Positions 1-55,298 of a stretch of DNA of 55,298 nt are shown piece after piece. Source of the stretch: Flavobacteriaceae bacterium (GTDB lineage Bacteria; Bacteroidota; Bacteroidia; Flavobacteriales; Flavobacteriaceae); assembly GCA_018608765.1 (NCBI GenBank), contig JABAYY010000080.1, forward strand, positions 1 through 55,298, given 5' to 3'. The stretch's first letter is position 1, and each line of letters opens with the position of its first letter. Below the pieces are notes generated by a model, which was not told where the DNA came from, made no database searches, and was given only the letters and a program-made list of their open reading frames with translations. A program made the translations under genes and the position numbers.

Positions 1-40
1 TAAAAAAAGACGTCGCGCTAACCGTCACAAGAAGAAATAA
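1..40 (+). CDS. C-terminal end of an unidentified basic protein (partial)
   Basis: Reading from base 2, twelve codons (KKRRRANRHKKK) end at a TAA at 38-40 and a strong hairpin follows directly, so this looks like the genuine end of a gene that starts outside the window. The tail is almost entirely basic, which fits a nucleic-acid-binding or ribosomal protein. In flavobacteria an HU-family DNA-binding protein often precedes ribonuclease G, but the HU proteins I know do not end this way, so the identity is left open. Confidence 0.5.
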   Translation, partial: KKRRRANRHKKK

Positions 41-43
41 TTT

Positions 44-68
44 GAAAAAGTAGCACAGCTACTTTTTC
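44..68 (+). terminator. Rho-independent terminator after the partial basic-protein gene
   Basis: An 11-bp perfect stem (44-54 with 58-68) with a 3-nt loop begins four bases after the stop codon. The right arm contains its own run of five T residues, as is usual for flavobacterial terminators. It separates this gene from rng. Confidence 0.8.
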
Positions 69-294
69 AGGTTATTATCAGAACGTTCTTTGATATCAAA
101 TTCGTGCTAAAATTCAGTTACACCTTGCTGAATACATGAATTTACTGGATTAAATCCTGTCAAATCTTAGTGTTTAAACATACTGATGTTTTAAATACTC
201 AAGATTATACTCCTGCAGTAATCTGTGGGAATGAATCAAGAAAAATATTTTATAATCCATCTGTACATTCGTGTATAGATTAAAATTAACACCC

Positions 295-1842
295 ATGAAT
301 AAAGAATTAATAATTCGATCAAATTCAGACAATGTTGATTTTGCCTTATTAAAAGATGGAAAACTAATTGAATTTCAAAATGACGAAGATAACAGCAAAT
401 TTTCTGTTGGCGATGTGTTTTTAGCCAAAGTAAGAAAGTCTGTTCCGGGTCTCAACGCTGCATTTGTTAATGTAGGGTATCATAAAGATGCATTTTTGCA
501 TTACCATGATTTAGGGCCTAAGCTTCCAACACTTATGAAATTCATGAAACGTGTAAGCACAGGTAAACTAAAAGATTACTCTTTAAAAAACTTTACTTTT
601 GAAGAAGACATTAAAAAAGATGGTAGTATTGACGAAATTATAAAGTCAAACCAATCTATTCTGGTTCAAATTGCAAAAGAACCAATTTCCACAAAGGGAC
701 CTAGAATCAGTTCCGAAATTTCACTTGCAGGCCGCTATTTGGTACTTGTTCCTTTTTCAGATCGCATCTCAATTTCTCAAAAAATTGAAAGCAGAAAAGA
801 AAAAGAACGTCTAAAGCGTTTGGTAAGAAGCATCACTCCCAAAGGATTTGGAGTCATTATCAGGACCGTTGCAACAGATAAAAAAGTTGCAGAACTTGAT
901 AAAGACCTTCAAGACTTATATACGAAATGGGAATCTATTTGTAAAGCAATCCCACGCGCTCATACACCAAGTAAAGTACTCGGTGAAATGAATAAAGCGT
1001 CCTCTATCCTTAGAGACATTTTCAATGATACTTTTACAGGTATTACGGTTGATGACGATTTGCTTTTTAATCAAATTAAAGATTATGTTCATGAAATTGC
1101 ACCTCACAAAGAGGCGATTGTGAAGTATCACAATCCAAAAACACCCATTTTTGAAAAATTTGGGATCGAAAGACAAATCAAAACTTCATTTGGAAAAACC
1201 GTTTCAATGGCGCGTGGTGCCTATTTAATTATAGAGCACACAGAAGCCCTTCACGTGGTAGATGTCAATAGCGGAAACCGTTCAAGTAAAGAAAGAAATC
1301 AAGAAGCGACTGCTTTAGAAGTCAATATCCTTGCTGCAACCGAACTCGCACGCCAATTTAGATTGCGTGATATGGGTGGTATTATTGTGGTGGATTTTAT
1401 TGATATGAACAAAGCAGAGAATCGCAAAAAACTCTTTGATCATCTTAGAAATGAGATGAAAGACGATAGAGCCAAACACAAAATATTACCTCCAAGCAAG
1501 TTTGGGTTAATTCAAATCACAAGACAACGTGTTCGACCAGAAATGAACATTAAAACCAAGGAAGCAAATCCTAATGGTTCTAATGGCGCTGAAGTAGAAG
1601 CACCAATTGTTTTGATTGATAAAATTAATCATCAGCTGGATCAAATTATGAAAAAAGGCTATAAAAAAGTGACTTTAAACACACACCCTTTTATAGCAGC
1701 CTTTATTACAAAAGGCTTCCCATCCATACGTACAAAATGGTATTTTGAACATAAAAAATGGGTTAAAGTAATGCCAAGAGATGCTTACACATATCTGGAA
1801 TTTCATTTTAAAAATGAAAATGGCAAAACCATTAAACTGTAA
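295..1842 (+). CDS. rng: Ribonuclease G (RNase E/G family)
   Basis: This is an endoribonuclease of the RNase E/G family, which trims rRNA precursors and starts mRNA decay in the cytoplasm. The 515-residue protein has an N-terminal S1-like region (about residues 35-135) and the RNase H-like catalytic core, with the metal-binding aspartates in LHVVDVNSG and GGIIVVDFIDM. The start is set at the ATG at 295 because the protein then opens MNKELIIRS as family members do; an in-frame codon at 271 would add eight unconserved residues. The zinc-link motif CPxCxG that follows RQRxRP in E. coli RNase E and G is absent; the matching stretch runs EANPNGSNG. I believe this is usual for flavobacterial homologues. 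The gene stands alone, with a terminator on each side. Confidence 0.93.
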   Translation: MNKELIIRSNSDNVDFALLKDGKLIEFQNDEDNSKFSVGDVFLAKVRKSVPGLNAAFVNVGYHKDAFLHYHDLGPKLPTLMKFMKRVSTGKLKDYSLKNFTFEEDIKKDGSIDEIIKSNQSILVQIAKEPISTKGPRISSEISLAGRYLVLVPFSDRISISQKIESRKEKERLKRLVRSITPKGFGVIIRTVATDKKVAELDKDLQDLYTKWESICKAIPRAHTPSKVLGEMNKASSILRDIFNDTFTGITVDDDLLFNQIKDYVHEIAPHKEAIVKYHNPKTPIFEKFGIERQIKTSFGKTVSMARGAYLIIEHTEALHVVDVNSGNRSSKERNQEATALEVNILAATELARQFRLRDMGGIIVVDFIDMNKAENRKKLFDHLRNEMKDDRAKHKILPPSKFGLIQITRQRVRPEMNIKTKEANPNGSNGAEVEAPIVLIDKINHQLDQIMKKGYKKVTLNTHPFIAAFITKGFPSIRTKWYFEHKKWVKVMPRDAYTYLEFHFKNENGKTIKL

Positions 1843-1873
1843 AAAAGTCCCGCAATAGCGGGACTTTTTTTTT
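1841..1873 (+). terminator. Rho-independent terminator of rng
   Basis: An 8-bp GC-rich stem (1846-1853 with 1858-1865) with an AATA loop is preceded by A residues and followed by eight more T residues. It overlaps the rng stop codon and could also act for the convergent sulfatase gene. Confidence 0.9.
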
Positions 1874-1924
1874 GGAATTTTTTGTCCTTAGAAGTCAGAA
1901 AGTGGAAGATTCGACGGGATCAAA

Positions 1925-3622
1925 TTAATCTGCTTTTGGAGGTGGAGTCTGAATTTTAATCTCTGTCGAAAACTTTTCCCATTCTTTCATTAACTCTTCA
2001 AATTTTTCTGGCTCTTTTTCTTTTAGGTCATTTTGCTCTGAAAGTTCTTTTGAAATGTCATAGAGACCGAAATTTTCTACTTTAAACGGTCTTATATAAT
2101 TAGTGATTTTCCAGTCTCCTTTCCGTAGCATTGCGTTGCCGTAATGTTCAAGTGCAAATACATAATCTTTTCCATGGATTGAATCGTTATTCCCAGATAC
2201 AAAAGGGATAAGGGAGTTGCCTTTAAGCGGATAAATTTCTATTTCTTTATAGGTGTTAGGATACGTTACATCTGCTACCTCATAGAAAGTAGGGGCTAAA
2301 TCTAATAAGCTTGTAAAACCATGATGAATTTCATTCTTTATATTAACATTAGGTCCGCTAATGATCATTGTTGTATTTATACCCCCTTGGGTTGCATAAT
2401 CTTTAAAATATCTGAACGGAGAGGAACCTGCCTCTGCCCATTGTGGCCCATATGAAATATAAGAATCTGCATTTCCCATCTTATCGTAATCATCATTATA
2501 ATAATCCTTTAGGTGTGTAAAATTATCATTATTAATAAAGTCTCTATGTCCGGCTCCATTATCTGACATAAAAACGAAGAGTGTATTTTCATATTCACCA
2601 ATTTGTTTTAGATATGTTGTTAGCCTTCCAATATTATAGTCCAGGTTATCAACCATACCTGCATAGAGCTCCATTTTTCTAGCTTCTTTTTTCTGTTCAA
2701 CTTTTGACAATGAATCCCAAGGTGTAACTCTTTCATGGACAGGTGGTAGCATGGCTCCTTGAGGTATTATCCCCGCCTTTTTCAAGCTATTAAATCTTTT
2801 TTCTCTTAGTTTTTCATATCCTCCATCATAGAGTCCTTTATATTTCTCCCAATGTTTTTTATCTACTTGCAATGGCCAATGTGGCGATGTGTAGGCAGCA
2901 AAAGCAAAAAAAGGCTTGCCATCATTTTTATTGTCATCGATATATTCAATTAATTTATCTGTATAAAAATCTGTAGAATAATTTCCGTCTTCCCATAATA
3001 CAGACTCTCCGTTTTCAGTGTAATTAGATGTTCCACCCCTTAAAGCACTTTGGTTTGTATAATGATTTCCTGCACCACTAATTAAGACAAATGATTTTTC
3101 AAACCCTTTTTGGTGGGGATTGGATCTAAGTTCTTTGCCAAGGTGCCATTTCCCCGCCATATAGGTATGGTAATCAGCTTCTTTAAGTAATTCTGGAATT
3201 GCAATGATGCGATTTGTTAGCCTTCCTTCATAACCAAATTCATTAGTCACTAACCCTTGGCCTCCCATTCCTGCAATATGGTTGTCATTTCCAGAGAGTA
3301 ACATGGCTCTAGTAGGTGCGCACATTGGTGCAGTATGAAAACCACTAAACTTGACACCATTAGTGGCTAGACCATCAATATTGGGAGTCTTTATATCTCC
3401 ACCATAAGTGCCAATATCACCAAAACCGAGATCATCAGCCACTATGAGTAAAATATTAGATCGTTTATGAACCTCTTTTTTAATTTTTTTATGAGCACAA
3501 GATGTTGAAACTCCAGCGGATACGATACATAAAAAAAAGATTAAGCTATGTTTACTTATCTTAACTCTGGGATAGCATTCAATAAGTGAATTTATAAAAC
3601 GAAATCGGGATAAAGTGTTCAT
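1925..3622 (-). CDS. Arylsulfatase, secreted lipoprotein (sulfatase S1 family)
   Basis: This formylglycine-dependent sulfatase hydrolyses sulfate esters. A hydrophobic segment followed by Cys42 (STSC) looks like a lipoprotein signal, so the enzyme is probably anchored at the cell envelope. The signature CAPTRAMLLSG begins at Cys101, the residue converted to formylglycine; Asp63 and Asp64 are metal ligands; KWHLGK (158-163) and the later SDNG complete the active site. The 565-residue length and the NDNHIAGMGG segment after the signature match the long arylsulfatases related to Pseudomonas AtsA, subfamily S1_4 as far as memory allows. It is monocistronic with its own promoter upstream. The true substrate, aryl or polysaccharide sulfate, cannot be told. 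Released sulfate could feed the sulfate-assimilation operon further right, but that link is inference. An anaerobic sulfatase-maturating enzyme or formylglycine-generating enzyme is not in this window. Confidence 0.92.
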   Translation of the reverse strand: MNTLSRFRFINSLIECYPRVKISKHSLIFFLCIVSAGVSTSCAHKKIKKEVHKRSNILLIVADDLGFGDIGTYGGDIKTPNIDGLATNGVKFSGFHTAPMCAPTRAMLLSGNDNHIAGMGGQGLVTNEFGYEGRLTNRIIAIPELLKEADYHTYMAGKWHLGKELRSNPHQKGFEKSFVLISGAGNHYTNQSALRGGTSNYTENGESVLWEDGNYSTDFYTDKLIEYIDDNKNDGKPFFAFAAYTSPHWPLQVDKKHWEKYKGLYDGGYEKLREKRFNSLKKAGIIPQGAMLPPVHERVTPWDSLSKVEQKKEARKMELYAGMVDNLDYNIGRLTTYLKQIGEYENTLFVFMSDNGAGHRDFINNDNFTHLKDYYNDDYDKMGNADSYISYGPQWAEAGSSPFRYFKDYATQGGINTTMIISGPNVNIKNEIHHGFTSLLDLAPTFYEVADVTYPNTYKEIEIYPLKGNSLIPFVSGNNDSIHGKDYVFALEHYGNAMLRKGDWKITNYIRPFKVENFGLYDISKELSEQNDLKEKEPEKFEELMKEWEKFSTEIKIQTPPPKAD

Positions 3623-3693
3623 AATCTAATGTGTTTATTGTTTTTGGTAATCACCATGATGTACAATGTGTGTCCTATGCATTGTGAGGGAAT

Positions 3694-3725
3694 TAAAAGT
3701 AGTGAACTTTCGATTAAGCACCAAA
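3694..3725 (-). promoter_or_regulatory. Probable promoter of the sulfatase gene
   Basis: On the minus strand a TTTG (-33 element, 3722-3725) lies 20 nt before TACTTTTA (3694-3701), one mismatch from the Bacteroidota -7 consensus TAnnTTTG. The same TTTG-N20-TACTTTTA arrangement occurs before groES. It leaves a leader of about 65 nt before the sulfatase start. Confidence 0.5.
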
Positions 3726-3732
3726 ACCCGTA

Positions 3733-4653
3733 TTAATTATAGGCATTGTTGTGTGTAGTTATTTTATTCACACTAATAACTCTATCTTGAATATCTAAAA
3801 AATTTACAAATGATATAAAGTATATTGATTCAAAAGTCGTTTCTGAAAACCTTTCTGTTAATGCCTGTATGATGTGTTTTTCAGTATTCATAAATTGTCT
3901 TTCGTCTCCCCAAACAATTAGAATTTCCGAATTTCCATTATTTTTATCTTTAAAAACTTTGTCTGCTGTATCCTCAATATCCTCTTTGAAAATAAGGACA
4001 TCATCAAATCCATAGTCAATATAAATATTATTGTCTCCAAAAAAATTTGACTTATTTCCTTTTGGTACAGGATACAAATTAAAATCATCCGCAATATCTC
4101 CAAACTCGGATTTATTCAAGTGGAAATTCAGATACTCATTCTTTGATTTAAGAATTTCTATATTTTCAGATATTTTATTAGCAATTTCTTTTGCCAGTTT
4201 TTTATATTTTTTCGCTGGTGCTCTCGGTACTTCGTCACTGTCCCAAGGTGTGCTTATCTGAATATTAATTTTAATAGGTGGTTTGTAGGTTTCAGTTATA
4301 TATCCCGATATTTTTTCGCAAATTCTTTTAGCTTGGTTAAATCGAGATAAATATTCTCTCAATACGAATTGAGTAACTTGTATTCCATAAACTTTACCAT
4401 CTAAATGAATTAATAAATCAGGATTTTTATGGTCGTCTTTGGAATTAGGTGAGAAATATAAAACCTTTCTTTTTCCAACTTCACGAAGATATTTAGTGAA
4501 TAAATGTCCAATTAAATTTTCAACCTTCGCTGTTTCTTTTTCATCAACCCATTTTGGTTGATTTTCCAAAGCTCCATTTAATGAAAAAGGTAGTTTAAAT
4601 TTTCCAATCAGTTGCGTTTTTCCATTATTAAGATTTTTGTTCAGTTTTAGCAT
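3733..4653 (-). CDS. Orphan hypothetical protein with a possible nuclease-like fold
   Basis: I do not recognise this 306-residue soluble protein. It has no signal peptide or membrane segment and is rich in Lys, Asn, Ile and Glu. Residues 78-95 (NPDLLIHLDGKVYGIQVTQ region) have the spacing of a PD-(D/E)xK nuclease core, Pro78-Asp79 followed by a beta hairpin and a polar triplet, but the expected E-x-K reads Q-V-T, so activity is doubtful. The gene is very AT-rich and stands alone. A 15-bp inverted repeat brackets it, with one arm lying inside its last codons. Together this suggests a recently acquired accessory gene. It could be a degenerate restriction or defence nuclease; that is a guess from fold pattern only. 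Confidence 0.6.
   Translation of the reverse strand: MLKLNKNLNNGKTQLIGKFKLPFSLNGALENQPKWVDEKETAKVENLIGHLFTKYLREVGKRKVLYFSPNSKDDHKNPDLLIHLDGKVYGIQVTQFVLREYLSRFNQAKRICEKISGYITETYKPPIKINIQISTPWDSDEVPRAPAKKYKKLAKEIANKISENIEILKSKNEYLNFHLNKSEFGDIADDFNLYPVPKGNKSNFFGDNNIYIDYGFDDVLIFKEDIEDTADKVFKDKNNGNSEILIVWGDERQFMNTEKHIIQALTERFSETTFESIYFISFVNFLDIQDRVISVNKITTHNNAYN
3748..3762. repeat. Left arm of a 15-bp imperfect inverted repeat around the orphan gene
   Basis: GTTGTGTGTAGTTAT matches the reverse complement of 4671-4685 at 14 of 15 positions. This arm lies within the final codons of the orphan gene (the TTHNN residues). Confidence 0.6.
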
Positions 4654-4670
4654 TTAAGTTTTGATTGGTC

Positions 4671-4685
4671 ATAATTACACACAAC
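4671..4685. repeat. Right arm of the 15-bp imperfect inverted repeat
   Basis: ATAATTACACACAAC is the reverse complement of the left arm with one mismatch. It sits 18 nt upstream of the orphan gene's start codon and continues into a small hairpin (ACACA, ACTAG loop, TGTGT). Confidence 0.6.
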
Positions 4686-5102
4686 TAGTGTGTATATATC
4701 CTTTAGGTGTGCATATTTCCATTATAATCAGTGTTTTGTTCAACAATACATCCCAAATTGGCGTGTATTGTGCCACTCCAGTTTTCCAAGTAATCTATAA
4801 TTCTAGCAAAAAAATATCTAAAACTTCGGTTAAATCACTTAAGAAGATTTAGACTTGGGGTCTTTATCACTCAAACTTAAAACATATTTTTAAACCCACC
4901 AAAAAATTAGAGTCAAAAATAAGAAGTAAACAACTGAAAAACAATTACTTGCGTTTTAAAACAAATATATTACAAAGATCTTAAGCCCTCAAGATCTCGC
5001 ATACAAAGCCCCTGTAAAGATGACCTTGCAGGGGTTATTCATTTTAATGATTAATAGTATTAATTCTCTGTAGAAAGATAAAGAGATCTAGGTATTAAAG
5101 TA
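4686..5102. other. Intergenic region without a convincing gene
   Basis: About 417 bases between the orphan gene and the toxin remnant. It is very AT-rich. The only structure seen is a weak 7-bp inverted repeat (4976-4982 with 4991-4997) and the hairpin described at 5008-5035. The one open frame overlapping it (4661-4852) has no credible composition or start. Confidence 0.6.
5008..5035 (-). terminator. Possible terminator of the toxin-antitoxin unit
   Basis: A 6-bp GC-rich stem (CCCCTG at 5009-5014 with CAGGGG at 5029-5034), extended by two further A-T pairs, lies about 70 bases past the toxin stop on the minus strand. The following T run is poor, so the call is tentative. Confidence 0.4.
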
Positions 5103-5403
5103 CTATTTGAGTTTCTTAGATGGGTCTTGCGAGGTATTAAAAACAGAAAATATATAAATTTCTGTTTTTGTATGTTCATAAATGATAACGTATGGGAATC
5201 GTCTTAAAGGAAATTCACGAAATACGGGCTTTCTTTTAACTTCAAAAAAAACAGTGCCTTCTAAAAGTACTTTAAAGTATCCATCAAGATAATTGTAAAA
5301 CTCTTCCCCTAAACCTGTTCTTTCAGATTCATAATGAATTATTAGCCTCCGCTATTTCAATTTCTGCTTCTGGATCGATGGTTAGTTTGAGCTTAGAACC
5401 CAT
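5103..5403 (-). pseudogene. Frameshifted RelE/ParE-type toxin
   Basis: On the minus strand an ATG at 5403 opens MGSKLKLTIDPEAEIEIAEA and then hits a TGA at 5331-5329. Shifting by one base around 5339-5343 restores a frame reading HYESERTGLGEEFYNYLDGY and on through VKRKPVFREFPLRRFPYVIIY to a TAG at 5105-5103. This is the pattern of RelE/ParE ribonuclease or gyrase toxins (AE...YE...GLG..F, then RRFPY.I.Y) and the restored length of about 99 residues is normal for the family. One extra base explains the break. The first codons overlap the antitoxin end by 11 nt. Either the toxin is dead or the base is a sequencing error. Confidence 0.8.
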
Positions 5404-5638
5404 GCTTTTGCATCAGTTCGAGTTTAACGATTTCCCAACTGCGTGCTTTAGTTTCTCCTGTTTTCCATTTCCGACGACGTTCTTCAACTATTTTATAATG
5501 AGTCTCTGAAACTAATGATGGGCTGTCTTTTGTGTTTAGAGAATCAAAAATACCGTCCAAAGCCAAAAGTTTTGAATCATCTTCTATGAATTGACTGAAC
5601 TTCTCAATTAATTTATTTCTTAATTCTACTGCTCCCAT
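5393..5638 (-). CDS. Antitoxin, addiction-module component family
   Basis: This small protein (81 residues) is the likely antitoxin for the adjoining RelE/ParE toxin. It begins MGAVELRNKLIEKF and carries the charged C-terminal segment YKIVEERRRKWKTGETKARSWEIVK, which is typical of the putative addiction-module component family; that C-terminal part normally wraps the toxin. The ATG at 5638 is chosen because the longer frame starts at a TTG (5662) that lies inside a perfect -7 promoter box. The antitoxin frame is intact while the toxin is broken. It lies downstream of, and on the same strand as, the leucine operon, but has its own promoter. Confidence 0.78.
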   Translation of the reverse strand: MGAVELRNKLIEKFSQFIEDDSKLLALDGIFDSLNTKDSPSLVSETHYKIVEERRRKWKTGETKARSWEIVKLELMQKHGF

Positions 5639-5659
5639 AATACGCTGTAATTGTTCTTT

Positions 5660-5667
5660 CAAATATA
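5660..5667 (-). promoter_or_regulatory. -7 promoter box of the antitoxin-toxin unit
   Basis: On the minus strand TATATTTG matches the Bacteroidota TAnnTTTG consensus exactly and sits about 21 nt before the ATG at 5638. The best upstream element is a TTG 23 nt away, slightly beyond the usual spacing. Confidence 0.5.
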
Positions 5668-5721
5668 CGAATTTTCAATATATAATGAGTCAATCGATCT
5701 TAAGAGGCTAAAGCCATACCT

Positions 5722-6840
5722 TTATATAATCGTGGACTGTCCCAAATGCATATTTGTAAAATTCAGATTTGAATCGTTGGGATTGTTAATATAGTCTTCT
5801 ATAAAGTCACCCACTTTAGAAGTCGTGATGTTATCAAATTTTGTGTTTAGATCGGGTGTTGTAATATTGAGTTTTAATGATTTCTCAACAGCTATTCGTA
5901 TCAATTCAGCTTCTTTGAAAAGTTCAAAATGATCAAGCATCATAGCTGCGGATAAAATCGATGCAATTGGATTGGCAATCCCTTTGCCTTCCGCTTGCGG
6001 ATACGACCCGTGGATGGGCTCAAACATAGAATGCTTGTCACCAACAGACGCAGAAGCCAATAAGCCTATAGAACCTCCAATAACGCTCGCTTCGTCGCTA
6101 ATCACATCACCAAACAAGTTTTCGGTCAGAATCACATCAAACTGTGTCGGATTTAAAATCATTTGCATAGCCGCATTATCCACAAACAAGAAATCAAGCT
6201 CAATTTCTGGGTAATCCTTTGCAATTTCGCCTACTACTTTTCGCCACAGACGCGAAGTTTCTAAGACGTTAGCTTTGTCAATTAAAGTCACTTTTTGGCG
6301 TCTCGATTTGGCAGCAACAAACGCCAATCGCGCAATGCGCTCAATTTCATAGCGTGAGTACTCACATAAATCAGAAGCGGTGTTTCCATCTGCACTGAGT
6401 TTCTTTTCACCAAAATAAATCCCCCCTGTTAATTCTCGGTAAATACTGATATCTGTTCCTTGAATTCTGTCTTTCTTTAAAGGCGATTTGTTTAGTAAGG
6501 TCTCGTATGCTTTCACAGGTCTTACATTTGCATATAAGCCCAATTCTTTACGAAGTTTCAGAAGCCCTTGTTCTGGACGTACTTTTGCTGACGGATCATT
6601 GTCATATTTTGGGTGTCCAATGGCACCAAACAAAATGGAGTCGTTGGATTTACAAATGTCAAGTGTGCTTTCTGGAAGAGGATCTCCTACTTGATCAATA
6701 GCGATAGCACCAACGGGTGCAGGTGTAAATTTAAAGTTGTGGTCAAAGTTAACTGCAATAGCTTTCAGTACTTTTACAGCTTGTTCCGTTACTTCGGGTC
6801 CAATACCATCTCCTGATAATACAGCGATTTTTAAGTTCAT
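5722..6840 (-). CDS. leuB: 3-Isopropylmalate dehydrogenase
   Basis: LeuB oxidises and decarboxylates 3-isopropylmalate to 2-oxoisocaproate with NAD, the third committed step of leucine synthesis in the cytoplasm. The 372-residue protein shows the isocitrate/isopropylmalate dehydrogenase fold: GDGIGPEV near the N terminus, the substrate-loop arginines in VRPEQGLLKLRKELGLYANVR, the metal-binding ENLFGDVISDEAS, and the cofactor segment EPIHGSYPQAEGKGIANP. The ATG at 6840 is used because it gives MNLKIAVLSGDG, the family start, and lies one base after the leuD stop; the longer frame (6864) would run into leuD. It is the last gene of leuACDB. Confidence 0.96.
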   Translation of the reverse strand: MNLKIAVLSGDGIGPEVTEQAVKVLKAIAVNFDHNFKFTPAPVGAIAIDQVGDPLPESTLDICKSNDSILFGAIGHPKYDNDPSAKVRPEQGLLKLRKELGLYANVRPVKAYETLLNKSPLKKDRIQGTDISIYRELTGGIYFGEKKLSADGNTASDLCEYSRYEIERIARLAFVAAKSRRQKVTLIDKANVLETSRLWRKVVGEIAKDYPEIELDFLFVDNAAMQMILNPTQFDVILTENLFGDVISDEASVIGGSIGLLASASVGDKHSMFEPIHGSYPQAEGKGIANPIASILSAAMMLDHFELFKEAELIRIAVEKSLKLNITTPDLNTKFDNITTSKVGDFIEDYINNPNDSNLNFTNMHLGQSTII

Positions 6841-6841
6841 A

Positions 6842-7432
6842 TCAATATGTTTTTTGAAGCTCAAATGCTTCTATAAGTTCTTTTTTACTTAATAAATAAT
6901 CAATGTCATCATAGCCATTAATCATACAGGTTTTTTTGTAAGGATCAATCTCAAAACCTTCACTGAGGTCAGCTCCTTTGATGCTGATAGTCTGTGTTTC
7001 TAAATTGACTTCAAACTGGGTCGTTGCATCCGATTCAATAGCGTCAAATAGTTGGCTTAAAAAACGTTCAGAAACCTGAACAGGAAGCAATCCGTTGTTC
7101 AAAGCATTCCCCTTAAATATGTCTGCGAAAAAACTAGAGACAATGACTTTAAATCCATACCCAACAAGAGCCCAAGCAGCATGTTCACGACTGGATCCAC
7201 AGCCAAAATTATCGCCTGCAATCAAAATACTTCCAGAATAAATAGAGTTGTTAAGCGTGAATTCCGAATTTGGATTTCCCAACTTATCAAATCGCCAATC
7301 TCTAAATACATTATCGCCAAATCCCTTTTTGTCCGTCGCTTTCAAAAAACGTGCGGGAATGATTTGATCGGTATCTACATTCGCAATATTTAATGGAACT
7401 GCTTGTGTAGTGTGTGTGGTGAATTTTTCCAT
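6842..7432 (-). CDS. leuD: 3-Isopropylmalate dehydratase, small subunit
   Basis: LeuD pairs with LeuC to isomerise 2-isopropylmalate to 3-isopropylmalate. The 196-residue protein is the swivelling aconitase domain; it shows the substrate-binding [17 protein letters not shown] stretch and the early IIPARFLK segment. Its ATG shares one base with the leuC stop (TAATG), which implies translational coupling and equal expression of the two subunits. Confidence 0.96.
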
Positions 7433-8814
7433 TAATTTAATTGTTTTGTGATGTCTATAATTTTTCCTTCAATCGCGGTTACTGCGGCTACTAAAGGACT
7501 TGCTAAAATGGTTCTTGAGCCTGGACCTTGACGCCCTTCAAAATTTCTATTTGAAGTAGAAACACAATATTCGTTTTGTGGAATCTTATCGTCATTCATT
7601 GCCAAACAAGCTGAACATCCCGGTTGTCTCAATTCGAAACCAGCGTCGTTAAAAATGTCTTTCAATCCTTCCTCAATAATTTGAGTCTCGACTTGTTTGC
7701 TGCCAGGGACTAACCATGCCGTTACATTTTCTGCCTTTTGTTTTCCTTTTACATAATCTGCTGCGACTCTAAAGTCTTCAATTCTTGAATTTGTACAACT
7801 TCCAATAAATACAAAATTGATAGGTGTATCAATCAGGGATTCTCCAGCTTCAAAATTCATGTACTGTAATGACTTCTTAAAAGAAGGGTCGTTGTCAACA
7901 GGAATTGTTTCGGATATTTTAATGCCCATTCCTGGGTTTGTCCCGTAAGTCACCATCGGTTCGATGTCTTCCGCATCAAAATAATATTCTTTGTCAAATA
8001 CTGCACCTTCATCTGTTGGAAGAGTTTTCCAATAGGCTACTTTAGCATCAAAAGCTTCGTCTTTAGGGGCAAACTCACGGTCTTTAACATACTCAAACGT
8101 AGTGTCGTCTGGCGCAATCATTCCGCCTCTAGCTCCCATTTCAATACTCATATTACAAACGGTCATTCGACCTTCCATACTCATGTTTTGAAAGACATCT
8201 CCAGCGTATTCACAAAAATATCCCGTACCAGAATTGGTTCCTAATTTTGAGATGATATATAAGATGACATCTTTTGGAAGCACCCCATTTTTAAGGGTTC
8301 CATTGACCGTAACGCGCAAGCTCTTTGGTTTTGTTAAAAGCAAGCATTGACTTGCAAATACTTGAGCGACTTGACTTGTTCCAATCCCAAAAGCGATGGT
8401 TCCAAAAGCCCCATGTGTGGACGTGTGACTGTCGCCACAAACCATGGTCATCCCCGGTTGGGTGATGCCTAGCTCAGGTGCCATGACATGCACAATTCCA
8501 TTGTATTTATGCCCTAATTCATAAAGCGTAATATTGTTGTTATTGCAATTTTCAGAGAGTTGTGCGAGTTGTTTCCGCGATAATTCGTCTCTGACAGGCA
8601 AGTGTTGGTCCAACGTTGGTGTGTTGTGATCGGCCGTCGCCACAATCTGATCGGGTCTAAAAACAGGAATGTCTCTATCCACCAATTCATTAAATGCTTG
8701 TGGACTTGTTACTTCGTGTATTAAGTGTTTGTCTATGTATAAAACTTGAGGTCCGTCTTGAACTGAATCAACGACATGGGCATCCCAAACTTTATCAAAT
8801 AAGGTTTTTTTCAT
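7432..8814 (-). CDS. leuC: 3-Isopropylmalate dehydratase, large subunit
   Basis: LeuC is the iron-sulfur subunit of isopropylmalate isomerase. The 460-residue protein carries the three [4Fe-4S] ligands Cys340 (GSCTNSR), Cys400 and Cys403 (GCSAC), together with the aconitase signature around [14 protein letters not shown]. Length and ligand spacing are normal for bacterial LeuC. It follows leuA by 17 nt and overlaps leuD by one base. Confidence 0.96.
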
Positions 8815-8831
8815 AACTATGAGGATTCGAT

Positions 8832-9992
8832 TTATTTGTAAATCTTACTAGTTTCTATAATTTGATGAATATCGGCATCCAAAACTTCTTTTTTAGTATC
8901 CGCAAAATTTAAGAATTCTGCATACACAATATCAAGTTCAAGTTTTGTAAGTTCAAAACCAACATTTTTAGCTCTATAAGCTAAAGCTGCACGTCCACTT
9001 CTAGCTGTAAGCACAATGGCGGATTCTGTAACTCCAACATCTTTAGGGTCGATAATCTCATAAGTCTCACGATTTTTGATCACCCCATCTTGATGGATTC
9101 CTGAGCTGTGCGCAAACGCATTGGCGCCAACAATTGCCTTGTTTGGTTGGGTATAAATTCCCATGCTTTCAGATACTAATTGACTGATGCCATATAACAT
9201 CGTTGTGTTAATGTTTGTATCTAAATTCAAATATGGATGTTGTTTTAAAATCATAACCACTTCTTCTAAAGCGGTGTTTCCAGCACGTTCTCCAATACCG
9301 TTTATTGTACATTCTATTTGTCGAGCCCCATTAACAATTCCTTCAATAGAATTGGCAGTAGCGAGTCCTAAATCATTGTGGCAATGACACGATATAATAG
9401 CCTTGTCAATTCCTTTTACGTTTTCTTTTAGATACTTGATTTTAGCCCCGTATTCTTGTGGTAAACAGTAGCCAGTCGTATCGGGAATATTCAATACCGT
9501 TGCGCCTGCCTTAATTACAGCTTCACATACACGTGCTAAATATTCGTTATCAGTTCGTCCAGCATCTTCGGCATAAAACTCAACATCTTCTACAAAAGAT
9601 TTTGCATAAGAAACGGCTCTAACGGCACGCTCAATAATGGCATCTTTGTTTGATTTGAATTTATGAATAATATGAGAATCTGAAGTCCCAATGCCTGTGT
9701 GAATTCTAGGCTTTTTCGCATATTTAAGTGCTTCAGCAGCTACTTTAATATCGTTTTCTACGGACCGTGTCAAGCCACAAACAGTGGCATTTTTAACGAT
9801 TTTAGAAATTTCCTCAACGGATTTAAAGTCACCTGGGCTAGAAACAGGAAACCCTGCTTCAATAATATCAACACCTAATAAATCGAGTTGTTTGGCAATA
9901 ATTATTTTCTGCGCTGTATTAAGCTTACAGCCAGGAACTTGCTCGCCATCGCGAAGTGTTGTGTCAAAGATTTGGATTTGTGTGTTAGACAT
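8832..9992 (-). CDS. leuA: 2-Isopropylmalate synthase, short form without regulatory domain
   Basis: LeuA condenses acetyl-CoA with 2-oxoisovalerate, the committed step to leucine. The TIM barrel is complete: [13 protein letters not shown] at the N terminus, the metal-binding [15 protein letters not shown], and the [15 protein letters not shown] segment. At 386 residues the protein ends soon after the linker ([10 protein letters not shown]) and lacks the C-terminal allosteric domain by which leucine inhibits the 510-570-residue enzymes. Short forms are, to my knowledge, common in Bacteroidota. A homocitrate or citramalate synthase would look similar, but the following leuCDB genes settle the role. 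It is the first gene of the operon and is divergent from the gene at 10140. Confidence 0.93.
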
Positions 9993-10139
9993 TTCTTGGA
10001 ATATATTTTTGTATTGTTATACGAATTTATATTTTGGTTCTTTCAAATGAGGCGTTTATCACATTTTTTTACGATGTATAACTCTGCCTTATGTCAATTA
10101 AGGAGCTAATATACAACATTATATGTCAATATTTATACT

Positions 10140-11690
10140 ATGACTAAAGAGCAAAAAGATAATTTATTTGTGCTGATAAAGTCGTTGTCCAAATCTGAAA
10201 AACGACAATTTAAACTTTATGTGGGTCGAATAGGTGTTAATGAAGATTCTAAGTTTTTATTGCTCTTTACGGTTTTACAAAAACTTAAGATTTATGATGA
10301 ATCTGCAATTTTGAAACATGGCTTTGTTAAAAAAGAGCAATTATCAAATCTTAAAGCCCATTTATATAAGCAGATTTTAATAAGTTTACGTTTAAACCCC
10401 TCTCATCAAAATATTAGAATTCAAATTCGAGAGCAGTTAGATTTTGCAACTATTTTATACCATAAAGGTCTTTATACGCAAAGCTTAAAAATATTGGACA
10501 AAGCCAAATCTTTGGCAGTAGCAAATGAAGAAAAAAATATTGCTTACGAGATTATTGAATTAGAAAAAGTAATTGAAGGCCAGTACATCACTCGAAGCAT
10601 TAGTAGTCGAGCTGATGAATTAACGATTCAAGCCAAAGAGTTAAGTCAACAAAATTTATTGGCAAGTAAGCTCTCCAATTTATCACTTCAATTGTATGGG
10701 GTGTTTTTAAAAACAGGTTTTGTAAAACAAGCTTCAGAACATGAAAAAATCACTAAATATTTCAACGATCGCTTGCCAGTATATAAAATTTCTGAGCTTG
10801 GATTTAGAGAAAAATTATGGCTCTATAAGTCCCATTTATGGTATAGTTTTTTAATTCAAGATTTTTTAGGCTGTTATAAGTATTCTAAGCAATGGGTTAA
10901 TCTTTTCCATGAACATCCAGGGATGATTAAGCTAAACCCTGTTTTTTTTCTAAATGGCTATCAAAATTTATTAGAAGCTTTGTTTTTTATAAAACAACAC
11001 GAAAAATTTAAAGAGACGCTTGGAAGTCTAATAGGCATTACAGAAGGAGATGGGTTTCCTAAAGATGATAACGTTCAGAGTCTTACATTTTTGTATGTGG
11101 GGTCCAATAAATTCAATGCCCATTTTATGGAGGGCACTTTTAAAGAAGGCCTTCCGTTAATCCCTGAAACCTTAGAGGGGCTTCAAAAACATAAAACACG
11201 TATTGATGAACACCATGTGATGGTTTTTTATTATAAAATTGCTAGTTTATATTTTGGTATTGGTGAACATCAAAAATGTATAGATTTCTTAGATAAAATT
11301 ATTAGTAATAAGTCCCTGCAAATGCGGGAAGACCTTTTGTGTTTTTCACGAATTTTAAATTTGGTAGCACATTATGAAGCAGGTTTGGATTACAACTTGG
11401 AATCGCTGATTAAAAGCACCTACAAGTTTTTGATCAAAATGGAAGATTTGTATTTAGTACAAAAGGAAATGATTAAGTTTTTAAAACAATTAGGAGACAT
11501 CTATCCACAAGAAATTAAAGCCGCATTTAAAGAGCTGCATGCCAAACTAAAGGTATTAGAAAACGATCCTTATGAAAGGCGTGCCTTTTTGTACTTGGAT
11601 GTTTTATCGTGGCTTGAAAGTAGAATAGAAAATAAATCGGTAGAATCTATAATTAGACGAAAATTTTTATCTTTAAATAAAAATAATTAA
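10140..11690 (+). CDS. Hypothetical protein with helical (TPR-like) repeats
   Basis: This is a 516-residue cytoplasmic protein without signal peptide or membrane segment. It opens with a basic helical region (SLSKSEKRQFKLYVG) and continues as consecutive amphipathic helices with patterns such as ILYHKGLYTQSLKILDKA and YFGIGEHQKCIDFLDKII, which resemble tetratricopeptide repeats. I recognise it only as a conserved type of flavobacterial protein of unknown function; a scaffold role is an inference from the repeats. It is divergent from leuA and upstream of the SAM riboswitch, with no sign that it belongs to either operon. Confidence 0.8.
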   Translation: MTKEQKDNLFVLIKSLSKSEKRQFKLYVGRIGVNEDSKFLLLFTVLQKLKIYDESAILKHGFVKKEQLSNLKAHLYKQILISLRLNPSHQNIRIQIREQLDFATILYHKGLYTQSLKILDKAKSLAVANEEKNIAYEIIELEKVIEGQYITRSISSRADELTIQAKELSQQNLLASKLSNLSLQLYGVFLKTGFVKQASEHEKITKYFNDRLPVYKISELGFREKLWLYKSHLWYSFLIQDFLGCYKYSKQWVNLFHEHPGMIKLNPVFFLNGYQNLLEALFFIKQHEKFKETLGSLIGITEGDGFPKDDNVQSLTFLYVGSNKFNAHFMEGTFKEGLPLIPETLEGLQKHKTRIDEHHVMVFYYKIASLYFGIGEHQKCIDFLDKIISNKSLQMREDLLCFSRILNLVAHYEAGLDYNLESLIKSTYKFLIKMEDLYLVQKEMIKFLKQLGDIYPQEIKAAFKELHAKLKVLENDPYERRAFLYLDVLSWLESRIENKSVESIIRRKFLSLNKNN

Positions 11691-11706
11691 TTTTAACCGA
11701 AAATTA

Positions 11707-11739
11707 TTTGGTTATTACATTTTTATTATTGAATATTTG
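11707..11739 (+). promoter_or_regulatory. Probable promoter of the sulfate-to-methionine operon
   Basis: TTTG (11707-11710) is followed after 21 nt by AATATTTG (11732-11739), one mismatch from the Bacteroidota TAnnTTTG -7 element. Transcription would begin around 11745, about 25 nt before the riboswitch helix P1, which is the expected layout. Confidence 0.55.
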
Positions 11740-11769
11740 CATCAACAAAGTTCAATAGCTTACTGAGAT

Positions 11770-11887
11770 GTTATCAAGAAAGGTGGAGGGATTAGACCCG
11801 CTGAAGCCTTAGCAACCCTTTATTTATAAAGTAGGTGCTAAATTCTACTTGATTTTTGATTCATTTATCAAAAATTAGATAGATAAC
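11770..11887 (+). ncRNA. SAM-I (S-box) riboswitch
   Basis: The sequence shows the S-box conserved core: GTTATCAAGA at the 5' side of P1, then AGGTGGAGGGA, GACCCG, TGAAGCC and AGCAACC forming P2 with its kink-turn, a P3 arm around GTAGGTGCTAAATTCTAC, a P4 hairpin (TTTTTGAT with ATCAAAAA), and GATAGATAAC closing P1. SAM binding to this class turns genes off. It lies in the leader of metY and of the whole downstream operon. The start codon of metY is 122 nt further on, leaving room for an expression platform. Confidence 0.93.
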
Positions 11888-11892
11888 TTAAC

Positions 11893-11914
11893 CTAATTAC
11901 AGTTCTGTAATTAG
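11893..11914 (+). terminator. Candidate expression-platform hairpin of the SAM riboswitch
   Basis: A 9- to 10-bp perfect stem (CTAATTACA at 11893-11901 with TGTAATTAG at 11906-11914) follows P1 by five bases and is trailed by a short T-rich stretch. The left arm (CTAATT) can also pair with AATTAG at 11873-11878 inside the aptamer, so the two folds would exclude each other. That fits a transcription attenuator, though the stem is AT-rich and the T run is imperfect. Confidence 0.5.
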
Positions 11915-12009
11915 AATTTCTTTATAACATTTTTCTAATAAGTACACTTTTCAAAAAGTGCATTTGACTTTTGGTTTAATTAATTTATTAACTCAAAAAA
12001 ACTAGAAAA

Positions 12010-13299
12010 ATGAGTACACAAAAATTCGCAACCCAAGCGTTGCACGCCGGACACAATGTGTCAGAAAATGGAGGTACAAGAGCCGTTCCTATTTACCAAT
12101 CTACAGCCTATGTGTTTAACAGCTCGGACCATGCCGCAAATTTATTTGCTTTAGCTGAGCCCGGAAATATTTATACACGTATAAACAACCCAACAAACGA
12201 TGTTTTAGAGCAGCGTTTAGCAGCCCTAGAAGGTGGAATTGCAGCAGTAGTTACTGCCTCAGGAACTGCAGCCATTGCAACGAGCCTTTTGACCTTGCTC
12301 AAAGCAGGCGACCATATTGTAGCATCTAGTAGTTTATACGGAGGTACATACAATTTATTAAGTGTGACCCTTCCAAGACATGGGATTACCACCACTTTTG
12401 TAGACCCTTCAAACCCTGAAAATTTTAAAACTGCCGCTCAAGAAAATACTAGAGCCTTTTTTATTGAATCTCTAGGAAATCCAAAATTAGATGTCCTTGA
12501 TATCGAAGGAATTTCTAAGGAAGCCAAAGCCTATAAAGTCCCTTTAATTGTAGATAATACAGTGGCGACTCCATATTTATTAAATCCAATCGCATACGGC
12601 GCAAATATCGTAATTCAATCCCTTACAAAGTACATCAACGGAAACGGAACGGCTTTGGGAGGTGCAATTATTGATGCGGGAACCTTTGATTGGGCCAGTG
12701 GTAAATTCCCTGAATTTACAGAGCCTTCTGCAGGATACCATGGACTCGTTTATAACGACGTAATTGGTGCAGCATCCTTTATTGCGAAAGTAAGAATTGA
12801 AGGATTAAGAGATTATGGAGCAGCTCTAAGCCCGTTCAATGCATTTCAAATTATTCAAGGGTTGGAAACTTTAGAAATCAGAATTCAAAAGCACAGCCAA
12901 AATGCGTTAGAACTCGCTCAGTGGTTACAAAAACAAGAAGATGTGGAATGGGTCAATTATCCAGGTTTGGAGTCAAGTCCTTACAAAGCATTAGCAGATA
13001 AATATTTGCCGAATGGTCAGAGTGGCATTGTAACTTTTGGAGTTAAAGGAGGTTTTGAAGCTGCTAAAACCATTGCAGATACCACCAAGTTGTTCTCATT
13101 ATTGGCAAACATTGGAGATACAAAATCCCTTATTATACACCCTGCAAGTACAACGCACCAACAATTAGACGATGTCGCACAAGAATCAACGGGCGTTACA
13201 AAAGATTTAATTCGTTTGTCAGTTGGTCTTGAAAATGTCGAAGATTTAAAATCAGATCTGACAGAAGCATTTAAAGTAGTTAAAACTGTTTTTGCATAA
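12010..13299 (+). CDS. metY: O-acetylhomoserine sulfhydrylase (aminocarboxypropyltransferase)
   Basis: This PLP enzyme joins O-acetylhomoserine with sulfide to give homocysteine, and can act on O-acetylserine in some relatives. The 429-residue protein belongs to the Cys/Met metabolism PLP family: YTRINNPTNDVLEQRLAALEGG, the PLP-phosphate contact SGTAAI, Asp182 in VDNT, and the Schiff-base Lys207 in SLTKYINGNG. The long insert after TALGGAIID (about residues 215-265) is typical of MetY rather than MetB, MetC or MetZ. It is the first gene behind the SAM-I riboswitch; metX follows after 17 nt. It uses the sulfide made by the sulfite reductase encoded further along the same operon. Confidence 0.93.
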   Translation: MSTQKFATQALHAGHNVSENGGTRAVPIYQSTAYVFNSSDHAANLFALAEPGNIYTRINNPTNDVLEQRLAALEGGIAAVVTASGTAAIATSLLTLLKAGDHIVASSSLYGGTYNLLSVTLPRHGITTTFVDPSNPENFKTAAQENTRAFFIESLGNPKLDVLDIEGISKEAKAYKVPLIVDNTVATPYLLNPIAYGANIVIQSLTKYINGNGTALGGAIIDAGTFDWASGKFPEFTEPSAGYHGLVYNDVIGAASFIAKVRIEGLRDYGAALSPFNAFQIIQGLETLEIRIQKHSQNALELAQWLQKQEDVEWVNYPGLESSPYKALADKYLPNGQSGIVTFGVKGGFEAAKTIADTTKLFSLLANIGDTKSLIIHPASTTHQQLDDVAQESTGVTKDLIRLSVGLENVEDLKSDLTEAFKVVKTVFA

Positions 13300-13316
13300 T
13301 TTTTTAGGACTCCCCA

Positions 13317-14297
13317 ATGAGTACACTACAAAACATACCGCTTAATTACACAACCAAATCTGGTAAGACGACTGCAATAATGTTGTCTTACCAGCTATTT
13401 GGAAAACCACTACATGAAGCACCTATAGTGATGATTAATCATGCACTCACAGGCAATTCTAAGGTAACTGGAGAAGGAGGGTGGTGGAATCCAATTGTAG
13501 GGCCCAATAAAGTAATTGACACCAATGTGTTTACGGTATTGGCATTTAACATTCCTGGCAATGGATACGATCAAGTTCCAAGCAGTTTGATTGAAAATTA
13601 CAAAGATTTTACGGCAGCCGATATTGCTAAAATTTTTACAATTGCTATAGATCATCTAAAAATCACTCAACTTTTTGCAGTGATAGGAGGTTCTGTAGGA
13701 GGTGGATTGGCATGGGAACTCGCAGCCCTCAAGCCAGCGTTAATAGAACACCTAATCCCCATTGCATCCGATTGGAAATCTACCGATTGGCTCATTGCCA
13801 ATTGCTACATTCAAGAGCAAATATTAAATAATTCGTCACAGCCTTTGGTCGATGCACGCATGCACGCCATGTCGCTCTACCGAACACCAGAATCCTTTAA
13901 AGCAAAATTTGATCGCATCTTACAAAAAGACGAAAATGTATTCGCTGTTGAAAGCTGGTTAAATTACCATGGAAACATACTCAACGATCGATTCCAGTTA
14001 GCAGCTTATAAGATGATGAATCAAGTGCTAAAAACAATTGATATCACACAAGATAATGGCGATTTTGTTGAAGTGGCTTCAAAAATAAAATCCAACATTC
14101 ATATAGTTACAATCAATTCTGATTTGTTTTTTAAAGCCAAAGAAAATTGGGACACCTATGTAGATCTAAAGTCACATAAAGACTCAGTTTTAATTTCCGA
14201 AATTCAATCCATTCACGGACATGATGCCTTTTTAATTGAATATGAACAACTAGAAGCCATCTTAGAAACTGTTTTTAAACCACAAGAAGTTTATTGA
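13317..14297 (+). CDS. metX: Homoserine O-acetyltransferase, alpha/beta-hydrolase type
   Basis: MetX activates homoserine by acyl transfer from acetyl-CoA (or succinyl-CoA in some members), making the substrate of MetY and MetZ. The 326-residue protein has the alpha/beta-hydrolase features: the HALTGNS oxyanion segment near residue 42, nucleophile Ser126 in GGSVGGG, the aspartate in INSDLFF and the catalytic histidine near the C terminus in HGHDAF. It is somewhat shorter than the 350-380 residues common for MetX, mostly through a reduced lid. Acyl-donor specificity cannot be read from the sequence. It sits between the two sulfhydrylases. Confidence 0.9.
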   Translation: MSTLQNIPLNYTTKSGKTTAIMLSYQLFGKPLHEAPIVMINHALTGNSKVTGEGGWWNPIVGPNKVIDTNVFTVLAFNIPGNGYDQVPSSLIENYKDFTAADIAKIFTIAIDHLKITQLFAVIGGSVGGGLAWELAALKPALIEHLIPIASDWKSTDWLIANCYIQEQILNNSSQPLVDARMHAMSLYRTPESFKAKFDRILQKDENVFAVESWLNYHGNILNDRFQLAAYKMMNQVLKTIDITQDNGDFVEVASKIKSNIHIVTINSDLFFKAKENWDTYVDLKSHKDSVLISEIQSIHGHDAFLIEYEQLEAILETVFKPQEVY

Positions 14298-14324
14298 TTT
14301 AGATTGATAAAAAAACTCAAAATT

Positions 14325-15491
14325 ATGACCCCAAAACATTTTGAAACCGATGCCATTCGCCAACAGTTAGATCGTACCAACTACGGAGAACACTCGACGC
14401 CTTTATTTTTAACTTCCAGTTTTGTGTTTGAGGACGCAGAACACATGCGCGCATCCTTTGCTGAAGAAAACGACCAAAATATTTACAGTCGATTTTCAAA
14501 CCCAAATACTTCAGAATTTATCGATAAAGTTGTCACTATGGAAGGAGCCGAAGCAGGCTTTGCCTTTGCTTCTGGAATGGCAGCCGTTTTTTCGACCTTT
14601 GCAGCCTTATTAAACTCAGGAGATCATATTGTCTCTTGCCAATCTGTTTTTGGCTCTACACATTCGCTGTTTACCAAATTTTTTCCAAAATGGAATATTG
14701 AAACCTCTTATTTCAAAGTAGATCAATTAGAGACTCTCGAAAGTCTGATTCAACCCAATACGAAAGTTATTTATGCTGAAAGTCCTACAAATCCAGCAGT
14801 TGATATTTTGGATTTAGAAGCTTTAGGTAAAATTGCTAAAAAACATAATTTAATACTCATTATAGATAACTGTTTTGCATCTCCCTATTTGCAAAACCCT
14901 ATTAAATTTGGCGCAGACTTGGTCATCCATTCTGCCACCAAATTAATGGACGGTCAAGGAAGAGTATTAGGAGGTATTACAGTTGGAAATGCTGAACTGC
15001 TGCATCAAATTTATTTGTTTTCACGAAACACAGGACCCGCACTGTCTCCTTTTAATGCTTGGGTACTTTCTAAAAGTTTAGAAACCTTAGGAGTTCGTGT
15101 CGATCGCCATTGTAAGAATGCATTAAAAGTGGCTAAATTTTTGGAAAAACACCCTAAAGTTAGTGTCGTTAAATACCCTTTTTTAAAATCGCATCCACAG
15201 TACAAAATTGCTAAAAAGCAAATGCGAAAGGGAGGCAACGTCGTTTCTTTTGAAATCAAAGGGGGTATTGAAGCTGGGCAAACTTTTTTAAATAAAATAA
15301 AACTTTGCTCTCTTTCTGCAAACCTTGGAGATTCTAGAACAATTGTTACACATCCATCGTCCACAACACACAGTAAACTTTCTGAAGAAGATCGTCTCGA
15401 AGCCAGTATTACCAACGGACTCATTAGGGTTTCTGTCGGACTGGAACATCACAAGGATATTATAAACGATTTAAATCAAGCATTTGGTTAA
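14325..15491 (+). CDS. metZ: Second trans-sulfuration PLP enzyme, probable O-succinylhomoserine sulfhydrylase
   Basis: A PLP-dependent member of the Cys/Met metabolism family (388 residues) with YSRFSNPN, the SGMAA contact, Asp181 in IDNC and Schiff-base Lys206 in HSATKLMDGQG. The sequence around HSATKLMDGQGRVLGG and its length resemble MetZ, which makes homocysteine from O-succinylhomoserine and sulfide, more than cystathionine gamma-synthase or lyase. Cystathionine enzyme activity cannot be excluded. The ATG at 14325 gives MTPKHFETDAIR, the usual start; the longer frame begins at a TTG (14304). Having metY and metZ in one operon gives two routes from activated homoserine. Confidence 0.85.
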   Translation: MTPKHFETDAIRQQLDRTNYGEHSTPLFLTSSFVFEDAEHMRASFAEENDQNIYSRFSNPNTSEFIDKVVTMEGAEAGFAFASGMAAVFSTFAALLNSGDHIVSCQSVFGSTHSLFTKFFPKWNIETSYFKVDQLETLESLIQPNTKVIYAESPTNPAVDILDLEALGKIAKKHNLILIIDNCFASPYLQNPIKFGADLVIHSATKLMDGQGRVLGGITVGNAELLHQIYLFSRNTGPALSPFNAWVLSKSLETLGVRVDRHCKNALKVAKFLEKHPKVSVVKYPFLKSHPQYKIAKKQMRKGGNVVSFEIKGGIEAGQTFLNKIKLCSLSANLGDSRTIVTHPSSTTHSKLSEEDRLEASITNGLIRVSVGLEHHKDIINDLNQAFG

Positions 15492-15530
15492 TCAGCACAA
15501 CAGATTTGCAAATAGTAAAAACAGTACAAA

Positions 15531-15788
15531 GTGATTATAAATAAAATTTTCAGACCCAAAGCAACGCCAACAAATCAATCTCAAGCCGTTGCAGATAATA
15601 TAAAAAGAAGCCTCCTAAAAACTATTAGTTGGAGAATCATAGGCACGCTTGATACCATCCTAATTTCTTGGGCAATTACAGGGACACTGACCTTAGCATT
15701 CTCCATAGGATTTATAGAGCTAGTCACTAAAATGGTACTTTATTTTTTTCATGAACGTGCTTGGAGTAAAATTAACTTGGGCCGATAA
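15531..15788 (+). CDS. DUF2061 small membrane protein
   Basis: An 85-residue protein of the DUF2061 family, recognisable by SWRIIGTLDT, the first membrane segment (ILISWAITGTLTLAFSIGF), and the ending TKMVLYFFHERAWSKI. Two short membrane spans are predicted by eye. It starts with GTG, as no ATG is available before the core. The family has no proven function; its place between metZ and cysH, with 39 and 9 nt gaps, and its recurrence next to cys genes suggest a link to sulfate or sulfite handling, which is inference. Confidence 0.85.
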   Translation: MIINKIFRPKATPTNQSQAVADNIKRSLLKTISWRIIGTLDTILISWAITGTLTLAFSIGFIELVTKMVLYFFHERAWSKINLGR

Positions 15789-15797
15789 CAGCAGATT

Positions 15798-16406
15798 ATG
15801 AATTTAGAAAAAATTAATATAGAACTCGCGACCAAAACACCTATTGAAATTGTCCAATGGGCGCTTAACAATGCGGAAACTCCAATTGTAACCACAAACT
15901 TTAGACCCTATGAATCGGCGATTTTACACCTTGTAACACAAGTTAATCCTTCAATAAAAGTAATTTGGTGTGATACAGGTTATAATACTTCTAGTACGTA
16001 TAAACATGCCGAAGAATTAACAGAGACATTAGAATTAAACATTCAGTTATACATCCCAAAACAAACGGCGGCACACCGCGATGTGGTATTGGGGATCCCA
16101 CAAGTAGAAGACCCAAAACATCAACTATTTACCGAGCAAGTCAAACTAGAGCCTTTCAAGCGTGCAATGGCAGCACACAAACCTGATGTTTGGTTTACTA
16201 ACCTTAGAAAGGGACAGACAGCTTTTAGGAATAGTATTGGGATTGTGTCTCGCAGTGCCGATGGCATATTAAAAGTCAGTCCATTTTATCATTTTTCAGA
16301 TAAAGAATTGGACCAATATCTAAAAGATCACGGTTTGTCAAATGAGCTCAACTACTTTGATCCAACCAAACAATTAGACAATAGAGAATGTGGTTTACAC
16401 AATTAA
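15798..16406 (+). CDS. cysH: Phosphoadenylyl-sulfate (PAPS) reductase
   Basis: CysH reduces activated sulfate to sulfite using thioredoxin. The 202-residue protein has the adenylyl-binding PP-loop domain (here TTNFRPYES), the VIWCDTGYNT segment, WFTNLRKGQTAFR, and the C-terminal catalytic motif RECGLH with Cys198. The two Cys-Cys pairs that hold the [4Fe-4S] cluster of APS reductases are missing, so PAPS is the expected substrate. PAPS requires an APS kinase (CysC), and none is encoded in the window. It is shorter than E. coli CysH (244 residues). cysD follows after 10 nt. Confidence 0.9.
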   Translation: MNLEKINIELATKTPIEIVQWALNNAETPIVTTNFRPYESAILHLVTQVNPSIKVIWCDTGYNTSSTYKHAEELTETLELNIQLYIPKQTAAHRDVVLGIPQVEDPKHQLFTEQVKLEPFKRAMAAHKPDVWFTNLRKGQTAFRNSIGIVSRSADGILKVSPFYHFSDKELDQYLKDHGLSNELNYFDPTKQLDNRECGLHN

Positions 16407-16416
16407 AAAAAATAAA

Positions 16417-17319
16417 ATGAAAAATACATCCCATATTAATCCACTTGAAAATGAAGCTATCTATATTTTTAGGGAAGTGGTGGCACAGTTTGAAAATCCA
16501 GTCCTACTATTTTCTGGAGGAAAAGATTCCATCACTTTAGTGCGATTAGCTCAAAAAGCATTTTATCCTGCTAAAATTCCCTTTCCATTACTTCATATTG
16601 ACACGGGTCATAATTTTCCAGAAACCATTGAATTCAGAGATCGATTAACCGAAGAATTAGGGTTGGAATTGATTGTAAGAAATGTCCAGGACGCCATAGA
16701 TCAAGGCAAAGTGAAAGAAGAATCTGGTCGCTACTCAAGTCGGAATGTTTTACAAACCACTACGCTGCTTGAAGCAATAGAAGAATTCAAATTTGATGCG
16801 TGTATTGGAGGTGCCCGACGCGATGAAGAGAAAGCCAGAGCCAAAGAACGGGTGTTCTCTGTTCGTGATGATTTTGGACAATGGGATGAAAAAAGTCAAC
16901 GTCCAGAACTTTTTGATATGCTTAACGGACAAATTGAATTAGGACAAAATGTACGTGTATTTCCAATTTCAAACTGGACAGAACTGGACGTATGGTCCTA
17001 TATCGAACGCGAACAAATCGAAATTCCTTCGATCTATTTTGCACACCTTCGAAAAACGTTCATTAGAGACGGTATGATTTGGACAAACGATGATGCCATT
17101 GTCTTTAGAGACGAAGAAGAAGTTGTTGAAGAACGTCTCATCCGTTTCAGAACTGTGGGAGATATGAGTTGTACAGCGGCAGTGTTGTCTTCTGCATCTG
17201 ATATTTCATCTGTAGTTCAAGAAATCCGAGATTCTACAATCTCTGAACGTGGCGCCAGAATTGACGACAAACGCTCCGAAGCAGCCATGGAAAAACGTAA
17301 ACAACAAGGTTATTTTTAA
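16417..17319 (+). CDS. cysD: Sulfate adenylyltransferase subunit 2
   Basis: CysD is the catalytic PP-loop ATPase of ATP sulfurylase; with the GTPase CysN it makes APS from sulfate and ATP. The 300-residue protein shows the PP-loop LLFSGGKDSITLVRLA, HIDTGHNFPET, the FDACIGGARRDEEKARAKER segment and the SNWTELDVW motif. The ATG at 16417 (MKNTSHINPLENEAIYI) is preferred to the in-frame ATG at 16390, which would overlap cysH. Confidence 0.95.
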   Translation: MKNTSHINPLENEAIYIFREVVAQFENPVLLFSGGKDSITLVRLAQKAFYPAKIPFPLLHIDTGHNFPETIEFRDRLTEELGLELIVRNVQDAIDQGKVKEESGRYSSRNVLQTTTLLEAIEEFKFDACIGGARRDEEKARAKERVFSVRDDFGQWDEKSQRPELFDMLNGQIELGQNVRVFPISNWTELDVWSYIEREQIEIPSIYFAHLRKTFIRDGMIWTNDDAIVFRDEEEVVEERLIRFRTVGDMSCTAAVLSSASDISSVVQEIRDSTISERGARIDDKRSEAAMEKRKQQGYF

Positions 17320-17379
17320 CCCTTTATTTAAAACATTTAATCAAAAAATTTACACTCATCAAGAGTTTATAAATAGTAT

Positions 17380-18627
17380 ATGGAAGTTCTAAAAATAGCA
17401 ACAGCAGGAAGTGTCGATGATGGAAAAAGTACGCTTATAGGAAGACTGCTTTATGACACCAAATCACTGACCAGTGATAAAATTGAAGCAATCGAAAAAA
17501 CAAGCAAGCAAAAAGGGTATGACTACTTAGATTTTTCGCTTGCAACGGACGGTCTCGTCGCAGAAAGAGAGCAAGGAATCACCATCGATGTAGCTCATAT
17601 TTATTTCTCAACCGCCAATAAAAGTTACATTATTGCAGACACGCCAGGTCATGTGGAATATACAAGAAATATGATAACAGGCGCTTCAACATCGCAAGCA
17701 GCCATCATTCTTATTGATGCCAGAAAAGGTGTGATTGAACAAACCAAACGCCATTTTTTTATCAATAATTTATTACGTATCAAAGAAGTTGTAGTAGCGA
17801 TTAATAAAATGGATTTAGTGGATTTTTCTGAAGAAAAATATAATATCATAAAATCAGATTTTCAGCAATTATTAAAAGAACGCGATTATCAGGATCAGCG
17901 GATCACCTTCATTCCCGTTAGTGCTTTAAAAGGAGATAATGTTGTTCACGCTTCAGAAGCAATGACTTGGTATTCTGGTGAGACATTATTGGAACATTTA
18001 GAAGCCATAGATTTTAAAGATATTTATAATGTAGGAACACCAAGATTCCCAGTACAATCTGTGATCCGACCAAAAACAGAGGAATTTCATGATTTTAGAG
18101 GCTATGCAGGAAAAGTGTATGGTGGAGAACTCAGTATTAGCGATGGGGTATTGGCACTGCCGTCTAAAATCAAAACCAAAATCAAATCAATTTATTTTTA
18201 CGATCAAGAAGTACAAACAGCCTCAAGAAGATCATCGGTTACCATCACTTTAGAAGACGAGATTAATATCAGTCGTGGCGATATGATTACAAAGACCGAC
18301 AATCCTCCTGTGGTTGATAAACAATTCACAGCAAAAATAGCATGGATGGATCAGGATTCTTTAACTGTCGGAAATAAATATATAATCCAACATGGAGTCA
18401 ATAAAGTACTGGCGAAAGTTGATCGCATTCACCATACCATCAAAACAGATTTTTCAGGTATTATTGAAGGCGTTAGTCAGTTAGATTTAAACGATATCGC
18501 CCTCGTGTCTTTTAAACTCAACAAACCAATTTTCTATGATGCCTTTAAAAATCATAGAACTAACGGCTCTTTCATCATCATTGATCCGCAAACAAATACA
18601 ACTGCAGGCGCAGGATTCATCCAATAA
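17380..18627 (+). CDS. cysN: Sulfate adenylyltransferase subunit 1 (GTPase)
   Basis: CysN is the translation-factor-like GTPase that drives ATP sulfurylase. The 415-residue protein has the P-loop GSVDDGKST (10-18), DTPGH (87-91) and NKMD (142-145), followed by the two beta-barrel domains. There is no fused CysC domain at the C terminus, unlike the CysNC proteins of many bacteria. A 60-nt gap separates it from cysD, the longest in the operon, with no obvious promoter in it. Confidence 0.95.
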   Translation: MEVLKIATAGSVDDGKSTLIGRLLYDTKSLTSDKIEAIEKTSKQKGYDYLDFSLATDGLVAEREQGITIDVAHIYFSTANKSYIIADTPGHVEYTRNMITGASTSQAAIILIDARKGVIEQTKRHFFINNLLRIKEVVVAINKMDLVDFSEEKYNIIKSDFQQLLKERDYQDQRITFIPVSALKGDNVVHASEAMTWYSGETLLEHLEAIDFKDIYNVGTPRFPVQSVIRPKTEEFHDFRGYAGKVYGGELSISDGVLALPSKIKTKIKSIYFYDQEVQTASRRSSVTITLEDEINISRGDMITKTDNPPVVDKQFTAKIAWMDQDSLTVGNKYIIQHGVNKVLAKVDRIHHTIKTDFSGIIEGVSQLDLNDIALVSFKLNKPIFYDAFKNHRTNGSFIIIDPQTNTTAGAGFIQ

Positions 18628-18636
18628 GAAAAAAGA

Positions 18637-20724
18637 ATGCAAAGTTTTAGAACCGAAATAGAAAACCCAGTTGTTGAAAAGGACATCATTGAATTAGCTG
18701 ACAAGATTGAGCAATTTAAAGAAGGTAAACTCGACGAAGAAAAATTTAGAAGCCTGCGTCTCGCTAGAGGGGTATATGGACAACGCCAGCAAGGCGTGCA
18801 AATGATTCGAATTAAAATTCCTTATGGGAAAATATCAAGCCATCAATTGCATCGTATTTCAGAAGTCTCCGACGAATATTCTCGTGGTCGACTGCATATT
18901 ACAACCCGTCAAGACATTCAAATTCATTATGTCGATTTGAACCGTACCCCCGAACTTTGGGCAGAGTTAGAACGTGATAATGTTACTTTAAGAGAAGCCT
19001 GTGGAAATACCGTCAGAAATGTTACCGCTTCCGAAACAGCAGGTTTTGATATTGATGAACCCTTTGATGTATCGCCGTATGCCGATGCACTTTTTAAATT
19101 CTTTTTGAGAAATCCGATTTGTCAAGAAATGGGACGAAAATTCAAAGTTTCTTTTTCGTCCTCAGAAAAAGATACCGGTTTGTCTTACATTCACGATCTT
19201 GGTTTTATTGCTAAAATCCAAAATAACATTCGGGGTTTTAAAGTCATGATTGGTGGTGGATTGGGGTCTCAGCCGCGTCATGCAGATGAACTTTATAGCT
19301 TTTTGCCAACGGATCAAATCATACCGTTGATGGAAGGCGTATTGCGTGTTTTTGACCGCCATGGCGAACGTAAAAGCCGTTCCAAAGCCCGCATGAAATT
19401 TCTTCTCAAATCGATTGGTTTAGAAGCTTTCAGAACACTTATTGAAACAGAACAAAAGGCCATTGAGCACCAAAGTATTGCCATAAATCATGAAAACTTT
19501 CCGCTATCCAAGCCTGTTAAAATAGAAGCGCCTATCGTTCAAATAACAGATCAAAAGACTTTTGAATTATGGAAATCAACCAACTTGATTCCACAAAAAC
19601 AAACAGGTTATAAAGCCATTGGAATAAAAGTGTTACTCGGTGATTTTTACACCGACAAAGCAAGAGCATTGGCAGATTTAGTTGAAACTTATGCAGCAGG
19701 TGAATTGCGTTTGACCTTACGTCAAAACATAGTTATCCCTTTTGTGAGAGAAGATTTAATCCCTGTTGTTTACACCGAATTAGAGAAATTAGGATTTACG
19801 GAATTAGGGTATAATAAAGCCGTTGACATCACAGCATGTCCTGGGACAGACACCTGTAACTTAGGAATCTCTAGCAGTACCGGAATTGCACGTGAACTTG
19901 AAACCGTTATTAAAACAGAATATCCTGCATATCTAAACAACAAAGATTTAGTTATAAAAATTAGTGGATGTATGAATGCCTGTGGGCAGCATAATATGGC
20001 CAATATTGGCTTTCAAGGGATGTCCATAAAAACCAAAGATAGCCGTGTCGCTCCAGCACTTCAAGTGTTATTAGGGGGTGGGAACTCAGGAAATGGGAGC
20101 GGTCGATTTGCAGATAAAGTCATCAAAGTACCCAGCAAGCGAGGACCACAAGCCTTGCGGTTGATTCTTGATGATTATCAACTGAACTCGGATCATAATA
20201 CATTTTACGATTATTACACCATTCAAGGAGAGAAGTATTTTTATAACCTATTGAAACCACTATCCGATAGCACTAATTTGATAACAGATGATTATATTGA
20301 TTGGGGGACAAAGCACTCCTATCAAAAAGCCATTGGAATTGGCGAATGTGCTGGAGTCGTTATCGATTTAATCTCTACACTCTTTTTAGAAAGTGAAGAA
20401 AAGATAACCAATGCACGTGCCGATTTTGAAACAAAAGCCTACAACAACGCCATCTATTTTGCGTACAGCTCGATGGTCAATTCTGCCAAAGCATTGTTGC
20501 TATCAAAAGACCATTCTACAAATACACAGGCATCAATTATCAATCAATTTGATGAGGTCTTTGTATCTACAAATTTGATCTCTTTAGGCGCCACGTTTGC
20601 CGAGCTTATATATCAAATTAATAAAAACGAACCCTCAGAGTCATTTGCTAAAAACTACATTAATACAGCCAATGAATTTTTAACAACCGTAAAAGAATTT
20701 AGAAAAAATGATCTGGACACTTAA
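18637..20724 (+). CDS. Sulfite reductase hemoprotein with C-terminal HEPN-like domain
   Basis: Residues 1-540 form a siroheme/[4Fe-4S] sulfite (or nitrite) reductase: two ferredoxin-like half-domains (RLHITTRQDIQIHY and LRLTLRQNIVIPF), and the cluster ligands Cys401, Cys407, Cys445 and Cys449 in the C-x5-C and C-x3-C arrangement. Surrounding cys genes make sulfite the likely substrate. Residues from about 560 to 695 are an added all-helical module (AIYFAYSSMVNSAKALLL and following helices) that resembles a HEPN domain. The RxxxxH catalytic motif of RNase HEPNs is not visible, so a structural or binding role is more likely. Family members usually stop near 550-570 residues. The 3' end overlaps the next gene by 17 nt. 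Confidence 0.9.
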   Translation: MQSFRTEIENPVVEKDIIELADKIEQFKEGKLDEEKFRSLRLARGVYGQRQQGVQMIRIKIPYGKISSHQLHRISEVSDEYSRGRLHITTRQDIQIHYVDLNRTPELWAELERDNVTLREACGNTVRNVTASETAGFDIDEPFDVSPYADALFKFFLRNPICQEMGRKFKVSFSSSEKDTGLSYIHDLGFIAKIQNNIRGFKVMIGGGLGSQPRHADELYSFLPTDQIIPLMEGVLRVFDRHGERKSRSKARMKFLLKSIGLEAFRTLIETEQKAIEHQSIAINHENFPLSKPVKIEAPIVQITDQKTFELWKSTNLIPQKQTGYKAIGIKVLLGDFYTDKARALADLVETYAAGELRLTLRQNIVIPFVREDLIPVVYTELEKLGFTELGYNKAVDITACPGTDTCNLGISSSTGIARELETVIKTEYPAYLNNKDLVIKISGCMNACGQHNMANIGFQGMSIKTKDSRVAPALQVLLGGGNSGNGSGRFADKVIKVPSKRGPQALRLILDDYQLNSDHNTFYDYYTIQGEKYFYNLLKPLSDSTNLITDDYIDWGTKHSYQKAIGIGECAGVVIDLISTLFLESEEKITNARADFETKAYNNAIYFAYSSMVNSAKALLLSKDHSTNTQASIINQFDEVFVSTNLISLGATFAELIYQINKNEPSESFAKNYINTANEFLTTVKEFRKNDLDT

Positions 20725-21511
20725 TTCTATCGAACGGGTGTCTCGACATCCAAAATTGACAGTTGTGGGTGCAGGTCCTGGCGACCCAGAATTGATCACC
20801 TTAAAAGCCATCAAAGCCATCAGTACAGCAAATGTTATTTTATATGACGCACTCGTAAACAGTGAACTTTTAAAATATGCTTCGTCTCTATCTGAGAAGA
20901 TTTTTGTTGGAAAACGTCGGGGTTGCTACTCATACCAACAAGAGCAAATCAACGATTTGATTGTTGCAAAAGCACAGCGTCATGGACATGTTGTAAGACT
21001 CAAAGGAGGGGACTCTTTTGTGTTTGGCCGTGGCTCTGAAGAAATTGAATTTGCGCAACAAAATGACTTACAAACGGAAATAGTTCCAGGGATATCCTCT
21101 GCTTTGGCAGTGCCCTCAGGTCAAGGAATCCCTTTAACAAGGCGCCACGTTTCTGAAAGTTTTTGGGTTCTCACAGGCACGACCAAAATGCACCAACTTT
21201 CTTCTGACATTTTAATAGCTGCCCAATCAACAGCAACCATTGTCATATTAATGGGAATGGGAAAGTTAAACGAAATAGTCAATGTGTTTTCTCAAGCAGG
21301 AAAAGAACACACACCCGTTGCCATCATTCAAAACGGAACAACAGATCATGAAAAATCGGGCTTTGGAACAATTCAAACAATCGAGTCTGTTGCGGCAGAA
21401 CAGCAACTAAGTTCTCCAGCCATTATTGTGATTGGGGACGTCGTTTCCAACAGAGTTCAATTGGATTCCATTTCAAAAGAAGTACAAATCGATTCTTTAA
21501 TACACCACTAA
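20708..21511 (+). CDS. cobA: Uroporphyrinogen-III C-methyltransferase (SUMT)
   Basis: SUMT methylates uroporphyrinogen III twice with SAM to give precorrin-2, the first step to siroheme, the cofactor of the preceding sulfite reductase. The 267-residue protein has VVGAGPGDPELITLKA, YDALV, the VRLKGGDSFVFGRGSEE motif and GIPLTRR. The first 12 or so residues before KLTVVGAGPG are not conserved; the real start could be slightly later, but the overlap of 17 nt with the upstream gene is compatible with coupling. It shares one base with the next gene. Confidence 0.94.
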   Translation: MIWTLNSIERVSRHPKLTVVGAGPGDPELITLKAIKAISTANVILYDALVNSELLKYASSLSEKIFVGKRRGCYSYQQEQINDLIVAKAQRHGHVVRLKGGDSFVFGRGSEEIEFAQQNDLQTEIVPGISSALAVPSGQGIPLTRRHVSESFWVLTGTTKMHQLSSDILIAAQSTATIVILMGMGKLNEIVNVFSQAGKEHTPVAIIQNGTTDHEKSGFGTIQTIESVAAEQQLSSPAIIVIGDVVSNRVQLDSISKEVQIDSLIHH

Positions 21512-22101
21512 TGGAAACTAGAAACAACTTGTACCCAATTTTTCTAAAAGCAAAGGCGCTTCATGTCCTTATTATAGGGGGTGGAAATGTGGCAGAAGAG
21601 AAATTACATTTCTTATTAAAATCGAGCCCAGATGCAAAAGTGACGATTGTATCTCCAATGTTTAGAGAAGGCACATTGGCTTTAGCTAAATCTTTTGATG
21701 TTGAGTTAATACACGACACCTATAACGATTCCTATTTAAAAGGCAAGCACTTGGTGATTGCAACCACAGACGTTCCGGACGTGAATGTTGCTGTTTATAA
21801 CGATTGCAAAGCCCGCCATATTTTAGTCAATGTTGCCGACAACCCGCCTTATTGTGATTTTTATATGGGTGGAATAGTCACCAAAGGCCATGTTAAAATT
21901 GCTATTTCAACCAACGGTCAATCGCCCACCACGGCAAAACGCTTGCGTCAATTTTTTGAAGATGTCATCCCTGAAGATGTGGATGATTTGGTTCAGAATT
22001 TAAATGAATTTAGAAAAACAATTAAAGGTGATTTTGAGCAGAAAGTTCAAACGCTTAATGAATTTACAAAAGGATTAATTAGTAAAAAACAAACAAAATG
22101 A
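21511..22101 (+). CDS. Precorrin-2 dehydrogenase / sirohydrochlorin ferrochelatase (Met8-like)
   Basis: This 196-residue protein matches the N-terminal half of CysG: the NAD-binding IIGGGNVAEEKLHFLL, ATTDVPDVNVAVY, NVADNPPYCDFYMGG and the AISTNGQSPTTAKRLRQ segment. It oxidises precorrin-2 to sirohydrochlorin and probably inserts iron, completing siroheme. In enterobacteria this is fused to SUMT; here the two are separate, with a TAATG overlap before it and an ATGA overlap after it. Confidence 0.92.
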   Translation: METRNNLYPIFLKAKALHVLIIGGGNVAEEKLHFLLKSSPDAKVTIVSPMFREGTLALAKSFDVELIHDTYNDSYLKGKHLVIATTDVPDVNVAVYNDCKARHILVNVADNPPYCDFYMGGIVTKGHVKIAISTNGQSPTTAKRLRQFFEDVIPEDVDDLVQNLNEFRKTIKGDFEQKVQTLNEFTKGLISKKQTK

Positions 22102-23147
22102 TTCAAACAGATATTTTAATAATAGGCGCAGGACCTACGGGACTTTTTACCGTTTTTGAAGCTGGACTGCTAAAACTGAGATGTCATATTATAGATGCAC
22201 TTCCGCAAGCAGGAGGGCAGTGTTCAGAACTATACCCAAAAAAACCCATTTATGATATTCCAGGGTTTCCTGAAATATTAGCGGGAGACCTTACTGAAAA
22301 TTTAATAGAACAAGGAAAGCAATTTGAGCCAGGTTTTACACTAGGTGAGCGTGCAGACACCATTAAAAAACTCGAAGATGGTAGTTTTATTGTCACCACC
22401 AATAAAGGCACAAAACACGCCGCGCCAATTATCGCAATAGCAGGTGGCTTAGGCTCTTTTGAACCTCGAAAACCAGATCTTGAAAATCTTGATTTTTATG
22501 AAAATAAAGGCCTTAATTATTTTATTAAAGACCCAGAAGTGTACCGCGATAAGCGTGTTGTCATTTCTGGAGGTGGCGATTCTGCTTTAGATTGGAGTAT
22601 TTTTTTAACAGACGTTGCCAAAGAGGTTACCTTGATTCATCGCCGTAATGAATTCAGAGGCGCCTTGGATTCTTTAGAAAAAGTACAAGACTTGACGGCT
22701 TCAGGAAAAATTAATCTCATCACTCCTGCGGTGGTTACCAAAATAGGTGGAGAAGATAATGTCCAACATGTAGTCGTTACCAAAGATGGTGAAGATACCC
22801 AAATTGAAACCGATTGTTTTATTCCATTATTTGGACTGTCTCCCAAACTAGGTCCTATTGGTAAATGGGGTCTTGAGATCGAAAAAAACGCCATTAAAGT
22901 AGATACACTCGATTACCAAACAAACATCCCAGGCATTTTTGCAATTGGAGATGTCAATACCTATCCAGGAAAATTAAAACTCATTCTTTGTGGATTTCAT
23001 GAAGCAACGCTCATGTGTCAAGCAGCCTATAAAATACTCAACCCTGGTAAACGATTTGTTTTAAAATACACCACAGTCAGTGGAATTGATGGATTTGATG
23101 GCAGTCGGAAAGAAGCCCCAAAAGCGGTTGTAAAAGCATTAGCATAA
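22098..23147 (+). CDS. Ferredoxin-NADP reductase, thioredoxin-reductase-like type
   Basis: A 349-residue FAD- and NADPH-binding protein with GAGPTG (FAD), QAGGQCSELYPKKPIYDIPGFP and ISGGGDSALDW (NADPH), and GDVNTYPGKLK near the C terminus. It lacks the redox CxxC of thioredoxin reductase, which places it with the TrxR-like ferredoxin-NADP reductases of Bacillus and Chlorobium. In this operon its likely task is to supply electrons, through ferredoxin, to the sulfite reductase, since no CysJ flavoprotein is present. That role is inferred from context. It overlaps the upstream gene by four bases. Confidence 0.9.
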   Translation: MIQTDILIIGAGPTGLFTVFEAGLLKLRCHIIDALPQAGGQCSELYPKKPIYDIPGFPEILAGDLTENLIEQGKQFEPGFTLGERADTIKKLEDGSFIVTTNKGTKHAAPIIAIAGGLGSFEPRKPDLENLDFYENKGLNYFIKDPEVYRDKRVVISGGGDSALDWSIFLTDVAKEVTLIHRRNEFRGALDSLEKVQDLTASGKINLITPAVVTKIGGEDNVQHVVVTKDGEDTQIETDCFIPLFGLSPKLGPIGKWGLEIEKNAIKVDTLDYQTNIPGIFAIGDVNTYPGKLKLILCGFHEATLMCQAAYKILNPGKRFVLKYTTVSGIDGFDGSRKEAPKAVVKALA

Positions 23148-23171
23148 ATATTTAGAAAAACTCAATTTAGG

Positions 23172-24173
23172 ATGTCAAACATTTATAACGAATTACAAAA
23201 ACGAATCTTGATTTTAGATGGTGCCATGGGTACCATGCTTCAAGATTATAATTTTTCTGAAGAAGATTATAGAGGGGAACGTTTTAAAGACTACCCAACC
23301 TCTCTAAAAGGAAACAATGATCTATTGAGTTTGACACAACCCGATGCTATTGCCGAAATTCATCGTAAATATTTTGATGCTGGTGCCGATATTGTGGAAA
23401 CAAACACCTTTTCAGGCACCTCCATAGCCATGGCAGATTACGACATGGAAAATTTAGTTTACGAATTGAATTATGAGTCTGCTAAAATAGCCAAACATAT
23501 TGCAGATCAATTCACAACATCCGAACCCCACAAACCACGGTTTGTTGCGGGGAGTATTGGCCCAACAAATAAAACAGCGAGTTTATCGCCTGATGTCAAC
23601 CGTCCTGAATACCGTGCCATTACGTTTGATGAATTACGTGTTTCGTATAAACTTCAAGTGGAGGCTCTCATCGATGGGGGTGTCGATTTATTGTTGGTAG
23701 AAACGATATTTGATACCTTAAATGCCAAAGCCGCTTTGTTTGCAATTGAAGAAGTAAAAGAAGAACGGGCTATTGATATTCCAATCATGGTTTCAGGAAC
23801 GATTACAGACGCTTCGGGCCGTACGCTTTCTGGGCAAACGGTTGAAGCATTTTTGGCTTCAGTTTCTCATATTCCGCTTCTGAGTGTTGGGTTTAATTGT
23901 GCTTTGGGAGCTGATCAACTCCGAACGTACTTGCAACGGCTTTCCAACGAAACAACTTTTCATACTTCCGCACATCCCAATGCAGGATTGCCAAATGCTT
24001 TTGGCGAATATGAAGAAACGCCAGAAGAAATGACCGCCTTTATTGAAGCTTATTTTAAAGACGATTTAATCAATGTCATTGGGGGCTGTTGCGGCACCAA
24101 TCCAGCGCATATCAAGTCGATTTTTGAAGCGTCTCAAAATTATAAACCACGCCAACTCAAACACCAACAGTAA
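23172..24173 (+). CDS. metH: Methionine synthase, homocysteine-binding module (split MetH part 1)
   Basis: A 333-residue protein equal to the N-terminal homocysteine-binding barrel of cobalamin-dependent methionine synthase. It begins with the family motif [11 protein letters not shown] and carries the zinc ligands Cys243 (GFNCALG), Cys306 and Cys307 (GGCCGTNP). The barrel is complete and ends cleanly; the next gene begins in a TAATG overlap with the pterin-binding module, so this is an organised split and not a damaged metH. I believe split MetH is usual in flavobacteria. Confidence 0.93.
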
Positions 24174-26851
24174 TGGAGAGTGACTGTCAAAAATATCTGA
24201 CCCTTTCTGGACTAGAACCCTTGGTGGTGACTCCAGAATCCAATTTTGTAAACGTTGGTGAACGTACCAATGTGACAGGATCAAGGAAATTTTTGAGGTT
24301 AATCAAAGAAGAAAAATACGAAGAAGCCTTGTCTGTTGCTAGAGATCAAGTAGATGGAGGGGCACAGATTATCGACGTCAATATGGACGAAGGCATGTTA
24401 GACGGCGTTCATGCAATGATTACCTTTTTGAATCTCATTGCTTCTGAACCTGATATTTCCAGAGTGCCCATTATGATTGACAGTTCTAAATGGGAAATCA
24501 TTGAAGCAGGTTTACAAGTCGTGCAAGGAAAATGTGTGGTCAATTCCATAAGTCTTAAGGAAGGCGAACAAGAATTTATCCGTCAAGCCAAATTAGTCAA
24601 TCGCTATGGGGCAGCGGTGATTGTGATGGCTTTTGATGAAACTGGACAGGCCGATACCTACCAACGCCGAATAGACATCTGTAAACGCTCTTATGATATT
24701 TTAGTGGAGATTGTAAAATTTGCTCCTCAAGACATTATTTTTGACCCCAATATATTCCCCGTTGCTACCGGGATGGACGAACACCGAAAAAACGCTTTAG
24801 ACTTTTTTCAAGCTACCAAATGGATTCGTACCAACTTGCCTTATGCCAATGTTTCTGGCGGGGTGAGTAATGTCTCATTTTCATTTCGAGGCAATAACAT
24901 TGTCCGAGAAGCCATCAACTCAGCATTTCTATTTCACGCGATTAAAAACGGTATGAATATAGGGATTGTGAATCCAACCATGTTAGAGATTTATGATGAG
25001 ATTCCTAAAGATTTATTGGAGTGTGTAGAAGATGTTTTGTTTGATCGAAAAGACGATGCAACTGAACGTCTTTTGGACTTGGCAGAAACCTTAAAAGGGC
25101 AAAAAAATGATGTTGAAGTCGCTGTTTTAGAATGGCGAAATAAATCGTTGCAAGAACGCATCACTCATGGATTGGTCAAAGGAATTGATGCCTTTATTGT
25201 GGAAGACGTTGAAGAAGCAAGACAAATAGCCCAAAAACCAATTGAGGTGATTGAAGGTCATCTAATGATTGGGATGAATGTGGTGGGCGATTTATTTGGA
25301 AGTGGTAAAATGTTTTTACCACAAGTGGTCAAATCCGCTCGTGTGATGAAGCGTGCCGTAGCATATTTACAACCCTTTATAGAAGCCGAAAAAGAAGGGA
25401 AAGTTGAATATGCAGGTAAAATATTAATGGCGACCGTTAAAGGCGATGTGCATGATATTGGAAAAAATATTGTGAGCGTTGTTTTAGGGTGTAATAACTA
25501 TGAGATTGTTGATTTGGGTGTGATGGTTCCACCAGAAAAAATCATTGAAACCGCCATCAAAGAGCAAGTAGATATAATTGGGCTCAGTGGACTCATCACG
25601 CCATCCTTAGATGAGATGGTCTATGTATCCAAAGAAATGGAAAAAACCGATCTCACTATCCCTCTAATGATTGGAGGCGCTACAACTTCCAAAGCCCATG
25701 CGGCGGTAAAGATTGCTCCGCATTATAGCAACACAGTCATTCATGTCAACGATGCCTCCAGAGCTGTGACTGTGGTCGGGGATTTACTCAAAAAAGACAA
25801 TCAACAACATCTTAGTGATTTGAGAGCATCCTACGATGCCTTTAGAGAACAGTTTTTGAGTAGAACTAGGCAAAAGGAATACATTTCTATTACTGAAGCC
25901 CGTTCCAAAAAATATAAAATTCAATGGGATCAAACGAGCATTGTGAAACCCAAAACATTAGGGATTCAAGTCCTCAATGATTTTGACCTCACAAAACTCG
26001 AAGCATTTATCGATTGGAGTCCCTTTTTTAGAAGTTGGGACCTTCATGGAAAATACCCCAACATATTAACAGATGATGTTGTAGGAGAACAAGCCACCGA
26101 ATTGTTTAAAGATGCCCAAGAATTATTACAGCGCATTTTTTCAGAGAAACTATTGGGTGCCAAAGCTGTTTTTGGATTGTTTCCAGCCAATACTGTAAGG
26201 GACGATGATATTGAAATTTACGACGAAAATGGAACTACACAACACACCTTTTTAACCCTGCGTCAGCAACTAAAAAAACGGGCAGAAGTTCCCAACATCG
26301 CACTGTCTGATTTTATTGCGCCAAAATCTTCAGGACAAACCGATTATATGGGTTGTTTTTGTGTGAGTACAGGATTTGGAACGAAAGCACTTGCCGACGA
26401 CTTTGAGGCAGATCATGATGATTATAATTCTATTATGATCAAAGCATTGGCAGACCGATTGGCAGAGGCTTTTGCGGAGTATTTACACAAAGAAGTCCGG
26501 ATGAATCACTGGGGGTATGCTGCCGATGAAAGTTTATCCAATACCGATTTAATTAAAGAAAGTTACAAAGGCATCCGTCCCGCGCCTGGCTATCCTGCCT
26601 GTCCAGATCATTTGGAGAAACAAACCATCTGGAAACTTCTGGAAGTCGAACAACAGATAGGAGTGGAGCTCACCGAAAGCTTGGCCATGTGGCCAGCCGC
26701 GAGTGTGAGTGGGTATTATTTTGGAAACCCTGAAGCCAAATATTTTGGATTGGGGAAAATTACCGAAGATCAATTAATAGACTATTCAAAACGAAGAAAC
26801 ATAAGTATAGAAGATGCGCGAAAATGGTTAAACCCAAATTTAGCAAACTAA
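24173..26851 (+). CDS. metH: Methionine synthase, folate, cobalamin and activation modules (split MetH part 2)
   Basis: An 892-residue protein holding the rest of MetH: the pterin-binding barrel (about 25-290, with [14 protein letters not shown] and [12 protein letters not shown]), the cobalamin cap and Rossmann domain (about 320-550, axial His427 in GDVHDIGKN), and the SAM-dependent reactivation domain (about 580-892, [12 protein letters not shown]). It moves a methyl group from methyl-tetrahydrofolate to homocysteine together with the upstream 333-residue module. Cobalamin is required, so uptake or synthesis must be encoded elsewhere. metF, which makes its folate substrate, follows after 10 nt. 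Confidence 0.95.
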
Positions 26852-26861
26852 ACAGCCAACT

Positions 26862-27815
26862 ATGAAAGTTACAGATCATTTAAAACATGCCAACGGAAAG
26901 ACCTTGTTTTCTTTTGAAATTATTCCACCAAAAAAAGGAAAAAATATTCAGGAGTTATACGACAATATTGATCCATTGATAGAATTCAACCCTCCATTTA
27001 TTGATGTTACCACGTCTAGAGAGGAGTATATTTATATTGAGAAAAAAGGATTGTTTGATCGAAAAATTACGAGAATGCGTCCAGGAACTTTGGGGATTTG
27101 TGCGGCCATCAAACACAAATATGAGGTAGATACCATTCCGCATGTCCTTTGTGGGGGATTTACCAAAGAAGAAACAGAGTATCTGCTGGTGGATTGTCAT
27201 TATTTAGGGATCAATAATGTGATGGCGCTTCGTGGCGATGCTATGCCCCATCAAAAATATTTTGAACCTACCAAAGGAGGACATCCTTATGCAACAGACT
27301 TGGTGCAACAAATAAACAAATTAAATAAAGGAACCTATTTACACGATGTTGTAGAGGTGGACAACAAGTCTGATTTTTGTATTGGTGTAGCGGGCTATCC
27401 TGAAAAACACATTGAATCTCCGTCTTTACATTCGGATTTGTTGCGGTTAAAAGAGAAAGTGGACGCTGGAGCCGATTATGTGGTCACTCAAATGTTTTTT
27501 GATAATCAACGTTATTTTGAATTTGTAAATAAAGCACGAGAAATGGGAATTACAATTCCGATTATTCCAGGCATCAAACCTTTGGCCATTCAAAAGCATT
27601 TACAATTATTACCTCAAGTTTTTAAAATAGACCTGCCAGAGGCACTCATCAAAGAAGTTAATGGCTGTAGCTCTAATGCTCAAATAAGACAAGTGGGGGT
27701 CGAATGGGCCATTCAGCAATCCAAAGAATTACTTGATTTTGGGGTGCCGGTATTGCATTATTATTCGATGGGAAAAAGTGATAATATCAAAGCCATTGCT
27801 TCGCAGTTGTTTTAA
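26862..27815 (+). CDS. metF: Methylenetetrahydrofolate reductase
   Basis: MetF reduces 5,10-methylene- to 5-methyl-tetrahydrofolate with a flavin and NAD(P)H, feeding methionine synthase. The 317-residue barrel shows the N-terminal FEIIPPKKG, GICAAIKHKY, VMALRGDAMPH, AGYPEKH and DYVVTQMFFDNQRYFEF motifs. It is the last gene of the operon, and a strong hairpin follows. Confidence 0.95.
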   Translation: MKVTDHLKHANGKTLFSFEIIPPKKGKNIQELYDNIDPLIEFNPPFIDVTTSREEYIYIEKKGLFDRKITRMRPGTLGICAAIKHKYEVDTIPHVLCGGFTKEETEYLLVDCHYLGINNVMALRGDAMPHQKYFEPTKGGHPYATDLVQQINKLNKGTYLHDVVEVDNKSDFCIGVAGYPEKHIESPSLHSDLLRLKEKVDAGADYVVTQMFFDNQRYFEFVNKAREMGITIPIIPGIKPLAIQKHLQLLPQVFKIDLPEALIKEVNGCSSNAQIRQVGVEWAIQQSKELLDFGVPVLHYYSMGKSDNIKAIASQLF

Positions 27816-27841
27816 TAGCACTCTTAGAGTCTTATAATAAA

Positions 27842-27873
27842 AAAAGCCTGTGATAATGATATCACAGGCTTTT
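27842..27873. terminator. Bidirectional terminator closing the sulfate-to-methionine operon
   Basis: An 11-bp perfect stem (AGCCTGTGATA and its complement) with an ATGA loop is flanked by A residues on the left and T residues on the right. It can end both metF and the convergent T9SS cargo gene. Confidence 0.92.
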
Positions 27874-27892
27874 ATAGTATAGTTAGTAAACC

Positions 27893-29116
27893 TTATTCTT
27901 TAATAATCTTTACAGTTTTACTTTTGTTGTCAGCCTTGATTTGTAACATGTACATACCAGGGTTTAAAGCACTAAGATCTAATTTATTATTGTTCATTAA
28001 ATCTGCATTAGACTTCAACACTAGTTGCCCTAATTGGTTAAACACTTCAACACTGTCAAATCCTACAGGACTGTTAATAGTGATTACATCCTTAACAGGG
28101 TTTGGTGAGACGCTTAAAGCATCAAAAGTAAAGTCTTCTACACCAAGTAGTGGGTCAACAGCAGCTGTAGTGAAAGAAAACACAGGGGAATCTGTACTAC
28201 CTGAAACATTTACGCTTTGAACTTTCCAGTAGTAGGTTGTATTCGGCTGCCAGCCAGCCTCAACTGTAGTTCCCCATGTAATACCAACTCCAGCTTCAGC
28301 AGTACCATCTGCATTCGAAACATTGTTTGATACATCTTCAGCGGTTTCTCCAAACACCCAATTATAAGAAGTAGCAGGGTCTCCTGTAGCTACTGCATCC
28401 CAGAAAAACGTTACCACTTTATAACCATTTTCTGTTGTAATTTCAACATCTGTAGCAGCGTCAACTGGCGCCATATTAGCGCATTGGTCAGGAGCAGATC
28501 CTTGTGGTTGTTGAACAACAATGTTGTCAATTTGCCATCCATAACCCCAATCACCAACAGACCTAAACCTAACTTGTGCGTTTGAAACGCCAGCAAGTTC
28601 TGTAGAAACATCTATAAGTTCTTCACCATAATCGTATGTATAGTTACTGCTAAATGGTGCAACAGTAGTTGATGAATATTCTGCAACTAATACCCAATCA
28701 GTTCCATTGTACACTTCAACGTAAGCATTTGATCCGTATCCATTAGGGTCTAAAATTGCTGCAAAGTGAACATAAGTCAGTTTTATAACTGTCAATGAAG
28801 AGCAATCAAAAATTGGACTCGTTAGAGCAACGTTTTCGGAGCCATTGTTGCCATATGCATCACTATCAAATATAGCATAGTTTCCTGAAGCACCTTCAGT
28901 ATAAAAATACCCGTTACCAGCTGTAAAAAAGAAATCGAAATCTCCAGTAGCTCCAAGTGTCCATAGTTCAGCCGCATCGCCTAATGGCTCAAGGTTTTCA
29001 TTGCCCCAAGTAGTTGGTAAAGTTAAAGGAGAGCCTTCAAAATCTTCATTTAAGACGACTTGAGCATTTGTCAAAAAACTAACCATGAAAATGGCTAATA
29101 AAGTAATTTTTTTCAT
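27893..29116 (-). CDS. Secreted protein with T9SS type A sorting domain
   Basis: A 407-residue exported protein. MKKITLLAIFMVSFLTNAQ is a signal peptide. Residues about 20-205 look like a jelly-roll or MAM-like adhesion domain (LNEDFEG, RFRSVGDWGYGWQIDNIVV), 215-320 like a fibronectin type III domain (NTTYYWKVQSVN), and about 335-407 form the T9SS type A C-terminal domain (LSVSPNPVKDVITI ... GMYMLQIKADNKSKTVKIIKE). It should cross the outer membrane and be attached at or released from the surface. Its ligand is unknown. It stands alone. Confidence 0.9.
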   Translation of the reverse strand: MKKITLLAIFMVSFLTNAQVVLNEDFEGSPLTLPTTWGNENLEPLGDAAELWTLGATGDFDFFFTAGNGYFYTEGASGNYAIFDSDAYGNNGSENVALTSPIFDCSSLTVIKLTYVHFAAILDPNGYGSNAYVEVYNGTDWVLVAEYSSTTVAPFSSNYTYDYGEELIDVSTELAGVSNAQVRFRSVGDWGYGWQIDNIVVQQPQGSAPDQCANMAPVDAATDVEITTENGYKVVTFFWDAVATGDPATSYNWVFGETAEDVSNNVSNADGTAEAGVGITWGTTVEAGWQPNTTYYWKVQSVNVSGSTDSPVFSFTTAAVDPLLGVEDFTFDALSVSPNPVKDVITINSPVGFDSVEVFNQLGQLVLKSNADLMNNNKLDLSALNPGMYMLQIKADNKSKTVKIIKE

Positions 29117-29335
29117 AATATTTTGTTTAATGGTTAATAAGTAAAATTAAACAAAAATTACTTATAATACAAATAGTGTTTTTACTAATAAACTCACTTT
29201 GAGAATTTTATTAAATAAATAATATTTTTTTAGGTTAAATTAATTTTCATTAAACAATTCTAAAGAATCAATATTTAGAACATAGCAGATTTAATTATTT
29301 AACGTATTTCTAAGAAACAATAGGTTTTATATGTT

Positions 29336-29343
29336 TAATTTTG
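29336..29343 (+). promoter_or_regulatory. -7 promoter box of the polyprenyl synthase gene
   Basis: TAATTTTG matches TAnnTTTG exactly. It includes the first in-frame TTG (29341), which therefore should not be the start codon. No good -33 element was found at the ideal distance. Confidence 0.4.
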
Positions 29344-29361
29344 AATTTCAATCAAGACTGT

Positions 29362-30339
29362 TTGAAGAAAATTGAAACCATAAAAAAACCAATCACTTAT
29401 GAGATGGAACTTTTCGAAAAGAAATTTCGATTGTCCATGTCGAGTCGGGTGGCACTACTGAACCGTATTACGCATTATATTGTCAATCGGAAAGGAAAAC
29501 AAATGCGTCCCATGTTTGTGTTTTTGACGGCAAAAATGATTTCCAATGGGGAAGTGAGCGAGCGAACTTACAGAGGGGCGTCCGTCCTTGAGTTGATTCA
29601 CACCGCTACTTTGGTGCATGACGATGTGGTGGATGAAAGCGACCGTCGTCGTGGTTTTTTCTCCATAAATGCGCTTTGGAAAAATAAGATTGCTGTTTTA
29701 GTGGGCGATTTTTTATTGTCAAAAGGCCTTTTGCTGTGCATTGATAACAACGATTTTGATTTGTTGAAAATAATCTCTGTAGCCGTTCGTGAAATGAGCG
29801 AAGGCGAGCTATTGCAAATTGAAAAAGCCAGAAATTTAGATATTACCGAAGCCATCTATTACGAAATAATTCGTCAAAAGACCGCTACGCTTATTGCTGC
29901 CTGTTGCAGTTTGGGGGCTGCTTCTGTGAAACCCCTTTCTGAAGAGGTAGAAACGATGCGTAAATTTGGAGAGCTTATTGGGATGGCGTTTCAAATAAAA
30001 GATGACTTGTTTGATTACGGTACCCAGCAAATTGGGAAACCTACCGGAATTGATATTAAAGAACAAAAAATGACGCTTCCACTTATTTATGTGCTAAATC
30101 AGTGTTCTAAAAAAGAAAAAAGTTGGTTGATTAATTCCATTAAAAATCACAATAAAGATTCCAAACGTGTCAAGGAAGTGATTGCTTTTGTAAAAGACAA
30201 TGGCGGTTTGGAGTATGCCGTTTCTAAGATGAAGTTATTTCAAGAGCAGGCTTTAAAATTATTGGAGCCTTTTCCAGAATCTCCTTATAAAAAATCACTG
30301 ATTTTGATGGTCAATTATGTGATTGAAAGAAATAAATAG
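29362..30339 (+). CDS. ispB: Polyprenyl diphosphate synthase (octaprenyl type)
   Basis: A trans-prenyltransferase that builds the long isoprenoid side chain of menaquinone. The protein (about 325 residues) has the region KQMRP, the first Asp-rich motif DDVVD within HDDVVDESDRRRG, and the second DDLFD. Chain length cannot be told exactly; ispB is used in the loose sense of a long-chain all-trans synthase. No ATG precedes the conserved region KIETIKKP. A TTG at 29362 fits homologues, and a TTG at 29341 lies inside a promoter box. The gene ends two bases from the convergent sulfotransferase-like gene. Confidence 0.88.
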   Translation: MKKIETIKKPITYEMELFEKKFRLSMSSRVALLNRITHYIVNRKGKQMRPMFVFLTAKMISNGEVSERTYRGASVLELIHTATLVHDDVVDESDRRRGFFSINALWKNKIAVLVGDFLLSKGLLLCIDNNDFDLLKIISVAVREMSEGELLQIEKARNLDITEAIYYEIIRQKTATLIAACCSLGAASVKPLSEEVETMRKFGELIGMAFQIKDDLFDYGTQQIGKPTGIDIKEQKMTLPLIYVLNQCSKKEKSWLINSIKNHNKDSKRVKEVIAFVKDNGGLEYAVSKMKLFQEQALKLLEPFPESPYKKSLILMVNYVIERNK

Positions 30340-30341
30340 AA

Positions 30342-31637
30342 TTAAAGGCCTAGATATTTTAAGGCTGTACTTTCTAATTCATAACCATAAGCTCTCCAGG
30401 AGACTCCTTCACTTTCATATTTCCAAACAATGTCTCCGTTAGGAGTAACTTCCCAAATTCCAAAATCCCCTTCACAAATGAGTGTATTTCCATTAACCGA
30501 TCTATCAGCACCCGAGATTTTTCCAAAGTGTAAATTTTGATCTGTAAAACTCCATACTTTAGTTGGCTCATTGTTGACGTTAGGGAGTAATGAAAAAGGT
30601 TCAGGAATCATCATTTCGTAAACGGTAGATTGCTGTAATCCGTCAGGTCCATTATTACTATAAATTAAAATATTCCCTGCTCCAGGTACGCCTGTTTTTA
30701 ATAAATTAGGAAAATGATTTTTATAAAAAGTTCGCGTTCCAGAAGTATTATTATAAGCACTTGGATTTCCAAATCTATAGAGCAAATCGCCTCCTTTATT
30801 ATATTTTCCACCAGAGGTACTGCTTGCTTCATTGGTGGTTGTACTGTGGTCAACGACCCATACCTCACTAAAGAAATTGACGCTTATGTATAGAAGATCT
30901 TTATCGGCATCGTAACTAAGTCCATTAGCATGCATAAAATCTCCATCAGACTTTAAATTATAGTTGATATTAATACGCTGTGGGTTGTTTGCGACTGAAT
31001 CGTAATTAAGTGCATTAGAATCATACTCTTGAACAATATGATCCCAGCTACGCCATTCCCATTCCACTTGATTTGTATTGGGGTTCACTTCGATTAATTT
31101 TTCTGTATAAATGTTTGAACTAAAATCTACTCCAGCAACTTGGACATCTCCTGCGTCAATTTCTTCCCAGACCAAAAAAATGACATTTCCATTTGGCAGC
31201 ATTTCAACATCATGATGTCCGATGTCATTGCCATTAACATAGTCATAACTCCAAGTTTCAGTTCCAGTTTCGTCAAAAATCTTGACAACACCACCATAGC
31301 CTCCAAAGCTAACTAGAGGATTTGGTCTTTTAAACATTCCAATACTTTTGCCGTCTGGTAGTAATTCAAAGTCGTTTCCGAGTTTACTTTCAAAATTCCA
31401 TTGATAAACAGTGTTTCCCTTCTTATCTACTAGAAAGGATGTTAAACTTCCGCTTTTAACGAGCAAGCTTAAATTGTCATGAATTTGTTCAGAATCGTAA
31501 ACCTTGATATTATCTGTTAAAATAATTTCAGGTTCAATTTCGGGATCAGTTTCCTTTGAGTTGTTCTCGCAACCAAAACTGATAAAAACAAGTAGGATTG
31601 TAATTATGATTTTATAGGGCTTAATCCAAATTAACAT
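30342..31637 (-). CDS. Arylsulfotransferase-like lipoprotein
   Basis: A 431-residue lipoprotein (hydrophobic segment followed by Cys23 in FGC) of the arylsulfotransferase beta-propeller family. The repeated blades are visible as DFELLPDGKSIGMF, HHDVEMLPNGNVIFLVW, HANGLSYDADKDLLYIS and SVNGNTLICEGDFGIWEVTPNGDIVWKY. The family transfers sulfate between phenolic compounds without PAPS in the periplasm, with a histidine as acceptor. Which histidine is catalytic, and whether the protein is active, cannot be decided here. Several relatives are simply annotated as PQQ-like or arylsulfotransferase-fold proteins. Confidence 0.8.
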   Translation of the reverse strand: MLIWIKPYKIIITILLVFISFGCENNSKETDPEIEPEIILTDNIKVYDSEQIHDNLSLLVKSGSLTSFLVDKKGNTVYQWNFESKLGNDFELLPDGKSIGMFKRPNPLVSFGGYGGVVKIFDETGTETWSYDYVNGNDIGHHDVEMLPNGNVIFLVWEEIDAGDVQVAGVDFSSNIYTEKLIEVNPNTNQVEWEWRSWDHIVQEYDSNALNYDSVANNPQRININYNLKSDGDFMHANGLSYDADKDLLYISVNFFSEVWVVDHSTTTNEASSTSGGKYNKGGDLLYRFGNPSAYNNTSGTRTFYKNHFPNLLKTGVPGAGNILIYSNNGPDGLQQSTVYEMMIPEPFSLLPNVNNEPTKVWSFTDQNLHFGKISGADRSVNGNTLICEGDFGIWEVTPNGDIVWKYESEGVSWRAYGYELESTALKYLGL

Positions 31638-31676
31638 TTTTTTTTATAATATTTCTAATATAAATCATGTATTTTT

Positions 31677-33665
31677 ATGAGCCCGAAAAAAGTCTTAAAA
31701 AAAACATTTAATTTGATATCAAAATCCACCATAGATCAAGTTTTTGACACTGCCCGTGTAGAGGAAGTGATTGGTGATTTTGTACAATTAAAAAAATCGG
31801 GGAGTAATTTTAAAGGTTTAAGTCCTTTTAGCGAAGAACGAACCCCAAGTTTTATGGTATCTCCTGTAAAACAAATTTGGAAAGATTTTTCAACTGGAAA
31901 AGGGGGGACTGCTGTTTCATTTTTAATGGAGCATGAGCATTTTACATACCCAGAAGCCATCAAATATTTAGCACGAAAATATAATATTGAAATTGAAGAA
32001 ACCGTACAGTCTGATTCCGACAAAGAAGCTGCAGGGGAACGCGAAAGCATGTACTTAGTCAGTGAATATGCGAGAACCTATTTTCATAATACACTGCTTA
32101 AAACAGATGCTGGAAAAGCCATCGGGCTTAGTTATTTTAAGGAACGTGGGTTTACAGATGAGACGATTAAAGAGTTTCAGTTGGGGTACTCTACGGATGC
32201 ATGGAGTGGATTGACGGACACTGCCCTTAAAAAAGGCTATCAGCTAAAATATTTAGAAAGTACTGGTCTTTCAATTGTGAAGGAAACCAAACAATTTGAC
32301 CGTTTCAAAGGTCGGGTAATGTTTCCCATTCATAGTATGTCGGGACGGGTGCTTGGTTTTGGGGGTCGAATTTTAGCTAAAAATGAAAAAGCGGCTAAAT
32401 ACCTCAACTCGCCAGAGAGTGATATTTATCATAAAAGTAAAGTGTTGTATGGTATTTACTATGCCAAGCAAACGATTGCAAAAGAAGACAATTGTTATTT
32501 AGTTGAAGGTTATACCGATGTGATTCAGTTTCATCAAAAAGGCATTAAAAATGTGGTGTCTTCTTCAGGAACCGCTTTGACTCCCGACCAGATTCGATTG
32601 ATCAATCGTTTGACTAAAAACATTACAGTGCTGTTTGACGGCGATCCCGCTGGGATCAGAGCTGCGCTACGGGGAATTGACTTGATTTTAGAGCAAGGAA
32701 TGAATGTAAAAATTTGCACTTTTCCAGAAGGTGAAGACCCTGATAGTTTTGCAAAACAAAATACGCTTGAAGAATTACAAACGTATCTCAAGGAAAATGC
32801 AAAGGATTTTATTGCTTATAAGGCGTCTTTGCTTATGGAAGAAGCCCAAAATGATCCGGTGGCAAAAGCCAATCTGATTCGGGATATGGTAACAAGTATT
32901 TCTAAAGTTACGGACAATATTCAACGTGAAATATATGTACGGGAATGTTCACGTATTATGGATATTAGCGAAGAAGTGCTTTTTAGTACTCTTGCTCAAA
33001 TGGGTAAAAAAGCGCAAAATGACGCCAATAAATCCTACAATCAAAAACAAAAAGCTTTTGAGGTTGTGAAGTCCACAGCAGCTCCCATAAAAGTGGATAT
33101 TCAATATGAGTTAGAGCAAAAAATCATTGAAATATTACTTCTCTACGGAAGTCGAAAAGAGTCTTTTGAGGATTTAATACTGAAAGAAAATGATAAAGGG
33201 GCTCTCGCACTTGAACCTGTTATTCATGAAGTCAAAGTTTTTGAGAAAATATTTTTGGATTTACAAGAAGATGAAATGCAGTTCACCAATGAGAACTTCA
33301 AAACACTGTATTACACGATTATCGATAGTTTAAACCAGACGGATGATTTTGTAATTGAATCTTTTGTGAACCATTTAGATCCAGTTTTAGCTTCAGATGT
33401 GACCAATATTTTGATGAATGAAGAACGGTATAATCTTCATAATTGGGAGAAAAATAATATTTTCCCAAAACAAAAAGATGTAAGTATCGCACAATTGGTA
33501 AGTGAAACAATTCTGACACTTCGTTGTTTTTTGATTGATCGAAAAGTAAATGAAATCAAGCAAGATACGCAAGACGAAGTTGACCATCGAGCACTTTTAG
33601 AAGATGTGTTGAATTATTCCAATTTAAAAATGTTGTTATCTAGGAAACTTAGCCGAGTGCTTTAA
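31677..33665 (+). CDS. dnaG: DNA primase without zinc ligands
   Basis: DnaG lays RNA primers for replication. The 662-residue protein has the N-terminal domain (about 20-105), the TOPRIM catalytic core (Glu277 in VEGYTD, Asp321 and Asp323 in FDGDPAG) and a C-terminal helicase-binding region. The four zinc ligands of the CHC2 finger are replaced: Ser49 and Ser52 for C-x2-H in GLSPFS, and Asp70 and Thr73 for C-x2-C in KDFSTGKGG. The rest of that domain is well conserved, so it probably folds without metal. The ATG at 31677 is listed; homologues begin near the TTG at 31713 (ISKSTID), which may be the true start. The stop lies three bases from the convergent regulator gene. Confidence 0.93.
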   Translation: MSPKKVLKKTFNLISKSTIDQVFDTARVEEVIGDFVQLKKSGSNFKGLSPFSEERTPSFMVSPVKQIWKDFSTGKGGTAVSFLMEHEHFTYPEAIKYLARKYNIEIEETVQSDSDKEAAGERESMYLVSEYARTYFHNTLLKTDAGKAIGLSYFKERGFTDETIKEFQLGYSTDAWSGLTDTALKKGYQLKYLESTGLSIVKETKQFDRFKGRVMFPIHSMSGRVLGFGGRILAKNEKAAKYLNSPESDIYHKSKVLYGIYYAKQTIAKEDNCYLVEGYTDVIQFHQKGIKNVVSSSGTALTPDQIRLINRLTKNITVLFDGDPAGIRAALRGIDLILEQGMNVKICTFPEGEDPDSFAKQNTLEELQTYLKENAKDFIAYKASLLMEEAQNDPVAKANLIRDMVTSISKVTDNIQREIYVRECSRIMDISEEVLFSTLAQMGKKAQNDANKSYNQKQKAFEVVKSTAAPIKVDIQYELEQKIIEILLLYGSRKESFEDLILKENDKGALALEPVIHEVKVFEKIFLDLQEDEMQFTNENFKTLYYTIIDSLNQTDDFVIESFVNHLDPVLASDVTNILMNEERYNLHNWEKNNIFPKQKDVSIAQLVSETILTLRCFLIDRKVNEIKQDTQDEVDHRALLEDVLNYSNLKMLLSRKLSRVL

Positions 33666-33668
33666 ATG

Positions 33669-34292
33669 TTATTTTTTTTGACGTCCGTGATCAATCAGTT
33701 CTACAAGGTTTGAGACATTCAATTTTTTCATTAAACGCAATTTATAGGTACTCACCGTTTTTTCGTTGATATTCAATTGATCTGCAATATCTTTATTCCT
33801 TTTGCCTGAAGAAATTAGTTTTAAAACTTCTACTTCACGGGTCGAAAGTTTCTTATACAAGTCCATTGTTCCCAAAGTATTTTTTTCAAAGGTAAGGCTC
33901 TGTGCAAGTTCTTTACTGACATAAATCCCTCCTTTAAACACTTTTAATAGGGCACTTTTAATGGTGGAGGTGTTCACCGTTTTGGATAAATATCCCGAAG
34001 CCCCGGCTTTGATTGCACTAATGGCATAAATATCTTCTGGATGGGTGCTAAAAATAATAACACTCACATCATTAAATTCTTTTTTTATAGTACGAAGCAC
34101 TGTGATTCCATTAATATCAGGAAGGTCCATCGTCATAAGAACGATATCTGTATTGGATTTTTTGAGATAGTCTAAAAGTTGTTTCGCTGAGTTTGCGGTA
34201 TTTACAATCTTAATATCTTTTGAGTTCTCAAACAACATACGTATCCCATAACTAACAATAGGTTGATGATCTGCAACGAGGACTCGAATCAT
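33669..34292 (-). CDS. Atypical LuxR-family response regulator
   Basis: A 207-residue transcription regulator with an N-terminal receiver domain (1-120) and a C-terminal LuxR helix-turn-helix (about 148-200, LSTREVEVLKLISSGKRNKDIA ... NEKTVSTYKLRLMKKL). Key phosphorylation residues are altered: the phospho-accepting aspartate position reads Thr54 (VLMTMD), and the acidic pair is Asp8-His9 in place of Asp-Asp. Lys104 (YLSK) is kept. It is therefore probably not controlled by ordinary phosphorylation. No histidine kinase is adjacent; nadE lies just upstream (6 nt) and may share its transcript. Confidence 0.88.
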   Translation of the reverse strand: MIRVLVADHQPIVSYGIRMLFENSKDIKIVNTANSAKQLLDYLKKSNTDIVLMTMDLPDINGITVLRTIKKEFNDVSVIIFSTHPEDIYAISAIKAGASGYLSKTVNTSTIKSALLKVFKGGIYVSKELAQSLTFEKNTLGTMDLYKKLSTREVEVLKLISSGKRNKDIADQLNINEKTVSTYKLRLMKKLNVSNLVELIDHGRQKK

Positions 34293-34298
34293 TTTAGT

Positions 34299-35090
34299 TT
34301 AGTGTTTTAAGTTTTCAGGAATCTCACAAACTGGGATGGGGTTCATTTTGTGTTTATTGGCCGTATTGTAGCGTGAATAAATCTCAAAAACGGTGCGTTC
34401 TCTGCTTTCAAAGTCATTAACTGTTTTTCCGTTTTCAACGGCCTTCATGGCCCATTCTAGTTCGGGATACGAAGCTCCAATTTGATCTTCGTCGCTTCTA
34501 GCATCTCCAAACAAACCGTCACTAGGAGCAGCTGTTAAAATACTTTGAGGGAGTTCCAATGCCCTTCCTAAATCATATACTTCCGATTTTAATAGATCGG
34601 CAATTGGGCTGAGGTCTACACCGCCGTCTCCATATTTTGTGTAAAATCCCACGCCAAAATCTTCTACTTTATTTCCGGTTCCAGCTACCAGTTTCCCTAA
34701 AAGACCCGCATAATAATAAAGAGTTGTCATTCGTAAACGCGCTCTGGAATTTGCCAATGCCATATCCACAGTAGAGGAGTTACTTTCTAAATTAATTTCA
34801 GTTTTAAAACTATCAAAAACAGGAGTTAAATCAACGCGTGTTGAGTTTACATTTGGAAATCTTTTTTTTAGTTGTTCGATGTGTTCTTGAGCTCTTGAAA
34901 CATGGCTTTCTGCCTGATGAATAGGCATTTCTAAACACATCACTTCCATTCCTGTCATTGCACAAAGTGTTGAGGTAACTGCAGAATCAACCCCACCAGA
35001 AACCCCAACAACAAATCCATTGACGTTTGCGTTTTTGGCATAGTTCTTTAGCCATTCTACAATATGAGTGATCACCATTTTAGTTTTCAT
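34299..35090 (-). CDS. nadE: NH3-dependent NAD synthetase
   Basis: NadE amidates deamido-NAD to NAD with ATP and ammonia. The 263-residue protein has the PP-loop GVSGGVDSAVTS (29-40), GTGNKVEDFGVGFYTKYGDGG and APSDGLF. There is no N-terminal glutaminase domain, so free ammonia is the nitrogen source. In Flavobacterium nadE also neighbours gldB, as here on the far side of the 1706-residue gene. The start could also be the Met at codon 5. Confidence 0.95.
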   Translation of the reverse strand: MKTKMVITHIVEWLKNYAKNANVNGFVVGVSGGVDSAVTSTLCAMTGMEVMCLEMPIHQAESHVSRAQEHIEQLKKRFPNVNSTRVDLTPVFDSFKTEINLESNSSTVDMALANSRARLRMTTLYYYAGLLGKLVAGTGNKVEDFGVGFYTKYGDGGVDLSPIADLLKSEVYDLGRALELPQSILTAAPSDGLFGDARSDEDQIGASYPELEWAMKAVENGKTVNDFESRERTVFEIYSRYNTANKHKMNPIPVCEIPENLKH

Positions 35091-35257
35091 AGACGCAATA
35101 TTTAATACAAATACAAAAGTAAACTATTCTAGATAAATTATTTTAAAATTAATCATAATGCACAAATGTTCAATTCAGTTATTGTATAATTCACTAACTT
35201 AGACCTCATTAAAATTAACCAATTACAGACTTCGGTCTGTCCTAGTGAGTAGATATT

Positions 35258-38200
35258 ATGAGTAAGCTTAAGGTTAAGTATATTTGCAGTTTAGTATTAT
35301 TGCTAAGCCTTCAATTAAGTTATGCTCAATTGAGCCGTACTCATTATATTCCCCCAATATGCGCTGCTGATAACTCAAATGCAACGCCTCAAAATCAATT
35401 TCTACACATATCAACTCCTAGTGTAAGCCCAGTGAGCGTTACAGTCACAGAAATTGGTGGAACTGTTTCTGTTCTTTCGGCTTCAAATGCAAATCCTATT
35501 GAAATTTTAATTGGTTCAGGAACTAACACTCCCTTTATTTCAGATGTTAATACAACAGGGACTAAATACACAAACAAAGGTTATTCTATTCAAGCAGATC
35601 AGCCTGTTTATGCTTCCGTACGCCTCATAGCTGGAGTGAGCCAATCTCAAGCTGGATCTTTAGTTTCAAAAGGCTTGTCCGGACTCGGTACGACTTTTAG
35701 GATCGGAACCTTCACAAATCAAAAAACATTTACTTCGGCATCAACAGACTATTTAAATTTTGTTTCAGTCATGGCAACTGAAAATAATACGCAAGTTAAT
35801 TTTTCAGATTTACCTTCAGGAGTTGTTATAGAAAACAATACTCCCTTGTCTGTTGTTTTAAATTATGGAGAGTCCTATGTCATTGCGTTAAATCCCGGAG
35901 TCACTCCTGCCAACAGAGATGGTTTAGTAGGCGCTCTTGTCAGTGCTAATAAACCCGTGGTTGTCAACTGCGGTTCTTCAAACGGAAGTAATTCTACAGG
36001 CGGTGGTCGAGATTTTGGAATTGACCAAATTGCTCCCTTTGAAACCATTCTGATCGATGGTCAAGCGTACAGTGAATATATATTTGTGAGAGCAAATGGG
36101 TATGATGATATAGAACGTCCTCTTATTGTGGCGCATTTAGATAACACAGCTGTGTATGTAAATGGAGATGACTTAACAGGGACGCTATTAACTACTTTGT
36201 CTGCTGGGGATTATATTAGTATAGACGGGTCATATTTTAGTACTCAATCTGCTTCAGGCTCAAATCCAGGTGGTAATATGTATGTTTGGACGTCTAAAAC
36301 AGCCTTTGCTTACCAAGGGATTGGTGGTTCAAATAACGAAGCTAATCAAGAATTATTTTTTGTGCCACCACTAAATTGTAAGACTCCTAAGACTATAAAT
36401 AACATACCGCTCATTCAGAACACAGGTACAGGAAGTGCTGTTTTTTCTGGTGGAATTACAATTGTTACGGAAGTTGATGCTTCTATTTTTGTCAATGGAG
36501 CTGTTATGACAGCGCCTCCCCAAGCAGTGAATGGGAACCCTAATTTTGAAACCTATTTGATAAATGGTCTGTCAGGAAATGTTAGCGTGTCTTCAGACAA
36601 ACAGATTTACATATCATATTACGGTGCTAGCGGCGTTGCTGCTTTAGGCGGTTTTTACTCTGGGTTTATTTTCAAACCTGAGATTGCGTCTGTAGCACTA
36701 TCAACAGTAATAACCGAACTTTGCATCCCCAATATAGAGCTTAACATTAGTAGTTTAGAGACTTTTGACTCCTACCAATGGTTTTATAATGGCTTAGCGA
36801 TTGCGGGTGCTACATCTGAAACTTGGATTCCGGACACACCAGGATTTTATCAATTGCAAGGGGTTATCACTGATTGTCAAACGGTTCTTTCAGACAACAT
36901 TCCTGTGAGTGGTTGTGCAGGAGATATTGATGATGATGGCGTTAATAATAATGTTGATAGGGATAATGATAACGATGGCACTCTTAACAGTCAGGAATCT
37001 AATTGCGATCTAACATTTAATCTTTCAAACAGTGCAGGGCCTTTTTTTACGGCCAACTCTATTTCAAGCACAGCGAATAATCTAACCACCACTTTTACTG
37101 GATATACAGATCAAACCATGGTATTTCAGGCAGCCTCAACAACGGCCACTTCAGAAAGCTCCAGCAGTTATGAACTTACGTTTAATGAACCAACGAGTTT
37201 TATCCTACAACAATCTGATTCTGGAAGTATTCCGGGAACCATTGAATTTGATGATGAAGAGATTTTTGTCTTTAGTGTTGCTTACGACGAAACACTAACG
37301 GTTGTTGACCCTGAAAACCAACTTTTGATTGACACAAATTATGATGGTATTTATGACAATGATGTTGAGGAATTCACAGCTTTTGAAATTAGATTCAAAT
37401 TAAACTCAGCCATCCTTTCTTCGAACGATGTTTCCTTTTCATTTCATAGCAATCAAGCCAGTGGTTTTAGTATAAAATATATTAATAAATCCGATGCTGT
37501 AATCAATTCAGCGGCTTTTCAGCTTATTCAAGCATGCAGACCAATAGATTCTGATGGCGACTTGGTTGTTGATGCTTTGGATTTAGACAGTGATAACGAT
37601 GGTGTTTTTGATGTGATTGAAAACGGAAATTCAAACTTAGACCAAGATCAAGATGGTCAAATAGAGGAGGTTGAATTAAACGATCTTAATTCTGACGGAC
37701 GACACGATGCGGCTCTTAATCCAGGTGATTTTGATGGAGATGGCGTCCTTAATTTTTTAGACTTAGATAGTGATAATGACGGACTGTACGACCTGTTTGA
37801 AGCGGGCGTTGGGATCAATACTTTAGACCTAGACAATGACGGTCAGATAGATTTAGGGTTTTTAGATTCAAACATGAACGGTGCATCAGATGTTACAGAA
37901 GCACTGAGTCCTATCGATTCAGATGCTAATAACACTCCCGATTTCATACAATTGGACTCCGATTCAGATGGTTGTTTTGATTCAGACGAGGCAGGGTTTA
38001 CAGCGACTTTAGGGATTTTAGACGGAACAGCGGTTGATAACAATGGGCTAGTGACGGGTGGAGATGGTTATGATTTCGCAATAGACAGTAATTTAGATGG
38101 ATTGTTTGATTATCAAGACAATGTTAATATTAGTCCAATAGAACTAACCTCCCCAGTTGTTGTATGCGAATTTGAGAACACCTCAATTTCTGTTTTGTTA

Positions 38201-40378
38201 CAAAACAGATCGAGTTCCTTTGATAGTATCCAATGGGAACGAAGTTTGGACGGAGGCGTAAGTTGGACAGATATTTCAGAGGTTTTAAACAGTTTTGAAG
38301 GAGTGGAAACAAGTGACTTACAAATTTTAAATACAGAGCTCTCTGCAGCTGCTAGTTTGTTTCGCGCCAGAATGGAGCGCATAGACTATGTTTGTGGGCC
38401 AACATATACAAATGAAGTTGAGCTTGTTGTTAATCCTTTACCAGTAATTCAATCAACTGTTGAGTTGTTCCAGTGTGATCAAGATTTAGATGGAATCACC
38501 TTTTTTAATCTCAATGAGGCCAGTCAATTAATATCCTCTAATTACCAAAGCGAAACTTTTTCCTTCTATTTTTCGCAAGCTGATGCCGAACTTGGAACCG
38601 ATACTGCAGCTATTTCAGACTCTATTAGTTATGAAAACACAAATCCAGACCCCTCCATTAATCCAAACACATTATACGTTAGAGTAGAAACTGGTTTTGG
38701 TTGTGCCTCAGTCGCCGAGTTAAATTTATTAGTGTCAACAACACAAATACCACCTACATTTTCGATACCTGATTACAAAGCCTGTTTTGATGCATCTGAT
38801 GGTCTAACCACTTTTGATTTTAGTGATTCTGAAGCGGTTATTTTAAATATTTTTCCTGTAAATCAGTCTCTTACAGTTACTTACTACGAAACAGAATTCG
38901 AAGCACTTTCAGAGACAAATCAGATTATCGATACTTCTAATTATGATAATAGCACAGGACTCAATCAGTCAATCTGGGTTCGAGTGGACTCTAACATAGA
39001 TAATTCATGTATTGGTGTGGGCTCTTATATTAATTTAGTTGTAAACCCATTACCACAGATAGAGACTCCTACAGCCACCCCTTATTATTGTGTTGATGGT
39101 ATGAATACATTAACCATTGACTTGCCATTGGAATTTGATAGCTTGTTATTAGGATCTCAGTCCGTAACTGATTTTTCGGTTAGTTATTATACGAATAACA
39201 GTGATGCATTAGGCACGAATAACTCAATGACCACGCTGTCAAATACATCTTCCTCTCAGACGGTTTACTGCAGAATTGACAATCTAATTACATCTTGTTT
39301 TGATATAAAATCGTTCACGATAGATTTCATCACAAAGCCCCAAGCAATTTCAGCAGGACCGTATGTAGTGTGTGATACGGATAATGATGGTATTTTTGTA
39401 TTTGACACGTCCAATTTAGAGACCACTACTCTCGATGGACAAACATCCATGTCAATTGATTATTTTGATGCTTCCGGCGCTCCATTATCAGATTCAAATG
39501 GTCTGATTATCGCAAGTCCCTTTCCTGCCACCTTTTCTACAACTACCAAAACAATTCGTGCAGTAGTTTCAAATGCTTTTTGTGCCAATGCTTTCGTAGA
39601 TATTAGTTTTACTGTGAATTCTAACACAGGTTTTTCTGTAGATGATATTGTAATTTGTAACGGTTCAACAGAATATTTAGAGTTAGATTTAGAATACCCA
39701 TCAAACACATATAATTACAGTTGGCTACTGCCAAATTCGGACACTTATTTTTCTGTTTTACCTGAAATTACTGTAAGTCAAGTCGGGATTTATTCTGTTA
39801 CGGTTACGAACCTAGATGGAAGTTGCACAAATACTCAAAATTTTGAAGTTTTTACTTCGGAGGGACCAACAGTTTCAATGGAGGATATTACGGTTGTTGA
39901 AGCCACCTCAAATAATTCTATTTTTATTTTAGAGGCTAATTTAGGGTCAGCCAATTACGAGTTTAAATTGATAGACGAAAATGGATTATTGGTTTCTGGA
40001 TATCAAGAAGAAGGCTATTTTGGAAATCTAACAGGAGGTTTTTACACGCTCTATATCAGGGACGAACTTCAGTGTGAAGAGGTTTCAATTACAATTCCAG
40101 TGATTTATTTCCCAAACTTTTTTACGCCTAACAACGATGGTTATAACGATGTTTGGAAAATTAAAGGCGTCCTTCCTAACAACTATATTTCTAGCCAGAT
40201 TTATATATTTGACCGGTATGGAAAACTTTTAAAATCAATGTCATTAAATAATAATTATTGGGATGGCTTGTATAACGGAGTACGTCTTCCTGCAAGTGAC
40301 TACTGGTTTAGAATTGAATTTATTAAACTAGACGGAACTCCATTAAGTACACAAGGTAATTTCAGTCTTAGGTACTAA
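35258..40378 (+). CDS. Giant secreted protein with T9SS type B (gliding-associated) sorting domain
   Basis: A 1706-residue exported protein. Residues 1-24 are a signal peptide. Residues about 40-475 resemble an IgGFc-binding-protein N-terminal domain (ADNSNATPQNQFLHIS, YVWTSKTAFAYQGIGG, LFFVPPLNCKTPKTINNIP). Residues 555-585 and 760-950 are Asp-rich, thrombospondin type 3-like calcium repeats (DSDGDLVVDALDLDSDNDGV pattern). Ig-like domains follow, several beginning with CDxDxDG, and residues about 1615-1706 form the type B C-terminal domain (FTPNNDGYNDVWKI ... IFDRYGKLL). It is probably displayed on the cell surface, perhaps in adhesion or gliding; target unknown. It lies directly upstream of gldB and gldC. 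Confidence 0.9.
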   Translation: MSKLKVKYICSLVLLLSLQLSYAQLSRTHYIPPICAADNSNATPQNQFLHISTPSVSPVSVTVTEIGGTVSVLSASNANPIEILIGSGTNTPFISDVNTTGTKYTNKGYSIQADQPVYASVRLIAGVSQSQAGSLVSKGLSGLGTTFRIGTFTNQKTFTSASTDYLNFVSVMATENNTQVNFSDLPSGVVIENNTPLSVVLNYGESYVIALNPGVTPANRDGLVGALVSANKPVVVNCGSSNGSNSTGGGRDFGIDQIAPFETILIDGQAYSEYIFVRANGYDDIERPLIVAHLDNTAVYVNGDDLTGTLLTTLSAGDYISIDGSYFSTQSASGSNPGGNMYVWTSKTAFAYQGIGGSNNEANQELFFVPPLNCKTPKTINNIPLIQNTGTGSAVFSGGITIVTEVDASIFVNGAVMTAPPQAVNGNPNFETYLINGLSGNVSVSSDKQIYISYYGASGVAALGGFYSGFIFKPEIASVALSTVITELCIPNIELNISSLETFDSYQWFYNGLAIAGATSETWIPDTPGFYQLQGVITDCQTVLSDNIPVSGCAGDIDDDGVNNNVDRDNDNDGTLNSQESNCDLTFNLSNSAGPFFTANSISSTANNLTTTFTGYTDQTMVFQAASTTATSESSSSYELTFNEPTSFILQQSDSGSIPGTIEFDDEEIFVFSVAYDETLTVVDPENQLLIDTNYDGIYDNDVEEFTAFEIRFKLNSAILSSNDVSFSFHSNQASGFSIKYINKSDAVINSAAFQLIQACRPIDSDGDLVVDALDLDSDNDGVFDVIENGNSNLDQDQDGQIEEVELNDLNSDGRHDAALNPGDFDGDGVLNFLDLDSDNDGLYDLFEAGVGINTLDLDNDGQIDLGFLDSNMNGASDVTEALSPIDSDANNTPDFIQLDSDSDGCFDSDEAGFTATLGILDGTAVDNNGLVTGGDGYDFAIDSNLDGLFDYQDNVNISPIELTSPVVVCEFENTSISVLLQNRSSSFDSIQWERSLDGGVSWTDISEVLNSFEGVETSDLQILNTELSAAASLFRARMERIDYVCGPTYTNEVELVVNPLPVIQSTVELFQCDQDLDGITFFNLNEASQLISSNYQSETFSFYFSQADAELGTDTAAISDSISYENTNPDPSINPNTLYVRVETGFGCASVAELNLLVSTTQIPPTFSIPDYKACFDASDGLTTFDFSDSEAVILNIFPVNQSLTVTYYETEFEALSETNQIIDTSNYDNSTGLNQSIWVRVDSNIDNSCIGVGSYINLVVNPLPQIETPTATPYYCVDGMNTLTIDLPLEFDSLLLGSQSVTDFSVSYYTNNSDALGTNNSMTTLSNTSSSQTVYCRIDNLITSCFDIKSFTIDFITKPQAISAGPYVVCDTDNDGIFVFDTSNLETTTLDGQTSMSIDYFDASGAPLSDSNGLIIASPFPATFSTTTKTIRAVVSNAFCANAFVDISFTVNSNTGFSVDDIVICNGSTEYLELDLEYPSNTYNYSWLLPNSDTYFSVLPEITVSQVGIYSVTVTNLDGSCTNTQNFEVFTSEGPTVSMEDITVVEATSNNSIFILEANLGSANYEFKLIDENGLLVSGYQEEGYFGNLTGGFYTLYIRDELQCEEVSITIPVIYFPNFFTPNNDGYNDVWKIKGVLPNNYISSQIYIFDRYGKLLKSMSLNNNYWDGLYNGVRLPASDYWFRIEFIKLDGTPLSTQGNFSLRY

Positions 40379-40424
40379 CGCCTTATTTTTTACGACATAA
40401 TTCAATTATAAAATATAGATTAAT

Positions 40425-40432
40425 TACTTTTG
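40425..40432 (+). promoter_or_regulatory. -7 promoter box of gldB
   Basis: TACTTTTG matches TAnnTTTG exactly and its last base is the first base of the GTG at 40432. A promoter here would give gldBC transcripts starting near 40439. The upstream -33 element is poor. Confidence 0.45.
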
Positions 40433-41451
40433 TGGTTCAATTGATTTTAAATTATATTTTGAAAATAAAGCACACACCATTCCAGTTTTACCATGTTTTA
40501 AAAACCATTGTTTTTTTAGTGGTTATTTGTGTCTTTTCATGTCAGAATTCATCAAGAATTGAAACAGAAATATCTAAAATTGATCTGGATTTAAACATCG
40601 AAAGATTCGATCAGTTGTTTGCAACTTCAGGACCTTCTGAGCTTCCAGCGCTAAAACAAAATTATCCGTTTTTATTCTCTAAAAGATATGCAGATTCGGT
40701 ATGGGTTAAGCGTATGAGTGATCCTATTCAACAGCTTCAAAACAAAGCTGTGGACAGTGTTTTTGAAAATTTCTCTAGTACTGAATCTGAAATATTTAAC
40801 TTTTATCAGCACCTTAAATATTATAATAAAGCATTAAAAACCCCTCGACTGATCACAGTACTTTCGGACGTTGATTATCGTAATAAAGTGGTCATAACAG
40901 ATTCTATTGTACTTATAGCGTTAGACACTTATCTTGGTGCCGACCACGAGTTTTACACAAGTTTTTATGACTACATCAAACAAAATTTAGATAAAAATCA
41001 AATTGTATCAGACTTGGCAACAGCCTATGCAGAACGATTAATTTATCAACCGAAACGATCTACTTTTTTGGAAGAAATGATCTATTTTGGAAAGCAATTA
41101 TATTTGAAAGATCTTTTGATTCCTTTTAAAGAAGATAATGAAAAAATAGGGTATTTGCCTTCCCAATTCGAGTGGGCTGAAGATAATGAGTTTTATATAT
41201 GGCAGTATTTTGTAGAAAAAGAATTGTTATATCAAACGGATAGAAAATTACTAGCACGGTTTATTATTCCGGCACCTTTTTCTCGCTTCAATTTAGAATT
41301 AGACAGTGAGTCGCCTGGCCGACTTGGTCAATATATAGGGTGGAAAATTGTAAGTTCCTATATGGAAAACAATACAACCCCTTTACTTGAAATGCTTCAA
41401 ATGGAGGCTACAGATATTTTTAATAACGCAAAATTTAAACCAAAAAAATAA
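40432..41451 (+). CDS. gldB: Gliding motility lipoprotein GldB
   Basis: GldB is a lipoprotein needed for gliding and for the type 9 secretion apparatus in Flavobacterium. The 339-residue frame has a hydrophobic stretch ending in Cys37 (VFSC) and then the family pattern IDLDLNIERFDQLF, YPFLFSKRYADSVW, LDTYLGADHEFY and PGRLGQYIGWKIV. No ATG precedes the lipobox: the choices are GTG at 40432, TTG at 40441 and TTG at 40459. Because a perfect -7 box overlaps the GTG, the TTG at 40459 (LKIKHTPF, lipid Cys then residue 28) may be the real start. It shares one base with gldC. Confidence 0.9.
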   Translation: MVQLILNYILKIKHTPFQFYHVLKTIVFLVVICVFSCQNSSRIETEISKIDLDLNIERFDQLFATSGPSELPALKQNYPFLFSKRYADSVWVKRMSDPIQQLQNKAVDSVFENFSSTESEIFNFYQHLKYYNKALKTPRLITVLSDVDYRNKVVITDSIVLIALDTYLGADHEFYTSFYDYIKQNLDKNQIVSDLATAYAERLIYQPKRSTFLEEMIYFGKQLYLKDLLIPFKEDNEKIGYLPSQFEWAEDNEFYIWQYFVEKELLYQTDRKLLARFIIPAPFSRFNLELDSESPGRLGQYIGWKIVSSYMENNTTPLLEMLQMEATDIFNNAKFKPKK

Positions 41452-41789
41452 TGGCAAATACCCATACTTCAAAGATTGAAATGACTGTAGAATTAGATGA
41501 AAATCGCGTTCCCGAAAGTTTATTTTGGACGGCTCAAGATGGAGGTGTAACACAAGAAGAGGCTAAAGCGATGATGCTTTCTGTGTGGGATCAGAAAAAG
41601 CAGGAAACACTTCGTATTGATTTATGGACTAAAGACATGCCTGTAGATGAAATGAAATTATTTTTTCATCAAACATTGGTAACGATGAGTGATACGTATT
41701 TACGTGCTACTCAAGATGAAAAAATGACTGCTACGATGAAAGATTTTTGTGATTATTTTGCTGAAAAATTAGAGCTAGTTAAAAAGTAA
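41451..41789 (+). CDS. gldC: Gliding motility protein GldC
   Basis: A 112-residue protein without signal peptide, matching GldC: SKIEMTVELDENRVPE, MLSVWDQKKQETLRIDLWTKDMPVDEMKLFFHQT in order. GldC is required for efficient gliding and is encoded with GldB. Translation is coupled by a TAATG overlap. Its stop codon ends one base from the convergent rodA stop. Confidence 0.93.
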   Translation: MANTHTSKIEMTVELDENRVPESLFWTAQDGGVTQEEAKAMMLSVWDQKKQETLRIDLWTKDMPVDEMKLFFHQTLVTMSDTYLRATQDEKMTATMKDFCDYFAEKLELVKK

Positions 41790-41790
41790 A

Positions 41791-43071
41791 TTACCACTCA
41801 TTTAATCTATTGGAGTCTAATTTTAAAAAGATAAAAACCAAGATCGTAAAGCCCCAAAGCCCTGAGCCTCCGTAGCTGAAAAAAGGTAAAGGAATTCCAA
41901 TAGTTGGGATGAGTCCCATCACCATACCTATATTAATTAGAAAGTGAGCAAACAGTATACTCGCCACACTGTATCCATAAACCCTGCTGAACTGTGATTT
42001 TTGTTGTTCTGAAAGATAGACGATCCGTAAAATCAACAATACAAAAAGCAAAACTACCGCACTACTTCCAAAGAACCCCCATTCTTCACCTACTGTACTA
42101 AAGATATAATCTGTGTGTTGTTCTGGAACAAAATTTCCTTTGGTACGTGTGCCATCCATAAACCCTTTCCCAAAAGTGCCTCCAGATCGAATGGCTTTTT
42201 CGGACTCATTGAGGTTGTATGAAATATTCCGCTTCATTGCTTCTAGTTTCAAAGGGTCTTTTTCTAAGCGAAGCCAAAGTCCAATACGATTTTGCTGGTG
42301 TTTTTGAAGGACATTGTTATAGGCCCATTGCACGCCAAGACTCAATCCAATACTACATATTAGTAGTGTCAAAATACCTCTGATTTTTTTCTTTTTTCTT
42401 TTAAAAAAAAGTTGATAAAGGAGGAGAATTCCTGCTAGAGAAATACAAACGTATAACGCAGAAAATTTTAAAGTTGCAATTCCTAAAAAGGCTACATAAA
42501 CAGTGAATAACAGGTAGTATTGAGGAATGCCTTCTCTATAAAATACAAAAAATAAACTTGCAAACACAAGCGTGCTTCCAGCATCATTTTGTAATAAAAT
42601 TAAACCCGCTGGTATGCCCACTAATATGGCAGCCCTTATCTGATCTTTTTGTTCTTTAATATTGGTTTGTAGATCGCTTATATACTTGGCCAGTGCCAAG
42701 GCTGTAGCGAATTTAGCAAATTCACTCGGTTGTAAAGTCATTCCTCCAAAATCATACCATGAGATGGCTCCATTTATTTGCTTTCCAAAAATAAACAACC
42801 CTATTAATGATAGGATAGAACCAAGGTAAATGATACTTGCAAAGCGTTCGTAAAATTTAGCATCAACAGCTAAAATAAGAACAATTAATACCACGGAACT
42901 TATTATAAAAAATAGTTGCTTTCCGTACGGCTTAGAAATATCTAAGTAGGAGGTAAACTCACCTGCTGCAGAGGCTGACAAAATATTAAAATACCCAAAA
43001 ACAACTAGCGCTGTAAAAACAATCACAGCAATCCAATCTAATTGAAAACTATTGGTGCGGTTTAGGTTCAT
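41791..43071 (-). CDS. rodA: Rod-shape glycosyltransferase RodA
   Basis: RodA (SEDS family) polymerises lipid II into glycan strands during elongation, in complex with PBP2. The 426-residue protein has about ten membrane spans and the family segments GGMTLQPSEFAK, LLQNDAGSTLVF, GKGFMDGTRTKGNFVPEQHTD and FFSYGGSG. It is the last gene of the mre cluster and overlaps mrdA by four bases. Confidence 0.94.
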   Translation of the reverse strand: MNLNRTNSFQLDWIAVIVFTALVVFGYFNILSASAAGEFTSYLDISKPYGKQLFFIISSVVLIVLILAVDAKFYERFASIIYLGSILSLIGLFIFGKQINGAISWYDFGGMTLQPSEFAKFATALALAKYISDLQTNIKEQKDQIRAAILVGIPAGLILLQNDAGSTLVFASLFFVFYREGIPQYYLLFTVYVAFLGIATLKFSALYVCISLAGILLLYQLFFKRKKKKIRGILTLLICSIGLSLGVQWAYNNVLQKHQQNRIGLWLRLEKDPLKLEAMKRNISYNLNESEKAIRSGGTFGKGFMDGTRTKGNFVPEQHTDYIFSTVGEEWGFFGSSAVVLLFVLLILRIVYLSEQQKSQFSRVYGYSVASILFAHFLINIGMVMGLIPTIGIPLPFFSYGGSGLWGFTILVFIFLKLDSNRLNEW

Positions 43072-44933
43072 TGGTCATTAATTTTAAAAGGTTTTCCGCT
43101 GTAAGGTTTGAGGTATTCGTCTTCTAAACTTTTTTCGATGACTAACCGCTCCATACGCTTTAAAGTCACCTCTCCTTTTATATATTTCTCAATCATTAAA
43201 CTTGCCATACGTCCCGCCCATCGCGCTCCGTAATAGCCATTTTCAACCAGGATGGCAATCGCAATTTTTGGATCTTCTTTTGGTGCAAAAGCTACAAATA
43301 TGGAGTGGTCTGTGAGCTGTTGTCTTACACCATCAATTTTAGTAAAATTTTCTGCAGTCCCTGTTTTACCACAAATTTCTATCCCTGGAACTTTTAGAAA
43401 ACTGGCCGTTCCTTTATTATATACATTATGCATTCCTTCAATTATGGAGTCATAATATTCGGAGTTAACAGATGTTTGTTTAGAGTTTATAAAGTTAGGA
43501 TCCATATCTTGATCTTCAATTGATTTTATGATATGTGGGGTATAATAATGGCCTTTATTCGCAATTGCTGCGGTCATATTTGCCAATTGTATGGGCGTTA
43601 CTAAAATCTCTCCCTGTCCGATGGCGTTTGAAATGATAGTAGTCGCACCCCATTGAAAATCTGGATACCATTTGTCATAATAAGTACCGTCTGGAATGTT
43701 TCCTTTTTTCCCAACGGACAAATCATTTCCTAAGAAATTACCTAACCCAAAACTTTTGATATGATCACTCCAAATATTCATCGACTCAGATGCATTACTA
43801 TATTTCTCAACGGTTGTTCTAAACGCCATTGCAAAATAGGAGTTACATGAATAACTTATCGCAGAATCTAGATTTCTATACCCTCCGCCACAGTGACACT
43901 GCATGACGCGTTTGTTTTTTCCGTAGACATATCTTTCCGTACAAATTATATTTTTTTTCGGAGTGATAGCCTTTTCTTGTAAAGCAGTTAATGCAACTAA
44001 TAATTTAAAAGGAGATCCTGGAACATGCATTCTTGTAAGTCCTTTGTCAATTAAAGGCCGGTGAATGGTGTCTAAGTATAATTTGGTGTAGTTTTTGGAT
44101 CGTTGGCGTCCAACTAACAAGTTTGGATTGTAAGAAGGTGCAGAAACAAGACTTAATATTTCTCCTGTACTTGGCTCGATAGCTACGATTCCACCTATTT
44201 TATTTTGCATTAGCAATTCTCCGTAAGCTTGAAGTTCAGAATCAATAGTGATTTTTATATCCTTTCCAGGAATTGGAAGCGTATCAAACGCCCCTTCTTT
44301 ATACGCTCCAATATCTCTATTATAAATATCTTTTTGGATGTATTTGACACCTTTGACTCCTCTGAGTGTTTTTTCATACGAGATTTCAACGCCTTGTTTC
44401 CCAATCAAATCTCCAAGGCGGTAGTAAGCATCCTTAGTAATTTCTTTATTATTAGCCTCGGCAATGTATCCTAATACATTGGCGCCAATGGAAGTTTGAT
44501 AATCTCTCAACGATCGTTTTTGAATGTAAAACCCTTTAAATTTTCTTAGTTTTTCAGAAAGAAAAGCATAGTCTTCTTTTGAAAGGTGACGTAAAAAAGG
44601 GGATGGAAGTCGTGGTGAATAATTCTTAGCTCGTTTATAAGATTTATAAAAACGAGCTTTATCAATTTTCAATAAATTACAAAATAGTATCGTATCTAAA
44701 GGCTCAACTTCCCTTGGAATCACCATGACGTCATAACTCGGTTGATTGGCTACTAAAAGGCTGTCATTTCGATCGTAAATGTAGCCACGTTTTGGGTAAT
44801 GAAATACTTTTCGAATGGCATTGTCATTGTCAATATCAAAAGCATTTGCGGTATAAATTTGCAAATAAAATAAACGCCCAGTAAAGCAAATACCAGTTAG
44901 AATGACCAATCCAAAAAGAAGTATTTTTCTCAT
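43068..44933 (-). CDS. mrdA: Penicillin-binding protein 2
   Basis: PBP2 is the transpeptidase of the elongation complex. The 621-residue protein has an N-terminal membrane anchor (3-26), the pedestal domain, and a transpeptidase domain with Ser307-x-x-Lys310 (GSPFK), Ser362-Cys-Asn364 and the later KTG (CGKTGTAEN). Cys331, Cys346, His347 and Cys348 cluster near the active site and could bind zinc, as reported for E. coli PBP2; this is inference. It overlaps mreD and rodA by four bases each. Confidence 0.95.
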   Translation of the reverse strand: MRKILLFGLVILTGICFTGRLFYLQIYTANAFDIDNDNAIRKVFHYPKRGYIYDRNDSLLVANQPSYDVMVIPREVEPLDTILFCNLLKIDKARFYKSYKRAKNYSPRLPSPFLRHLSKEDYAFLSEKLRKFKGFYIQKRSLRDYQTSIGANVLGYIAEANNKEITKDAYYRLGDLIGKQGVEISYEKTLRGVKGVKYIQKDIYNRDIGAYKEGAFDTLPIPGKDIKITIDSELQAYGELLMQNKIGGIVAIEPSTGEILSLVSAPSYNPNLLVGRQRSKNYTKLYLDTIHRPLIDKGLTRMHVPGSPFKLLVALTALQEKAITPKKNIICTERYVYGKNKRVMQCHCGGGYRNLDSAISYSCNSYFAMAFRTTVEKYSNASESMNIWSDHIKSFGLGNFLGNDLSVGKKGNIPDGTYYDKWYPDFQWGATTIISNAIGQGEILVTPIQLANMTAAIANKGHYYTPHIIKSIEDQDMDPNFINSKQTSVNSEYYDSIIEGMHNVYNKGTASFLKVPGIEICGKTGTAENFTKIDGVRQQLTDHSIFVAFAPKEDPKIAIAILVENGYYGARWAGRMASLMIEKYIKGEVTLKRMERLVIEKSLEDEYLKPYSGKPFKINDQ

Positions 44934-45436
44934 GTCTCTTTCCTGCTAAATAATGAACTAAAGAGTAAACTGAGTATAAGTGTAAAACTACTAGAATAGA
45001 CGGTTTGTTGGAGGATTAGTACAGCTTTAGTTTTATCAAAAACAACAAGAGAAAACAAAATTAAGTGATGAATGACGATGAGCAATAAAAAGTAAATCAA
45101 CCGCCGTGAGAAGTCTATATTGCTAAATTTTATTGATTGATAGTCGTAAGCCGCCCCAAATGAAAATTTCAAAAAAAGCGGACGGATATATGCAATGGCA
45201 ACACTTGCTGCTGCATGTACCCCACCAGAATCTAAAAATATATCGACAGTGTATCCTATAAAGAAACTAAGAAAAATAAACAACAATCGATTGTTTGTGA
45301 CCGGGTATAATATTATAAAAATAACGTAAACGTAAGGGTTTATTTCTCCAAGGAAATTTATATTGCTACACACTAGAACTTGAAGTAAGACCAGTCCTAT
45401 AAAACTCAAAATAATTCTCAATACAATATTATTCAT
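44930..45436 (-). CDS. mreD: Rod-shape-determining protein MreD
   Basis: A 168-residue integral membrane protein with about five hydrophobic spans (IILSFIGLVLLQVLVCSNINFLG, PYVYVIFIILYPV, LLFIFLSFFIGYTVDIF). Sequence conservation of MreD is low, so the call rests on membrane pattern, size and position between mreC and mrdA. It overlaps mreC by eight bases. Confidence 0.9.
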   Translation of the reverse strand: MNNIVLRIILSFIGLVLLQVLVCSNINFLGEINPYVYVIFIILYPVTNNRLLFIFLSFFIGYTVDIFLDSGGVHAAASVAIAYIRPLFLKFSFGAAYDYQSIKFSNIDFSRRLIYFLLLIVIHHLILFSLVVFDKTKAVLILQQTVYSSSFTLILSLLFSSLFSRKET

Positions 45437-46235
45437 TGGAAATAGTTAAGGCTCTTAATTCGTTTATATCAGTGTTTTTTATTATGTAAACATGCTCTAG
45501 ATTTCTCATATTATTAAACAATTTAACATCAATAATATAGAGGTCTTCTGTCTCATTGAGGCGGAAAGATTCAACCGTTCCAACAGGGATGTTTGGGGGA
45601 AAGGTGGAGGAGTATCCACTAGTAACAATTGTGTCTCCGATTGACAGCTTCACAAGGTCTTGGATGTCTTTTAATTGGGTGATTTCTGGCGATTTACCAT
45701 CCCAACTCAAAGTTCCAAAATAATTAGTTTTTTTTAATTTTACATTGACACGACTGTTTGTGTTTAAAATAGATAATACTCTGGAGTAGTTTTTTGAAGT
45801 TTCGTCAATAATTCCTACAATACCATTAGAAGTGATTACGCCATAATCTTCTTCAATACCATCACTATCCCCCTTGTTAAGAGTCAGATAGTTATTGGGA
45901 AGGGCATAGCTGTTTTTGTATACTAGACTTGGTTGTAATTCATATTTATATTCCAAAAGTGTGTCAACGGGCACTACATTTTCTTTTTCAAAAACGGTCA
46001 TTTTCAAGCGACTGTTTTCTTCTAAAAGAATTTGGTTTTCTTTTTTCAGGTTGAAATATTGAGTAATGCCGTGAAACGTCCCATAAATACTCCCAGTTAT
46101 TTGATTGGAGGAATTTAAGAATTTACTGCGGTGATACTCATGCGATTGAATCGTGAGTGAAAGGGCGTAAGAAAACAACAACAAAAACAGGACAAATGTT
46201 TTGTTTTTAATGAAGAAATTAAAAAGTTGTTGCAT
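45429..46235 (-). CDS. mreC: Rod-shape-determining protein MreC
   Basis: MreC is a periplasmic scaffold that links MreB with the wall-building enzymes. The 268-residue protein has an N-terminal membrane span, a coiled coil around NLKKENQILLEENSRLK, and two beta domains with NYLTLNKGDSDGIEEDYGVI and GDTIVTSGYSSTFPPNIPVGTV. It follows mreB by ten bases. Confidence 0.94.
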   Translation of the reverse strand: MQQLFNFFIKNKTFVLFLLLFSYALSLTIQSHEYHRSKFLNSSNQITGSIYGTFHGITQYFNLKKENQILLEENSRLKMTVFEKENVVPVDTLLEYKYELQPSLVYKNSYALPNNYLTLNKGDSDGIEEDYGVITSNGIVGIIDETSKNYSRVLSILNTNSRVNVKLKKTNYFGTLSWDGKSPEITQLKDIQDLVKLSIGDTIVTSGYSSTFPPNIPVGTVESFRLNETEDLYIIDVKLFNNMRNLEHVYIIKNTDINELRALTISNE

Positions 46236-46245
46236 TACTTAAGAA

Positions 46246-47274
46246 CTATTTTATCAGGACACTTTTATATTTTGTAATATTTTTTAGAACAATTCCAGTT
46301 CCTCTCACAACAGCTCTTAACGGGTCTTCTGCAATATAAACAGGTAAGTCTGTTTTTTGCGATAATCGTTTGTCTAAGCCTCTCAGCATTGATCCTCCCC
46401 CGGCTAGATAAATACCCGTATTATAAATGTCAGCTGCGAGTTCTGGAGGAGTTTGTGAAAGTGTTTCCATCACAGAATCTTCAATTCGTAGAATCGATTT
46501 GTCTAATGCTTTTGAGATTTCGCGGTGTGTAATTTGTACCTGTTTTGGTTTTCCTGTCAATAAATCTCGTCCTTGCACATTCATTTCATCTGGCGGAACT
46601 TCTAAATCTTCAGTAGCAGCACCAATTTGTATTTTTATTTTTTCTGCGGTACGATCTCCAACATACAAATTGTGTTGTGTTCGCATATAATAAATGATGT
46701 CGTTTGTAAACACATCCCCTGCGACTTTGACCGATTTGTCACATACAATTCCTCCAAGTGCAATTACTGCAATCTCAGTGGTTCCACCACCAATATCAAC
46801 AATCATATTTCCTTTTGGTTGCATGATGTCAACGCCAATTCCAATCGCAGCTGCCATAGGTTCATGGATTAGGTAGACCTCTTTGCCATTCACGCGTTCA
46901 GCAGATTCTTTTACCGCTCGCATTTCAACTTCTGTAATCCCCGAAGGAATACAAATTACCATTCTAAGAGAAGGCGTGAATAATTTATTTTTTAGTGCAG
47001 GAATACTTTTAATAAACAAGCTTATCATTTGCTCAGAGGCATCAAAATCAGCTATCACACCATCTTTTAAAGGTCGGATTGTTTTGATGTTTTCATGCGT
47101 TTTCCCTTGCATCAAATTAGCTTCTTTCCCTACAGCAATAATTTTTCCAGAAATACGGTCTCTAGCAACAATAGAAGGGCTGTCAATTACAACTTTATCA
47201 TTGTGAATTATTAAGGTGTTGGCGGTGCCTAAATCAATGGCTATTTCTTCAGTTAAGAAGTCAAAAAATCCCAT
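46246..47274 (-). CDS. mreB: Rod-shape-determining actin homologue MreB
   Basis: MreB forms membrane-bound filaments that direct side-wall synthesis. The 342-residue protein shows the actin-fold motifs IDLGTANTLI, VIADFDASEQMI, HEPMAAAIGIG, IVDIGGGTTEIAVI and YLAGGGSMLRGLD. Length is normal. Confidence 0.97.
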   Translation of the reverse strand: MGFFDFLTEEIAIDLGTANTLIIHNDKVVIDSPSIVARDRISGKIIAVGKEANLMQGKTHENIKTIRPLKDGVIADFDASEQMISLFIKSIPALKNKLFTPSLRMVICIPSGITEVEMRAVKESAERVNGKEVYLIHEPMAAAIGIGVDIMQPKGNMIVDIGGGTTEIAVIALGGIVCDKSVKVAGDVFTNDIIYYMRTQHNLYVGDRTAEKIKIQIGAATEDLEVPPDEMNVQGRDLLTGKPKQVQITHREISKALDKSILRIEDSVMETLSQTPPELAADIYNTGIYLAGGGSMLRGLDKRLSQKTDLPVYIAEDPLRAVVRGTGIVLKNITKYKSVLIK

Positions 47275-47371
47275 ATGCTATAAAAATTAATCGAAATTAT
47301 TAGTGTACAATGCTGCTTTGTAAATGTACTAAAATAAACTTTAGTTTGAAAACGAGATTCACTAAAATTAA

Positions 47372-48904
47372 TTAGTGTTTAAAATGACGTGTTTTAGTAA
47401 ACACCATCGCCACATTATTAGCATTACAATAATCGATACTTAATTGATCTTTTATGGATCCACCCGGCTGAATGACAGCAGTAATTCCTGCATTTTTTGC
47501 AATTTCAACACAATCTGGAAAAGGGAAAAATGCATCACTTGCCATCACTGCACCACTGAGTTTGAAGTTGAATGAATTCGCTTTATGAATGGCTTGATTT
47601 AATGCATCTACGCGGCTTGTTTGTCCTGTTCCACTAGCAAATAGTTGTTTGTTTTTGGCTAAAACAATAGTGTTTGATTTGGTGTGTTTACATATTTTGG
47701 ATGCAAATAACAAATCTTCAATTTCACTTTCAATAGGGGTTGAAGTGGTTACTTTTTCTAAGATACTTCTATCGTCTGTAATCATGTTTTTTTCCTGCAC
47801 TAAAACACCGTTCAGACAGGTTCTAACATTTGTTTCAGGCAAATTAACTGTATTTTGAATCAGTAAAATTCTATTTTTCTTTCCTTTCAAAATAGCTTCT
47901 GCTTCTGTGCTAAACGACGGTGCTATTACAACTTCACAAAATAAGGTGTGAATTTCTTGAGCTGTCGCGACGTCAATTTCACTATTTGAAATTAATACCC
48001 CCCCAAAAGCGGAAACAGGATCTCCTGCCAAAGCATCTACATAGGCTTGGTGTAAGGTTTCTCTTTGCGCAACTCCACATGCATTATTATGTTTTAAGAC
48101 GGCAAACGTTGGAGCTTCAGCATGAAATTCATTCATAAGGTTTACGGCAGCATCTACATCTAAAAGATTGTTATAGCTCAATTCTTTTCCATGAAGTTTT
48201 GTAAACATGGCTTCAAAATCGCCAAAAAAATAGCCTTTCTGATGCGGGTTTTCTCCATAACGTAGTACCTTACCTTTTGTTTCACTAATTTTTAAAACAA
48301 CTTCTTCTTTTTCACTATTGAAATAGTTAAAAATAGCACTGTCATAATGCGAAGACACATTAAATGATTTAGTTGCAAAACGTCTGCGATCCTCAAGAGA
48401 TATGTTACCTTCATCGCTAGAAATGAGGTCTAAGAATTCTGCATAGTCGTCAACAGATGACACGCAAATAACATCTTTATAATTTTTGGCAGCAGCTCTA
48501 ATTAATGAAATTCCACCGACATCAATTTTCTCGATAATGTCGTCATTACTAGCCCCAGAAGCAACCGTTTTTTCAAACGGGTAAAGGTCTACAATGACTG
48601 CATCAATTTGTGGAATTGAAAATGTATCCATTTCCTCCACATCTTGAGCATGGTCTTGACGATTCAAAATGCCACCAAATATTTTTGGGTGTAATGTTTT
48701 TACACGCCCTCCAAGAATCGAAGGGTAATCTGTAATTTCTTCAGCGGGGACAACTTTAATTCCTAAGTCGTTGATGAATTTCTGTGTCCCTCCAGTAGAG
48801 TATATAGTAACTCCTTGTTCGTTTAGTTTTTTGACAATTGGTGTGAGGCCCTCTTTACTGAATACAGATATTAAGGCGGATTTGATTGTTTTATTTTGGC
48901 TCAT
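47372..48904 (-). CDS. purH: Bifunctional AICAR transformylase / IMP cyclohydrolase
   Basis: PurH carries out the last two steps of IMP synthesis. The 510-residue protein has the cyclohydrolase domain (1-about 200; ALISVFSKEG, STGGTQKFI, GGRVKTLHPKIFGGIL) and the transformylase domain (LKHNNACGVA, GDPVSAFGGV, SDAFFPFPD, IQPGGSIKD). The ATG at 48904 (MSQNKTIKSALI) is preferred over a frame starting nine codons earlier. mreB follows 97 nt downstream, a pairing often seen in flavobacteria. Confidence 0.97.
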   Translation of the reverse strand: MSQNKTIKSALISVFSKEGLTPIVKKLNEQGVTIYSTGGTQKFINDLGIKVVPAEEITDYPSILGGRVKTLHPKIFGGILNRQDHAQDVEEMDTFSIPQIDAVIVDLYPFEKTVASGASNDDIIEKIDVGGISLIRAAAKNYKDVICVSSVDDYAEFLDLISSDEGNISLEDRRRFATKSFNVSSHYDSAIFNYFNSEKEEVVLKISETKGKVLRYGENPHQKGYFFGDFEAMFTKLHGKELSYNNLLDVDAAVNLMNEFHAEAPTFAVLKHNNACGVAQRETLHQAYVDALAGDPVSAFGGVLISNSEIDVATAQEIHTLFCEVVIAPSFSTEAEAILKGKKNRILLIQNTVNLPETNVRTCLNGVLVQEKNMITDDRSILEKVTTSTPIESEIEDLLFASKICKHTKSNTIVLAKNKQLFASGTGQTSRVDALNQAIHKANSFNFKLSGAVMASDAFFPFPDCVEIAKNAGITAVIQPGGSIKDQLSIDYCNANNVAMVFTKTRHFKH

Positions 48905-49016
48905 TTTGAAGTCTAAAGAATTAGAAGTCAAAAGTAGGGAATTATCACAGAAAAATTGAGTCGAATTTCCTCAAAAAAAAGATTTTTTTTAAACTAATAC
49001 CATGAGTTATTAACAA

Positions 49017-49469
49017 CTACATTAGTGTAGCAACCGATTGACATACAAATTCTAAAAACCGTTCATCTGCATCTGTAAAAGGATCGATCGAATTTGAATC
49101 AATATCAATTTGTCCAATATTTTTACCGTTAACAAATAGTGGAATCACAATTTCAGATTTTACGCTAATACTACAAGCAATATAATTATCCTGAGCCTTT
49201 ACATCAGGCACCACAAAGTTTTGATTACTGATAGCCACTTGACCACAAATACCTTTCCCAAACGGAATAATTGTGTGGTCAGTTGGTGCTCCTGCATAGG
49301 GGCCGAGCCTCAACTCTTCCTTGTCGCCGTTTCTAAAATAAAAACCAACCCAATCATAATGAGGTATTTCAGTTCTTAATAAATCACAGATCCATAGAAG
49401 CGTTTCATCCACTGTGCTAGAATTTGAAACTAAGGTTTTTATTTTAGGTTTTAAAGCATCAAAAGTCAT
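49017..49469 (-). CDS. GAF-domain protein, free methionine-R-sulfoxide reductase-like
   Basis: A 150-residue single GAF domain of the YebR/fRMsr type, which reduces free methionine-R-sulfoxide. It keeps HYDWVGFYF, Cys75 in GKGICG, Cys99 in NYIACS, and the SEIVIP segment. The additional upstream cysteine, which helps resolve the sulfenic acid in E. coli, is missing: that stretch reads GAPTDHTIIPFG. It could still use Cys75. The gene is alone on its strand behind purH. Confidence 0.8.
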   Translation of the reverse strand: MTFDALKPKIKTLVSNSSTVDETLLWICDLLRTEIPHYDWVGFYFRNGDKEELRLGPYAGAPTDHTIIPFGKGICGQVAISNQNFVVPDVKAQDNYIACSISVKSEIVIPLFVNGKNIGQIDIDSNSIDPFTDADERFLEFVCQSVATLM

Positions 49470-49579
49470 GAAAAATAATTTTTGTAAAAATACTATTTAT
49501 CTCTTATAAGCTATTCAAAAGCCCCCTTATTTTATGTTAATTTTTTGGTAACCATTGGGGTAAATGATCAAAATTTTAA

Positions 49580-49587
49580 TAAATTTG
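49580..49587 (+). promoter_or_regulatory. -7 promoter box directly before the HYC_CC_PP-like gene
   Basis: TAAATTTG matches TAnnTTTG exactly and ends four bases before the ATG at 49592. A TTG at 49555-49557 lies 22 nt upstream as a possible -33 element. Transcription would start at or next to the start codon. Confidence 0.5.
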
Positions 49588-49591
49588 CGTC

Positions 49592-50005
49592 ATGCAAAAA
49601 ACCTTTGGACATAAAGTGTTTTCAATGGCATTGACACTCTTGGTGCTTATGTCTACATTTTCATTTAAAATTGAAACTCATTCTTGCGGTCCAAAAATTG
49701 TTGATGTTGCTGTTTTTTCAAAAGTAAAATCGTGTTGTGCTTCAGCGGTAAAGATCGATTCAGAATTACAGTTTGTCAAAAAAAGTTGCTGTTCAAATAA
49801 GGTCATTTTAGTCGATGGCTTGAACCAATTTAAAGTAGTGCCTTTTACCGCTGATATTTCTGTTGAAAAGGTTTTTGTAGCCCCTTCAACATTTAATTGC
49901 GAAGCGCTTCAAAGAATCGTTTCAGTAGCAGAGTATCATCCTGGATATTCTCCACCAGATTTGATAGTTGATCATCAAATTGAACATCAAGTTTTCTTAA
50001 TTTGA
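49592..50005 (+). CDS. HYC_CC_PP-type cysteine-rich exported protein
   Basis: A 137-residue protein with an N-terminal hydrophobic segment (VFSMALTLLVLMSTFSF), HSC at 30-32, Cys pairs at 48-49 and 66-67, and YSPPDL near 118. This order (His-x-Cys, CC, CC, PP) is the hallmark of a Bacteroidota family found beside TonB receptors and metal-binding proteins. The paired cysteines suggest a role in copper or another soft metal in the periplasm; no direct proof. It precedes the TonB receptor by about 85 nt. Confidence 0.8.
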   Translation: MQKTFGHKVFSMALTLLVLMSTFSFKIETHSCGPKIVDVAVFSKVKSCCASAVKIDSELQFVKKSCCSNKVILVDGLNQFKVVPFTADISVEKVFVAPSTFNCEALQRIVSVAEYHPGYSPPDLIVDHQIEHQVFLI

Positions 50006-50089
50006 TTTAATACTATAGACAAGTTCATCAACATGTATGCTACTTGTTCGTTTCCCCTTTTTTTAGTATTAATTTTAAATTAAATCACA

Positions 50090-52327
50090 ATGAAATCTAC
50101 ATTATATCTTATAATACTGTTTCCGTTTTTTCTTTTTTCACAAAGTGAATTGAAAGGAATGATCATGGAACTTGACACTAAAAACCAGCACATCCCTTTA
50201 GCTGGTGCCAATGTATTTTGGCTTAATACCTCTATAGGTGCTATTACTTCCGACGACGGAACATTTAAGCTGCCTTATAAATCCACTTACAAAAAATTAG
50301 TGATTAGTTATGTTGGTTTTAAAACCGATACACTTTCTATAGACACTCCCAAAATGATTCATCACCTTTTAGAGGCTACAGACGATTTGGGAGAAGTTAC
50401 CGTCTCTGCACGTCGAAAATCTACGGCGACATCCTATCTGTCCTCTCAAAATATTTCTACAATTAGTAGTAAAGAGCTGTTGAAAGCCGCTTGTTGTAAC
50501 TTATCCGAGAGTTTTGAAACCAATCCCTCTATAGACGTCAATTTTACAGATGCTATTTCCGGATCAAAGCAAATCAAAATGCTAGGACTTACAAGTCCTT
50601 ATATCTTAATAGCTACTGAAAATATACCCTCGATTCGTGGTGCCTCTCAAGCTTATGGTTTGAGTTTTATTCCAGGGACTTGGGTAGAGAGTATTCAAAT
50701 CACTAAAGGGGCTGGAAGCGTGGTTAATGGTTTTGAAAGTATTGCTGGACAAATCAATGCAGAATTGGTGAAACCCACTACGGATAATAAATTTTTTGTC
50801 AATGCATATCGATCTTTGAATGGACGTACAGAACTGAACACACATTTTAACACCCCCCTTTCTAATAAATGGAGTACAGGACTGTATGTACATGCCAATA
50901 CGAGATCACAAAAATTTGATAGAAATAACGATTCTTTTCTAGATGTGCCGCTCTCAAAACAAGTAAACATCATGAACCGCTGGCAATATTCAAACCTTGA
51001 AAAAGGATTGATTAGCTTTTTGAATGTGCGGTATCTAGTGGATAATAAACAATCCGGTCAGCTTGATTTTGATCCTAAAACAGATCGGCTTTCAAACTCC
51101 GTTTGGGGGAGTGAAATTGACACTAAACGATTTGAAGTTTCGGCGAAATTTGGCTATGTTAACCCTGAAATACCTTATCAAAGTTTAGGGCTACAAATCT
51201 CTTATAGTGACCACGATCAAGAGTCCTATTTTGGATTAAACCAATACGACATACGTCATGAAAGTTTATATTCAAACCTTGTTTATAATTCTATTATCAG
51301 CGATTCAAGGCATAAAATAAAAACAGGCTTAAATGCGACCTATGATCTTTATGATGAAACGGTTAATGCTAATTTATATGATAGGAAAGAACGTTCTGTT
51401 GGCGGGTTTTTTGAGTATAGTTTTGACAATTTAGATGCGCTTAATTTAACTGCCGGCGTCCGTGTTGATCATCATAATTTATTAGGAACATTTATTACAC
51501 CCCGATTACATGCCCGCTATACGCCATGGGAAAAATCGGCCCTAAGAGTTTCCTTTGGACGTGGAAAACGTTCGGCGAATATTTTTGCAGAAAATCAAAA
51601 ACTTTTTGCAACGTCAAGAGCCATTAATATTCAAAATACTGCTGGGAGTATTTATGGGCTGGAGCCAGAAATCGCATGGAACTATGGCGTGTCTTTTTTG
51701 CAAGGATTCCAGTTGTTTGATCGAAAAGCAGATTTTACTCTGGATTTTTATCGTACTGATTTTCAAAACCAAGTGGTTGTCGATTATGAAAATCCATATG
51801 AAGTCAACTTCTATAATTTAGAAGGTGCTAGTTTTGCCAATAGTTTTCAAGCGGAATTTAGTTTTAATATTTTAGAGCATTTGGACCTAAAAACAGCGTA
51901 TAAGTTTTATGATGTTCAAACACAATACAAGTCTGGGAAACGCAAAAAACCATTGACGTCTCAACATCGTGTATTTGCAAACCTGTCGTTTGAGACACCA
52001 AAAACAGATAAGGGTGGGGTATGGAAATTTGACACCACATTTAACTGGTTTGGAAAGCAGCGTTTTTCGTCAACGGAATTAAGTCCTGAAGCCTATCAAC
52101 TGCCGACCTATTCTCCAACGCTTTCAACCCTAAACGGGCAAGTTACCAAAGTATTTTCAGATGCTTTTGAACTCTATGTTGGTGCAGAAAACATTACAAA
52201 TGTGACACAAAAAAACCCAATTGTAAGTCCAGAAAATCCGTTTGGTTCAAATTTTGATACTACATTTGTATATGGCCCTATATTTGGGAGTACCTATTAT
52301 ACAGGCTTACGTTACAAGTTTAACTAA
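50090..52327 (+). CDS. TonB-dependent receptor, probably for a metal or metallophore
   Basis: A 745-residue outer-membrane receptor. A signal peptide (1-17) is followed by a carboxypeptidase-like domain (about 20-97, LAGANVFWLNTSIGAITSDDGTFKL), the plug (about 110-220, with Cys135-Cys136 in AACCNLSESFETNPS), and a beta-barrel that ends in a typical aromatic C terminus (YTGLRYKF). Neighbouring cysteine-rich and HMA proteins suggest copper as the cargo, which is inference. The gene for the HMA protein follows after about 50 nt. Confidence 0.9.
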   Translation: MKSTLYLIILFPFFLFSQSELKGMIMELDTKNQHIPLAGANVFWLNTSIGAITSDDGTFKLPYKSTYKKLVISYVGFKTDTLSIDTPKMIHHLLEATDDLGEVTVSARRKSTATSYLSSQNISTISSKELLKAACCNLSESFETNPSIDVNFTDAISGSKQIKMLGLTSPYILIATENIPSIRGASQAYGLSFIPGTWVESIQITKGAGSVVNGFESIAGQINAELVKPTTDNKFFVNAYRSLNGRTELNTHFNTPLSNKWSTGLYVHANTRSQKFDRNNDSFLDVPLSKQVNIMNRWQYSNLEKGLISFLNVRYLVDNKQSGQLDFDPKTDRLSNSVWGSEIDTKRFEVSAKFGYVNPEIPYQSLGLQISYSDHDQESYFGLNQYDIRHESLYSNLVYNSIISDSRHKIKTGLNATYDLYDETVNANLYDRKERSVGGFFEYSFDNLDALNLTAGVRVDHHNLLGTFITPRLHARYTPWEKSALRVSFGRGKRSANIFAENQKLFATSRAINIQNTAGSIYGLEPEIAWNYGVSFLQGFQLFDRKADFTLDFYRTDFQNQVVVDYENPYEVNFYNLEGASFANSFQAEFSFNILEHLDLKTAYKFYDVQTQYKSGKRKKPLTSQHRVFANLSFETPKTDKGGVWKFDTTFNWFGKQRFSSTELSPEAYQLPTYSPTLSTLNGQVTKVFSDAFELYVGAENITNVTQKNPIVSPENPFGSNFDTTFVYGPIFGSTYYTGLRYKFN

Positions 52328-52377
52328 ATGACGATATGGATGTCACACAACACTTAAAAGCAATAAATATAAAACTT

Positions 52378-52731
52378 ATGAAAACAATTTTTTTATCACT
52401 CACAATGCTATTTGTAAGCACATTGACTTTTGCTCAAAATAAAAATGCGAAAGCCTCTATCGAAGTCGATGGTGTATGTATGATGTGTAAAAATCGTATT
52501 GAAAAAGCAAGTCTCAAAACCAAAGGGGTGAAATCTGCAGTTTGGAGCGTAGACACACACGAGTTGAGGCTTATTTTTGATGAAAATAAAACAGATCTCA
52601 AAAGCATACAAAAAAACATTGCTGGCGTTGGTCATGACACCAAAGAACTTAAGGCAACAGATGAAGCCTATAACAGTGTCCATCCGTGTTGTAAGTACCG
52701 AGAAGATGAGGTTGTAAAAGAGCACAACTAA
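52378..52731 (+). CDS. Exported heavy-metal-associated (HMA) domain protein
   Basis: A 117-residue protein with a signal peptide (MKTIFLSLTMLFVSTLTFAQ) and an HMA ferredoxin-like domain with Cys34 and Cys37 (VCMMCKNRIEKA) as metal ligands, plus a second Cys pair at 104-105 (HPCCKY). It is likely a periplasmic copper-binding protein. The ATG at 52378 is chosen because it puts the signal peptide at the N terminus; the longer frame (52336) would bury it. Confidence 0.88.
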   Translation: MKTIFLSLTMLFVSTLTFAQNKNAKASIEVDGVCMMCKNRIEKASLKTKGVKSAVWSVDTHELRLIFDENKTDLKSIQKNIAGVGHDTKELKATDEAYNSVHPCCKYREDEVVKEHN

Positions 52732-52741
52732 GAAACAAAAA

Positions 52742-52772
52742 AAAAGCTCCTGAAGTTAATTCAGGAGCTTTT
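52742..52772. terminator. Bidirectional terminator between the HMA gene and groEL
   Basis: A 13-bp perfect stem (52742-52754 with 52760-52772) with a 5-nt loop carries A and T runs on its outer ends, so it works for both convergent genes. Confidence 0.92.
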
Positions 52773-52791
52773 GTTGTTGTATGTAGGTGAT

Positions 52792-54435
<1,644 letters not shown>

Positions 54436-54441
54436 TTAAAG

Positions 54442-54717
54442 TTAAACAATTGCAAGAATATCACTTTCTCGCATGATTAAATAGTCTGTTCCCTCGAGTT
54501 TAAGCTCTGTGCCGGCATATTTTCCGTAAAGCACTGCATCTCCAACTTTTACAGTTGTAGGTTCATCTTTTGTGCCTTTACCTACCGCAACCACAGTTCC
54601 TTTTTGAGGTTTTTCTTTTGCATTATCAGGAATAATGATTCCAGAAGCTGTTTTTGTTTCAGCTTTCGACGGTTCTACAAGAACTCTGTCGGCTAATGGT
54701 TTGATGTTTAAAGCCAT
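54442..54717 (-). CDS. groES: Co-chaperonin GroES
   Basis: The 10-kDa lid of GroEL, 91 residues, with [12 protein letters not shown], the mobile loop [12 protein letters not shown] and [14 protein letters not shown]. It is first in the operon, with its own promoter. No CIRCE inverted repeat was seen upstream, so HrcA control is not supported. Confidence 0.97.
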
Positions 54718-54760
54718 ATGTTTTAGTTTTTAATATTGTTTTATTCGTATTTACACTTTC

Positions 54761-54792
54761 TAAAAGTATGCCAACACTTCTAAACTGACAAA
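54761..54792 (-). promoter_or_regulatory. Promoter of groES-groEL
   Basis: On the minus strand TTTG (54789-54792) is followed after 20 nt by TACTTTTA (54761-54768), one mismatch from TAnnTTTG. The layout is the same as at the sulfatase promoter. The leader to groES is about 40 nt. Confidence 0.55.
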
Positions 54793-54806
54793 CTTTCAGA
54801 AACAAA

Positions 54807-54836
54807 AAAATGTCAACGTGTTGGCGTTGACATTTT
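54807..54836 (-). terminator. Terminator of secG
   Basis: A 12-bp perfect stem (AAAATGTCAACG and its complement) with a 6-nt loop lies 19 nt past the secG stop and upstream of the groES promoter, so it insulates the two units. Confidence 0.9.
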
Positions 54837-54855
54837 GTAATTTTTTAAAGCATTT

Positions 54856-55221
54856 TCACTCTGAATCCGTAGCTTCTGGAGTTGACGTATCGTCAGAAGA
54901 AGTGTCTTGAACAGGGACTTCAATGGGTTGAGCGGTTGTAGGCGCGGAGTCTAAGTCGAGTGCTTTAGATTCTTGACTGGTGTCTGGCCCAATAATCGCT
55001 ACATTAGACAGTAAAATTAAAGCTAGTAGTAAGGTTGCTAATGCCCATGTGCTTTTGTCCAAAAAGTCAGATGTTTTTTTAACACCACCAACTTGTTGAG
55101 ATCCACCTCCACCAAATGAAGAGGATAACCCGCCGCCTTTAGGATTTTGAACCATAACGACTAAGACTAGTAGAAAGGCTACTATGACGATAAGAACCAG
55201 AAATATTGAGAATGTGCTCAT
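54856..55221 (-). CDS. secG: Preprotein translocase subunit SecG
   Basis: SecG supports the SecYE channel in the inner membrane. The 121-residue protein has two membrane spans (FSIFLVLIVIVAFLLVLVVM and ALATLLLALILLSNVAII) separated by the family loop QNPKGGGLSSSFGGGG. The C-terminal tail is acidic and rich in Thr, Ser and Pro. Its ATG overlaps the upstream stop (ATGA). Confidence 0.94.
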   Translation of the reverse strand: MSTFSIFLVLIVIVAFLLVLVVMVQNPKGGGLSSSFGGGGSQQVGGVKKTSDFLDKSTWALATLLLALILLSNVAIIGPDTSQESKALDLDSAPTTAQPIEVPVQDTSSDDTSTPEATDSE

Positions 55222-55298
55222 TGTATTTTATTTTTTTCTTGTATTACTTTTATTGCTTGAATTTGGTCTGCAAATAAACTACTTTTTTCTGGATATTT
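55218..55298 (-). CDS. C-terminal end of an unidentified protein (partial)
   Basis: On the minus strand 26 codons (KYPEKSSLFADQIQAIKVIQ and six more) run into a TGA that overlaps the secG ATG. The overlap and the ordinary helical composition support a real gene in the same operon. In related genomes a small helical-repeat or LPS-assembly protein gene lies here, but too little is visible to say. Confidence 0.6.
   Translation of the reverse strand, partial: KYPEKSSLFADQIQAIKVIQEKNKIQ

Follow-up and report, generated by a model that had tools for sequence, protein, structure and literature searches.

On the evidence of its sequence, the dnaG gene of the window, by which we mean the whole stretch of 55,298 nucleotides of Flavobacteriaceae DNA analyzed here, encodes a DnaG whose template-recognition domain is a zinc-less variant, both conserved and recurrent. 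In our judgment this DnaG is probably the replicative primase of the cell in a zinc-independent form, with a folded and working template-recognition domain. Because the same swap recurs repeatedly in other bacteria, zinc-less DnaG looks like a widespread zinc-free version of the primase and not like a one-off. Searches of open-access literature gave no title on a zinc-less bacterial DnaG, which is weak evidence of novelty, and the accessible part of a 2014 paper in which DnaG serves as a phylogenetic marker for Flavobacteriaceae does not report this state.

The gene extends from position 31677 to 33665 on the forward strand, as do all features given below, and encodes a protein of 662 amino acids, as defined by its open reading frame, by Pfam and NCBIfam profiles and by alignment to 2au3. 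The protein reaches 426.8 bits with the NCBIfam dnaG profile TIGR01391 (cut-off 283.6), and its matches to DNAG_N, Toprim_2, DnaB_bind and PF01807 are all above the Pfam cut-offs. The catalytic (RNA polymerase) domain, taken as residues 120-430 (32034..32966), comprises the DNAG_N match at residues 136-264 and the Toprim_2 match at 274-358. Its modeled fold also matches a known structure in a structure comparison, and the Toprim acidic residues E277, D321 and D323 are kept in 103 out of 103 zinc-less alignment rows that were not chosen by a DNA pattern. The DnaB-helicase-binding region is present as the Pfam DnaB_bind stretch at residues 392-433 (32850..32975; PF10410, 27.9 bits against a cut-off of 20.6, profile positions 15-56 of 56). 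The N-terminal CHC2-homologous domain, which has lost its ligands, spans residues 14-109 (31716..32003); PF01807 matches it at residues 15-109 with 93.9 bits (cut-off 24.9), and its AlphaFold2 model matches 1d0q_A.

Alignment with the Aquifex structure 2au3 and with 140 DnaG loci assigns the CHC2 columns to S49 (codon AGT, 31821..31823) at the place of the first ligand, a Cys, S52 (AGC, 31830..31832) at that of the second, a His, and D70 (GAT, 31884..31886) and T73 (ACT, 31893..31895) at those of the third and fourth, both Cys. The Cys-His-Cys-Cys (CHCC) ligand set of the CHC2 zinc finger is absent from this DnaG. The initial annotation had read all four ligands as replaced by Ser, Ser, Asp and Thr within a preserved surrounding motif (GL-PF---RTPSF-VSP-KQI---F--GKGG); the alignment bore out these replacements, and the quoted neighbors are present. 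Since the ligand columns read S49, S52, D70 and T73, the domain is best described as a CHC2-domain homologue and not as a CHC2 zinc finger. Two further positions in the domain differ between the two forms of the protein, namely codon 60 (ATG, Met; 31854..31856), mostly polar in CHCC rows and hydrophobic in zinc-less rows of the alignment, and codon 72 (TCA, Ser; 31890..31892), which is Gly in 47 of the 50 CHCC rows.

A protein from another assembly (L250), 98% identical to the DnaG of the window, carries the identical four residues. Furthermore, the comparison of flavobacterial DnaG N-termini that had been proposed at the outset was carried out, and in the window's own family, where 53 genomes have PF01807 matches, all 13 DnaG proteins read are zinc-less. 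A unique mutation or a sequencing error is therefore ruled out. The ligand columns were read in loci found with PF01807 across the order and the phylum to which the window belongs. This search is blind to the ligands but favors weak matches, which were fetched on purpose; zinc-less DnaG is thus enriched among the reads, and the counts give no prevalence. In the order's remaining 14 families, the reads are wholly zinc-less in ten (f2-f6, f8, f9, f11, f13 and f15), all CHCC in f7, f12 and f14, and CHCC in f10 except for one genome (L094). In this genome (G038) the zinc-less DnaG frame is 457 amino acids long, compared with 623-654 in most f10 relatives. In the class, the zinc-less state was found in two of four f16 genomes, in both f21 genomes and in f19 and f20, and in the phylum in f29, f31, f42 and f62, with f46 split one to one.

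A DNA pattern search, in which positions 70, 72 and 73 and several conserved ones were constrained and neither ligand 1 nor ligand 2 was fixed, matched 29 viral contigs and at least 118 genome contigs. Among the matches listed, ligand 1 is Ser at the pattern match in 29/29 viral and 118/118 genome contigs. According to their organism names, 102 of the 118 genome contigs among the matches listed belong to Bacteroidota (79 of them to Flavobacteriales), 8 to Verrucomicrobiota, 5 to Pseudomonadota (Hyphomonadaceae) and 3 to Chlorobiota. Beyond the family, zinc-less DnaG proteins were read in Flavobacteriales, Cytophagales, Mucilaginibacter, Chlorobiaceae, Hyphomonadaceae and Opitutales. Both states were found among the relatives of the Hyphomonadaceae and Opitutales matches, and 20 out of 20 Chlorobium relatives read are zinc-less. 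This recurrence in four phyla, assigned by organism name, contradicts the view that bacterial DnaG has the CHC2 ligands almost universally. The broken CHC2 site had been presented as an exception to such a near-universal feature, and this part of the initial annotation was wrong, as no other state was read in the family and the zinc-less one recurs across these phyla. The 29 viral contigs (L142-L170) carry DnaG-like open reading frames with Ser at ligand 1 and without the full CHC2 set. Twelve of these 29 frames exceed 1000 amino acids, and the long C-terminal part is without a Pfam match in the two that were checked (L161 and L152). A viral frame of 343 amino acids (L166:3411-4439) joins a zinc-less PF01807 domain to DUF6371 and has no Toprim match.

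Changes of state were counted on a tree built solely from the catalytic domain (residues 120-430), which kept the columns of the trait itself out. With IQ-TREE (quick search), 161 rows, 111 zinc-less and 50 CHCC, gave 16 state changes, at least 10 of which are forced by starred (supported) branches; with FastTree, 163 rows gave 19 changes, at least 10 of them forced. These counts are independent of the root, do not distinguish losses from regains of zinc and, with rows hand-picked from 408 loci and not drawn at random, bound the number of events and not the prevalence. Two zinc-less rows, L079 (flagged as a long branch) and L255 (end branch 0.85), were dropped for IQ-TREE and kept in FastTree; L100, L117 and L124 had been omitted before tree building, and L355 was too short. 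Eight of the 161 rows came from the DNA pattern, and the picture is the same without them (103 zinc-less rows).

The changes on this tree might also represent the exchange of the N-terminal domain between lineages by recombination, in which case a zinc-less module would have been transferred instead of zinc being lost independently each time. Among 12 zinc-less rows analyzed in this respect, six were informative, with no close zinc-less sister in the way. In L094, L116, L390 and L176, the remaining columns of the domain are nearer to those of far zinc-less DnaG proteins than to those of the zinc-bearing rows nearest in the catalytic domain (for L094, similarity 0.75 as compared to 0.68), and pairs of mixed state have additional divergence of the domain in the bins of higher identity. 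However, the domains of L407 and L231 are closest to a zinc-bearing relative (0.62 versus 0.60 and 0.55), the differences are small, and shared compensatory changes could explain them. Independent loss and domain exchange thus both appear possible, case by case, and we regard exchange as an unlikely explanation for the changes overall.

The genome of the window contains a DUF164/FlgZ-like coiled-coil protein (L444:1438-2109, contig C95), encoded on a different contig than dnaG, whose ribbon reads S..S...D..S (SSDS), with the same replacement letters as zinc-less DnaG. The accessible part of a 2011 study describes DUF164 of Flavobacteria as generally having SXXS...DXXS in place of CXXC...CXXC, and DUF164 genes as having a close association with rpoD and dnaG in many bacteria outside this group (PMC3372290). 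In our set, the distance between DUF164 and dnaG is about 4 to 5 kb in the zinc-bearing genomes G453 and G263 and 13 kb in G317. DUF164 could be read in 46 of the 47 genomes looked at. Its ribbon is intact in 17 out of 17 genomes with CHCC DnaG and broken in 20 of the 29 with zinc-less DnaG; the nine intact exceptions are the Mucilaginibacter-like G334, G435 and G589, Reichenbachiella G588, the f31/f42 genomes G255 and G317, and G691, G692 and G718 from the Opitutales search. On independent pairs the coupling is seen in 3.6 of 7, with none in the opposite direction and a median p of 0.125, which is not significant, and a coupling of the changes in DUF164 and DnaG is suggestive only. In G038 (L417), which also has a zinc-less DnaG, DUF164 is broken (C-CC) with a short deletion.

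The joint loss of both ribbons would be expected if the lineage dropped zinc from many of its proteins, with DnaG as one casualty. Besides the intact ribbons in nine of the 29 genomes and the result on independent pairs, the other zinc sites of the window's genome argue against such genome-wide zinc sparing, which we consider a doubtful explanation. LigA, identified by a family search, retains its four Cys, and the zinc fingers of PriA, ClpX and a protein that, from its domains, we take to be RadA-like are retained as well according to a Cys-motif scan of 325 kb, which by its design could find intact motifs only and never proteins with lost ligands. A wholesale shedding of zinc is not supported by these four proteins, the last three of which come from the intact-motif scan. 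The Top1 zinc ribbon (PF01396) and ribosomal protein L31 (PF01197) gave no match in this 87% complete genome, which is silent on their ligands. As a broader and speculative idea, which we think has a small chance of being correct, there may be a recurrent zinc-independence switch in bacterial replication, by which DnaG and DUF164/FlgZ would have been rewritten in many of the same lineages as S..[ST]/[CD]..[ST], either as partners or under one shared pressure, and priming in zinc-less lineages would begin at different or less strictly defined sites.

The replacements in DnaG come as a package. Among the 161 rows, four ligands are retained in 50, one in 57 and none in 54, and two or three are never found. 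Where a single ligand is retained, it is Cys3 in 55 rows and His2 in the 2 rows reading SHDT. Ligands 1 and 4 are gone in 111/111 zinc-less rows and ligand 2 in 109/111. Ligand 1 is replaced by Ser in 109 of the 111 and otherwise by Thr, ligand 4 by Ser, Thr or, once, Ala, and Gly72 by Ser or Ala. The DnaG proteins of two f4 genomes (L076 and L077) read S-H-D-T and thus have the His of ligand 2 without the other three ligands. Residue 60 is polar in 46 of the 50 CHCC rows; it is hydrophobic in 95% of the 111 zinc-less rows (99 out of 103 without the pattern-chosen rows) as compared to 8% of the CHCC rows. In 10 independent pairs, ligands 1, 2 and 4 switch in about 10, accompanied by loss of Gly72 in 8.4 and by the change in the class of residue 60 in 8.2, with none in the opposite direction. 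For positions 60 and 72, sign tests give p values of about 0.008, which fail correction for the 88 tests printed from a screen of 440 positions. The swap at residue 60 is not obligatory, since Thr, Ser or Lys occupies this place in 15 of the 29 zinc-less primases from viral contigs.

The same residues bear on the idea that the Ser/Ser/Asp/Thr set holds another metal, such as Mg2+. Asp and Ser or Thr are plausible hard ligands, and Asp occupies position 70 in 56 of the 111 zinc-less rows. The remaining 55, however, have Cys at this position, and position 52 may be T, S, K, N, V, H or A; because of this free choice at 52 and the alternation of Cys and Asp at 70, another metal site is quite unlikely.

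Priming by a second, zinc-bearing primase, which the initial annotation had named as an observation that would count against its reading, is very unlikely. In a profile search of the window's own genome (2.07 Mb, 105 contigs), the single match to PF01807 is the dnaG gene of the window itself, a count that is provisional as the assembly is 87% complete and 6.6% contaminated. Among the 53 same-family genomes, 40 have just one PF01807 match and 13 have more than one, and a mobile-type open reading frame of 869 amino acids with a CHCC finger is present twice in G110 (L410), a genome of the same family. However, the extra copies L411, L412 and L413 in zinc-less hosts are also without the full CHC2 set. 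This search covers primases of the PF01807 family, and the extra copies L414 and L415 were unreadable and left out.

The N-terminal domain is under strong purifying selection and shows no decay. In 11/11 pairs of zinc-less DnaG, it has a lower dN than the catalytic domain, and in 9 of these 11 its dN is also much lower than that of the C-terminal part; omega lies between 0.011 and 0.049 in the 9 of 11 pairs with computable dS. The 11 pairs were hand-chosen, and the 19 sequences used are the DnaG of the window and pattern-chosen loci. At matched catalytic identity and with the ligands left out, conservation of the zinc-less domain equals or exceeds that of the zinc-bearing one in five of six bins, the sixth giving 0.683 versus 0.694, with the top two CHCC bins being small (10 and 8 pairs). 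Nine domain positions are invariant across the 103 zinc-less rows that were not pattern-chosen. That the domain is a dead relic, as might be suspected from the joint loss of zinc ligands and primase activity described for Twinkle in the accessible part of PMC7231222, is already contradicted by the dN values and these invariant positions and is most improbable, and the reading as a vestigial domain was rejected.

An AlphaFold2 model calculated from 56 zinc-less sequences has a mean pLDDT of 86.4 and a pTM of 0.58, with block pLDDT values of 88-91 for residues 31-100; the underlying alignment (A1) consists of the DnaG of the window and pattern-chosen loci, and part of its invariance is built in. 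The model matches the zinc-binding domain of B. stearothermophilus DnaG (1d0q_A) with a TMt of 0.86 and an rmsd of 1.0 over 92 columns. The zinc-ribbon fold is thus predicted to be kept, a prediction that may lean on the fold of the family.

With respect to function, the zinc motif is reportedly needed for template recognition by T7 primase, according to the title of a paper cited in a review. The available text of PMC6163395 states that T7 primase, when its zinc-binding domain is missing, synthesizes random dinucleotides and needs no DNA to do so, and that of PMC7231222 that Twinkle has lost primase activity along with three of four conserved Cys; zinc loss can thus mean priming loss. The former source also describes the ligands of the domain, Cys3-His, as highly conserved and the role of the zinc motif as still to be resolved. 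In the case of the zinc-less DnaG proteins, purifying selection on the domain and its presence in the sole DnaG found suggest that it functions without CHC2 zinc, and template recognition without zinc is likely.

In the reading that we favor, that of a zinc-independent replicative primase, the N-terminal template-recognition domain would retain its zinc-ribbon fold without metal. We infer a metal-free state in which side-chain contacts take the place of zinc, the metal site being replaced by a small polar cluster with Ser or Thr at positions 1 and 4, Asp or Cys at position 3 and several residues at position 2. The change from Gly to Ser beside ligand 4 would accompany this cluster, as would, in most cases, a hydrophobic residue 60 on the neighboring strand. 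Such a domain should still help to place single-stranded DNA over the Toprim active site, and the choice of the priming site would presumably continue to depend on it; start trinucleotides known for several DnaG proteins are given in the accessible part of PMC5429622. With a large natural set of zinc-less primases, relatives that retain zinc and 10 or more changes of state on supported branches, the role of zinc becomes directly testable. Furthermore, the CHC2 ligands are unsafe as a test for a working DnaG, and the CHC2 site is unsafe as a universal drug target.

Overall, when compared with known systems, the domain is most directly related to the N-terminal domain of zinc-bearing DnaG (B. 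stearothermophilus 1D0Q; A. aeolicus 2AU3), which it resembles in predicted fold and in its place in the protein, with 46% identity over 92 columns. In contrast to these proteins, the DnaG of the window has none of the CHC2 ligands, Ser instead of Gly72 and a hydrophobic residue 60. Ribosomal proteins with and without Zn ribbons were reportedly described by Makarova, Ponomarev and Koonin in 2001, and zinc-less DnaG shares with them the recurrent disruption of a ribbon in a protein that is itself retained. According to the accessible part of PMC7873864, zinc-less ribosomal paralogs are expressed in zinc starvation; unlike these paralogs, the dnaG gene, single in the window's own genome, has itself been switched, with a near-identical residue set each time. 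The change from CXXC...CXXC to SXXS...DXXS in DUF164/FlgZ of Flavobacteria uses the same replacement letters, ligand by ligand, but in a different protein family, and the available part of PMC3372290 leaves the role of the Cys-less forms open. Twinkle, the mitochondrial helicase with a primase-like N-terminal part, is likewise a relative of primases in which conserved Cys have been lost. In contrast to Twinkle, which has no primase activity according to the accessible part of PMC7231222, the DnaG of the window keeps the Toprim acidic residues and is the only DnaG found in its genome.
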